A DNA stretch of 44,108 nt from an uncultured Victivallaceae bacterium (GTDB lineage Bacteria; Verrucomicrobiota; Lentisphaeria; Victivallales; Victivallaceae): positions 1-44,108 of the forward strand of contig CALXOD010000019.1 in assembly GCA_944389925.1 (NCBI GenBank), in the 5' to 3' direction. Under the pieces are notes generated by a model. That model made no database searches, had not been told where the DNA came from, and was given only the letters and a program-made list of their open reading frames with translations. The translations under genes and the position numbers were made by a program. Positions 1 through 44,108 of the stretch are shown here, in pieces (positions within the stretch are counted from its first letter, which is position 1; each line of letters opens with the position of its first letter).

Positions 1-758
1 GAGGCTGAACTTAAAATCGCAGCCAGTGGAACTTCCCCGTCCCCAACCGCAAGATGGAGTTTATAGCCGCACCAATAGGACGTTTTCCCCTTGCTGTCGC
101 GTTTACCGCCCCAGTCGCCACCTTGCGGAAGACCGGCAAGATTCTCCGGCAGTGTTTGATGCACTTGCAATTCAAGCCGCCGGGTTTTGATCTCTGCGAT
201 TTCCTGTTGGGACAACGCCGCTTTCTTCGCTATACTTTTCCGCCCGCGCTTCTTCTTGAGCTTGAATTTCGGCGTGTTTTTGCGGCAAGCTTTCTCGCGA
301 CCGATGATCGCACTTGAATCAAGGCTTGCGTGTCCCACCAATTTGTCGGTATAATTTTCCCGAATAATTGCCGCATGGATTGCATCGCACACTTTCTCTT
401 GGGCAAAAATCCCGAACGCCCTTGAGAAAGTTGCTTCGGACGGAACGTCTCCACGATACTCCCAGCCACAAAGTCTTCGCAAACTCGGATTTGTATTCAA
501 ATTTTCAATCAGCCCCTTCGTCGTCGGAAGGTCATAGACCGCTTTCAGAAAAAACGCCCGAAGCAGTTTTTCCCGGTCTTTCATCGGACGTCCCAATCCG
601 CTCCAACGCAGCGCGTTGGTGATGAAACGGGACGGTTTTACCAATTCTACAATCCGCAAAAACTCTTTCATTTTTGCAGTTAATTCGCCAATTTCTTCTT
701 CCAGCATTGGAAAAAGATATGTTTCCATCGTAAAGTAAAGTTTCGGCAGATCGTTCAT
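1..758 (-). CDS. IS4/IS5-type DDE transposase, 3' end cut by window edge
   Basis: An uninterrupted frame runs from an ATG at 758 to the window edge, giving 252 codons with no stop. A good ribosome binding site (GGAGG) lies just upstream at about 766-772. The N-terminal part resembles the DUF772-like region of IS5-group transposases. A mid-protein segment reads HASLDSSAI, which fits the first catalytic Asp of a DDE domain. A later segment, GYKLHLAVGDGE, is typical of the second conserved block of DDE_Tnp_1 proteins. The remaining Asp and Glu would lie outside the window. There is no frameshift in the visible part, so the element may be intact. The family group (IS4 or IS5/IS1182) is inferred from these motifs only. 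The terminal inverted repeats could not be identified because one end is missing. Confidence 0.8.
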   Translation of the reverse strand, partial: MNDLPKLYFTMETYLFPMLEEEIGELTAKMKEFLRIVELVKPSRFITNALRWSGLGRPMKDREKLLRAFFLKAVYDLPTTKGLIENLNTNPSLRRLCGWEYRGDVPSEATFSRAFGIFAQEKVCDAIHAAIIRENYTDKLVGHASLDSSAIIGREKACRKNTPKFKLKKKRGRKSIAKKAALSQQEIAEIKTRRLELQVHQTLPENLAGLPQGGDWGGKRDSKGKTSYWCGYKLHLAVGDGEVPLAAILSSA

Positions 759-937
759 TTTTCCTCCAGGTTTGATATCCCTAAGTTAAAATGAGCCTTC
801 TGCCTCTTTTTTCATCCCCCAAAATTAAAAACTTTTGAAATTACCTCTTTTATAAAATACTGCAGGTTTTCCGGATTTTCAATTCGGAGGGATGGTTTTC
901 CGTGACAGATCTGTTTCTCCGAAAACGGGAAAAACGT
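759..937. other. Intergenic, probable IS left end
   Basis: This AT-rich stretch lies between the transposase start and the hyd promoter. It should hold the outer end of the insertion sequence. The partner end is outside the window, so no inverted repeat or target duplication can be assigned. I see no gene here. Confidence 0.4.
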
Positions 938-966
938 TTGCATGACTGGAATGGCGGTGATATATT
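938..966 (+). promoter_or_regulatory. Sigma70-like promoter of the hyd leader
   Basis: TTGCAT at 938-943 and TATATT at 961-966 are separated by 17 bp. A transcript would start near 973 and run through the structured leader into the TM1266-type gene and hydG. Confidence 0.6.
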
Positions 967-972
967 ATTTTA

Positions 973-1157
973 TGATGAATCATAATCCGAGGCTCAGGGT
1001 GCGCAAGTTCCCGCGGCCGGGGAGACTGTGACAGATCAGGCGGGCTGGCCTGACCGCGGTGGAGATTTCCGCCACGGCAAGGCGGCGATGCGTTGAGTAA
1101 GGATCTGCGAAAGGTTTGTCTCCGGAGCGTCCTGAGGGCGGCTCCGGTTTTTTTTTA
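973..1157 (+). ncRNA. Structured leader RNA or small RNA, unassigned
   Basis: The segment from the predicted start to the terminator has several GC-rich self-complementary blocks: CCGCGG twice, TCAGGC with GCCTGA around a short loop, GTGG with CCAC, and CCGCC with GGCGG. It ends in an intrinsic terminator. The next gene starts 42 bp later and no second promoter is visible between them. A cis-acting attenuated leader is therefore more likely than an independent small RNA. I compared it by eye with TPP, Moco, SAH, THF, fluoride, NiCo, c-di-GMP and SRP RNA consensus features and found no match. Its ligand, if any, is unknown. Confidence 0.4.
1122..1156 (+). terminator. Intrinsic terminator in the hyd leader
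   Basis: CCGGAGC (1122-1128) pairs perfectly with GCTCCGG (1141-1147). The pairing extends through part of the loop, and a run of nine T follows (1148-1156). It lies 42 bp before the first hyd gene, so it would act as an attenuator for that unit. Confidence 0.75.
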
Positions 1158-1198
1158 CAGAGAAAACGACGGAAAAGACACGGGGAAGGGAGGAGACA

Positions 1199-1471
1199 AT
1201 GGCGGTTTCTATGGAAAAAAGAGTGGCGCTCGTCGGCATCATTGTGGAAAATACGGCATCGATAGAGCGCTTGAATGCGATTCTTCACGAATATAATGAA
1301 ATCATTGTCGGACGTATGGGGATCCCTTATCGGAATCGCCGGATCGGCATTATCAGTGTGGTCGTGGACGCTCCCAACGACGAGATCAGTGCGTTGACCG
1401 GCAAACTCGGGAAACTGGACGGCGTCAGTGTCAAGGCCGTGTATTCGAAAATCGGCGCGGCGGCGGAATAA
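1199..1471 (+). CDS. TM1266-type iron-only hydrogenase system regulator
   Basis: This 90-residue protein starts at an ATG behind a GGGAGGAG-type ribosome binding site. It begins with EKRVALVGIIVE and contains NEIIVGRMGIPY and GIISVVVDAP, the pattern of the small ferredoxin-like (ACT/NikR-like fold) proteins named after TM1266. These genes regularly accompany [FeFe]-hydrogenase maturation genes and are annotated as putative iron-only hydrogenase system regulators. The actual ligand and mode of action are not established. It stands 34 bp before hydG in the same unit, which supports the assignment. No catalytic residues are evident. Confidence 0.85.
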   Translation: MAVSMEKRVALVGIIVENTASIERLNAILHEYNEIIVGRMGIPYRNRRIGIISVVVDAPNDEISALTGKLGKLDGVSVKAVYSKIGAAAE

Positions 1472-1505
1472 TCAGGAATTACTGCAACGGGAAAGGTTTT
1501 TCAAT

Positions 1506-2924
1506 ATGTACAATCCGAAATCGAATGTCGCCGCCGAATTTATCGACGACGCCGAAATCCGGGAAACGCTGGCCTACGCTGCCGCCAACCGGAACAATCG
1601 AGAACTGGTGAATCAGCTGCTGGATAAGGCGCGGGACTGCAAAGGACTGACCCATCGGGAAGCTGCTGTCCTGCTGGAATGCGACCTGCCGGAGGAAAAC
1701 GAACGGATGTTCGCGCTCGCCCGGGAACTGAAGCAGAAACTGTACGGAAACCGGATTGTGATGTTCGCTCCGCTCTATCTCTCCAATTACTGCGTTAACG
1801 GCTGTACCTATTGTCCGTATCACTGCACCAACAAGCACATCGCGCGCAAGAAACTCAGTCAGGAGGAGATCGTCCGGGAAGTCATTGCGCTGCAGGATAT
1901 GGGACACAAGAGACTCGCTCTCGAAACCGGTGAAGATCCCGTTCACAATCCGATCGAATATGTGCTGGAAAGCATCCGGACGATCTATGGCATCCACCAC
2001 AAGAACGGGGCCATTCGCCGCGTGAATGTCAACATTGCCGCCACTACGGTGGAAAATTACCGGAAACTGCACGAAGCCGGTATCGGTACCTATATCCTCT
2101 TTCAGGAAACCTACAACCGCCAGGCTTATGAAGAATTGCATCCCACCGGTCCGAAGCATGATTATGCCTGGCATACCGAGGCGATGGACCGGGCCATGGC
2201 CGGCGGCATTGATGACGTCGGGTTGGGCGTTCTTTTCGGGTTGAATCTGTACCGTTACGATTTCGTCGGACTGCTCATGCACGCCGAACACCTGGAGGCG
2301 GTACACGGTGTTGGTCCTCATACGATCAGCGTTCCGCGCATCCGGCCCGCCGATGACATCGATCCCGGAAAATTCTCCAACGCGATTGGCGACGATATTT
2401 TCGCCCGGATCGTTGCGCTGCTGCGGATCGCGGTACCGTATACCGGGTTGATCATTTCGACGCGAGAATCGCAGTCGGTCCGGGAACGGGTGCTGGAGCT
2501 GGGGGTTTCCCAGATCAGCGGCGGATCGCGCACCAGCGTCGGCGGCTATGCCGAGGAAGAATCTCCGGAAGAAAATTCCGCTCAGTTCGAAACCAGTGAT
2601 CGCCGGACGCTCGACGAAGTGGTCAACTGGCTGCTATCGCTCGGGTATATTCCGAGTTTCTGCACTGCCTGTTATCGAGAAGGCCGTACCGGTGACCGCT
2701 TCATGCGTCTGGTCAAATCCGGGCAGATCGCCAACTGCTGTCAGCCCAATGCCCTGATGACACTCAAGGAATATCTTGAAGACTATGCTTCCCCGGATAC
2801 CCGGGCCAAGGGAGAAGCGGTCATCGCCGCCGAACTGGAACGCATTCCCAACGAAAAAGTGCGCCGGATCGCCCGCGAATACCTCACGGAACTGCACGAC
2901 GGGAAACGCGATTTCCGGTTTTAA
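1506..2924 (+). CDS. hydG: [FeFe]-hydrogenase H-cluster radical SAM maturase HydG
   Basis: HydG cleaves tyrosine to p-cresol and dehydroglycine and delivers CO and cyanide as an Fe(CO)2(CN) synthon for the H-cluster. The product is 472 residues, the usual length. The radical SAM motif CX3CX2C is at Cys96, Cys100 and Cys103. The C-terminal auxiliary cluster motif CTAC, followed by YREGRTGDRFM and a later Cys pair, separates HydG from the related ThiH. I chose the ATG at 1506 because it matches HydG N-termini and follows GGGAAAGG; the frame is open further upstream. The hydE, hydF and structural hydrogenase genes are not in the window, so they must be encoded elsewhere. Confidence 0.96.
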   Translation: MYNPKSNVAAEFIDDAEIRETLAYAAANRNNRELVNQLLDKARDCKGLTHREAAVLLECDLPEENERMFALARELKQKLYGNRIVMFAPLYLSNYCVNGCTYCPYHCTNKHIARKKLSQEEIVREVIALQDMGHKRLALETGEDPVHNPIEYVLESIRTIYGIHHKNGAIRRVNVNIAATTVENYRKLHEAGIGTYILFQETYNRQAYEELHPTGPKHDYAWHTEAMDRAMAGGIDDVGLGVLFGLNLYRYDFVGLLMHAEHLEAVHGVGPHTISVPRIRPADDIDPGKFSNAIGDDIFARIVALLRIAVPYTGLIISTRESQSVRERVLELGVSQISGGSRTSVGGYAEEESPEENSAQFETSDRRTLDEVVNWLLSLGYIPSFCTACYREGRTGDRFMRLVKSGQIANCCQPNALMTLKEYLEDYASPDTRAKGEAVIAAELERIPNEKVRRIAREYLTELHDGKRDFRF

Positions 2925-2940
2925 TGGCTTCTCCGGAAAT

Positions 2941-3212
2941 AATTCTCCCATCGCCCCCGGGGCTCTGGTCCCGCTTCGCGGCCTGCGGAATTATTTCCGG
3001 AGGCCACGCTCTCCGGGCCTCCGTGCGGCTACGCCGTACTCGGCCCTGCGAGTAAGGCATAAGAAAGGGAATAGAAAATTCTCCCATCGCCCCCGGGGCT
3101 CTGGTCCCGCTTCGCGGCCTGCGGAATTATTTCCGGAGGCCACGCTCTCCGGGCCTCTGTGCGGCTACGCCGTACTCGGCCCTGCGAGTAAGGCATAAGA
3201 AAGGGAATAGAA
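2941..3212. repeat. Two tandem copies of a 136-bp repeat
   Basis: Two head-to-tail units (2941-3076 and 3077-3212) are nearly identical; I noted one C/T difference. Each unit contains a hairpin-forming block, CGGAGGCC with GGCCTCCG, and runs of GC-rich sequence. Diverged copies in inverted orientation lie at about 4379-4540, on the other side of the nuclease gene. The weak open frames that cross the units are not convincing genes. Confidence 0.9.
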
Positions 3213-3240
3213 ACTTACCCCCTTTCCCCTATGAGATAAG

Positions 3241-3288
3241 GCTTCCGAAACGTTGATTGAGAGATTTTTTTCGGAAGCAGCTTTTTTT
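3241..3288 (+). terminator. Intrinsic terminator downstream of hydG
   Basis: GCTTCCGAA (3241-3249) pairs with TTCGGAAGC (3270-3278) around a 20-nt loop and is followed by AGCTTTTTTT. The T run is only on the plus-strand side, so it suits transcripts from hydG. Confidence 0.65.
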
Positions 3289-3289
3289 A

Positions 3290-4066
3290 TCATTTTCCCG
3301 CATCTGTATCATCATTCCACGACCATTCATCCCATGAGACGCCGGCTTCGAGAGCCTCCTGCTCAACCTGCGGCAACAGAGAAAAAAAGTCCAATCCGGT
3401 AGCAGCTTCAACCGCGTCAACCGTCACGGCAAATTCCCGCAACGGACGGCGGCTCGCCGCATTCGGAAGAATGAATCCGATCATTTTTCGCGGCGGCGTC
3501 AGATCGTAAATCACTTTATAATAACAGGACGGGACGGTTACATGATTTTCGCCGATGGTACGGGTCGGCGTTTCCGGCAGGATCGGCCCGGTCGCGACAT
3601 AAAGCTCCCTTTCCGCTACGGCGAAGATACGCACCTGCGTTTCAAGTCTGGCCCAGATGCCGCGATTGAATGCGGGGACTTGCGGTGATATGTTGGACAT
3701 AAAAAACGATTCCACCATGGCCCTGCTGCTCCATGCCATATCCGCGGCGGGAGCGAGATGACCGCGGTCATAACCGGAACGACGGTAATCCGCAGGATTG
3801 GCGCTGTCGGTAGGAATGGCGGGATCGGATCGGAAGCTGCCGGAACGGGAAACTTGTTTATTTTTTACTTCCTCAGCAGTCAGCTTGTAAATGACCCATA
3901 AAGGCTGTCCATGGCGCTCACTGTACCCGATGGCATACGCTTCGCGGTCCACAATAACATCGGCTTTGCCGGGGATTCCCAGAGCCAGATTGTCATACCG
4001 GGAAGGACCCTCCGCGCTGACGAGAATCGGCACGATCAGCAGCGACAGCAGCCAAAGTTTTTTCAC
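3290..4066 (-). CDS. Secreted DNA/RNA non-specific endonuclease (NUC1 family)
   Basis: The 258-residue product begins with a short basic stretch and a hydrophobic signal peptide (KKLWLLSLLIVPILVSA). The catalytic motif DRGHLAPAADM follows, with the likely general base at His103, and then N-x-S-PQ and the NRGIWARLE segment that supplies metal-binding and structural residues in this family. These enzymes cleave single- and double-stranded DNA and RNA with Mg2+. I chose a GTG start at 4066 because GGAG lies 8 bases upstream and the signal peptide begins there; the frame stays open to 4243. The gene stands alone between inverted copies of the 136-bp repeat. Export suggests nutrient or phosphate scavenging or extracellular DNA turnover. 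Confidence 0.9.
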   Translation of the reverse strand: MKKLWLLSLLIVPILVSAEGPSRYDNLALGIPGKADVIVDREAYAIGYSERHGQPLWVIYKLTAEEVKNKQVSRSGSFRSDPAIPTDSANPADYRRSGYDRGHLAPAADMAWSSRAMVESFFMSNISPQVPAFNRGIWARLETQVRIFAVAERELYVATGPILPETPTRTIGENHVTVPSCYYKVIYDLTPPRKMIGFILPNAASRRPLREFAVTVDAVEAATGLDFFSLLPQVEQEALEAGVSWDEWSWNDDTDAGK

Positions 4067-4278
4067 GGGCGGTACTCCATTTTCCCGCCCATAAAAGAGC
4101 GGCTCCGACCTGCCGCTCGTCAGAGGCCCGCCAGAGCCCGCAAAAAGACGACAGGCGAAGCCGCAAAACACGGTTCGTCTGTTGTGTCTTTTTGCTCTTT
4201 CTTCAACTGGCGGTTTCTGACGAGCACATCGACATGCTGACACCGCATGCCGATTTTATTTCAAACTTTCAACAGCAA

Positions 4279-4307
4279 AATTTATAAAAACACTCCTCCT
4301 GAATCAA
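4279..4307 (-). promoter_or_regulatory. Possible promoter of the nuclease gene
   Basis: On the minus strand TTGATT (4302-4307) and TAAATT (4279-4284) are 17 bp apart. The region is AT-rich, so chance matches are likely. This leaves a leader of about 200 nt before the GTG start. Confidence 0.3.
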
Positions 4308-4378
4308 TACCAAGCGACATGTTGTTTAATGTACCATGGTTCTCCGGCAAATCAACCTGCATTCCCGTCGCCTCTTCT

Positions 4379-4540
4379 CGAGCCCCGTGGGCGAGGTGTG
4401 AAATTTCTATTGTTTTTCTCCAACCTTACTCGCAGGGGCGAGTACGGCGAAGCCGCACGGAGGCCCGGAGAGCGTGGTCTCCGGAAAAAAACCTTAAGTC
4501 CGCGAAGCGGAACCCGAGCCCCGTGGGCGAAGGGTGATTT
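4379..4540. repeat. Inverted, diverged copy of the 136-bp repeat
   Basis: This stretch matches the reverse complement of the repeat at 2941-3212. It shares the block starting CTTACTCGCAGGG and the blocks for GTACGGCG, AGCCGCACGGAGG and CCGGAGAGCGTGG. The segment CGAGCCCCGTGGGCGA occurs at 4379 and again at 4515, so the 136-bp period is kept here and a second partial unit is present. Several substitutions and a tract of extra A distinguish it from the left-hand copies. Confidence 0.8.
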
Positions 4541-4555
4541 TTTTCCGGAGAAAGC

Positions 4556-6016
4556 CTATTTTTCCGCTACCGGTTCCGACAAGCGGGGTTTGCGGGCGGC
4601 AGCGGTTTCGTCCAGTCGTCCGACCGGCGTAGTGACTGGTGCCTGATGTAGTTTTTCCGGATGGGTTTCAGCCAGTTCCGCCAGTTCCAGCATGGCATCG
4701 ACGAAGGCATCCAGCGTCTCTTTCGACTCGGTTTCGGTCGGTTCGATCATCAGCGCCTCGGGCACGATCAGCGGAAAATACATCGTCGGTGGATGAAATC
4801 CGCGATCGATCAGGCCTTTGGCGATGTCCAGCGCATGAACGCCTTTCTCCGCCTGACCCGAAGCGGAAAACACACATTCGTGCATGCACGGGCGATCATA
4901 TTTTTGGCGGTATGCTCCTGCCAGCCGGGCACGAACGTAATTGGCATTGAGCACGGCATGGGCGCTGACCCGGCGGAAGCCCTCCCGGCCAAGCGTCAGC
5001 ATGTAGGCGTAGGCTTTGAGAATCACCCCGAAGTTGCCGTAGAAGGGGGCAATATAGCCGATGCTTTCAGGGAAGGTGTATTCCAGAGAATAGGTACCGT
5101 CGGCGCGTTTTGCCACGCGGGAAACCGGCAGGAACGGCACGAGCTTTTCCGCTACGCCGACCGGTCCGGAGCCGGGACCGCCGCCACCGTGAGGAGTGGC
5201 AAAGGTTTTGTGCAGATTCACGTGCATGACGTCGAACCCGAGGTCGCCGGGACGGAGCCGACCGATGATCGCATTGAAATTCGCCCCGTCGCAATAGGCG
5301 AGGGCGCCCGCCGCATGCACCAGTTCGCAAATGGTCTTCACATTGGGGTCGAAAAGCCCGAGGGTGTTGGGACAGGTCAGCATTAAGCCGGCTACTTCGT
5401 CATTAAGTTTCGCACGCAGGTCTTCCAGATCGACGTTGCCGTCAGCATCTGATCGCACCACTTCGCACCGAAAACCGGCCACGGCGGCGCTGGCCGGATT
5501 GGTGCCGTGCGCGGCGTCCGGAATCAGCATGATTTTGCGCTTCGCGTCTCCCCGCGAACGGTGATAGGCGGCGATCAACATGGCGCCGGTCAGTTCGCCG
5601 TGCGCGCCGGCCAGCGGCTGCATGGTGCATTCGGCAAAACCGAGCAGCTCGGCCAGAATGGACTGCGCCTCGTAAACCACCGCCAGCGCCCCCTGGGTCA
5701 ACTGGCCTCCGTGGCGGAGCTGCGGCAGCAGCGGGTGCAGTTCGGCGAAACCGGGCAGGGCGGCAAGGCGTTCATGAAATTTCGGATTGTATTTCATGGT
5801 GCAGGAGCCGAGCGGATAGAAATTGGTGTCCACGCCCATATTTTTCCGGCTGAGATTGATGAAATGCCGGATCACCTCCTGTTCCGATAACTCCGGCAGT
5901 TCTGCCGGCTGATTCCGGCGCAGATGTGCGGGAATGCGGTCAACGACAGGCACGGACGGTTTCGGGAGCGAGGACCCGCGGCGACCGGGTTTGCTTTTTT
6001 CGAAAATCAGTTTCAT
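4556..6016 (-). CDS. gcvPB: Glycine dehydrogenase (decarboxylating) subunit 2
   Basis: This is the PLP-binding subunit of the two-subunit P-protein. With GcvPA it decarboxylates glycine and loads the aminomethyl group on lipoyl-GcvH. The 486-residue length is normal. The PLP-binding lysine is Lys270 in the motif LHKTFATPHGGGG. The conserved N-terminal block NFYPLGSCTMKYNPK is present. The start overlaps the gcvPA stop by 4 bases (ATGA), so the two are translationally coupled. The last 30 or so residues are low in conservation and charged. The gene ends close to a repeat, and no clear terminator is visible. Confidence 0.96.
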   Translation of the reverse strand: MKLIFEKSKPGRRGSSLPKPSVPVVDRIPAHLRRNQPAELPELSEQEVIRHFINLSRKNMGVDTNFYPLGSCTMKYNPKFHERLAALPGFAELHPLLPQLRHGGQLTQGALAVVYEAQSILAELLGFAECTMQPLAGAHGELTGAMLIAAYHRSRGDAKRKIMLIPDAAHGTNPASAAVAGFRCEVVRSDADGNVDLEDLRAKLNDEVAGLMLTCPNTLGLFDPNVKTICELVHAAGALAYCDGANFNAIIGRLRPGDLGFDVMHVNLHKTFATPHGGGGPGSGPVGVAEKLVPFLPVSRVAKRADGTYSLEYTFPESIGYIAPFYGNFGVILKAYAYMLTLGREGFRRVSAHAVLNANYVRARLAGAYRQKYDRPCMHECVFSASGQAEKGVHALDIAKGLIDRGFHPPTMYFPLIVPEALMIEPTETESKETLDAFVDAMLELAELAETHPEKLHQAPVTTPVGRLDETAAARKPRLSEPVAEK

Positions 6017-7344
6017 AAGACAGCCTCCAGCGCATTGGCAAGTCCCTTGATTTCCTCACGGGTGCGTTTTTCGGTGACGGCGACCAGCAGCTGATTGCCA
6101 CGTTCCGGATAATAGCGTCCGAGCGGGAATCCTGCCGCATATCCCTTGTCGATCAGGCGACCGACGGCTTCCGCCGCATCCAACGGCAGCCGGATGACGA
6201 ATTCGTTGAAGAAGGCTTCGCCACCGACTGCCTCCACGCCGTCGATCGCGAGCAGCTGTTCCCGGGCAAAAACCGCGTTGGCGGCGCAGGCTCGCGCCAC
6301 GTCGATCAGGCCCTGCTTGCCCACGCAGCTCAGATAAGCCAGGGCTGAGAGCGCGCAAAGATTTTCGTTGGAACAGATGTTTGACATGGCGTTTTCGCGC
6401 CGGATGTGCTGTTCGCGGGTTTGCAGCGTCAGTACGAAGCCTTCGCGCCCGGCGCCATCCACGGTGCGGCCGACGACCCGCCCCGGCATTTTCCGCAGGT
6501 ACTTTTCCGTAACGGCCATAAAACCGAGGTAGGGACCGCCGAACGAGAGCGGAATGCCCAGACTTTGACCTTCGCCGGTAACGATGTCAAAGCCCATTTC
6601 TCCGGGCGGCGTCAGCAGTGCCAGCGCGATCGGATAGGTCGAACAGACCGCCAACGCTTTCCGGTCGTGAACCGCCGCAGTGAAGGCCGACCAGTCTTCG
6701 ACAGTGCCGAAAACATTGGGGTACTGTACCAGCACGCAGGCGGTTTCCGGGGTGACTGCCTCCAGCAGTTTCCCGATGGCGGAGTCAGCCGGTCCGGCGG
6801 GAACCTCCAGCAGTTCAATGTCCAGATTGCAGCAATAGCAGCGGATCATCCGGCGGAAAATGGGGGAGACCGCTTCGGAAAGTACCACGCGGCGTTTCCC
6901 GGTCACGCGGCAGGCCAGCATCATTGCTTCAAAAAGCGCAGTGCCTCCATCGTACAGCGAGGCATTGGCCACCGGCATCGCAGTCAGGCGGCAGATCATC
7001 GTCTGATATTCGTAAATCGCCTGCAGCGTGCCCTGAGATGCCTCCGGCTGGTACGGCGTATAGGCAGTGTAAAATTCCGTGCGACCGGTGATTTCCGACA
7101 CCGCTGCCGGAATCAGGTGATCGTAATACCCGGCGCCGAGAAAATTGACCAGATCAACGGCGTTTTTCGATGCCAGTCGGCGTAACCGGCAGACCACCTC
7201 GTATTCCGACAGTCCCGGCGGCAGATTCAGGGGGGGCGGCGGTAATTCAACGCCGACCAGTTTCCATAATTCCTCGAATGAACTGCATCCGACTGTGCGG
7301 AGCATTTCCGTCGTATCTTCCAGGGTATTGGCGATATAGGGCAT
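6013..7344 (-). CDS. gcvPA: Glycine dehydrogenase (decarboxylating) subunit 1
   Basis: The 443-residue product is the partner of GcvPB. It shows the typical opening MPYIANT and the EMLRTVG block, then YTPYQPEASQGTLQAIYEYQ, which is characteristic of GcvPA. I placed the start at 7344 because AAAGGAG sits 9 bases upstream and family members begin here; the frame is open to 7440. It is separated from gcvH by 235 bp with no gene. Two-subunit P-proteins are common in anaerobes and Gram-positive lineages, while many proteobacteria have the fused form. Confidence 0.96.
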   Translation of the reverse strand: MPYIANTLEDTTEMLRTVGCSSFEELWKLVGVELPPPPLNLPPGLSEYEVVCRLRRLASKNAVDLVNFLGAGYYDHLIPAAVSEITGRTEFYTAYTPYQPEASQGTLQAIYEYQTMICRLTAMPVANASLYDGGTALFEAMMLACRVTGKRRVVLSEAVSPIFRRMIRCYCCNLDIELLEVPAGPADSAIGKLLEAVTPETACVLVQYPNVFGTVEDWSAFTAAVHDRKALAVCSTYPIALALLTPPGEMGFDIVTGEGQSLGIPLSFGGPYLGFMAVTEKYLRKMPGRVVGRTVDGAGREGFVLTLQTREQHIRRENAMSNICSNENLCALSALAYLSCVGKQGLIDVARACAANAVFAREQLLAIDGVEAVGGEAFFNEFVIRLPLDAAEAVGRLIDKGYAAGFPLGRYYPERGNQLLVAVTEKRTREEIKGLANALEAVL

Positions 7345-7579
7345 AGATCCGGCTCCTTTGGTATTATCAATCCTGGATTTGCACGTTTGTTGTACATCAT
7401 TCCATAACGGAAAGACCGTATTTTTTTTCCGTTCGTCCACTTCCGGAGGAAAGAAAAACCGACGGAACCCTTTACCGGGATCCGCCGGATTTCATCGTTC
7501 TGAAATGTTGATTCCGCGGAACGCCGAATGTTAGTAAAACGTCCGGCACGTCGATGGCGAACGGCGTCACAAGGGGGGG
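7345..7579. other. Spacer between gcvH and gcvPA
   Basis: This 235-bp gap holds no convincing gene. I looked for a glycine riboswitch, a terminator and a promoter and found none. The spacing is large for an operon whose other junction overlaps. Confidence 0.5.
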
Positions 7580-7954
7580 TCAACTGCCCAGTTTTTTCAG
7601 ATATTTGAAATAGGCATCTTCATTCATCATATCGTTGACTTCAGTGGTATCGATATTGACCAGACGGCAGATCCACCCTTTGTCCTCCGGCGATTCATTG
7701 ATCAAACCGGGGTCGTCGATCAACGAATCGTTAACCGCAGAAACCGTACCGCTGATCGGCGAATAGATGTCGGAGGAAGCCTTGACGGATTCCACTTCTC
7801 CGAGTTTGTCGCCGATGATGAAATCGTCGTCCTCTTCCGGCAGTTCGACGTAGGTGATGTCGCCCAGTTCATTGGCTGCGTATTCGGAGATGCCGACAAC
7901 GGCCTCCTCCCCATTGATCTCCACCCACTCGTGGTCTTCGGAATAATATTTCAT
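7580..7954 (-). CDS. gcvH: Glycine cleavage system H protein
   Basis: GcvH carries lipoyl-bound intermediates between the P, T and L proteins. The product is 124 residues. The lipoylation site is Lys58 in ESVKASSDIYSP, exactly as in the family, and the start region HEWVEINGEEAVVGIS is canonical. I chose the ATG at 7954 over the upstream one because AAGGAG lies 7 bases before it. The gene is first in the gcvH-gcvPA-gcvPB series. No gcvT or lipoamide dehydrogenase gene is in the window. Confidence 0.97.
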   Translation of the reverse strand: MKYYSEDHEWVEINGEEAVVGISEYAANELGDITYVELPEEDDDFIIGDKLGEVESVKASSDIYSPISGTVSAVNDSLIDDPGLINESPEDKGWICRLVNIDTTEVNDMMNEDAYFKYLKKLGS

Positions 7955-8065
7955 GTCCACTCCTTCTTCAAAACTCCATGGCATTGCCGCCGGAGACGAT
8001 TCGGAAGAACGCCATTCACCACGCTCATCCGTTCCGTCCTCAACAACAGTGAATGAACCACATCT

Positions 8066-8080
8066 CTTGAAAAATTCAAG
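8066..8080. promoter_or_regulatory. Short palindrome upstream of gcvH
   Basis: CTTGAA and TTCAAG form a perfect 6-bp inverted repeat around three bases, 110 bp before gcvH. It could be an operator or chance in an AT-rich stretch. I found no strong promoter near it. Confidence 0.2.
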
Positions 8081-8132
8081 TCATGCCGTTCTTTTTTTCA
8101 GTTTTTTTCCCGGGATCCGAGCCGGAAAACTG

Positions 8133-8906
8133 TTATTCTTCATCCTGAGGCGGGAAAACCGGCGGCAGAAATTCGTCCGGCGCAACGTCCGCATTCAGCT
8201 TGTTGAAATAAATTTTCGAAGTGCTGCGTACGCCGTTTTGCTCAATGACAGTCTCCTCCGGGATCATGACCCCTTCGTACAAGCCGTAACGCTCAATGGT
8301 CGACTGGTAATTGTATGGCGCGGGAATCACCATGCGCCGGAGCAGAAAACTGTCTTTCCCTACATAGATACTGATCGGTGCATCTTCCCGGTTCCGGGGT
8401 ATGCAGGTCATTTTATAATACTCCCGGTCGTCCAGCTTCACCATGCTCAGATCCACCTGTGCAAAAAGATGTTGATAGCTGTCGTCCGGAGTGCCGAGGC
8501 TGTACATGTTCTTCAACCGCGAAAGTTGCCAGCCGGTAATGGGGGTAACCCGGCGTTCCCGATATTGCACAGCCCAGGCGGAATCTCCATTGAGAATGAT
8601 GGCGGTTTCCGGCCGATTCTCTTTCAGTGTCACGATTTTGTACTTGTCCGGAGCCAGGTATTTGACTTCGACCAGGGCCTCCTTTTTGCCGGTAGTGACC
8701 ACCTGTTTTTGTACATAGGACTTTGCATGCATGAAAACCCCGCGCGGATCGCGGGCGGCAAGCATTTTTTTCTCCAGTTCGTTCAGGGTGATATCCGGCG
8801 ACAGCTCCTCTTCCGACGGAGTAAAACAGCCGGTCAGGAGGAACGGCGCCAGCGCGGTGACAAATCCGGGAAGCAGGCGGCGAAACGACTTTTTCAGTTC
8901 ATTCAT
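8133..8906 (-). CDS. LolA/LolB-like outer-membrane lipoprotein
   Basis: The 257-residue protein has a lipoprotein signal peptide ending in a lipobox (FLLTGC), so the mature protein is lipid-anchored at that Cys. The rest looks like the half-barrel of the LolA/LolB and outer-membrane lipoprotein-sorting family: alternating strands such as LVEVKYLAPDKYKIVT, then TAIILNGDSAW, and a closing DEFLPPVFP. The function is not known. Proteins of this kind bind lipids or lipoproteins, or help their transport in the periplasm. The gene has its own promoter and lies alone between topA and gcvH. The assignment comes from pattern and topology only. Confidence 0.65.
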   Translation of the reverse strand: MNELKKSFRRLLPGFVTALAPFLLTGCFTPSEEELSPDITLNELEKKMLAARDPRGVFMHAKSYVQKQVVTTGKKEALVEVKYLAPDKYKIVTLKENRPETAIILNGDSAWAVQYRERRVTPITGWQLSRLKNMYSLGTPDDSYQHLFAQVDLSMVKLDDREYYKMTCIPRNREDAPISIYVGKDSFLLRRMVIPAPYNYQSTIERYGLYEGVMIPEETVIEQNGVRSTSKIYFNKLNADVAPDEFLPPVFPPQDEE

Positions 8907-8947
8907 GTCCGATCATCCGTAATGGTTCTGTACATGTTTTTTTGTAG

Positions 8948-8975
8948 ACTGTAACTCTCTTTCCGGAAAATGCAA
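8948..8975 (-). promoter_or_regulatory. Promoter of the lipoprotein gene
   Basis: On the minus strand TTGCAT (8970-8975) and TACAGT (8948-8953) are 16 bp apart. A start near 8941 gives a leader of about 35 nt before the ATG at 8906. Confidence 0.5.
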
Positions 8976-9038
8976 ATCGGAAAACGAACTCGATCTGGCA
9001 AAAATTCCGTTCCCTGTTCCGAGATGCGGGCGAAAATG

Positions 9039-11540
9039 TTACTGTTTTTCTCCTGCATATTTTGCCACGAGCTTTTTCAAGGCGGCCAGCTGCCGCGGGC
9101 TGAAGGTCCGTCCCCGGGCGTGCTGGCTGGCCAGTGACTCATAGAATTCATGGTCGTCATAGGTGTAGCGGCCTTTTTTCACCGGCGGATTCCAGACCGT
9201 TACCCGGCTGAGCTGCTCCAGCATGGCGGCGACTTCGCCTGCCGCCTCCTTGGTTTCGGGGGCGGTTTCGGGCGCCGGCGTCTGGAGAAGGCCGCGAATG
9301 AATTCCATCGGCAGGGTTGCCGCATATTTCTCGGCAATTTTCCCCAGCGCGGCCTGCTGTTTCTCCGACAGCAGCTTACCGTCAAGGGCCTGACGCTTGA
9401 GGGATTCGAAGAATTTTTTATCATCGTAAGTCCGACCGCGCCGTGTGGAGGGTGCTTCCCACTCTACCGCATCAAAGGCGGCAAAGAGTTTGGCATAATC
9501 CCCCTTTAAGGCTTCCGGGACAGCGGAAGCAGCGGCTTTCGCCTCACGGGCAGCGGCCTGCTGTTCCGCTTTGCGCAGGTCGGCGGCGAGCTGCTGCGGC
9601 AGATCCGCTTCACTTTGCGGCAGTACCGCATAACGGGCGGCCATAGCGAGCAGTGCCTGATACTGGCGGGCGGTGATTTTGCCGTCCTTGTCAAATTTTT
9701 CTTTGACGGAACGGTAGAATTTAGCATCATCATAGGTGCGCCGCCCGCGCTTTTCGGGGGGCGCAAAGGTGACATTTGATAACTTTTCCAGGAGCGTTCC
9801 GGCGGTGTCGGCAGCGGGAGCATCGCAATGTTTGGCTTTTTCCAGCCACGGCGCGAACTTTTCGTAAAAGTCGTGCATCATGGCGGTCCAGGCGATGGAG
9901 CCGTTTTCGATTTCGTCGAGTTCCTGTTCCATCTGGGCGGTAAAACCGACGTCGAAGAGTTCCGGCAGATGGCTGACGAGAAAATCGCAGACCTTGTATC
10001 CCAGTTCTGTTGGCAGTAAACGCCCCTGTTCCCGGGAAACATATCGGCGCTGCTGAATGGTACGCAGGATCGTCGCGTAGGTGGAGGGGCGACCGATTCC
10101 GTTTTCTTCCAATGCCTTGATTAATGTGGCCTCGGTATAGCGGGGCGGCGGTTCGGTGAATTTCTGTTCCCGTTTGGCATTGGCTACGCTGAGTGGCTGG
10201 CGTTCCTGAAGCGCCCCCAGTACTGCGGCTTCTCCGGATTCATCCTTTGCCGCGTTTTCTTCGTTGTAAATCCGGGTGAAGCCGGGAAAAACCGGTACCG
10301 TGGCCGTGGCCCGGAACGTATAGTCATGTCGATCGGCTCCGGCGACAGCGATGTCCACCGTCGTCAGATTCTGTACGCAGGGAGACATCTGACTGGCGGT
10401 AAAGCGCCGCCAGATCAGCGTGTAAAGTTTCAACAGGGCCGGCTCGAGATAGGGGGCCACCGCCTCCGGGGTGCGGTTGATGTCGGTAGGACGGATGGCT
10501 TCATGTGCCTCTTGTGCTGCGGCCTTGTTTTTGAAAAAATTCGGTTTCGCCGGTACGAATTGTGGTCCGTATGTTCCGGAAATGAACGTGCGCGCCATTT
10601 CCTGGGCTTCCCGGGCGATGGTGACCGAATCGGTACGCATGTAGGTGATCAACCCCACGGATCCCGCGGCGCCAAGTTCGACGCCTTCATAAAGTTCCTG
10701 GGCATAACGCATGGTTTGCGTAGCTGAAAAATGGAACGCATTACTCGCCGCCTGCTGCATAGTGCTGGTCGTGAAGGGGGGCGGTGCGTGGCGTTTGCGT
10801 TCGGCTGTTGTGACCCGGTCTACTGCGGGGGGGGCGCCGGTGAGGATGGCATGCAAAACTTTTTCCGCTTCCTCCCCGGTTCCGATTTTAAAGTCTTTCC
10901 CGTCGATTTTGAATAGGCGACAGGCGAATTCCCGCCCGTCTTCGGTGCGGAATACCAGAGAAAATACCCAGTATTCTTCCGGCTGAAAGGCTTCGATGGC
11001 ACGTTCACGTTCGACCACCAGCCGCAGAGCGACGGACTGGACGCGGCCGGCGCTGATTCCTTTTTCCAGCCGGGACCAGAGCAGGGGGCTGACCTGATAG
11101 CCGACGATCCGGTCGAGAACGCGGCGGGCCTGCTGGGCATCGACAAGGTTCATGTTGATGGTGCTTTTTTCTGCCAGGGCACGTTCAATGGCGCTGCGGG
11201 TGATTTCATGAAAGGCAACGCGATGAAACGGTTTTTTGCAGGTTCCTTTCAGCACTTCAGCCAGATGCCAGGCGATGGCTTCTCCTTCGCGGTCGGGGTC
11301 GGGCGCCAGATAAACGGCATCAGCCTTTCGGGCGGCGGCACGCAATTCACGGACAATTTTCGCACTGCGGGCGCTGTCCACGTATTGCGGGGTGAAATCG
11401 TGTTCAATATCCACGCCGAATGCATGTTCCGGCAGATCCCGGACATGGCCCATGGATGCCATGATGGTATAATCCTCTCCCAGCATCCGGCTGATGGTCC
11501 GGGCTTTCGTCGGAGATTCGACGATCAGCAGATTTTTCAT
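9039..11540 (-). CDS. topA: DNA topoisomerase I with an unusual repeat C-terminus
   Basis: Type IA topoisomerase relaxes negative supercoils. The Toprim domain opens the protein (LLIVESPTKA near the start, then PDPDREGEAIAWH with the metal-binding acidic residues). The catalytic tyrosine is Tyr300 in ITYMRTDSV. The core ends near residue 575. The usual Cys4 zinc ribbons are absent. Instead three related blocks lie at about 585-645, 687-745 and 773-830. Each holds a TYDD motif followed by F(Y/F)-x-S and a later Q-x-x-AL segment that ends in (R/K)YA. I do not recognise this repeat as a known domain; it may replace the ribbons in DNA or RNA polymerase contact. The total length is 833 residues. 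Confidence 0.95.
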   Translation of the reverse strand: MKNLLIVESPTKARTISRMLGEDYTIMASMGHVRDLPEHAFGVDIEHDFTPQYVDSARSAKIVRELRAAARKADAVYLAPDPDREGEAIAWHLAEVLKGTCKKPFHRVAFHEITRSAIERALAEKSTINMNLVDAQQARRVLDRIVGYQVSPLLWSRLEKGISAGRVQSVALRLVVERERAIEAFQPEEYWVFSLVFRTEDGREFACRLFKIDGKDFKIGTGEEAEKVLHAILTGAPPAVDRVTTAERKRHAPPPFTTSTMQQAASNAFHFSATQTMRYAQELYEGVELGAAGSVGLITYMRTDSVTIAREAQEMARTFISGTYGPQFVPAKPNFFKNKAAAQEAHEAIRPTDINRTPEAVAPYLEPALLKLYTLIWRRFTASQMSPCVQNLTTVDIAVAGADRHDYTFRATATVPVFPGFTRIYNEENAAKDESGEAAVLGALQERQPLSVANAKREQKFTEPPPRYTEATLIKALEENGIGRPSTYATILRTIQQRRYVSREQGRLLPTELGYKVCDFLVSHLPELFDVGFTAQMEQELDEIENGSIAWTAMMHDFYEKFAPWLEKAKHCDAPAADTAGTLLEKLSNVTFAPPEKRGRRTYDDAKFYRSVKEKFDKDGKITARQYQALLAMAARYAVLPQSEADLPQQLAADLRKAEQQAAAREAKAAASAVPEALKGDYAKLFAAFDAVEWEAPSTRRGRTYDDKKFFESLKRQALDGKLLSEKQQAALGKIAEKYAATLPMEFIRGLLQTPAPETAPETKEAAGEVAAMLEQLSRVTVWNPPVKKGRYTYDDHEFYESLASQHARGRTFSPRQLAALKKLVAKYAGEKQ

Positions 11541-11680
11541 AAGACTCCTTCAGTCGATTCATGCGACGCTTTTTCTCGCGTGCGCATGTGCGCATATGTG
11601 TATGTGTACAAACTACCTTAACACCGGAACCCCGGTTGTGTCAAGCGGGATTTTCCATGGAAAATAGTTTCGAAGCTGTT

Positions 11681-11709
11681 TTGACGATTCTTCCCTTTCA
11701 TCATATATT
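11681..11709 (+). promoter_or_regulatory. Sigma70-like promoter of gnd
   Basis: TTGACG (11681-11686) and TATATT (11704-11709) are 17 bp apart, close to consensus. The start would fall near 11716, giving a leader of about 48 nt with a GAAGAAGG ribosome binding site. Confidence 0.7.
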
Positions 11710-11763
11710 ATAGCAGAACATGTGCAGGGAGGGGCCTGCCGGTCAACGGAAGAAGGTATAAAA

Positions 11764-13215
11764 ATGGAACAGCAAGCACATATCGGTCTGATCGGACTCG
11801 CAGTCATGGGCGAGAATCTCGCGTTGAATATGGAACGAAATGGCTTTACCGTGGCGGTCGGCAACCGGACCGCGGAAAAGGTGGATCGTTTCATGGCTTC
11901 ACGCGGTCGCGGACGTCGTTTTGTTGCCTGCCGTTCGGTTGCGGAAATGGCGACTGTGTTACGCCGGCCGCGCAAATTCATGTTGATGATCCGGGCCGGA
12001 AATGCGGTGGATGAATGCATCGAACAGCTGTTGCCGTTTCTGGAACCGGGCGATATGATCGTTGACGGGGGAAACAGCCATTTTACGGATACGATCCGAA
12101 GAACGCGTTTTCTGGAGGAGCGGGGCGTATTTTTTAGTGGAGTGGGAATTTCCGGTGGAGAGGAAGGCGCGTTGAATGGACCGGCCATCATGGCCGGCGG
12201 TGCACCGGAAGCATGGGCGCAGCTTGAGCCGATTTTTCAGGTAATCGCGGCACGGACGGCGGACGGAGCACGTTGTTGCGGCTGGATGGGGCGCGACGGG
12301 GCGGGGCATTATGTGAAAATGGTGCATAACGGGATCGAATACGGAGACATGCAGCTGATCTGCGAGGCGTATGGTTTGCTGAAAACTCTGCTCGGCTTGT
12401 CCGCTCCGGAGATCGGTGAACGGTTCCGTGTCTGGAATACCGGTGAACTGGACAGTTATTTGATGGAAATCACCGCGGACATTCTTTCTCGACTTGACCC
12501 GGAAACCGGCGCGCCGATGGTGGACGTGATTCTGGATGCGGCGGGACAGAAAGGTACCGGCAAATGGACGGGCATGTCGGCGTTGGAATTGAATGTGCCG
12601 GCGGCGACTCTGATCGATGCGGTGTTGATGCGCTTCCTCTCGGCGGAAAAGGAGGAACGACTGGCGGCAGCACAGCGGTTGAACGGACCGGCTCCGGTTT
12701 GTACGGGGGATCGGGAAACAGTGATCGAGGATATACGGCGCAGTCTTTATGCGGCGAAGATCTGTTCCTATGCCCAGGGGTTTCGACTGTTGCGGGCGGC
12801 GGGAACGGCATACGGCTGGGATTTGAAATTCGGCGAGATCGCGGGAGTCTGGCGGGGGGGGTGCATCATTCGCGCCCGTTTTCTGGACGACATCCGGCGG
12901 GCGTTCGAACGGGAGCCGGGGCTGGAGAATCTGCTGCTGGATGAGTTCTTCCGGAAGACGATTCTGCGTTATCAGGAATCGTGGCGGCGGGTAACGGCGC
13001 AGGCTCTGCTCAGCGGGATTGCCGTTCCGGGGATGACCGGTGCGCTGTCCTGGCTGGACGGTTGCCGCTCAGCGTGGCTCCCGGTCAATCTGTTGCAGGC
13101 GCAGCGGGATTATTTCGGGGCGCACACTTATGAACGGACGGATCGGCCGCGCGGAGAGTTTTTCCATACAGACTGGAACGGCGATGGCGCTGCGGTGCCT
13201 ATCGGACAGGATTGA
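11764..13215 (+). CDS. gnd: 6-phosphogluconate dehydrogenase, decarboxylating
   Basis: The enzyme oxidises 6-phosphogluconate to ribulose 5-phosphate in the oxidative pentose phosphate pathway. The 483-residue length fits the long form. The Rossmann opening GLIGLAVMGENLALNM, VDGGNSHFTDT, the substrate loop GISGGEEGA and the catalytic block GAGHYVKMVHNGIEY are all present. The C-terminal region has the QRDYFGAHTYERTD signature. I chose the ATG at 11764, which follows GAAGAAGG, over the open upstream codons. It faces topA across a divergent 223-bp gap. The DUF1805 gene follows after 44 bp and may be co-transcribed. Confidence 0.96.
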   Translation: MEQQAHIGLIGLAVMGENLALNMERNGFTVAVGNRTAEKVDRFMASRGRGRRFVACRSVAEMATVLRRPRKFMLMIRAGNAVDECIEQLLPFLEPGDMIVDGGNSHFTDTIRRTRFLEERGVFFSGVGISGGEEGALNGPAIMAGGAPEAWAQLEPIFQVIAARTADGARCCGWMGRDGAGHYVKMVHNGIEYGDMQLICEAYGLLKTLLGLSAPEIGERFRVWNTGELDSYLMEITADILSRLDPETGAPMVDVILDAAGQKGTGKWTGMSALELNVPAATLIDAVLMRFLSAEKEERLAAAQRLNGPAPVCTGDRETVIEDIRRSLYAAKICSYAQGFRLLRAAGTAYGWDLKFGEIAGVWRGGCIIRARFLDDIRRAFEREPGLENLLLDEFFRKTILRYQESWRRVTAQALLSGIAVPGMTGALSWLDGCRSAWLPVNLLQAQRDYFGAHTYERTDRPRGEFFHTDWNGDGAAVPIGQD

Positions 13216-13259
13216 GGTGGGGGGGGAGAGTACGAGATAAACAGGAGCAGGTTGTTTTC

Positions 13260-13541
13260 ATGGAAACCATCAAGATTGATTCCAGATTGTTTGAGGGGTA
13301 CAGCATTGTTTTACCGAAAAGCACTCTGCTGCTGATTCGCGGTCAGCACGGTGTGCTCGGGTGTGGTTATTTTCGTGTGGAGACAGCCGACCGTACCGGG
13401 GATGCCCTGGCAGTGGTAACCGGCGTAAAATCCTGCGATGAAATGTTGACGGCGGAGGTGCGGCAGGTCTCTGCGGCGGCGGCTGAGCTGGGGGTGCGTC
13501 CCGGAATGAGTGGCCGGGAAGCACTGTTGCGAATGGGATAG
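13260..13541 (+). CDS. DUF1805 (YunC-like) protein
   Basis: This 93-residue protein matches the YunC/DUF1805 pattern: an opening strand, then IVLPKSTLLLIRGQHGVLGCGYF, and later AVVTGVKSCDEML. The family is widespread, small and without an established function. I chose the ATG at 13260; AGGAG lies about 13 bases upstream, and the frame extends to 13212. It follows gnd closely and precedes the cobalamin operon promoter, so it is likely the end of the gnd unit. The region after the stop holds only a weak hairpin, not a clear terminator. Confidence 0.8.
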   Translation: METIKIDSRLFEGYSIVLPKSTLLLIRGQHGVLGCGYFRVETADRTGDALAVVTGVKSCDEMLTAEVRQVSAAAAELGVRPGMSGREALLRMG

Positions 13542-13572
13542 GAAAATATCGGATTTTCTTACGGGGAAGGGC

Positions 13573-13601
13573 TTGATTCGCCTCTTTTCCGGGATTATAT
13601 T
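13573..13601 (+). promoter_or_regulatory. Sigma70-like promoter of the cobalamin operon
   Basis: TTGATT (13573-13578) and TATATT (13596-13601) are 17 bp apart. Transcription would start near 13608, directly at the 5' side of the cobalamin riboswitch. Confidence 0.65.
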
Positions 13602-13607
13602 ACTTAG

Positions 13608-13715
13608 AAAATCTCCACAGCTGTTCTGGCGGTGAATCCCGTGTAAACCGGGAACTGTCGCGCAACCGTAAATGCGGAATGTCTATCGCATGAGTCGGAG
13701 CCCGCCCTGCGGAGA
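13608..13715 (+). promoter_or_regulatory. Cobalamin riboswitch
   Basis: The core elements of the adenosylcobalamin-type aptamer are in order. GGTGAATCCCG is followed by CGGGAACTGTCGCGCAACCGT, which corresponds to the conserved CCGCNACTGT block. Then comes TGAGTCGGAGCCCGCC, the B12 box. Downstream a small hairpin, TTGTG with CACAA, ends right before the AGAGG ribosome binding site of the first gene, so control at translation initiation is likely. High B12 would lower expression of the whole operon. The exact outer stem borders are approximate. Confidence 0.88.
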
Positions 13716-13761
13716 GGAAACCACACACGTACTTGTGCGCGTAACACAAAGAGGTTCTCCG

Positions 13762-14595
13762 ATGAATGGTCATCCCATCGTCTCCCGTCCCGTTTTTTCT
13801 GTCCGTAACTGTTTCACGCTGATCGAACTTCTGGTGGTCATTGCGATTATCGCCATCCTGGCCGGTATGCTGCTGCCGGCTCTGAGTCAGGCGCGAAACC
13901 GGGCGAAAGCCGCTTCCTGTATCAATAATCTGCGTCAGATCGGGTTGGCTAATCAGTTGTATGCTGATGATGCCGATGACTGGTTTGTCTCCTACACGAA
14001 TGCGACGTCTACTTCTGGGCCGGGAGATTACTGGTTCGGCGTGAAGGAGTCGAAAACTTGGGATATCACCACCAGTCCGCTGCTGGGTAGCTATTACGGA
14101 AATGTGCCCGGAGTCATGCATTGTCCGGGAGTTGTGCTGGTGCGGGATGTGAAGAGTGGAGATCTTGCATCTTCTTATGAAGAAATCGATGGTTCCGGTG
14201 GCTATGCCTACAATGCGATGTGGTTCGGGCGGTACGACGGTGCCGCTTCGGTAAAACGGAGTGCGACGCGCCGGCCTTCTACGACCATTATATTCGGAGA
14301 TGCTTCCCGTTCCGGTATGGGAAATCAGGAATATGATCCGATACGACTGACGTCTTATATGTACTGCAAACGCAAACCGGATGGATCGTCATACAAACTG
14401 GCGACGTCGGGCACCAATCATTTCCGACATAACCGCATGGGGAACGTTGCCTGGGTGGACGGCCATGTTTCGGCGATGGCGGCGGGCAGTATCAACACGC
14501 ATGCGTCTGCGCGCATATCTCTGGTGGGGTATGTGGGGGGCGCCGATGTCGACTGGTACAATCCTGTACGGTCGAATGATCAGTGGGAACCATAA
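13762..14595 (+). CDS. Type II pseudopilin-like protein with H-X9-DG domain
   Basis: The 277-residue protein has a prepilin signal ([16 protein letters not shown]) followed by the hydrophobic helix ending LLPALSQAR. PilD-type cleavage before Phe is expected. The C-terminal motif H-X9-DG is at [12 protein letters not shown], which defines the prepilin-type processing-associated family common in Planctomycetes and Lentisphaerae. The globular middle part has no recognisable domain. Its role is unknown: it may form or cap a surface pseudopilus. It is the first gene behind the cobalamin riboswitch, with AGAGG 8 bases before the ATG, and lies 25 bp before cbiL. That makes it part of the B12-regulated operon. 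Confidence 0.88.
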
Positions 14596-14620
14596 TGAAA
14601 AACAGGCGTGGAGCGAATGA

Positions 14621-15325
14621 ATGATGAAATCCGGTTGTTTTTACGGGATTGGACTGGGGCCCGGTGATCCCGGGCTGGTAACGCTGAAGGCATGGCAGAT
14701 TCTGCAGCAGGTGGATGTGATTTTTGCGGCTGCCGCCTCCCGGGGGGAGCGCAGTGTATCGGCTGGCATTGTCGCTGCATTGCCGGGAGTAAAGGCTCCG
14801 GTTACAGAACTGGCGTTTTCCATGGCGCTGGATCATGCGACGAGGGAACGACGGGCGGCTGAGCACGCGGAACGAATTGCCGTTGAACTGGCACAGGGAC
14901 GCAATTGCGCATTTGTAACGATTGGCGATCCGTTGACCTACAGCACTTGTTCGGCACTGCTCCGGGCGCTGCGCCGGCGGTGTCCGGAGGCGACATATGA
15001 GGTGATTCCCGGTGTCAATGCCTGGAGTGCACTGGCGGCGGCCCGTCAGGAACCGCTGGCCGAGGACCGGGATTTTCTGAAGATTCTCCCGGCTCTGGAT
15101 GAGGAACCTCCGCCGCCGGAACCGGGCGGTACCACGGTGTATCTGAAGACCTATCATACGCGCGACCGCTGCCTGAAGCATCTTCAGAAGGGGGATCGGC
15201 TGCTGTACGGGGAACATATCGGGCTGAAAGACGAGTATTCCGCTTCGGATGAGGCAGCGGTGCGGGAGCGTCCGGAGAACTATCTGTCGCTGCTGGCGGT
15301 GCGTCGGAGCCGGGAGGAGTCATGA
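14621..15325 (+). CDS. cbiL: Cobalt-factor II C20-methyltransferase
   Basis: CbiL adds the C20 methyl group to the cobalt-containing factor II in the anaerobic route. The 234-residue protein has the SAM-dependent tetrapyrrole methylase fold: GIGLGPGDPGLVTL at the N-terminus, TIGDPLTYSTCS as the conserved central motif and EVIPGVNAWSALAA. Two ATG codons in frame (14621 and 14624) share a GGAG site. The stop overlaps the next start by 4 bases. The oxygen-dependent counterpart CobI has similar motifs; the anaerobic label follows from CbiD, CbiG and the fused CbiF in the operon. Confidence 0.92.
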   Translation: MMKSGCFYGIGLGPGDPGLVTLKAWQILQQVDVIFAAAASRGERSVSAGIVAALPGVKAPVTELAFSMALDHATRERRAAEHAERIAVELAQGRNCAFVTIGDPLTYSTCSALLRALRRRCPEATYEVIPGVNAWSALAAARQEPLAEDRDFLKILPALDEEPPPPEPGGTTVYLKTYHTRDRCLKHLQKGDRLLYGEHIGLKDEYSASDEAAVRERPENYLSLLAVRRSREES

Positions 15326-17829
15326 TCGCACACGGCGGTCGTACCGCGGAACTGGCGGCGGCAGCGGGATGTGCGCCGGAAGAGTTGCTGGATTTCAGCG
15401 TGAATCTGCATCCGGCGGGAATGCCGGACGGCTTGCCGGCGGTCTGCTTTGCAGCGCTTCGCGAAATGTCCCCGTATCCCGAGCCGCATGCGGAAACGTT
15501 GAGCCGGCTGGCTGCGGAACGTGATGGGCGAACGGCGGCAGAATACTTATTCGGGAATGGCTCCAGCGAGCTGTTGTGGCTGTTACCGCAGGTACTGCCG
15601 TGTTGCCGGGCACTGGTGGTGACGCCGGGATATCTGGAATATGCGGAAAACTGCCGTCGGGCCGGAGTTGCGGTTACGGAATTCCGTTTGATGGAAGCTG
15701 CGGATTTCCGGCTGGATGTCGTCGCACTTGATCAGGCGGTTCGACCGGGGGATCTGGTGATGCTCGGCAATCCGAACAATCCGACGGGGGCGACGGCTTC
15801 GCCGGCGGAATTATGGGAACTGGCGCGGAGACACACGGAAAGCTGGTTTCTGGTGGATGAGGCGTTTGCCGATTTTTCCGGCGAGACGCTGCTGACACTG
15901 CCGCCCCTGGAGAATTTGATCGTTACCCGTTCTCTAACCAAATATTATGCCATGGCTGGCATTCGGCTGGGATACGCGGTCGCGACGGCGGCGATCATCG
16001 ACCGGTTGCGGGAACGGCAGCCGGCGTGGTCGGTGGGGACACTGGCCCAGAAAGCGGGGGAATTTCTGCTGCAGCTTCGGGAGGATACACGGGAGAACCG
16101 GGTGGCGGAGCTGCGGGAACAGCTGGCGGCAGGGCTGACGGCAGCCGGGTGGAAGATTTTCCCATCCCGGGCCAATTATCTTTTGGCGAAATGTCCGTCA
16201 TCACCGGTGCAGATGCTGCTGCGTCGGCGCATAGCTGTGCGGGATTGTTCCAATTATCCCGGATTGGATGAGCGCTTTGTCCGGGTGGCGGTGCGCTCGG
16301 CGGCGGACAACGCGCGGCTGCTGGAGGTATTGGGAAGACCAGGGGCGCCGGCTTTGCGGAAGAAGCGGAAATGTCCGGCGCTGATGTTGCAGGGAACGTG
16401 TTCAAATGCGGGTAAAAGTATTTTGACGGCCGCTTTCTGCCGGATTCTGCTGCAGGACGGTTATGCGGTGGCTCCCTTCAAGGCGCAGAATATGGCGCTG
16501 AATTCCTATGTGACTCCGGATGGTGGAGAGATCGGCCGGGCGCAGGCGGTGCAGGCGGAGGCCTGTCGCCGGGACCCGGACGTACGCATGAATCCGATTT
16601 TGCTCAAGCCGAACAGCGATCTGGGCAGTCAGGTAATTTTGCTCGGCAAGGCGATTGGCAATTATCGAGTGCGGGATTACTTTGCCCGGAAGCGTGAGTT
16701 GTGGATGGAGGTCCGTCGCGCTTATGATTCGCTCTCGGCCGAATGCGACTGCATGGTGCTGGAGGGGGCAGGCAGTCCGGGAGAAGTGAATCTGAAGTCT
16801 ACTGACCTGGTCAATATGCGTATGGCACAGTATGCCGAGGCTCCGGTACTGCTGGCAGGGGACATTGATCGCGGCGGTGTGTATGCTTCTTTTATCGGGA
16901 CTTACGCAACCTTTGACCCGTGGGAACAGCGGCTTCTTGCGGGATTTCTCGTCAATAAATTCCGCGGGGATGCCACCCTGCTGGACGATGCACACCGGTA
17001 TGTGGAGAAAATGACCGGAAAACCGGTACTGGGGGTTATTGATTATCTGCCCGATCCGGGATTGCCGGAGGAGGATTCGGTCAATTTTGGTTTCACACGT
17101 CCGGTGGAGCGGGATGCGGAGACGCTGGATATTGCGCTGATCCGGCTGGGGCACATCGCCAATTTTACGGACTTTGCGCCACTGGAAGGGGAACCGGATG
17201 TGCGGTTGCGGATTGTGGAAGATGCCGCATCGCTGGGGCAGCCGGATGCGGTGATCCTGCCGGGCAGCAAGAGCGTGGCTTCCGATCTGGCGCGACTTCG
17301 GGAAAACGGTCTGGTGGAAACGCTCCGACACAGCGGGAGTTATCTGATCGGTATTTGCGGCGGGTTGCAGCTGCTGGGAGAGCGGCTGCTGGATCCGGAC
17401 GGTGTCGAATCGGAGGAATCCAGCTGTGAGTGCCTCGGCGTATTACCGCTGGAAACCGTTATGCGTCAAGAGAAGACATTGCGCCGTACCGTGGCGCGTA
17501 CGGCAGATGGGGAAACGGTTTCCGGCTACGAAATACACCATGGAGAAACCCGGGCCTTGACGGAATCGCCCCCCCTGCGGACGATTCGCACGGCAGACGG
17601 TCGGGTCGTGGGGTACGAAACGGACAACGTTTTTGCCACCTATTTGCACGGTGTTTTCGACGAGGACGGATTTCGGCGGCGTTTTCTGGATGGTTTGCGG
17701 CGGCGCCGGAACTGGGGGCCGCGGGGGGTGATCACGCCATACGGGCTGGAAACGGCGCTCAATCGTCTGGCCGATCATGTGCGTTCTCGAGTGGATATTC
17801 CGGCGATTTACCGGAGAATGGGGTTGTAA
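15322..17829 (+). CDS. Fusion: threonine-phosphate decarboxylase (CobD) plus cobyric acid synthase (CbiP)
   Basis: Residues 1 to about 345 are a class I/II PLP aminotransferase-fold enzyme resembling CobD. It has FSVNLHPAGMP at the substrate site, NPNNPTG, and the PLP lysine Lys207 in RSLTKYYAMAGIRLGY. Threonine-phosphate decarboxylation gives the aminopropanol phosphate linker. Residues from about 349 are CbiP/CobQ: a P-loop-like GTCSNAGKS, FKAQNMALNSYV, and a glutamine amidotransferase domain with nucleophile Cys679 in GICGGLQLLG and His in GYEIHHGET. It amidates four side chains of adenosylcobyrinate diamide. The linker is short and no stop or frameshift interrupts it. Both halves act in late cobalamin assembly, so the fusion is functionally sensible. 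Family members are usually separate. Confidence 0.92.
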   Translation: MIAHGGRTAELAAAAGCAPEELLDFSVNLHPAGMPDGLPAVCFAALREMSPYPEPHAETLSRLAAERDGRTAAEYLFGNGSSELLWLLPQVLPCCRALVVTPGYLEYAENCRRAGVAVTEFRLMEAADFRLDVVALDQAVRPGDLVMLGNPNNPTGATASPAELWELARRHTESWFLVDEAFADFSGETLLTLPPLENLIVTRSLTKYYAMAGIRLGYAVATAAIIDRLRERQPAWSVGTLAQKAGEFLLQLREDTRENRVAELREQLAAGLTAAGWKIFPSRANYLLAKCPSSPVQMLLRRRIAVRDCSNYPGLDERFVRVAVRSAADNARLLEVLGRPGAPALRKKRKCPALMLQGTCSNAGKSILTAAFCRILLQDGYAVAPFKAQNMALNSYVTPDGGEIGRAQAVQAEACRRDPDVRMNPILLKPNSDLGSQVILLGKAIGNYRVRDYFARKRELWMEVRRAYDSLSAECDCMVLEGAGSPGEVNLKSTDLVNMRMAQYAEAPVLLAGDIDRGGVYASFIGTYATFDPWEQRLLAGFLVNKFRGDATLLDDAHRYVEKMTGKPVLGVIDYLPDPGLPEEDSVNFGFTRPVERDAETLDIALIRLGHIANFTDFAPLEGEPDVRLRIVEDAASLGQPDAVILPGSKSVASDLARLRENGLVETLRHSGSYLIGICGGLQLLGERLLDPDGVESEESSCECLGVLPLETVMRQEKTLRRTVARTADGETVSGYEIHHGETRALTESPPLRTIRTADGRVVGYETDNVFATYLHGVFDEDGFRRRFLDGLRRRRNWGPRGVITPYGLETALNRLADHVRSRVDIPAIYRRMGL

Positions 17830-17831
17830 AG

Positions 17832-18362
17832 ATGTTGACTGGAGAAGATCGGAACGCCGGACTGCTGCTGAATTTCACCGGTGACGGCAAAGGCAAGACC
17901 TCTGCCGCACTGGGAACGGTACTGCGGGCGCTGGGGTGGAATTGGCGGGTGGCTGTTCTGCAGTTTATGAAGGGAGAACGCCAGACCGGAGAGCGGAATT
18001 TTTTTCAACGCTATTTTCCTGAAGTTCTGTTTGAGAGCCGTGGTCTGGGGCGGACGATCCGACCGGGTGATCATGAGGGGGAAGCCCGTCGGGCCTGGGA
18101 ACGGGCAGCAGAACTGCTTCAGGAATTTGACGGCGAGCTGCTGGTGCTGGACGAGTTGAATGTGGCGCTGGGGCATGGATTCCTGGAACAGGAGGAGGTT
18201 CTAATGGCGCTGCGGCAGCGACGGAAAACTTTGAATGTAATCGTAACCGGACGATACGCGCCGGCGGAATTGCTGACGTTGTCGGATCTGGTGTCGGAAA
18301 TCGGGGCGGTGAAACATCCGTACCGGCAGGGCGTAGCGGCCCGGAAAGGATTGGATTACTGA
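17832..18362 (+). CDS. cobA: Cob(I)alamin/corrinoid adenosyltransferase
   Basis: This 176-residue CobA/BtuR/CobO-type enzyme transfers the adenosyl group from ATP to Co(I) corrinoid. The P-loop is GDGKGKTSAALG; the family uses an unusual ATP orientation with this loop. Other matches are VLQFMKGE, LLVLDELNVALGHGF and VTGRYAPAELL, all diagnostic. I started it at the ATG 17832, 2 bases after the stop of the fusion gene. Its own stop overlaps the cbiC start by one base. It is distinct from the PduO and EutT families. Confidence 0.95.
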   Translation: MLTGEDRNAGLLLNFTGDGKGKTSAALGTVLRALGWNWRVAVLQFMKGERQTGERNFFQRYFPEVLFESRGLGRTIRPGDHEGEARRAWERAAELLQEFDGELLVLDELNVALGHGFLEQEEVLMALRQRRKTLNVIVTGRYAPAELLTLSDLVSEIGAVKHPYRQGVAARKGLDY

Positions 18363-19027
18363 TGGCGGACTTTTCCGAAATCATCTGGAATGCAGACGGT
18401 GGCGCGATCGAGCGGGAAAGTTTCCGCCGGATCGAGGCGGAGACGCCCCCCGAGCTGCGACGGCGCTTTACGGCGGAACAGTGGCATGTGGCGCGGCGCC
18501 TGGTACATACCGGTGCGGACTTCGGGATCCTGCGAGAACTGGAATTTTCCAGAGATGCGGTATGCGCGGGATTGGCGGCGTTGCGGCGGGGAGCACTGAT
18601 TTACAGCGATTCGAATATGATCAAGGCGGGCTTGTCGGTGCCGAAGCTGCGGCGCTTTCATCCCGATTATTCGCGGGAATCGATTCTCTGTCCGGTGGCT
18701 GATGCAGCGGTGGCGGAATACGCGGCTGAGCATGGCATTACCCGGGCCTTGGCAGCAGTGGAGTTGCACCGGGAGCGACTGGAGGGGGCGGTGTTTTTAT
18801 GTGGCAATGCGCCGCTGGCACTGGCCGGTATGGTACGGCTCTGTGTGGAAGCGGGAATCCGCCCGGCACTGATTGTCGGGATGCCGGTCGGATTTGTGAA
18901 TGTGGTGGAGTCCAAGAAACTGCTGGAGCTGGTGGCGACGCCGTGGATCCGGCTCAACGGCCGTCGCGGCGGCAGTCCGTTTGCGGTGGCAACTCTGCAC
19001 GGAATCATGGAGAACGCCTGGGAATGA
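18362..19027 (+). CDS. cbiC: Cobalt-precorrin-8 methylmutase
   Basis: CbiC moves the C11 methyl group to C12 in cobalt-precorrin-8, giving cobyrinic acid. The 221-residue length is normal. The catalytic histidine lies in RRLVHTGADFG. The segments IYSDSNMIKAGL, FLCGNAPLAL and GMPVGFVNVVESK are characteristic of the CbiC/CobH family. The start overlaps the cobA stop (TGATG) and the stop overlaps the cbiD start (ATGA), which shows tight coupling. Confidence 0.96.
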   Translation: MADFSEIIWNADGGAIERESFRRIEAETPPELRRRFTAEQWHVARRLVHTGADFGILRELEFSRDAVCAGLAALRRGALIYSDSNMIKAGLSVPKLRRFHPDYSRESILCPVADAAVAEYAAEHGITRALAAVELHRERLEGAVFLCGNAPLALAGMVRLCVEAGIRPALIVGMPVGFVNVVESKKLLELVATPWIRLNGRRGGSPFAVATLHGIMENAWE

Positions 19028-20085
19028 AGGAAATCCGCGGGAAGGCGTTGCGCAATGGATACACGACCGGTTCCGCCGCATCCGCGGCGGCAGTGGCGGC
19101 GTATCGGCAATCTGCGGCGCCGGTGCGGCTGCATTTACCTGGCGGAGGACAATTGACGGTACCGATCCTGCGGCTGCTGCCCGATGGCGCAGTGGTGATC
19201 AAAGACGGAGGGGATGATCCGGACGTTACCACCGGATGTGAAGTGGTGGTTCGGTTGCGGCGCAATCCGGGCCCGCCTGGTCCGGCGGATTATCAGGAAG
19301 TGGCGGGGGATTTGCGACTGACGGTGCGCGGCGGTCCGGGCGTGGGGATGGTGACCCGTCCGGGGCTGGCGGTGCCGGTCGGCCGGTCGGCGATCAATCC
19401 GGCGCCGCGACGGATGCTGGCGGAAAATCTGGCGGCGGTCGGGTGCCGGGGAGAATGGCTGGTGGAAATTTCCGTTCCAGACGGCGCGGAGATTGCGGAA
19501 AAGACTTTGAATCCCCGGCTCGGCATCGTCGGAGGAATTTCCATACTGGGCCGAAGCGGCATTGTCCGGCCTTATTCGCACGCGGCTTATGCCGCGACGG
19601 TGGCGTTGCAACTGCGCAGCTGCGGTGTGAACCGCATGCCGGTGGCAGCGCTGGTGACGGGAAATCGGACGGCGGCGGCGGTGCTGCGGGATTTCCCGGA
19701 GTTGACACCGGACGCGGTGGTGAGGATCGGGGACTTTATTGCCGTAGGGGTACGGGCGGCGCGGACGGCGGGACTGCCGCGGTTGTTGGTTGGTTGCATG
19801 GCGGGGAAACTTTTCAAATACGCATGCGGTGAAACCAATACGCATGCGCATCGTTGCCGGATGAATCTGGGACGCCTGCGGGAGTTCGGGTTGGAGACAC
19901 CGGGGGTATCGCCGGAATCTCTGGAGACAATGGGCGAACTGGCGGCGCGGATTCCGGAATCCTGTTACCGGCGGATTCTGGCGGAACTGCTGCCGCGGGC
20001 GACGGCAGTCCTCCAGGAATGGGCGGGGCCTGAAACCCGGGTGGAAGTTGTGCTGTACGGAGACGACGGGAAAAGATGGGGATGA
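19024..20085 (+). CDS. cbiD: Cobalt-precorrin-5B C1-methyltransferase
   Basis: CbiD methylates C1 after ring contraction in the anaerobic pathway and is one of its diagnostic enzymes. The product is 353 residues. The N-terminal signature GYTTGSAASAAAVAA and the internal PRLGIVGGISILGRSGIV segment are typical. The late motif CGETNTHAH is also seen in the family. I chose the ATG at 19024, which overlaps the cbiC stop; the upstream open frame is a shadow of cbiC. Its own stop overlaps cbiET. Confidence 0.95.
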   Translation: MKEIRGKALRNGYTTGSAASAAAVAAYRQSAAPVRLHLPGGGQLTVPILRLLPDGAVVIKDGGDDPDVTTGCEVVVRLRRNPGPPGPADYQEVAGDLRLTVRGGPGVGMVTRPGLAVPVGRSAINPAPRRMLAENLAAVGCRGEWLVEISVPDGAEIAEKTLNPRLGIVGGISILGRSGIVRPYSHAAYAATVALQLRSCGVNRMPVAALVTGNRTAAAVLRDFPELTPDAVVRIGDFIAVGVRAARTAGLPRLLVGCMAGKLFKYACGETNTHAHRCRMNLGRLREFGLETPGVSPESLETMGELAARIPESCYRRILAELLPRATAVLQEWAGPETRVEVVLYGDDGKRWG

Positions 20086-21296
20086 ATTTTACAATCGATG
20101 TGATCGGGGTAGGGGCGGAGAATGCGCTTCTCCCGTCCGGGGCGGCAGCGCTGGCCCGGGCGCGGCGCGTGGCCGGTTCGGCGCGATTGCTGGCGTCGAC
20201 AGCACTGCCGGAAGGCGTGGAGCGGATCGTACTGGATGGGCGGTTGACGGAGCGTCTTGCGGCGCTGCCGGAGGGGGATCTGGCGGTGCTGGCTTCCGGA
20301 GATCCTTTGTATTACGGAGTCGGAGGGACGTTGAAACGGATCATGCCTGCGGAAACCCAGTGGCGGTTTCACCCGGCACCGACGGCGTTTCAGGAACTTT
20401 TTGCGCGCCTGGGGCAGGATTGGAGCCGGGCGCGGCTTTTTTCTTTGCATGGGGGCAGGCCGTTGCCGTTCCGGGCGATACTGCGTTCGCCGGTGGCGGC
20501 GATTTACGGGGACGCTGCCCGACCGGCTCCGGTGATTGCGGCGGCGCTGGTAACGGCTTATCCGGCCGCTGCCGGACGCCGGGCGGCTATCGGATGCGAT
20601 CTGGGATTGCCGGAGGAACGAGTCTGGATGGGAACGCTGGGAGAGCTGATGCGGGAGTCGGCGGCGGCGCGTTCGCTATCGGTTCTGGCTTTGCTGCCGG
20701 ATCCGGTACCGGTAACGGATGTTCCGGATTTACCGCTGGGACTGCCGGACGAACATTATCAGCATTACCGCAATATGATCACGCATCCGGAAGTCCGGGC
20801 GGTGGTATTGGCAAAATTGCGTCTGCCATCGGAAGGTGTGTTATGGGATCTGGGGGCAGGCAGCGGTTCCGTCGGGTTGGAAGCGGCGGGGCTCTGTCCC
20901 GGACTGCAAGTCTGGGCGGTGGAGAAGGACGCCGGGCGGCTGGCGCAATTGCGGGCGAATCTGGACCGGGAGGGATTGGCGAATGTTACGGTGAAAGAAG
21001 GGATTGCCGGAGGGTTGCCGGAGAATCTGCCGCGTCCCTGTCGGATTTTCATCGGCGGCGGCGGTCGGGAGTTACTGGAACGGGGGTTTGCCGCTCTGGC
21101 GCCGGGAGGGCGGCTGGTGATGACGGCGGTGACAGTGGAAACGGTCTCTTTGCTGGGGGCATTTCGTCCGGAGAATCGTCGGGAATTGCTGTCGCTCAAC
21201 CTTGCCCGTGCAGAAGCTCTGGGGACGGGCAGTTGCTGGAAGGCGGAAAATCCGATTGTGATTGCGGTTTTTGAAAAATGCGGAGAGTGTGAATGA
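20076..21296 (+). CDS. cbiET: CbiE-CbiT fusion: cobalt-precorrin-6B/7 C5,C15-methyltransferase (decarboxylating)
   Basis: The N-terminal half (to about residue 215) is the CbiE tetrapyrrole methylase: IDVIGVGAEN, VLASGDPLYYGVGG and PAPTAFQELFARLG. The C-terminal half is the CbiT Rossmann methyltransferase with MITHPEVRAVVLAKL and the SAM-binding LWDLGAGSGSVGLEAA. CbiE methylates C5; CbiT methylates C15 and decarboxylates the C12 acetate. The total of 406 residues matches the CobL-type fusion. Two starts are possible: the ATG at 20076, or the one at 20082 that overlaps the cbiD stop as ATGA. The latter fits the operon style, but no decisive ribosome binding site separates them. Confidence 0.95.
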   Translation: MGMNFTIDVIGVGAENALLPSGAAALARARRVAGSARLLASTALPEGVERIVLDGRLTERLAALPEGDLAVLASGDPLYYGVGGTLKRIMPAETQWRFHPAPTAFQELFARLGQDWSRARLFSLHGGRPLPFRAILRSPVAAIYGDAARPAPVIAAALVTAYPAAAGRRAAIGCDLGLPEERVWMGTLGELMRESAAARSLSVLALLPDPVPVTDVPDLPLGLPDEHYQHYRNMITHPEVRAVVLAKLRLPSEGVLWDLGAGSGSVGLEAAGLCPGLQVWAVEKDAGRLAQLRANLDREGLANVTVKEGIAGGLPENLPRPCRIFIGGGGRELLERGFAALAPGGRLVMTAVTVETVSLLGAFRPENRRELLSLNLARAEALGTGSCWKAENPIVIAVFEKCGECE

Positions 21297-23116
21297 AAAA
21301 CGAACAGGGACATATTTCCTTTGTCGGTGCCGGTCCCGGTGCACCTGATTTGATTACATTGCGCGGTGCGGCGCGCCTGGCCGAGGCGGACGTGGTGATT
21401 TACGCGGGATCGCTGGTGAATGAAAAATTACTGGAGGCGGCGCCGCGGGCGGTTTTTTTCAATAGTGCACTTCTGGCATTGCCGGATGTATTGGAACTTC
21501 TGATATCACATTATCGGGCCGGGCACCGGGTGGTACGACTGCACACCGGGGATCCGGCGATGTACGGTGCAGTTTCCGAACAGTACCGGGAACTGGATCG
21601 GCTGGGAATCCCATATGAAGTGGTGCCGGGGGTAAGCAGCGTTTTTGCTGCCGCGGCGGCGTTGAAAACGGAATTGACCATGCCGGGCCTCTCTCAAAGC
21701 GTGATTCTGACCCGCGAGGCGGGCCGGACGCCCGTGCCGGAATCGGAGGCGCTGGAAAAACTGGCGGCCCACGGAACGACATTGTGTCTGTTTCTGAGTG
21801 TGGCCGATCTCTCCGGACTGACAGGACGGCTGATGGCTGCGGGTCGTCCGGCGACGACTCCGGTGGCAGTGGTGTACCGGGCCAGCTGGGAAAATGAACG
21901 GATTGTCCGCGGTACGCTTGCCGATATTGCGGAAAAAACGGCCGAGGCCGGCATTAAGCGGCAGGCGATGATCGTCATCGGTGAGGTATTGTCGCGTGAC
22001 GGTGACTTGTCAAAGTTATATGATCGGAATTTTACTACCGGGTACCGTCACGGGACGGACAGCCGGGGGGGATTCCGTGGTCGGGTGGCCTTGATGGCGC
22101 TGACACGGCGCGGCGTCTGGAAGGCAGCGGAAATCGCCGCAGGCCTGGAGGACGGCACGCTGATTTTGCCGGAAAAATTCCGTGCCGATGCTCCCGCAAT
22201 GCGGTTGGAAACCTATCCCGACGGGGATTTTTCTTCCGCATTCCGCTCCGCCTGGTCGCGTTTTGACGGACTGGTGATGGTGATGGCAGCCGGGATTGTG
22301 GTGCGGCATCTGGCCGGGGTATGCGCGGATAAGAAACACGATCCGGCGATCACGGTTTGTGATGAGGCAGGGAATTATGCAGTCAGTCTGCTTTCCGGGC
22401 ATGTCGGAGGAGCGAATGCTCTGGCAACGGACGTGGCGCGAATTACCGGTGGCCGGGCGGTGATTACCACGGCAAGCGACGTGCGGCATTATCCGGCCTG
22501 GGACGAATTTGCGGCACGGCGACACTACCGGATTGAACCGCCGGAAAGCCTGACCGCGCTGGCTTCGGCCATGCTGGAGGAACAGCCGGTGGAGTTGGAA
22601 ATGCCGCAGGTGGTTTTTGAAGAGGAATTTGCGGGGCTTGCATTTTGCAGATTGGCGCGTGAACGGGACGACGGCGTTATAACGATTCGCACAGGAAATC
22701 GCACCTGGACGCTGCATCGGGAACGGTTTGCGCTCGGAATCGGTTGTCGCCGGGGCGTTTCCGCCGCACGGATCAGCGAAGTAGTGGAACGTGTCCTGAA
22801 ACATCATGGCGTGACGCGGGACGAGGTGGCCGTCATTGCCTCCGCGGAGGTGAAGAAAGATGAAACGGGATTGAAGGAGTGGGCCGCATCGTGGGGGCGG
22901 GAATTGCGGTTGTTTCCGGCAGCGGCGCTGAATGCAGTTGAAGTGCCGAATCCATCTGAGGCTGCGGAACGGCATCTGGCGTTACATTCCGTTTCCGAAG
23001 CTGCAGCGTTACTGGCGGCGGGGGCGCAGGGAAGACTGGTGGTGGAGAAGACGGCGGATGCCGATGTAACCGTGGCGCTGGCTGCCTTTCCGGCACCGGC
23101 AGAAAAAGGAGAATAA
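21293..23116 (+). CDS. Fusion: cobalt-precorrin-4 C11-methyltransferase (CbiF) plus cobalt-precorrin-5A hydrolase (CbiG)
   Basis: Residues 1 to about 255 are CbiF: VGAGPGAPDLITLRG, RLHTGDPAMYGAVSEQ and PGVSSVFAAAAALKTELT. The rest, from about 263, is CbiG: RVALMALTRRGV, VMVMAAGIVVRHLAG, LLSGHVGGANALA and IGCRRGVSAARI. CbiF methylates C11, and CbiG opens the ring-A delta-lactone and releases acetaldehyde, the ring-contraction step of the anaerobic route. The two domains act in direct succession. The fusion has 607 residues without an internal stop. The start overlaps the cbiET stop by 4 bases. Confidence 0.94.
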   Translation: MKNEQGHISFVGAGPGAPDLITLRGAARLAEADVVIYAGSLVNEKLLEAAPRAVFFNSALLALPDVLELLISHYRAGHRVVRLHTGDPAMYGAVSEQYRELDRLGIPYEVVPGVSSVFAAAAALKTELTMPGLSQSVILTREAGRTPVPESEALEKLAAHGTTLCLFLSVADLSGLTGRLMAAGRPATTPVAVVYRASWENERIVRGTLADIAEKTAEAGIKRQAMIVIGEVLSRDGDLSKLYDRNFTTGYRHGTDSRGGFRGRVALMALTRRGVWKAAEIAAGLEDGTLILPEKFRADAPAMRLETYPDGDFSSAFRSAWSRFDGLVMVMAAGIVVRHLAGVCADKKHDPAITVCDEAGNYAVSLLSGHVGGANALATDVARITGGRAVITTASDVRHYPAWDEFAARRHYRIEPPESLTALASAMLEEQPVELEMPQVVFEEEFAGLAFCRLARERDDGVITIRTGNRTWTLHRERFALGIGCRRGVSAARISEVVERVLKHHGVTRDEVAVIASAEVKKDETGLKEWAASWGRELRLFPAAALNAVEVPNPSEAAERHLALHSVSEAAALLAAGAQGRLVVEKTADADVTVALAAFPAPAEKGE

Positions 23117-23117
23117 G

Positions 23118-23867
23118 ATGTTTGAAATATTTGCCGTCGGTATCGGGCCGGGGGATGAAGAACATTTGACCGGAGAGGCTTGCCGGGTGCTGAGTGAATG
23201 CAATTGCGTAGCGGGATACCGGCCTTATCTGGATTTAATTCAGCCTCTGCTGGCAGGGAAACGCCTGATTGCCGGATCCATGCGGGAAGAGGTGGCACGC
23301 TGCCGCGCGGCGTTGGATGCGGTGCTGGAAGGGGCGAAAGTCGCCGTGATTTCTTCGGGAGACGCGGGGGTATATGGCATGGCCGGGCTGCTGCTGGAGC
23401 TGACCGGAGAAGCACGGTATGCGGAGATCCGGGTGACGGTGGTTCCGGGGGTGACGGCGGCACAGTCCTGCGCGGCGCTGGTCGGGGCACCGTTGATGAA
23501 CGATTTCATGGTGTTGAGCTTGTCGGATCTGATGACGCCGGCAGAACAGATCCGGAAACGGCTGGTGGCCGCCGCCGAGCTGGATTTGCCGGTGGCTCTG
23601 TACAATCCGGCGAGTACCCGGCGGAGGGAGTTGCTGGAATTTGCCGTACAGACATTTCGGGCAGGCGGGAAAAATCCGCCTTTTGCGTTGGTTCGCGACG
23701 CTTATCGCGCCAATCAGCGGATTGTCCTGGGGCGCCTGGAGGAGTTCCCGCTGGAAGACGTGCAGATGACGACGCTGGTACTGATTGGAAATTCTCATTG
23801 TATTCTGCGGAATGGACGGATGTTTTGTCCGCGCGGGTATCGGGAAAAATACGATGTCGGCCGATGA
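23118..23867 (+). CDS. cbiH: Cobalt-factor III C17-methyltransferase
   Basis: CbiH adds the C17 methyl group and contracts the ring with lactone formation. The 249-residue product has GIGPGDEEHLT near the start, VISSGDAGVYGMAGL and VPGVTAAQSCAALVGAPL as the methylase core, and VALYNPASTRR with LVRDAYRANQ near the end, all diagnostic of CbiH/CobJ. It follows the cbiF-cbiG fusion after 1 base, with AAAAAGGAG as ribosome binding site inside the preceding gene. It overlaps cbiA by 14 bases. Confidence 0.95.
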   Translation: MFEIFAVGIGPGDEEHLTGEACRVLSECNCVAGYRPYLDLIQPLLAGKRLIAGSMREEVARCRAALDAVLEGAKVAVISSGDAGVYGMAGLLLELTGEARYAEIRVTVVPGVTAAQSCAALVGAPLMNDFMVLSLSDLMTPAEQIRKRLVAAAELDLPVALYNPASTRRRELLEFAVQTFRAGGKNPPFALVRDAYRANQRIVLGRLEEFPLEDVQMTTLVLIGNSHCILRNGRMFCPRGYREKYDVGR

Positions 23868-25188
23868 TTTTTCATCCTTTCTGATCGGTGGTACAAATTC
23901 CGGTTGTGGCAAGACCACGCTGACGCTCGGCCTGTTGCGAAGCCTGGCCCGGCGTGGTTTGCGGGTGATGCCGTTCAAATGCGGTCCGGATTATATTGAT
24001 CCGTTGTTGCATCGGCAGGCGGCAGGCCGGATTTCGGTCAACCTGGACGGGTTCTTCGGGAATGTGGAATCCGCCTGGCATCGTTGTGTCGCCGAAGCAG
24101 ACGTGGCTGTGGTTGAGGGGGTGATGGGGCTTTTTGATGGACGCGACGCGAGGGGGACAGACAGTGCCGGAGCGATTGCCGCGCAGTTGAAACTGCCGGT
24201 GGTGCTGACGGTGAACGCTTCCGGACTTGGCGCGTCGATTGCACCACTGGTAGCGGGATTTGTCCGCTGGCAGGAAGATGTACAGATTGCCGGGGTAGTG
24301 GCGAATCAGGTGGGGTCGGAGCGCCATGCGGAGTTGTTGCGCGAAGCACTGGCAAAGGCGGGGTTGCCGCCGCTGCTCGGGGCATTGCGGAAGGATGAAC
24401 AGTTTCGGATGCCGGAACGGCATCTCGGGCTGGATACCGCGCAGTTGCCGGAAGCGATGCTGGAGAGTCTGGCCGACGCGGTGGACGCATTTGTGGATGT
24501 GGAGCGGTTGTTGGAGCTCACTCGGAGACCGCATCCGGAACAACAATGGCCGGAACCGGTTGCTGGGCGACCGTTGCGGCGGAAATTGCGTTTGGCGGTC
24601 GCCCGGGATGCGGCGTTTCAGTTTTATTATGAGGAGAATCTGGAGATGCTGCGGGCACGCGGAGTGGAGACGGTCTTTTTTTCTCCGCTGACTGACGCGG
24701 CATTACCGGAAAAGGTGGACGGCGTATATCTGGGAGGCGGATATCCGGAGCTTTTTGCAGAGCAGTTGTCCGGCAATGCGTCCATGCTGGCGGCGCTTCG
24801 GGCGTGTGCCGCCCGGTGTCCGGTGTACGGGGAATGCGGTGGGTATTTGTATTTACTGGAATCTCTGACCGATTTTGACGGACGCTGTTTCCCGATGGCG
24901 GGCCTGCTGCCGGGACACGCGAAAATGAATCGCCGTCTGACTTCGCTCGGCTATCGGGAATGCCAGGGACGCTGGGGACGGGTTCGCGGACATGAATTTC
25001 ATTATTCATCTTTGACGGAGGCTCCGGCAGGACCGGCGCTGTGGCAGGCGGTTGGCCGGGATGGGACGGAGAAGCCGGCGGGCGGGGTTCGCGGACATGT
25101 TTGGGGAAGTTACGTGCATGTGCATTTTGCTTCCAATCCGGCGGCGCTGGATCAATGGATTGAGGAGATGGCGACATGTTCCAGCTGA
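23854..25188 (+). CDS. cbiA: Cobyrinate a,c-diamide synthase
   Basis: CbiA amidates the a and c acetate side chains using glutamine and ATP. The 444-residue protein has an ATP-binding DTBS-like domain (GGTNSGCGKTTLTLGLL, FKCGPDYIDP, VEGVMGLFDG) and a C-terminal glutamine amidotransferase domain with the nucleophile Cys in VYGECGGYLYL. The block GYRECQGR and GHEFHYSSL near the end is typical. I used the ATG at 23854. It overlaps the cbiH end by 14 bases and the cbiB start by 13 bases. Confidence 0.95.
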   Translation: MSADDFSSFLIGGTNSGCGKTTLTLGLLRSLARRGLRVMPFKCGPDYIDPLLHRQAAGRISVNLDGFFGNVESAWHRCVAEADVAVVEGVMGLFDGRDARGTDSAGAIAAQLKLPVVLTVNASGLGASIAPLVAGFVRWQEDVQIAGVVANQVGSERHAELLREALAKAGLPPLLGALRKDEQFRMPERHLGLDTAQLPEAMLESLADAVDAFVDVERLLELTRRPHPEQQWPEPVAGRPLRRKLRLAVARDAAFQFYYEENLEMLRARGVETVFFSPLTDAALPEKVDGVYLGGGYPELFAEQLSGNASMLAALRACAARCPVYGECGGYLYLLESLTDFDGRCFPMAGLLPGHAKMNRRLTSLGYRECQGRWGRVRGHEFHYSSLTEAPAGPALWQAVGRDGTEKPAGGVRGHVWGSYVHVHFASNPAALDQWIEEMATCSS

Positions 25189-26159
25189 TTTTACTGCTGG
25201 TATTGGGATTGGGGATGGATCGGCTGCTGGGGGATCCGCGGAGCCGGTTGCATCCGGTGGTGCTTTTCGGCAGGATGGCGGAACGGATGGAAAACGGTTG
25301 CCGCCGGATGTTCGGAGACGGGATAGACGCCGGGTTGGCCGGCTGGCTGGCGCTGACGCTGTTGCCGGCCGCTGTAGCGGCGGTGACGGTGCGCTTGACC
25401 GGGGCGGTACTGCCCTGGGTCGGATTGTTCGTGGCGGTGATATGGCTCTATATTACCGTGGCGCTGCGCAGTCTCTGCGACCACGCGCAGGCGATCGAAA
25501 CCCCCTTGAAAAACGGTCGGCTGCCGGAAGCCCGCCGGGCATTATCGCGGATCGTCAGCCGCGATACCGACACGCTGCCGGAGTCCGAAATCGTGCGCGG
25601 CGGCATTGAAAGTCTGGGGGAAAATCTGATTGATGCGGTTACCAGTCCGTTGTTCTGGGCGACGGTGGGATATCTGGCGGGGGGATTGCCCGGGGCTGCC
25701 GCTGGAGCGGTCTGGTTGCGGGCGGTCAATACACTGGATGCCATGTGGGGATATCGGAATGAACGTTATCTCCGGTTTGGCCGGGTGGCTGCCCGGATGG
25801 ACGATGTGGCGCATTTTCTTCCGGCGCGATTGACGCTGGTGGCGATTTCTCTGGCGGCATTTCGGGGCGGAGGGGTTCCGGGAACGGCCTGGCGGACGGG
25901 AATCCGGCACCGGCACGATCACCCGAGTCCGAACTCGGGGTACGGCATGGCCGGTTTTGCCGGCGCGCTGGGGATTCGGCTGGGAGGACCGACGGTGTAT
26001 GACGGCATATGCGAGGAATATCCATACTGGGGGGACGGGCGATCACAATTGACGGTAGCGGATCTGAAACGGGCGCGGCAACTGGCGAATGCGGCGACGT
26101 GGGTGTTTGTGGGGATACTGTTGGCGGGAGCGGTATTATGGCGGATGTTCTTTACCTGA
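25176..26159 (+). CDS. cbiB: Adenosylcobinamide-phosphate synthase
   Basis: CbiB is an integral membrane enzyme that joins adenosylcobyric acid to aminopropanol phosphate. The 327-residue product begins with a hydrophobic helix and the signature GMDRLLGDPR followed by LHPVVLFGR. Other matches are SRDTDTLPESEIVRGGIESLGENLIDAV and the NTLDAMWGYRN segment. Several hydrophobic stretches agree with a polytopic protein. It precedes cobC with a 22-base overlap and fits the step directly after the CobD-CbiP fusion. Confidence 0.95.
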   Translation: MFQLILLLVLGLGMDRLLGDPRSRLHPVVLFGRMAERMENGCRRMFGDGIDAGLAGWLALTLLPAAVAAVTVRLTGAVLPWVGLFVAVIWLYITVALRSLCDHAQAIETPLKNGRLPEARRALSRIVSRDTDTLPESEIVRGGIESLGENLIDAVTSPLFWATVGYLAGGLPGAAAGAVWLRAVNTLDAMWGYRNERYLRFGRVAARMDDVAHFLPARLTLVAISLAAFRGGGVPGTAWRTGIRHRHDHPSPNSGYGMAGFAGALGIRLGGPTVYDGICEEYPYWGDGRSQLTVADLKRARQLANAATWVFVGILLAGAVLWRMFFT

Positions 26160-26707
26160 TCCGGCATGGGGAGCTGCCGGAGGAATATCAGGGGCGATAT
26201 GTGGGGCGGACCGATGCGCCGCTTTCGGAAGCGGGGCGCAGATGGATGCGGTCACTGCCGCTTCCAGCATTGGATGTGGTTTATTGTAGTCCCCTGCGCC
26301 GGGCACGGGAGAGTGCCGCCTGTTTGCATTGCGCACGGGTCATTCCGGATGAACGGCTGGCGGAAGTGGATTTTGGGGAATGGGATAATCGAACCTTCGA
26401 AGAAATTGCCGCTGTCGCTACTGCTGAACAGTTGGAGTGCTGGTCCCGGACGCCGGATGCGATGGTTTTTCCGGGAGGGGAATCGGTGGCGGAGTTCCGG
26501 GCACGGATTGCGGATTTTCAGCAGGATTTTCAACGCCGGGAACCCGGCCCCGGTACGGCGGGTGTGGTAACTCACGGCGGTGTCCTGATGTATTGGCTGG
26601 CCGGGTTGCGGGGGATTCCGGAATCCCGGCTGCTGGAGGCGCGAGTGCCGCGCGGCGGCTGGGTGAAACTGCAAAGGACGCAGGGAGGCGTCTGGCATGA
26701 AGCATGA
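26138..26707 (+). CDS. cobC: Alpha-ribazole / adenosylcobalamin 5'-phosphate phosphatase
   Basis: This 189-residue member of the histidine phosphatase superfamily removes the 5'-phosphate in the last step of the nucleotide loop. The motif LIRHGE near the start holds the phospho-histidine. LAEVDFGEWDN and VVTHGGVLMYWLAG supply the other catalytic residues. Start 26138 follows GGGAG. Histidine phosphatases are functionally diverse, so the CobC assignment rests mainly on its place between cbiB and cobU. Confidence 0.88.
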   Translation: MADVLYLIRHGELPEEYQGRYVGRTDAPLSEAGRRWMRSLPLPALDVVYCSPLRRARESAACLHCARVIPDERLAEVDFGEWDNRTFEEIAAVATAEQLECWSRTPDAMVFPGGESVAEFRARIADFQQDFQRREPGPGTAGVVTHGGVLMYWLAGLRGIPESRLLEARVPRGGWVKLQRTQGGVWHEA

Positions 26708-27230
26708 AGTGATTCTGGTAATCGGCGGTGCACGTTCCGGGAAGAGTACCTGGGCGGAACAGCTTGCCTGTGCGGCGGGAGAACGACGTTATTACATTGC
26801 CACCTGTCCGGTGCTCGATGCGGAGATGGCGGACCGGGTGGCCCGGCACCGTCGGTTGCGTGCCGGGGCAAACTGGACGACGATCGAGGAGCAGACCGAA
26901 TTGGAAAACGCACTGGAACGGGCCGCTGCCGCCGGTGCGGAATCTATTCTGGTCGACTGCCTGACCTTGTGGATCAATAATCTGCTGTTTCACGACCCAG
27001 ACTTGGACGAGGCAGGAATGGCGCGTCGTGCCGAAAGCCTGGCTGCGTGTTTGCAGCGGATTCCCGGGACGACGGTACTGGTAATCAACGAGGTTGGACT
27101 CGGTCTGGTGCCGGAGTCGCCGCTGGCACGCCGGTTTCGGGATCTTTCCGGGCGCTGCGCCCAGATTCTGGCGGCGGCGGCGGATCGGGTGTATCTTACC
27201 GTGGCGGGCATTGCGCAAAAGATAAAATGA
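26697..27230 (+). CDS. cobU: Adenosylcobinamide kinase / GTP:adenosylcobinamide-phosphate guanylyltransferase
   Basis: CobU activates cobinamide by phosphorylation and GMP transfer. The 177-residue product has the P-loop GGARSGKSTWAEQ, the segment VARHRRLR that contains the likely guanylylated histidine, LVDCLTLWINNLL, and NEVGLGLVPESPLAR. All are diagnostic of CobU/CobP. The start lies inside the end of cobC with an 11-base overlap. Confidence 0.96.
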   Translation: MKHEVILVIGGARSGKSTWAEQLACAAGERRYYIATCPVLDAEMADRVARHRRLRAGANWTTIEEQTELENALERAAAAGAESILVDCLTLWINNLLFHDPDLDEAGMARRAESLAACLQRIPGTTVLVINEVGLGLVPESPLARRFRDLSGRCAQILAAAADRVYLTVAGIAQKIK

Positions 27231-27247
27231 GGACGGAGAAGAAGACG

Positions 27248-28318
27248 ATGCGTTTGCTGGAGGAAACTTTATCAACCATTGTCCCGGCCGATGGCGACTG
27301 CCGTGACCGGGCACGGGAACACATTCTGCAGTTGACCATGCCGGAATGGGCGTTGGGCCGGATTCTGGATCTGGCCGTGGAGCTGGCGGGGATGACTCGC
27401 GATTTGCGCTGTCCGGTTCGGCGCAAGCGCATAATTCTGATGGCCGGTGATCACGGAATTGTCCGGCGGGGCGTCTGCCCGCAACCGTCTTCGGTGACGA
27501 CGCAGATGGTTCGGAATTTTGTCCAGGGCGGTGGCGGCATCAATGTCTTGAGCCGGGTTGCCGGGGCCGACGTCATGGTTGTGGATATGGGGGTGGATTC
27601 CGATTTGTCGGATCTGGTTGCTGCGGGGAAGGTGCGGGATTGCAAGGTGGCACGGGGAACGGCGGATTTTTCCGTGGGACCGGCCATGAGCCGGGAACAG
27701 GCGATCGCCAGCCTGGAACAGGGGATCCGGCTTGCCCGGGAGCTGGCTGCTGAGACGGATGTTTTCGGGACCGGTGAGATGGGGATCGGCAATACTTCTC
27801 CCTCGTCGGCGATCGTGACCGTGCTGTCCGGCGAAACGGATCCAGTTCCATATGTCGGCCGCGGTGCGGGGCTGGCGGTTGACCGGCTGGCACACAAGGC
27901 GGCGGTAATCCGGGAAGGTATTCTGCACAACCGGCCGAATCCCGCTGACGGGCTGGATGTGCTGGCCAAAGTCGGCGGATTTGAAATCGGAGGGATTGCC
28001 GGTGTGATCCTGGGCGCGGCGAGTTGCCGTAAGCCGGTGGTGGTGGATGGTTTCATTTCCAGCGCCGGAGCCTTGATTGCGGCGGCGATTGCTCCGGCGG
28101 CGCGTGATTATATGATCCTGGCCCATGGCAGTGCCGAACCCGGCCACGTGCGGATGACTGAATTGCTGGGGCGTCGTCCGTTGCTGGATCTCGGGCTGCG
28201 GCTCGGGGAGGGGACCGGCGCGGCACTGGCACTGCCGCTGCTGGATGCGGCGGCGGCCGTGATGACGCAAATGGCCACGTTCGAATCCGCCCGGGTGACG
28301 ACGGAGGGCTTGAAGTGA
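27248..28318 (+). CDS. cobT: Nicotinate-nucleotide--dimethylbenzimidazole phosphoribosyltransferase
   Basis: CobT makes alpha-ribazole phosphate (or an analogue) from NaMN and the lower-ligand base. The 356-residue protein has LMAGDHGIVRRGV, VDMGVDSD, GEMGIGNTSPSSA and the C-terminal GEGTGAALALPLLDAA with the catalytic glutamate. I prefer the ATG at 27248 because it follows GGAG and gives the usual MxLLEETL opening. An in-frame ATG at 27227 overlaps the cobU stop and is possible. The lower base actually used cannot be read from the sequence. Confidence 0.95.
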   Translation: MRLLEETLSTIVPADGDCRDRAREHILQLTMPEWALGRILDLAVELAGMTRDLRCPVRRKRIILMAGDHGIVRRGVCPQPSSVTTQMVRNFVQGGGGINVLSRVAGADVMVVDMGVDSDLSDLVAAGKVRDCKVARGTADFSVGPAMSREQAIASLEQGIRLARELAAETDVFGTGEMGIGNTSPSSAIVTVLSGETDPVPYVGRGAGLAVDRLAHKAAVIREGILHNRPNPADGLDVLAKVGGFEIGGIAGVILGAASCRKPVVVDGFISSAGALIAAAIAPAARDYMILAHGSAEPGHVRMTELLGRRPLLDLGLRLGEGTGAALALPLLDAAAAVMTQMATFESARVTTEGLK

Positions 28319-29064
28319 GGACGTTTCTGGCCGCGGTGTCCATGCTGAGCATTCTGCCGCTCGGAAATTTCCGCCCGACTGAAGCGGAATTGCGCCGGTC
28401 GCTGAATCTCTTTCCGCTGGCAGGCGTATTGTTCGGCGCAATCGTTTTCGGCGTGGGGTGGCTGATGGAACGCTGGTTTCCGGCGCCGGCTGCGGCGATG
28501 CTGATGGCGATTTTTCCGGAAGTGCTGACCAAGGGGTTTCATCTGGACGGCCTGGCGGATACCGCTGACGGATTTCTCTCCGGTCGGAGCCGGGAGCGCA
28601 AACTGGAAATCATGCGAGACAGCCATATCGGCAGCATGGGGGTGGGCGCGATCGTGGCTCTGATCGGTTTGAAGTTCTCGATGTTCCTCTCTCTTCCGTC
28701 AGGAATGATTCCGGTCGCGGCGGCATTGGCGGCGCTGTGTGGACGCTCCGGCATGATCTGGTATATAGCAATGAGCCGTTATGCCCGGCCTGAAGGAGGA
28801 TTGGGGGGGCTGTGGTTCGGGCGGAGACCGACGGTGGGAATGATGCTTGCCGGGTTGATTCCGCCGGCGCTCGCGGCATTGTGGCATCCGGATCTTTTCT
28901 GGATCGGATTTCCGCTTCCGGCGGTGGCAGCGTGGGGATGGAGCCGGATGACTAGCCGGGTAATCGGCGGTGCGACGGGGGATACCATTGGTGCCTTTGA
29001 GGAGTTGAGCGAACTCCTGACGCTGACGGCATTGGTCTTGTATTTTCAACATTTTGTGTTATAA
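28315..29064 (+). CDS. cobS: Cobalamin (5'-phosphate) synthase
   Basis: CobS is the membrane enzyme that joins GDP-cobinamide with alpha-ribazole. The 249-residue product has the metal-binding motif GFHLDGLADTADGFLSG and the segment MRDSHIGSMGVGAI, both diagnostic, plus several hydrophobic helices. The start is a GTG that overlaps the cobT stop (GTGA). It is the last gene of the operon. Its stop codon overlaps the -10 box of a possible promoter for the riboflavin gene. No strong terminator follows. Confidence 0.95.
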   Translation: MRTFLAAVSMLSILPLGNFRPTEAELRRSLNLFPLAGVLFGAIVFGVGWLMERWFPAPAAAMLMAIFPEVLTKGFHLDGLADTADGFLSGRSRERKLEIMRDSHIGSMGVGAIVALIGLKFSMFLSLPSGMIPVAAALAALCGRSGMIWYIAMSRYARPEGGLGGLWFGRRPTVGMMLAGLIPPALAALWHPDLFWIGFPLPAVAAWGWSRMTSRVIGGATGDTIGAFEELSELLTLTALVLYFQHFVL

Positions 29065-29065
29065 T
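29038..29065 (+). promoter_or_regulatory. Possible promoter of the ribB unit
   Basis: TTGTAT (29038-29043) and a perfect TATAAT (29060-29065) are 16 bp apart, inside the end of cobS. It would produce a transcript beginning near 29072 with a GAATGCAG/CTGCATTC hairpin before the FMN riboswitch. Confidence 0.5.
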
Positions 29066-29154
29066 AAAAGCTGAATGCAGTCCATTGGCTGCATTCGATG
29101 GGATCATAAAAGCAGCCGTTCGCCGCAGTCGGACGGCAAAAAAATAATCGATTC

Positions 29155-29276
29155 GTCTTCGGGGCGGGGTGTAATTCCCCACCGGCGGTGAAAGTCCGCG
29201 ACTCCCGGCAGAAAATAACCGGGACTGATCCGGTGCAAATCCGGAACCGACAGTGAGAGTCTGGATGAGAGAAGAC
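29155..29276 (+). promoter_or_regulatory. FMN riboswitch (RFN element)
   Basis: The conserved blocks are in order: CTTCGGGGCGGGGTG, ATTCCCCACCGGCGGT, AAAGTCCGCGA, then GACTGATCCGGTGCAAATCCG, CCGACAGT and GAGAGTCTGGATGAGAGAAG. The closing stem is GTCTTC (29155-29160) with GAAGAC (29271-29276). FMN binding would lower expression of ribB downstream. Confidence 0.95.
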
Positions 29277-29315
29277 GGGCACCTGGCCGCCGCATTGCAT
29301 GTGGTGGAAGTTTGG

Positions 29316-29342
29316 AACGCGGTGATGGTCAACCGCGTTTTC
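29316..29342 (+). terminator. Hairpin of the FMN riboswitch expression platform
   Basis: AACGCGGT (29316-29323) pairs perfectly with ACCGCGTT (29332-29339) and leads into a short T run. It is 55 bp before ribB and fits a terminator controlled by the riboswitch. The U tract is short, so a role in blocking translation is also possible. Confidence 0.5.
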
Positions 29343-29393
29343 TGCCTGCCCAGCTTTTCCCTGTCGTTCCCCGGAAACGTTCGGGAAAGGACA

Positions 29394-30419
29394 ATGAAGA
29401 ATATGATGGATTCTGTCGAAACGGTCATCGCCGCTCTGGCCGCCGGTGAAATCGTGGTGCTGGTGGATGACGACAACCGGGAAAACGAAGGCGACTTGAT
29501 CTGTGCCGGTGCTTTTGCCACTCCCGCCAACATCAATTTTATGGTGACATACGGACGGGGATTGCTTTGCGCTCCGGTCGGAGGAGAAATCGCGGCACGC
29601 TTGAATCTTGCCGTGCCGCCGGGAAAGCACGACCCGCGCGGAACTGCATTCACGCAGAGTCTGGATGCCATTGCCGGAACGACCACCGGAGTTTCCGCTT
29701 TTGATCGGGCGAAAACCGTGGCGGAAATGCTGCGGGAAGAGGCGACGCAGGCAGATTTTTATACCCCGGGACACCTTTTTCCGCTGCTGGCGCGGCCCGG
29801 CGGCGTGCTGGAGCGACGGGGACATACCGAAGGGGTGGTGGATCTGATGCGTCTCGCCGGATTACCGCTGGTCGGCGTACTTTGTGAGATTCTGAATCCG
29901 GACGGTACTATGGCGCGACTGCCTCAACTGCAGATTTTCTGTCGTGAACACGGATTGAAATTGTGCAGTGTCGAAGAGATCGCCGCCTTCCGCCGCGCCC
30001 GGGGAAACGTGGAGGTCTCTTCGGAACAGTTCCTTCCGGTCCGGGCGCGGGCAGAATGGTCGGGAAACGGTCGTCATGGCATCGAATTGACGATCGCGGG
30101 CATGACGGATATTGGTTACTGCCGCCTCCGCCATGCGTCGACAGGCTTCTGCGGTGGAGCTGCCGATGTGTGGAGTCATCAGCACATTCGGCAGCGTTCG
30201 AAGATCTTTTCCGGGAGAGGCCGGATGATAGGGTTCCTGTCGGAAAACATCCAGCACCGCACCACCGATCCGTCCGGAAGCGGCGGCATCGTACAGTGCA
30301 TTTTCATCTACGACGCCTCCACGCGCGGTATTGATCACCCAGGTGCCCGGCTCCAGCACGGCGAGTTTTCCGGCATTCAGAAAATCTCGGATCGCGGGCA
30401 GATCGGGAATGTGCAGTGA
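29394..30419 (+). CDS. ribB: 3,4-dihydroxy-2-butanone 4-phosphate synthase with aberrant C-terminal extension
   Basis: RibB turns ribulose 5-phosphate into dihydroxybutanone phosphate for riboflavin. Residues 1-203 are a complete domain: VLVDDDNRENEGDLI near the start, GTTTGVSAFDRAKT, TPGHLFPLLARPGGVLERRGHTEG and GVLCEILNPDGTMARLP. Family members then either end or continue into GTP cyclohydrolase II. Here neither happens: the frame runs on for about 138 codons, mostly antisense to the dehydrogenase gene, with no recognisable domain. The start at 29394 follows GGGAAAGGA and sits behind the FMN riboswitch. The true protein may be 3'-truncated by a deletion or an assembly join. Confidence 0.85.
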   Translation: MKNMMDSVETVIAALAAGEIVVLVDDDNRENEGDLICAGAFATPANINFMVTYGRGLLCAPVGGEIAARLNLAVPPGKHDPRGTAFTQSLDAIAGTTTGVSAFDRAKTVAEMLREEATQADFYTPGHLFPLLARPGGVLERRGHTEGVVDLMRLAGLPLVGVLCEILNPDGTMARLPQLQIFCREHGLKLCSVEEIAAFRRARGNVEVSSEQFLPVRARAEWSGNGRHGIELTIAGMTDIGYCRLRHASTGFCGGAADVWSHQHIRQRSKIFSGRGRMIGFLSENIQHRTTDPSGSGGIVQCIFIYDASTRGIDHPGARLQHGEFSGIQKISDRGQIGNVQ

Positions 30420-31010
30420 TAGAAACTGCGCTCCCCGGACTGCCTGCGCAAAATCCGTGCTGAACCGGTCATAACAGTTTGCGTCCCGCGGTGCGGCAAT
30501 GTCGAATCCGGAAATCGTCATGCCGAAGCCGTTTCGGGCAATGGCCGCGAGACGGCTTCCGATATGGCCGCAACCGGCGATGGCGAGGGTTTTTCCGGCA
30601 AGTTCCGTTCCGATTCGGGGTGCCCAGACGCCGCGGCGATTGTCGGCGATGGTGTCGGCGAAATGCCGCGCCGCCAGCAGCAGCATGCCCGCCGCGCATT
30701 CCGCAACCGAGGCGTCCAGCACGCCGGGAGTGTTGGTGCAGCGAATGCCGCGCCGGGCTGCCTGTGTCTTGTCCACGCCATCGTGGCCCACGCCGAAGCG
30801 GGCGATAACCCCGCCCGCGGGCAGGGCGTCGTACAGGGGACCGGTATATTTCACCACGCCGATGATGACGTAACGGGCCTGTTCGCGGCGGATGGCCGCC
30901 GCCAGTTCCGGTTCCCGGTCGGGGACCCGGATGCATTGAAAATCTTCGAGCGTTTCGAAAAAGGCGGCTGCCTTGTCGTATTCCGGGGCGGTTACAAGAA
31001 TTTTTTCCAT
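29862..31010 (-). CDS. D-isomer-specific 2-hydroxyacid dehydrogenase with aberrant C-terminal extension
   Basis: The first 318 or so residues form a full NAD-dependent D-2-hydroxyacid dehydrogenase: the NAD motif AIAGCGHIGSRLA, the catalytic Arg in NTARGGVVDE, Glu in LDVFRQEP and His in TPHIGSSTAEA. Substrates could be glyoxylate, hydroxypyruvate or a sugar-derived oxoacid. The family normally ends near there, but this frame has no stop and continues for 64 codons antisense to ribB. The ATG at 31010 lies 5 bases after the dehydratase stop, so it belongs to the aldolase-dehydratase operon. Substrate is unknown. Confidence 0.85.
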   Translation of the reverse strand: MEKILVTAPEYDKAAAFFETLEDFQCIRVPDREPELAAAIRREQARYVIIGVVKYTGPLYDALPAGGVIARFGVGHDGVDKTQAARRGIRCTNTPGVLDASVAECAAGMLLLAARHFADTIADNRRGVWAPRIGTELAGKTLAIAGCGHIGSRLAAIARNGFGMTISGFDIAAPRDANCYDRFSTDFAQAVRGAQFLSLHIPDLPAIRDFLNAGKLAVLEPGTWVINTARGGVVDENALYDAAASGRIGGAVLDVFRQEPYHPASPGKDLRTLPNVLMTPHIGSSTAEACRRMAEAAVTNIRHARDRQFDAMTTVSRPFCPRPDRKELFRRDLHVSPGAAEGGDLFDTAQFQSVFTTENLQLRQSRHSTVRIQNLTKYADQR

Positions 31011-31015
31011 AAGAT

Positions 31016-32659
31016 TCAATGCCACAGTTGAACGGTTTTCTGGTAGATGCCGAGAATGCCGGAAGCATGGCATTCCCATGGTTTCAGGTCGGCGCGCCGG
31101 CTTTCCAGATCCACGCCGGGGACTTCCAGGCGGCGGTTGGGAATGTCGATTTCCACCAGGTCGCCTTCCCGAATCAGCGCAATCGGTCCTCCCGCCGCCG
31201 CTTCCGGCTGGACGTGGCCGATCGCCGGACCGCGCGTCGCTCCCGAAAACCGTCCGTCGGTCACCAGCGCTACCGTCGCCGCCAGCCGTTCATCCGCGGC
31301 GATGGCTTCGGTGGTGTAGAACATTTCCGGCATGCCCGATCCCATCGGGCCGACGTACCGGATAACCACCACATCGCCGGGCTGAATCCGGCCGGAGATT
31401 ACCGCGTCACGTGCGGAAAGTTCATCTTCGAACACCCGTGCCGGACCGCGATGCTTCCACATTTCCGGAGCGATCGCCGCCGGTTTGGTGACCGCGCCGC
31501 CGGGGGCGAGGTTGCCGGAGAGACAGGCGATGGCGCCGTTGGCCCGGACCGGACGGTCGAACGGGCGGATAATTTCCTCGGCATCCAGGCCGAAACGTTT
31601 GAGATAGAGGCGGTTTTCCCGGATCTGCCGTTCCGCGGATTCAAGATTTTCTCCAAGGGTTTTCCCGGTTACGGTCATGACGTCGAGCCGCAGGTGTTCC
31701 CGGAGCCGCAGCAGCAGGGCCGGGACGCCCCCGGCATACCAGAAGTATTCTCCGGCAAATGCCCCCGCCGGACGGACGTTGCCGATAAACGGAATGTCGC
31801 GTCCGATCCGGTCGAAGTCCGCTTCGCCGAAGTCGATGCCGGCCTCCTTCGCAATCACCGGCAGATGCAGCAGCGCGTTGGTCGAGCCGGAAATGGCTGC
31901 GTGGACGATCGCCGCATTGTAGAAGGCGTCCGGTGTGAGAATGTCTTTCGGCAGCAGTCCGCGGCGGCTCAGGGCCACCGCCGCTTCACCGGCGGCCTCG
32001 GCATTCCAGCGGATTTCACGCAGAACGAACGGGGCAAGCGCGGAAAACGGCAACGCCAGTCCCAGCGCTTCCGTCATCACCTGCATGGTACAGGCTGTTC
32101 CCATGAACTGACAGGCGCCGCAGCTAGGACAGGAACGTTTTTTCCAGTCGAAAAACTCCGCTTCGGAAATCATGCCGCGTTTGCAGTAGCTGTGATATTT
32201 TCCGATCTGTTCCAGCGTCATCCGATCCGGGCCTTCCAGCATGACTCCTCCGGGGATGACCAGCGACGGTAGATTGAGCCGGGCTAATGCGATCAGATGT
32301 CCCGGCAGCGCTTTGTCGCAGCTGGAGAGAAAGATCATGGCGTCCGGCAGGTTGACCCGGGCATGAATTTCCGCTATCGCGGCGATCAGCTCCCGCGACA
32401 GCAGCGAATAATTCATCCCTTCGTGGCCCTGTGCAATGCCGTCGCAGATGTCGGTCGCGGTAAAACGTGACGGTTTCCCACCGGCGTACTGCACGCCCCG
32501 GGCGGCGGCATCGACCAGCGTGTCCAGTCCGGCACTGCCGGGATGGCTGTCGCCGAAGGTGCTTTCCAGCAGGATGTGAGGACGGTTCAGGTCTGCTTCG
32601 CTCCAATCCATGCCCAGACGGAGCGCGGCGATTTCGGGGGCTTTGTCATGCAGATTCAC
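31016..32659 (-). CDS. IlvD/Edd-family dehydratase, probably for a sugar acid
   Basis: The 547-residue enzyme has the Fe-S and metal motifs of the IlvD/Edd family: FLSSCDKALPG, SCPSCGACQFMGTACTM followed by EALGLALP, and VTDGRFSGATRGPAIGHVQPEA. It dehydrates a 2,3-dihydroxy acid to the 2-oxo-3-deoxy acid. Biosynthetic IlvD, phosphogluconate dehydratase and sugar-acid dehydratases all share these motifs. The genomic setting with an HpcH/HpaI aldolase and a hydroxyacid dehydrogenase favours a sugar-acid dehydratase over branched-chain amino acid synthesis. The start is a GTG behind GGGAG; it overlaps the aldolase stop. Confidence 0.85.
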   Translation of the reverse strand: MNLHDKAPEIAALRLGMDWSEADLNRPHILLESTFGDSHPGSAGLDTLVDAAARGVQYAGGKPSRFTATDICDGIAQGHEGMNYSLLSRELIAAIAEIHARVNLPDAMIFLSSCDKALPGHLIALARLNLPSLVIPGGVMLEGPDRMTLEQIGKYHSYCKRGMISEAEFFDWKKRSCPSCGACQFMGTACTMQVMTEALGLALPFSALAPFVLREIRWNAEAAGEAAVALSRRGLLPKDILTPDAFYNAAIVHAAISGSTNALLHLPVIAKEAGIDFGEADFDRIGRDIPFIGNVRPAGAFAGEYFWYAGGVPALLLRLREHLRLDVMTVTGKTLGENLESAERQIRENRLYLKRFGLDAEEIIRPFDRPVRANGAIACLSGNLAPGGAVTKPAAIAPEMWKHRGPARVFEDELSARDAVISGRIQPGDVVVIRYVGPMGSGMPEMFYTTEAIAADERLAATVALVTDGRFSGATRGPAIGHVQPEAAAGGPIALIREGDLVEIDIPNRRLEVPGVDLESRRADLKPWECHASGILGIYQKTVQLWH

Positions 32660-33399
32660 GGTAGCATCTCCCAGATTTTTTCCGCACCGGCGCGGAGGAA
32701 AAAGGTGTCCATGCCGAGAGTCAGAAAGGTGTAGCCCTGTGCCAGTGCGGTTTGAATGTTTTCCGGATTCGGAGTGACGATGTGCTGGCCGGCCATTTTG
32801 CCGTTCCTGCGACAGCTTTCCGCCACGGCGGCACAGCCCTGTACGATCAGCGGATGCCCGGTCTGTCCGGTAATGCCGTAAGAACCGGACAAATCATACG
32901 GACCGATCAGACAACCGTCTATTCCTTCAACGGCCATAATTTCGTCGCAGTGCTCCACTGCGCCGCGCGATTCGATCATAGCGATCACCAGCGGACGGAA
33001 TTCCCGGGCATAGGCGTCGAATTCCGCGCCCCACTCATTTCCCCGCTGCCAGGCGAAACCGCGAATGCCTGTCGGAGGATAATGGGCAGCACAAACGGCG
33101 GATCGGGCTTCTTCGGCGGAATCGACCAGCGGCACGATCACGCCGGCGGCGCCGAGGTCGAGTGCGCGGCGAATGGGCAACACGGCGTTTTCCCGGACGC
33201 GGACAAGCGGCAGGACACCGTATGGGCGGCAGGCGCGGCAGAAATTGCCGATGTCGGCATCTTCGGCTTCGCCGTGTTCGCAGTCGAGCGCGAGAAAGTG
33301 GAAGCCGCATCGGGCGAGAATTTCCGCATTGGCGGGATGGCCGATCTGCAGCCATGAGCCGAATGCAGGAGAGGGAAGAGAGGGGGAATGAGCTGTCAT
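32656..33399 (-). CDS. HpcH/HpaI-family aldolase
   Basis: These class II aldolases cleave 2-oxo-3-deoxy acids to pyruvate and an aldehyde. The 247-residue product shows LDCEHGEAED, LVRVRENAVLPIRRALDLGAAGVIVP, the metal-binding Glu in AMIESRGAVEHCDEI and IGPYDLSGSYGI. Members act on 2-keto-3-deoxy-rhamnonate, glucarate or homoprotocatechuate products; which one applies here cannot be told. The pairing with the dehydratase points to a non-phosphorylative sugar-acid route. I chose the ATG at 33399, where family members begin; the upstream frame to 33612 lacks conservation. It is the first gene of its own unit. Confidence 0.88.
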   Translation of the reverse strand: MTAHSPSLPSPAFGSWLQIGHPANAEILARCGFHFLALDCEHGEAEDADIGNFCRACRPYGVLPLVRVRENAVLPIRRALDLGAAGVIVPLVDSAEEARSAVCAAHYPPTGIRGFAWQRGNEWGAEFDAYAREFRPLVIAMIESRGAVEHCDEIMAVEGIDGCLIGPYDLSGSYGITGQTGHPLIVQGCAAVAESCRRNGKMAGQHIVTPNPENIQTALAQGYTFLTLGMDTFFLRAGAEKIWEMLP

Positions 33400-33534
33400 A
33401 ACTATGTACTCTGAAAATGATGGAATCAGTTTGTTTTCGTTTTGTTCGTCATCCGCGGGGAAAGGCTGCTGAGCAATCCGGCGGCCGCTCCGAAACGGCG
33501 TCAGCCGTCGGGAAATTTCCATGGATACGGCCTC

Positions 33535-33563
33535 ACTATAGCATCGGCAGACTTCGGAAACAA
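33535..33563 (-). promoter_or_regulatory. Promoter of the aldolase-dehydratase-dehydrogenase unit
   Basis: On the minus strand TTGTTT (33558-33563) and TATAGT (33535-33540) are 17 bp apart. Transcription would start near 33527, leaving a leader of about 128 nt with a short ACGGC/GCCGT hairpin. Confidence 0.5.
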
Positions 33564-33608
33564 GGGGGGATGAATGTAAAAAAATGTCTGTTTCATAGAA
33601 TTTTTCCG

Positions 33609-34670
33609 TCATGGATGTAATCGGGTTTCCACATAGGCGATCGCATTTTCCAGCGGGATGTTGCCATGCAGACCGCCGCAGGAGGAGAGCGCGAAATGCG
33701 GGAATTTTTCCACCAGCTTCATGACGTTGCGGGTCATTGACCGGACGCCTTCCGGTGTGTCGAACGTCAAACGCCGTGTGTCGATGCCGCCGATGTAGAA
33801 GCGTTCTCCGTCGCCGAACCAGGCCAGGGCCTCTTCGAGCGGCGTAGCGGGATTTTCGCCCATCAGCCCGTCCAGCCCGAGTTCGGCCAGACGCGGCAGA
33901 AAGGAGGACATATTTCCGTCCGCCACCAGCATCACTTTTTTGTCGAAGTCTCGGATTTCCGCGAAGATTTCCCGGTAATGCGGAAAAATGTAATCCTCAT
34001 ACCAGGAGGGTGGAAACACCGGTCCGGCGGCCGTCGCCAGATCGTCGTGCAGAAACACCCACGGGGCGGAACTCGCCATCGCCATGGCACGGATGATGGC
34101 GCGCGCCTTCTCCAGCCACGGCAGGAGCACGTGTTCGTGAAACCGGTCCGGTTCCGTAAACGCCGTCTCCATGAAGATTTCCCAGCCGAGAAACTCCACC
34201 GGCGCCATGAAGAGCGTCGTGTACAGCATCGGATAATAACAGCCGATTTCCCCCAGCGCCGCTTCCCGCATCCGGATGTCTTCCGGATCGCAGCCGTGCG
34301 GCACCGGCGTCAGTAGATCGGTGTACTCCAGTTGATGGAAGTCCATATGCCAGACCGCTTCCGGATCGGCGCAGCAGTAACGCTCCCGTACCACCGTGTC
34401 ATAGACGCCGAGCGGCTGCCGCCGGTAGGGCCGGTCCGGCACCGGCAGCGTGGCATCAGCAGGACAGGGCGGCGGAGCGTTTGTCAGCGGCACGCGATTG
34501 ACGAGGTCGATGCCGAGCCGTTGATACGCCCGGCGATAGGCCGCGGCGGTGTCGGTGTAGACGTCAAGCCCCGAAGCCCATTCGATCAGACCGCGATGGT
34601 TGAGCGTTTCCTTGGCGATGATTTTGGACACGGGGCGTCCGGCGCTCCAGTCGAGAAAATCCCGTCGCAT
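33609..34670 (-). CDS. Uroporphyrinogen decarboxylase-like (URO-D superfamily) protein
   Basis: The 353-residue product has a URO-D-type TIM barrel layout: MRRDFLDWSAGRPV at the start, FMETAFTEPDRFHEHVLLPW, FLHDDLATAAGPVFPP, then YEDYIFPHYREIFAEI, GLDGLMGENPATPLEEA and FYIGGIDTRRL. It lacks the arginine-rich RPVWMMRQAGR motif of true HemE, so it is not a heme enzyme. The family also holds MtaA/CmuA-like corrinoid methyltransferases. Its place 14 bp after a GH20 gene suggests action on a sugar-derived or methylated substrate. The ATG at 34670 follows AAAGGAAA. The reaction is unknown. Confidence 0.8.
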   Translation of the reverse strand: MRRDFLDWSAGRPVSKIIAKETLNHRGLIEWASGLDVYTDTAAAYRRAYQRLGIDLVNRVPLTNAPPPCPADATLPVPDRPYRRQPLGVYDTVVRERYCCADPEAVWHMDFHQLEYTDLLTPVPHGCDPEDIRMREAALGEIGCYYPMLYTTLFMAPVEFLGWEIFMETAFTEPDRFHEHVLLPWLEKARAIIRAMAMASSAPWVFLHDDLATAAGPVFPPSWYEDYIFPHYREIFAEIRDFDKKVMLVADGNMSSFLPRLAELGLDGLMGENPATPLEEALAWFGDGERFYIGGIDTRRLTFDTPEGVRSMTRNVMKLVEKFPHFALSSCGGLHGNIPLENAIAYVETRLHP

Positions 34671-34684
34671 GGTTTCCTTTCCTT

Positions 34685-36223
34685 CTACAACGGCAGGATA
34701 TGGGCGTTCACCCGGTGCCGGTTCAGCAGCTGCCGGTGGCAACGAAGGCGGAGCAGGAAATCCGGATAATCGCATTGGTCCGGCGGCAGCCACAGCCGTT
34801 CCGCCAGTGCGCAGGCACGCGGAAACATCATGTATTCCAGATGTTTCATATTTGGAATGTACTCCGTCCACAAGGCCCCCTGGCCGCCGAGAATATGGCG
34901 TGCCGTTTCCGCGTCCAGTCCGGGCGGCACCGGCGCAAATCGATACACCAGCGCGATCGGCAGCTCATATCCGTGCGACAGCGGTTCGGTGACCGGGTCC
35001 GCCTGGTAATGATTCAGATAAACCTGCGCACTGTCCGTCATGACCGTATCCAGACCGAGTCGGGCGGCCTGCAGACCGCCTTCATTGCCGTGCCAGCACA
35101 TGACCGCGGCGCCGACAGGCGGGCCGCCTTCGAGAATTTCGTCCCAGCCGATGGGACGGCGCCCGAGTTCGGTCAGACGGCGGCAAATCTGGGTCAGAAA
35201 GTAACTTTGCAGTTCCCGTTCGCTGTGCAGGCCGAGTTCCGCCATCCGGTTCTGGGCATCGCGGCTGGCAGCCCATTCGCCCGGATCCACCTCGTCGCCG
35301 CCGATGTGAATCCATTTCCAGGGAAACAGTTCGACGACTTCCTCGAAAAGACTCTGCATGGCTGCGATGGTTTCCTGCGCAACGTTGAGGGTGTGGCGGC
35401 TGATTCCCCATCGTTCGCGGACTTGGTAACGATAGCCGGGAAGATTTCCGAACTCCGGATACGCTGCCAGCAGGGCTTCGGCATGACCCGGAAGGTCGAT
35501 TTCCGGCATGATCCGGATGCCGCGTCGGGCTGCGAAATCGATGACACGCCGGACATCGTCCCGGGTGTAGAAGCCCCCATGCGGCTGGTCATCGTAGAGA
35601 ATCGGGCGGTCGGTATTGTGATTCGTCTGGGTACAGGCACGGCGGGAACCGATCCGGGTGAGGAGCGGGAAGCGTGCGCTTTCCAGTCGCCAGCCCTGAT
35701 CATCGGTCAGGTGCCAGTGCAAGACGTTGAACTTGTGCAGTGCCATCAGCTCCACCAGACGGCAGACCTCGTCGACGGTAAAGAAATGCCGGGAGGAATC
35801 CAGCAGCATCCCGCGCCAGCGGTAATGTGGTTCATCGCGGATCTCCAGTCCGGGAAGCGTGCCGGGGCCTTCCGGCAGCAGCTGTCGGAGCGTCTGTACT
35901 CCTGCCGCCAATCCGTCGGGCGTATCCGCCACCAGCTCCACCGCGGCATCGGTGATCGTCAGCCGGTAGGCTTCGTTGCGGAATCCGCCCTCATCTTCGG
36001 CGGTCTGTGCGCCGCCGGAAAACCGGATGACGCTGCCCTCTCCGGGGCGGTCGGTAATCGGCAGTGCCAGGCCGGTATCCTGAAGAATGATGTCCTGCAG
36101 CAGCGTTACGGCTGCGGCGGCTTCGGCGGTGTCCGCCACGAGTACGGTTTCCGGTGTCAACCGGAAGGTTTGATTGTTTCGACGGCAGAACCGGGGAAGG
36201 GGGATCAGGGGAATGTCAGGCAT
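34685..36223 (-). CDS. Beta-N-acetylhexosaminidase, GH20
   Basis: GH20 enzymes release terminal GlcNAc or GalNAc by substrate-assisted catalysis. The 512-residue protein has the Glyco_hydro_20b N-terminal domain and the barrel with NVLHWHLTDDQGWRLE, MPEIDLPGHAEALLAAYPE and the catalytic pair Asp310-Glu311 in HIGGDEVDP. LGGQGALWTEYI near the end is also typical. There is no signal peptide, so it probably acts on imported oligosaccharides in the cytoplasm, unlike the secreted neighbours upstream. It starts 5 bases after the SGNH gene stop and belongs to the same operon. Confidence 0.95.
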   Translation of the reverse strand: MPDIPLIPLPRFCRRNNQTFRLTPETVLVADTAEAAAAVTLLQDIILQDTGLALPITDRPGEGSVIRFSGGAQTAEDEGGFRNEAYRLTITDAAVELVADTPDGLAAGVQTLRQLLPEGPGTLPGLEIRDEPHYRWRGMLLDSSRHFFTVDEVCRLVELMALHKFNVLHWHLTDDQGWRLESARFPLLTRIGSRRACTQTNHNTDRPILYDDQPHGGFYTRDDVRRVIDFAARRGIRIMPEIDLPGHAEALLAAYPEFGNLPGYRYQVRERWGISRHTLNVAQETIAAMQSLFEEVVELFPWKWIHIGGDEVDPGEWAASRDAQNRMAELGLHSERELQSYFLTQICRRLTELGRRPIGWDEILEGGPPVGAAVMCWHGNEGGLQAARLGLDTVMTDSAQVYLNHYQADPVTEPLSHGYELPIALVYRFAPVPPGLDAETARHILGGQGALWTEYIPNMKHLEYMMFPRACALAERLWLPPDQCDYPDFLLRLRCHRQLLNRHRVNAHILPL

Positions 36224-36228
36224 GATGA

Positions 36229-37905
36229 CTACTGCTTTCGTTGTAATGCTTCCTTCAAAACTGGTTCCAGGGCATCAGCATAACGCATCATCCCCAGGTC
36301 GGTGGGATGGGAACCGTCCACTGTGGCTTCATTATCGCGGCCGATCAGGTTTTCGCCGCGTACGTAATATAAGCGGTCAAAACCCTCGTTCCGGAGTTCA
36401 TCAAAAAACTTCCGGAAGCTTTCCCAGTGAGGTTGAATCCGCGGTTCCCGGCGGTAACGGCTGTTGGCATAGGGGCGGTCTTCCACCAGCACGATCGGCG
36501 TGTCGGGGCGGCGGCGGCGCAGTTCCGTCACCAGATGGCGGGCGCGACGGAGTACTTCATCGCCGGCCATTTTCGTCATATTGGGCAGGCAGTCGATAAT
36601 ATACGCCGAAGCCGGAATTTCCGCCAGAATTTCCGCAAATTCCGGATCCATGGTGCCGTTTCCGGAAAAACCGAGGTTGACGACCGGCAGATCCAGGCGC
36701 CGCCCTAGAATCGCCGGATAGGTCATCCCCGGGCGCGATGCGCTGCACCCGTGGGTGATGGAGGTTCCGTAAAAGACCAGCGGGGCGCCGGTCGGTTTTA
36801 CCGGTTCCGGCATCACGCTTTCGGTCAGCAGCAGCTCCAGTTTGCGCACGCCGGTGTAGAGCGGCAGATAAATCATATATTCCGCGGGCCGGTCCAGTGG
36901 GGTATAAAGCAGGCTTTCCTGGACATTGACTTCTTCCAGTCGTGACGGGCGTCCGGAGGTCAGCCACTGCCATTCACCGTCCACACGTGTGTAGACATCC
37001 AGACCGTTGATGCCGATCGGACTCATGTGCGGCAGATAATTGTTCGAAGTCAGAGTCCAGCGAATGCCGAGCGGCCGCGCCCCGGTCAGCTTGAAATGCA
37101 GATACAAGCCGGCCGAATGGGTGGAAAGTGCCCATACCTCTTTACGGACTTTTGTTGCCATCCGTTCCGGAAAGCGGCGGTATTCCACCGCATCATCCCA
37201 GCCGCGGCCGCGGACGATGCCGGGACAGGCTTCCAGTACGTCGATCCACGGTTGCTGTTCCTTCCGGGAGGCGGATTCGTTCATCCGCAATTCGGGATCG
37301 AGTTTCGTCGCATCCGCCGCGGACGGCGCGCCGGTGGTCAGATGGAAGTCCCGCAGAGCTCCCGAAAACGGCAGCAGCGCCTTGCCGTTTTCGCTCAAAC
37401 TGCCGACGGCGAAGCGGCGGCGTTCATCTATTCCGGTCCGGGAAACGCTGCTTTCCAGCACTTTGACTCCGTCTACCTGAAGTCGTATCTGTCCGGGGTG
37501 GTAACTTAGTTCGAAACGGTGTTCTTTCTGATCATCGTAACGCGCGTTGCTGGTCAGCGTTTTCCCCGTCTGCTTGTCGCGAATGACCATCAACTGCAGT
37601 TTTCCATCACGCAACAGAAGATTCCAGCCGGTATAACCGGATCGCTGGCTGCGGTTGCCGACCAGGTACTGGGTCGCTCCCCCGCCTGTCGCGGTGCGGA
37701 ACGTACCGGCAAGCGTCCAGGCGTGTTCATTCATGTCGCACTCCGGGCGGTATTGCCGATCAATCAATGCCGGGATGTTCTGTCCCGGCGCGGCAAAGTT
37801 CTCCAGGGTGAACTCCTCCGGACGGGCGACACCGGAATGCTGTTCCAGCGGCCAGACGATTTCTGCGGCGCAACAGAGGGTGACGGCGAGGGTATAAAGC
37901 AACAT
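36229..37905 (-). CDS. Secreted LamG-like plus SGNH/GDSL hydrolase (copy 2)
   Basis: The 558-residue protein starts with a short signal peptide (LLYTLAVTLCCAA). A jelly-roll LamG/concanavalin-like region follows: TLAGTFRT, GYTGWNLLLRDGKL, HRFELSYHPGQIRLQVDG. The C-terminal half is an SGNH hydrolase with Ser382 in FYGTSITHG, NLGFSGNG, an Asn in LPNM, and Asp530 and His533 in DGSHPTDLG. Such enzymes remove acetyl or other esters from glycans; the substrate is not known. The start overlaps the upstream GH123 gene's stop region and follows AGGAG. It is a paralogue of the gene at 41543-43252. Confidence 0.85.
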   Translation of the reverse strand: MLLYTLAVTLCCAAEIVWPLEQHSGVARPEEFTLENFAAPGQNIPALIDRQYRPECDMNEHAWTLAGTFRTATGGGATQYLVGNRSQRSGYTGWNLLLRDGKLQLMVIRDKQTGKTLTSNARYDDQKEHRFELSYHPGQIRLQVDGVKVLESSVSRTGIDERRRFAVGSLSENGKALLPFSGALRDFHLTTGAPSAADATKLDPELRMNESASRKEQQPWIDVLEACPGIVRGRGWDDAVEYRRFPERMATKVRKEVWALSTHSAGLYLHFKLTGARPLGIRWTLTSNNYLPHMSPIGINGLDVYTRVDGEWQWLTSGRPSRLEEVNVQESLLYTPLDRPAEYMIYLPLYTGVRKLELLLTESVMPEPVKPTGAPLVFYGTSITHGCSASRPGMTYPAILGRRLDLPVVNLGFSGNGTMDPEFAEILAEIPASAYIIDCLPNMTKMAGDEVLRRARHLVTELRRRRPDTPIVLVEDRPYANSRYRREPRIQPHWESFRKFFDELRNEGFDRLYYVRGENLIGRDNEATVDGSHPTDLGMMRYADALEPVLKEALQRKQ

Positions 37906-37906
37906 G

Positions 37907-39697
37907 TCAGGGCATCTCCTCTTCCAGGGCACGCAGCAGTTCGCCACGCAGAACATTATATTGCGCCGGATCGGCGGAATAGGTGCGGCCGAAAAGAGCC
38001 GGTGCTTCACGCCAGCCCAGAGACAGTTCGTAGATCCGGAGCATGTCCGGGAAAATCACCCGGCCGGCCAGCGCCTTGGCTCTTTCCGGATTTTTCCGGG
38101 CCAGCATTGCATAGAGCGTAGCGTCCACCAGCCCCTCCCGGTAATTGAGCATACGCACACCGGGCCGCAATCCTTCCGGACCGCGATAGAGAAACCAGTT
38201 GTCCCCCGGGGGATGGCCGGGTTTCTGGGAACCGTTCGGCATCGGCCCGAGCGAAGTTTGGTATTCATTCGCGCCCCGGTAGACGTTGGCGGCCCAATTC
38301 AGAAATCCGGAGGCTCCGAAATCGGCGGCGATCAGTGGCCAGAGCCGGTTTTCCACCGGCATCCGGTCCAGATGGCGGTTGGGGAAGGGCGGGTAGGGGG
38401 ACGTGCAGTTATACAGCCAGTAGCGTTCTGGAGCGGCTTTGATCCGGTCGCGCAGCTGGTACGCTCCCGGGAGGTTCAGAACCTGAATATCAACCAGATC
38501 GGCAAAGAGGTTTTTCCGATCCAGCACGGCATCAATCGAACGGACTCCGGGCAGGTGCTTTTTACGGATTTCGGCGAATTTCCGGTAGGCTTCCAGATCT
38601 TTTTCCCGGGGTTCGTCCTTCTGATACTGGCGATAGGAATCGAGAGCATCGAGTTGTTCCAGTTCCTGCCGCAGCCGGGGCATGAAGGCATTCAGCACTG
38701 CGACGAATTCCGGGTCATTCAGGGCGATTTTCCGGCGCTGGCCGGTTGCCTGATCCTGCACGTACAGCGGCAGCATCCAGCTGGCCATGTGAGTCCCGGC
38801 AAAGTAGGTGAAACCGATCTTCCGGAAGGTGGTGATCCATCGACGGAATCCGGCAAAGTCGAACTCATAACGACCATCCCGGGTCTTTACGGTCTGAATC
38901 AGCGGTGTCTCCGCGAAGATGATCGGCGTATAAATCATATTGTCGCCGCAGGCCAGCAGGGCTTTGCCGGAATTTTCCAGCAGTTTCCAGTGTTCTTCGC
39001 TCCAGTATTCCGGCACTTTGCCGCTGGTCAGGTTGACCGGCTCCGGGAACAGCCAGTGATTGGAGTCCAGCGAGAAGCGTTCCGGCAGTTTAACGGAGCT
39101 GACCTCTACGGTAATCGGCAGTCGGATAGCGGTTTTTCCGGCGCTTTCGATGACAAAATCGCCGCGATAGAGGCCCTTTTCTGTTTTTTCCGGGATATCC
39201 AGAGTGACCAGAAAGGAAACCGCCTGGTCCTTTTTCAAGTGACAGCCGGTAATGACTGCTGGATCGACGACTTCGTAGAGATCAAAAGGGGCACGCCGAA
39301 TCTGATAGGTATGCCAGTTTTCCGGAACTCGGCCACCGGGAAAATTTTGCACCGGCCACTGAGTATTTCCTTCGACGCGCACGGCAATCAATGGTTGTAC
39401 CTGTACGGTAATATCGGATTTGAGCTTGTCGCCGATACGCAGGAAGTGACGAGGTTCAAACGTTACGTCGGCATCTTCCGGCGGAAGCAAATTGAGTTTG
39501 AACGAAACTTTGTTGCCGCGCGGCGTCTGTAACGGCTGGGAAAAATTCGCTTCCTCCGGGAAGCGATCGGCATAAGTCGGACTGCCCAGATCTGACAATC
39601 GGGCACGCATCCAGGCGGGCGGCGGCTGTTTTTCAACGGCGGCGGTCAATGCCAGCGCGACAGCGGCCAGCAGGCCGGTACAGATCAATTTCTGCAT
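37907..39697 (-). CDS. Secreted GH123/DUF4091-like glycoside hydrolase (copy 2)
   Basis: The 596-residue product begins with a clear signal peptide (LICTGLLAAVALALTAA). The architecture is an N-terminal beta-sandwich followed by a barrel of the GH123/DUF4091 type. The conserved Asp-Glu pair is Asp361-Glu362 in YQKDEPREKD, which is the catalytic position in GH123 N-acetyl-beta-galactosaminidases. Other blocks are FLNWAANVYRGANEY, LGPMPNGSQ and PPGDNWFLYRGPEGLRPGVR. The substrate is likely GalNAc-containing or related glycan, by family. A strong GGAAGGAGG site precedes the ATG. It is a close paralogue of the next gene upstream. Confidence 0.82.
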   Translation of the reverse strand: MQKLICTGLLAAVALALTAAVEKQPPPAWMRARLSDLGSPTYADRFPEEANFSQPLQTPRGNKVSFKLNLLPPEDADVTFEPRHFLRIGDKLKSDITVQVQPLIAVRVEGNTQWPVQNFPGGRVPENWHTYQIRRAPFDLYEVVDPAVITGCHLKKDQAVSFLVTLDIPEKTEKGLYRGDFVIESAGKTAIRLPITVEVSSVKLPERFSLDSNHWLFPEPVNLTSGKVPEYWSEEHWKLLENSGKALLACGDNMIYTPIIFAETPLIQTVKTRDGRYEFDFAGFRRWITTFRKIGFTYFAGTHMASWMLPLYVQDQATGQRRKIALNDPEFVAVLNAFMPRLRQELEQLDALDSYRQYQKDEPREKDLEAYRKFAEIRKKHLPGVRSIDAVLDRKNLFADLVDIQVLNLPGAYQLRDRIKAAPERYWLYNCTSPYPPFPNRHLDRMPVENRLWPLIAADFGASGFLNWAANVYRGANEYQTSLGPMPNGSQKPGHPPGDNWFLYRGPEGLRPGVRMLNYREGLVDATLYAMLARKNPERAKALAGRVIFPDMLRIYELSLGWREAPALFGRTYSADPAQYNVLRGELLRALEEEMP

Positions 39698-39718
39698 GAT
39701 GGGAAACCTCCTTCCAGG

Positions 39719-41524
39719 TTATGGTTTTGCATTCGTATTTCTTTGAGTCGGTGTCTGCTGATGCGACAGAAGTTGCAGGATTCTGCGGCGCAGCGCATGG
39801 TATGGTGCCGGTTCCGTCGCGAATGCCCGTCCGCTGTATCCGGCAAACGGCATGGCATAGATGTTCAGATGATCCGGCATTTCCCAGGCCGGAAAATAAA
39901 CCCGTTCCAGCAATTCGTCTGCCAGCTGCGGCGACTCTTGCGCCAGCATCCGCAGCAGGGCCGTATCGACCATCCCTTCGCGGTAATGGAGCTGACGCAG
40001 GCCGGTCCGCAAACCATCCGGTCCCCGATAGAAAAACCAGGCATCTCCCGGCGGATGACCGGGATTCTGACTGCCATTGGGGTAAGGCCCGAGTGAATTT
40101 TCATATTCATCGGCGCCGCGGTAAACGTTGGCCGCCCAGTTGAGATAACCGGTGCAGCGGTATTTGAAGGCGAGCAGCGGGTACAACCGATTGCCTGCTG
40201 CCGGATGGTCCAGCTGCCGGTTCGGAAAGGGCGGGCGCGGGTCGCACGAGGAGTAAATCCAGAATTCCTGTCCCCGTTTTTTCCGCTCGGCATTCAATGC
40301 CTGACCGAAACGAAGTTTCTGAAGATGTATGACCGCAACGTCAACGTCCGGATAAAGAGCGGTGCGGATGGTGGCGTCGATATTCCTTACGCCGGGCATG
40401 GTTTCGCGCAGCAGCCGGACATAGTCCCGGTAACGGGAAATTTGAGAATCTGTGGGTTCATCCATGACGTGTTGGCGGTAACGACTCAGGCAACCGGCGT
40501 GCTGCAGTTCGGCGTGAAGCTGCGGCAGGAACTGGCGCAATACTTCCAATCGTTCCGGATCATCCAGTTTCAGTTCCCGCGTTTTTCCGTCGGCGCAGCG
40601 AATGTGCAGCGGCAGCATCCAGCTGTGCAAATGGGTGCCGACATATCCCCGGAAACCCAGACGATCGAAGAGTTGCAACCAGCGGCGGAATCCGGTGAAG
40701 TCAAAACGATAACGGCCGTTGTTCTCCTGCACAGTCGGTATCAGCGGAACTTTGCCGAAAATATGCGGTGTGAAAATCACATTATCTCCTGCATGGCGCA
40801 ACTGTCTGCCTGCCTGTTCAATAAGCTGCCAGTGGGCTTCACTCCAGTATTCCGGAACGGTGCCGCTGGTAAGATTTTCCGGTTCGATCCACAGCCAGTG
40901 CATGGAGTCGATGAAATACTCTGGAGGAATACGAATTGGAAACACTTCAAAAGAATAACGCAGAAGGCGCTTTCCCGAGCCGCATTGTGCGATGATGTTC
41001 CCCTGGTAGAAACCCGGTGCAACGTCTTCCGGAATGGCGATTTCCGCCAGAACGCCGCCGGTTTTACCCGATTCCAGGTGCAATCTGTCATGCGGGGCGT
41101 TGTCCACGGCTTCCAGCAGATCGAAGGGGGCTTCGCGGATGAAATGCGGTTTCCAGTGTTCCGGAGCGGCGCCGTCGGGATAGTTCTTCACGCCCTGGTG
41201 ATTGCCTTCGACGTGAACCGGAATGAGGTCATGCAGGGCAGTCGTTCCGGTAAACGGCTGCTTTCCCAGGTGTTCGGGGGGACCGGCGAAGGAAAAACGT
41301 ACTTCCGTTGGTTTTTCGGAGCGGGTTACGGCCAGAAAGATGACCCGGCCGCCTCGGGGTACCGGTATCGGTTGCTCCAACAGTGCCTCCCGTGGGTAGC
41401 AGTCCGTGAAAACCGGATACGCAGGGTCGATGTTCCCGGTCTGCCAGTCGGCTGATTCCGCACTGCCGACGACAGCGATAAGGAACAGGATCATCCCGTA
41501 TAATCGAAAAATGAGTTTCTGCAT
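39719..41524 (-). CDS. Secreted GH123/DUF4091-like glycoside hydrolase (copy 1)
   Basis: This 601-residue protein matches its neighbour at 37907-39697 along most of its length: both start with MQKLI, both have SGxVPEYWSExHW, the Asp-Glu pair (here Asp355-Glu356 in HVMDEPTDS), YLNWAANVYRGADEY and PPGDAWFFYRGPDGLRTG. It also has a signal peptide (LYGMILFLIAVVGSAES). Both copies keep the catalytic residues, so differing substrate preference is more likely than loss of function. The ribosome binding site is weak (AAGGGAAA). The C-terminal tail is longer and polar. Confidence 0.82.
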   Translation of the reverse strand: MQKLIFRLYGMILFLIAVVGSAESADWQTGNIDPAYPVFTDCYPREALLEQPIPVPRGGRVIFLAVTRSEKPTEVRFSFAGPPEHLGKQPFTGTTALHDLIPVHVEGNHQGVKNYPDGAAPEHWKPHFIREAPFDLLEAVDNAPHDRLHLESGKTGGVLAEIAIPEDVAPGFYQGNIIAQCGSGKRLLRYSFEVFPIRIPPEYFIDSMHWLWIEPENLTSGTVPEYWSEAHWQLIEQAGRQLRHAGDNVIFTPHIFGKVPLIPTVQENNGRYRFDFTGFRRWLQLFDRLGFRGYVGTHLHSWMLPLHIRCADGKTRELKLDDPERLEVLRQFLPQLHAELQHAGCLSRYRQHVMDEPTDSQISRYRDYVRLLRETMPGVRNIDATIRTALYPDVDVAVIHLQKLRFGQALNAERKKRGQEFWIYSSCDPRPPFPNRQLDHPAAGNRLYPLLAFKYRCTGYLNWAANVYRGADEYENSLGPYPNGSQNPGHPPGDAWFFYRGPDGLRTGLRQLHYREGMVDTALLRMLAQESPQLADELLERVYFPAWEMPDHLNIYAMPFAGYSGRAFATEPAPYHALRRRILQLLSHQQTPTQRNTNAKP

Positions 41525-41542
41525 GTTGTTGTTTTATTTCCC

Positions 41543-43252
41543 TTATTGATTTTGTTGCGGATGTCCCGCATTCCGTTTTAGAATATCTCGGAGAACGGGT
41601 TCCAGCGCGTCGGCAAAACGAAAGAAGCCCAGATCCGTCGGATGCGCGCCGTCGATCGTCGCTTCTGTATCGGTCCCCAGCAGGGCATCACCGTTCACGA
41701 GGAACAGACGCGGAATCGTTTTCTGCAGCTCCTGCACGGTGGGACGGGTAATGCGACGATGGTCGCCGATTCGCGGACTGCCGTCGTATTTCGGATTGTT
41801 ACGCAATGGAGATTCGATGACAATGATCGGGATTTCCGGCTTGAGCTGCCGCAGTCGGGTGATGGAGTCGGTCAGTCGTTTTTTGACTTCATCTTCGGAG
41901 AATTTGATCATATTTCCCTGGCCGTCGAAAACATAAGCGGCGGCATCGATTTCTGCCAGTATTTCGACAAATTCCGGGTCCATGGTGCCGTTTCCGGAAA
42001 ATCCGAGATTGACGATCGGTATATGCAGCCGTCGTCCCAGAATGGCCGTATAGACCATACCCGGCCGGGAGGCACTGCATCCCTGCGTCATGGATGTGCC
42101 GTAGAAAACAACAGGCCGGAAGGCTGGGGCGGCCGGCTCAAGACGGCCTCCCGGAGGGAGAGTCAGTTCGATTTTTTCAACACCGGTATAGAGGGGCAGG
42201 TAAACCAGAAATTCCATCGTTTTACCTGAAGGCAGATGGATGAACGGATTTACGGTATTGACTTGATTCGTGCGGTGGGGACGGGCGCTGGCGGCCCAGG
42301 TCCAGTTTTTTCCGTCAATTTTGGCATATACATCCAGACCGTTGATACCGAGCGGAGTCATATGCGGCATGAAAGCGTTGCTGGTCAGAGTCCAGCGGAT
42401 TCCCCAGCGATTGGCGTTGACCGTCTTGAAATGCAGGTAGATACCGGTGGAATGGGTGGAGAGCGCCCATATCGGCGGCCGCACTGTTTCCCGGAAACGT
42501 TCCGGCAGCCGTCGATAGGGAAAGTCCCGGTTGTTCCAGCCGCGTCCCCGGATGAATTCCGGATGCTGTGCGGCGACGTCGATCCAGGCGGTTTCCGGCG
42601 GAAGATTGGCCTGATTCTTCAACGCTTCATCCAGACGGGTGGCGTCGGCGGTGCCATAGCTCATTTTCAAATTCCTGATTCTGCCGAGAAAGGACACCGT
42701 AAACCGTTGTTTCTCCCAGGAGGCTCCGACCGCAAAGCGTCGGCGCGGATCATGACCGAGGTCGCCGACTTTTTCCAGTACCCCCACGGATTCTCCGTCG
42801 ATTTTCAATTCGGTTCGTTCCGGCGTGTATGCCAGTTGGAAGCGGTGTTCTTGGCCGTCGTCGTACCGTTTCCTGGATAGCAGTTGTTTGCCAGGAGCGG
42901 TGTGGGCGGCGGCCAGCAGCCTTATTTTGCCCTGCCAGAAGCTCAGCGCCCAGCCGGTATATTCCGAATCCCCGTTCCGGGTGCCGAGAAGATACTGATT
43001 GTCCGCATGCCCAGGGGAATCGGTTTGAAAGGTGCCGGTCAACGTCCAGGGCATACCCCGCATGTCGAGTTGCGGCACATAACGGGGCATAATGCGGCCG
43101 GTCTCCTCCGGTCCGGCCGGACAGAAGGCGTATTCCACCGGTTCAGCGGTGGCTGTTCCATCAAGATCCCAACGGATTTCCTCGCTCATAGCAGCGGGAT
43201 TATACAGGAGCGGCAGGAGGAGAATGATCCATTGGAAGGGGAGTTGGGGCAT
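41543..43252 (-). CDS. Secreted LamG-like plus SGNH/GDSL hydrolase (copy 1)
   Basis: This is the paralogue of the gene at 36229-37905. It has a signal peptide (FQWIILLLPLLYNPAAM), a LamG-like part (TLTGTFQT, GYALSF-like block, HRFQLAYTPERTELKIDG) and the SGNH domain with Ser387 in FYGTSMTQG, NLGFSGNG, an Asn in GQGNM, and Asp534 and His537 in DGAHPTDLG. The catalytic set is complete. The total is 569 residues from the ATG at 43252; a TTG at 43279 is an alternative, and neither has a good ribosome binding site. It starts the hydrolase series after the pseudopilin gene, 115 bp away. Confidence 0.85.
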   Translation of the reverse strand: MPQLPFQWIILLLPLLYNPAAMSEEIRWDLDGTATAEPVEYAFCPAGPEETGRIMPRYVPQLDMRGMPWTLTGTFQTDSPGHADNQYLLGTRNGDSEYTGWALSFWQGKIRLLAAAHTAPGKQLLSRKRYDDGQEHRFQLAYTPERTELKIDGESVGVLEKVGDLGHDPRRRFAVGASWEKQRFTVSFLGRIRNLKMSYGTADATRLDEALKNQANLPPETAWIDVAAQHPEFIRGRGWNNRDFPYRRLPERFRETVRPPIWALSTHSTGIYLHFKTVNANRWGIRWTLTSNAFMPHMTPLGINGLDVYAKIDGKNWTWAASARPHRTNQVNTVNPFIHLPSGKTMEFLVYLPLYTGVEKIELTLPPGGRLEPAAPAFRPVVFYGTSMTQGCSASRPGMVYTAILGRRLHIPIVNLGFSGNGTMDPEFVEILAEIDAAAYVFDGQGNMIKFSEDEVKKRLTDSITRLRQLKPEIPIIVIESPLRNNPKYDGSPRIGDHRRITRPTVQELQKTIPRLFLVNGDALLGTDTEATIDGAHPTDLGFFRFADALEPVLRDILKRNAGHPQQNQ

Positions 43253-43367
43253 TTTTATGAATTTGCTTTGGGTTATCAAGGAAACGGTTACTGCGTTTAT
43301 ATGGCTGAATGTTTCGTGGAATACTCCAGAAATGTGAAATTGACCGGACGCACCCGGGAGACCGTAA
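43253..43367. other. Spacer between pseudopilin and SGNH genes
   Basis: This 115-bp gap has no gene. No terminator with a T run on the minus strand and no consensus promoter could be assigned, so read-through from the pseudopilin gene is possible. Confidence 0.4.
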
Positions 43368-44108
43368 TTAATTCAGCTGGTCATTAGGAGTACCGCGGCG
43401 GGTCCAGCGGGTTTTGTATTCATCGGAACACAGGGCGCTTTTGGTTTCCGCCGATACATGACCGTCATAATAGAGCATATTCAGGCTCTTGTTGTTGTCG
43501 TGCTGCAAATACAGAGACGGGTCGTCCGGCGTCTTGTTGAATATTCTTCCCTGAGCAAAGAAAATACCGGCGGCATGAACGTTCTGAGCGTTGTTGTCCG
43601 TTTTATCCGCAACTGTGAAAAAACGGCTCGGGGCTTTGACCTGCGATGCTTTACACGGGCCTCCGCGGGCGATATCTGTACGATTCCCATATTGAAAATA
43701 CGCCCCACTTCCCCAATGTTTCTGATCATCATCTGCCTTCCAGCCGGTGTAATTGTCACCATAGGTACAGACATCATACCATTCGGAAACCTGATCAATC
43801 CGGCTTTGAGGAATGGTTTTGATTGCGATCGGACAGGTGAAAACCCCGCGTTTGCGGGCGCCACGGCTTCCGGCATCAATAGAATCTGCCTTGTCTGCGG
43901 AAATGGAGGAAATATAGCGGCTTAACAGATGGGTCCAGTAAGAAACTCCGGTCCCGTCTTTACTCAAGCCGTTACAATGTGCATGCGCCGGTGCGAAATC
44001 ATCATTGTCCACGGCATAAAGATGCCGGGCGGTACCGATCTGCTTGAGGTTGGAGGCACAGCTGATCTTCTGGGCGGAGTGTCTGGCCCGGTTCAAGGCC
44101 GGCAACAG
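43368..44108 (-). CDS. Type II pseudopilin-like protein, N-terminus cut by window edge
   Basis: The frame reaches the window edge with the remains of the prepilin helix (LLPALNRAR and then SCASNLKQIGTARHLYAVD), which is the standard end of the pseudopilin N-terminal helix and its linker. The signal peptide and most of the helix lie outside. The C-terminal part has a His-Asp-Gly block (HDNNKSLNMLYYDGHVSAET), close to the H-X9-DG motif but with 11 residues between His and Asp. At least 246 residues are present. It heads the glycan-degradation series on the same strand and resembles the pseudopilin at 13762 in layout. Its function is unknown. Confidence 0.82.
   Translation of the reverse strand: MLPALNRARHSAQKISCASNLKQIGTARHLYAVDNDDFAPAHAHCNGLSKDGTGVSYWTHLLSRYISSISADKADSIDAGSRGARKRGVFTCPIAIKTIPQSRIDQVSEWYDVCTYGDNYTGWKADDDQKHWGSGAYFQYGNRTDIARGGPCKASQVKAPSRFFTVADKTDNNAQNVHAAGIFFAQGRIFNKTPDDPSLYLQHDNNKSLNMLYYDGHVSAETKSALCSDEYKTRWTRRGTPNDQLN

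Follow-up and report, generated by a model that had tools for sequence, protein, structure and literature searches.

A conserved RNA element ahead of TM1266 and hydG in two bacterial phyla, with the layout of a transcription attenuator

Little is known of how anaerobes control the assembly of the [FeFe]-hydrogenase cofactor. The stretch of DNA analysed here (the window; 44,108 nucleotides) is contig 19 of a 2.8-Mb genome from the order containing Victivallis, and near one end it carries a gene of the TM1266 family (1199–1471, + strand, with an alternative start at 1211; TIGR03959, PF21699; a relative of 2NZC) followed by hydG, which encodes the radical SAM maturase of the H-cluster (1506–2924, + strand; TIGR03955, 928.8 bits). 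TM1266 has been called a putative regulator on the basis of gene neighbourhood only. Here it is the candidate trans-acting regulator and hydG the presumed target. Between the promoter and these genes lies a long structured leader, and the question is what this leader does and what reads it. We find that it is a real, uncatalogued RNA element, very likely regulatory, present in many gut and anaerobic bacteria of two phyla.

The promoter of the leader and operon (937–966, + strand) reads TTTGCA-18-TATATT, with an extended TG ahead of the –10 hexamer, and both hexamers are unchanged in a genome of the same genus (G016). Structured RNA spans 973–1121 and is followed by an intrinsic terminator (1122–1156, + strand), which consists of a hairpin (1122–1147; –18.1 kcal/mol, z –2.6) and nine T (1148–1156), giving a leader of ∼190 nt in total. 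The terminator stem differs in G016 by compensatory changes (GUCC/GGGC to GCUC/GAGC). A simple terminator scanner missed this terminator, probably owing to the bulge in its stem. The T run ends 42 nt before the first ATG (1199), and a promoter scan of the window lists no second promoter-like site in 1157–1199. The leader as a whole (973–1160) folds with –76.6 kcal/mol (z = –1.6), and 9 of 200 shuffled sequences fold equally well; folding energy alone is therefore marginal evidence, and the weight falls on comparison. An earlier note, made from the sequence alone, had described a consensus-like promoter at 938–966, a structured leader of ∼185 nt, a strong intrinsic terminator 42 bp before the first gene and no second visible promoter. 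These claims held, including the distance, with the proviso that comparative evidence for the leader is stronger than its energy. What the note overlooked is a tandem of two similar hairpins (986–1023 and 1044–1086).

The first of these copies, m1 (983–1026 including flanks of the core, + strand), forms the hairpin UCC-GA-GGCU-CA-GGGU..UCCC-GC-GGCC-GG-GGA, in agreement with the predicted fold and with alignment to relatives under covariance models R1 and R2. A descriptor of m1 has one other match only on both strands of the 44-kb window, which argues that it is more than chance. One caveat here is that m1 is a member of the R1 and R2 training sets. The second copy, m2 (+ strand), is divergent, with a stem GCUG-g-CCU / AGG-CGGC, a GA/CA loop, a CCG/CGG stem and an apical stem; its fold has a z of –2.2, and its match to the later model R3 is weak (9.0 bits). 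Base differences in m2 between the window and G016 leave the stems intact, and G016 retains the entire first hairpin together with the stems of the second. The m2 domain may be closed by a further stem (1032–1107, + strand), in which CAGAUC (1032–1037) faces GAUCUG (1102–1107); this was read from the sequence and is largely kept in G016. Inside the window R3 scores do not discriminate, the best (10.6 bits) falling over the terminator, and hence the copies were placed by synteny, structure and R1/R2. They are among the more divergent members of the family, with homology resting on synteny, shared architecture and G016.

Searching at the DNA level gave no match beyond the genus (G016 being the sole one), nor did a 23-nt pattern reveal any further true copy in the order. 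We fetched the DNA ahead of TM1266 from 87 genomes of the order, many of which share the same layout of promoter, two similar hairpins, terminator and TM1266. The repeating unit is a hairpin of ∼40 nt whose two internal loops are purine-rich (GA/GA-like) and whose middle stem covaries strongly. Its consensus in the Victivallales is UCU-GA-stem-RA-GGG..CCC-GA-stem-GA-AGR, that is, three short helices with the two loops between them. The first covariance model, built from 15 copies, recovered 37 (E ≤ 0.4) from 36 loci, almost all of them immediately upstream of the genes. On the structure-fitted alignment, all four pairs of the middle stem change on both sides, and the covariation score is 0.49, compared to 0.22 for shuffled and 0.07–0.18 for slid controls. 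Because this alignment had been fitted to the structure, the count was repeated on a plain MAFFT alignment (31 copies, both phyla), with a score of 0.35 versus 0.17 shuffled and 0.09–0.17 slid. RNAalifold, unaided, recovers the two inner stems, with 4 of 5 pairs altered on both sides. The unit is in tandem in the Victivallales and mostly single in Clostridia, a terminator following in both. The clostridial consensus has a closing stem UCGU-N-CU/AGGCGA, in which one base is bulged, followed by AUAG..CUAU and then by the terminator; GCCUU on the 5′ side of the terminator is complementary to AAGGC in the closing stem.

Where does the element occur? All 25 of the best rows in the order-wide scan (E < 0.004) lie upstream of TM1266-hydG or of a lone hydG. 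V. vadensis DSM 14823 (L165) corresponds to the same-family genome G025, with identical element and terminator. Scanning the loci of 80 hydG genes from named genomes gave clostridial matches, all of them in sense orientation and upstream of hydG; the carriers include Clostridium frigoris, C. yunnanense, Anaerovorax odorimutans, Acetobacterium bakii and Monoglobus. For whole-genome scans we used R3, a combined model from Victivallales and clostridial copies. In the Clostridiales (the order of C. frigoris), 54 of 226 genomes contain a match at E ≤ 0.02, one each, and the 52 that can be evaluated are all at TM1266/hydG; the remaining two run off a contig end. The 392 genomes of the Lachnospirales (the order of Lacrimispora) yielded 27 matches, mostly ahead of TM1266 with hydE or hydG, with three upstream of hydE without TM1266 and three upstream of an SsuA/NMT1-like ABC transporter (L284, L367, L371). 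At L360, one element is followed by TM1266 and the binding protein of the transporter. These analyses show a conserved element with a covarying stem, placed before TM1266, hydG, hydE or the transporter, and a terminator.

Some matches were set aside. Weak R2 matches away from hyd genes (L128, L131, L132, L134, L135) fall within or antisense to long ORFs or lack hyd context and were taken as chance, a verdict that covers the inspected ones, three others not having been inspected; L366 and L370, inside coding sequence, were also taken as chance. Two side observations concern the loci. The transporter shares an element or operon with TM1266 in five lachnospiral loci (L284, L346, L367, L371, L360), and its substrate may hint at the signal or at a maturation precursor. 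Three lone-hydG leaders (L245, L246, L247) have the element and a long-range CUUCC..GGGAAG or similar pairing, without a clear terminator, and are perhaps a translational version of the switch.

No Rfam 15 family reaches its gathering threshold at the element in the window (permissive scan included) or in the sampled relatives (20 Victivallales loci at E ≤ 0.5, 20 mostly clostridial loci, and four clostridial loci at E ≤ 2). Known riboswitches and the T-box were rejected on this ground. The PyrR binding site (RF00515) reached just 25.1 bits (cutoff 54), and this in a single 221-nt stretch, where the alignment falls mainly on the terminator; in a larger scan the match vanished. For 6S RNA (RF00013), nothing in the genome exceeds the cutoff, the best weak match is elsewhere, and the leader fold is not closed end to end. 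We found no paper on an RNA of hydG or TM1266 in the open-licence literature searched, although a 2017 survey of 224 motifs lay outside that search. The earlier note had called for the Rfam scan and for a covariance model from relatives, and both were run, the latter giving the covarying pairs described above. Its suggestion of a riboswitch or protein-dependent attenuator, of a class it could not recall, is supported, with the evidence leaning to the protein-dependent attenuator and the choice of mechanism and ligand still open. The tie that it drew to hydrogenase maturation is supported too, since the element precedes hydG, hydE or TM1266 across two phyla.

A conserved hairpin between a promoter and an intrinsic terminator fulfils one of the criteria for a protein-dependent attenuator, and we consider it very likely that the leader is a transcription attenuator. 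The candidate switch strand in the window is AGGCG (1080–1084, + strand), on the 3′ side of m2, whose counterpart in relatives is complementary to the terminator. We compared the 9-nt strand around AAGGC with the 45 nt preceding the T run. The longest Watson-Crick match was 4.81, versus 3.97 shuffled, and none of 500 shuffles reached as high. In the Victivallales, a genome's own pair of strands matched better than swapped ones (P = 0.003; overall P = 0.0015). In Clostridia, own and swapped partners were no different in this seed-based test, because both strands are constant there. A duplex-energy permutation test of the antiterminator was null. The seed-based test came after it, and its choice is to that extent not fully independent. 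In G016 the pairing is weak, as it is in the window, which offers merely an AGG-CG / CG-u-CCU match to 1128–1133. Given the excess in one test and the null result in the other, we regard an antiterminator layout, with mutually exclusive pairing of the strand in the hairpin or with the terminator, as likely but not shown.

Is TM1266 the reader? Where Victivallales genomes have a lone hydG and encode TM1266 elsewhere, the element precedes hydG in 9 of 10, compared to 0 of 10 genomes without TM1266 (Fisher 1.2e-4), and several of the TM1266-negative genomes are 95–99% complete. Across all hydG-bearing Victivallales genomes, a hand tally at a threshold of 15 bits gives the element in 35 of 43 TM1266-positive versus 0 of 10 TM1266-negative genomes; the Fisher test over this full set used a rougher 37/43. 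On the HydG tree, however, the association amounts to at most 5 independent pairs, 2 of them on well supported branches, so significance is out of reach and the link is suggestive only. TM1266 is also encoded in 13 of 14 element-bearing genomes, and in the fourteenth the match is at a contig end. These 14 were picked mostly for elements not adjoining TM1266, and the background rate of TM1266 in those orders was not measured. Conversely, TM1266 occurs in many genomes without an element found ahead of it. One such set is genus g47 (L047, L048, L052, L056, L098, L099) and g17 of the Victivallales, which have TM1266, sometimes two per genome, no element ahead and no HydG match at 1e-100.

The structure of TM1266, both predicted (pLDDT 90) and solved (2NZC), is that of the NikR sensor domain alone (Z 12–13); the protein is regulator-like, without an obvious output at DNA. 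Ribosomal protein S6, which binds RNA, is among the weaker structural neighbours; a shared fold shows no function. A few positions of TM1266 differ between genomes with and without an element, and as these track clades, we claim no RNA-binding residues. Co-occurrence and fold favour TM1266 as the reader; that it binds the leader hairpins is an inference without binding data, as likely to be wrong as right.

Putting these pieces together, we propose, with a probability of roughly 0.5, that the leader is a PyrR-like attenuator of a hydG regulon and TM1266 its RNA-binding regulator; binding, direction and ligand are all inferred. Between the promoter and the intrinsic terminator there would be one hairpin or two, with a pair of purine-rich internal loops in each. 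When the AAGGC-like 3′ strand of the last hairpin stays in the hairpin, the terminator would form and the genes would be off; when it pairs instead with the 5′ side and loop of the terminator, transcription would continue. TM1266 would bind the hairpins, stabilise the hairpin state, free the terminator and shut the operon, much as PyrR is seen, by analogy, to control pyr operons. Its trigger would be a signal tied to H-cluster assembly, reporting that maturation suffices (both direction and signal being inferred), and the two copies in Victivallales may sharpen the response. A bolder version, for which there are no binding data and against which we would lean slightly, is that TM1266, an orphan putative regulator of the iron-only hydrogenase system, founds a new type of attenuation protein. 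On this view a NikR-like sensor domain on its own would bind GA/GA-like double-loop hairpins, so that transcription of hydG, hydE and the associated ABC transporter would respond to the state of H-cluster assembly in two phyla.

The main rival is a metabolite or ion riboswitch, which remains possible, again in the absence of binding data. Here the hairpin would serve as the aptamer for some substrate, product or metal of H-cluster maturation, with competition between its closing stem and the antiterminator; two copies would sharpen the response in Victivallales, and TM1266 would merely be a controlled gene. In its favour are the conserved purine loops and closing stem (UCGU-N-CU/AGGCGA), the inclusion of an SsuA/NMT1-type transporter in the regulon, as is often seen with small-molecule switches, and the sufficiency of single copies in Clostridia. 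Against it, the hairpin is simple for an aptamer, and the absence of the element from hydG in 10/10 TM1266-negative Victivallales genomes is unexpected if TM1266 is a mere target. Less probable is an attenuator or processing site read by another RNA-binding protein, with TM1266 uninvolved. Simple, often tandem hairpins do resemble orphan elements such as pan (PMC2864571), but in the examined loci the element is accompanied only by hydG, hydE, TM1266 and a single type of transporter, and by no other candidate gene. Last, a separate small RNA gene might end by chance just before the operon. Its own promoter and terminator speak for this reading, which is nevertheless very unlikely, as the element keeps its place ahead of hyd genes in both phyla, also where hydG or hydE stands alone, and no second promoter is listed.

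Several other features of the window deserve mention. Directly upstream of the hyd promoter is a transposase-like ORF truncated by the window (3–758, – strand); G016 has a divergent SGNH-hydrolase-like ORF in the same place, so an insertion element probably landed in the lineage of the window. The glycine cleavage genes gcvPB, gcvPA and gcvH (4556–7984, – strand) are convergent to hydG. The H protein is the donor of the azadithiolate bridge of the H-cluster, so the gcv-hydG neighbourhood may be functional. A short palindromic block, TTCGCGGCCTGCGGAATTATTTCCG, is repeated after hydG (2975–2989 and 3111–3125), resembles blocks in L005 and looks like a dispersed intergenic repeat. Farther away are an AdoCbl-II riboswitch (13615–13712) and an FMN riboswitch (29151–29280), both on the + strand and above gathering score.

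The conserved RNA that precedes hydG in Victivallis vadensis, Clostridium and Acetobacterium is a directly testable target. It would define a hyd regulon, with an ABC transporter of unknown substrate as a member, and would represent a new class of regulatory RNA spanning two phyla.

How does the element compare with known systems? In pyr attenuators, pyrR is first in the operon, and further PyrR sites precede a transporter and enzymes (pyrR, pyrP, pyrB; PMC7430163). Likewise, the candidate regulator gene, TM1266, comes first here, with more copies before a transporter and enzymes. The PyrR site (RF00515) is a hairpin with a purine-rich internal bulge that works as an anti-antiterminator ahead of a terminator, and the leader hairpin would be its counterpart. 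The consensus, regulon and candidate protein differ, and the score is below cutoff. The pan motif, an orphan element suggested to bind a dimeric protein, shares a simple stem, conserved unpaired purines, a mostly tandem arrangement and restriction to one pathway (PMC2864571); however, pan has two bulged A and belongs to pantothenate genes, whereas the hyd element has two GA/GA-like internal loops and no Rfam match. Tandem glycine and other tandem riboswitches also place two similar domains before a terminator, but the units here are single hairpins and no Rfam riboswitch class matches them. Finally, TM1266 superposes on the sensor domain of NikR (Z 12–13, rmsd 1.5–2.2) but is without the ribbon-helix-helix DNA-binding domain, and regulation through RNA contact would be a different output for this sensor.
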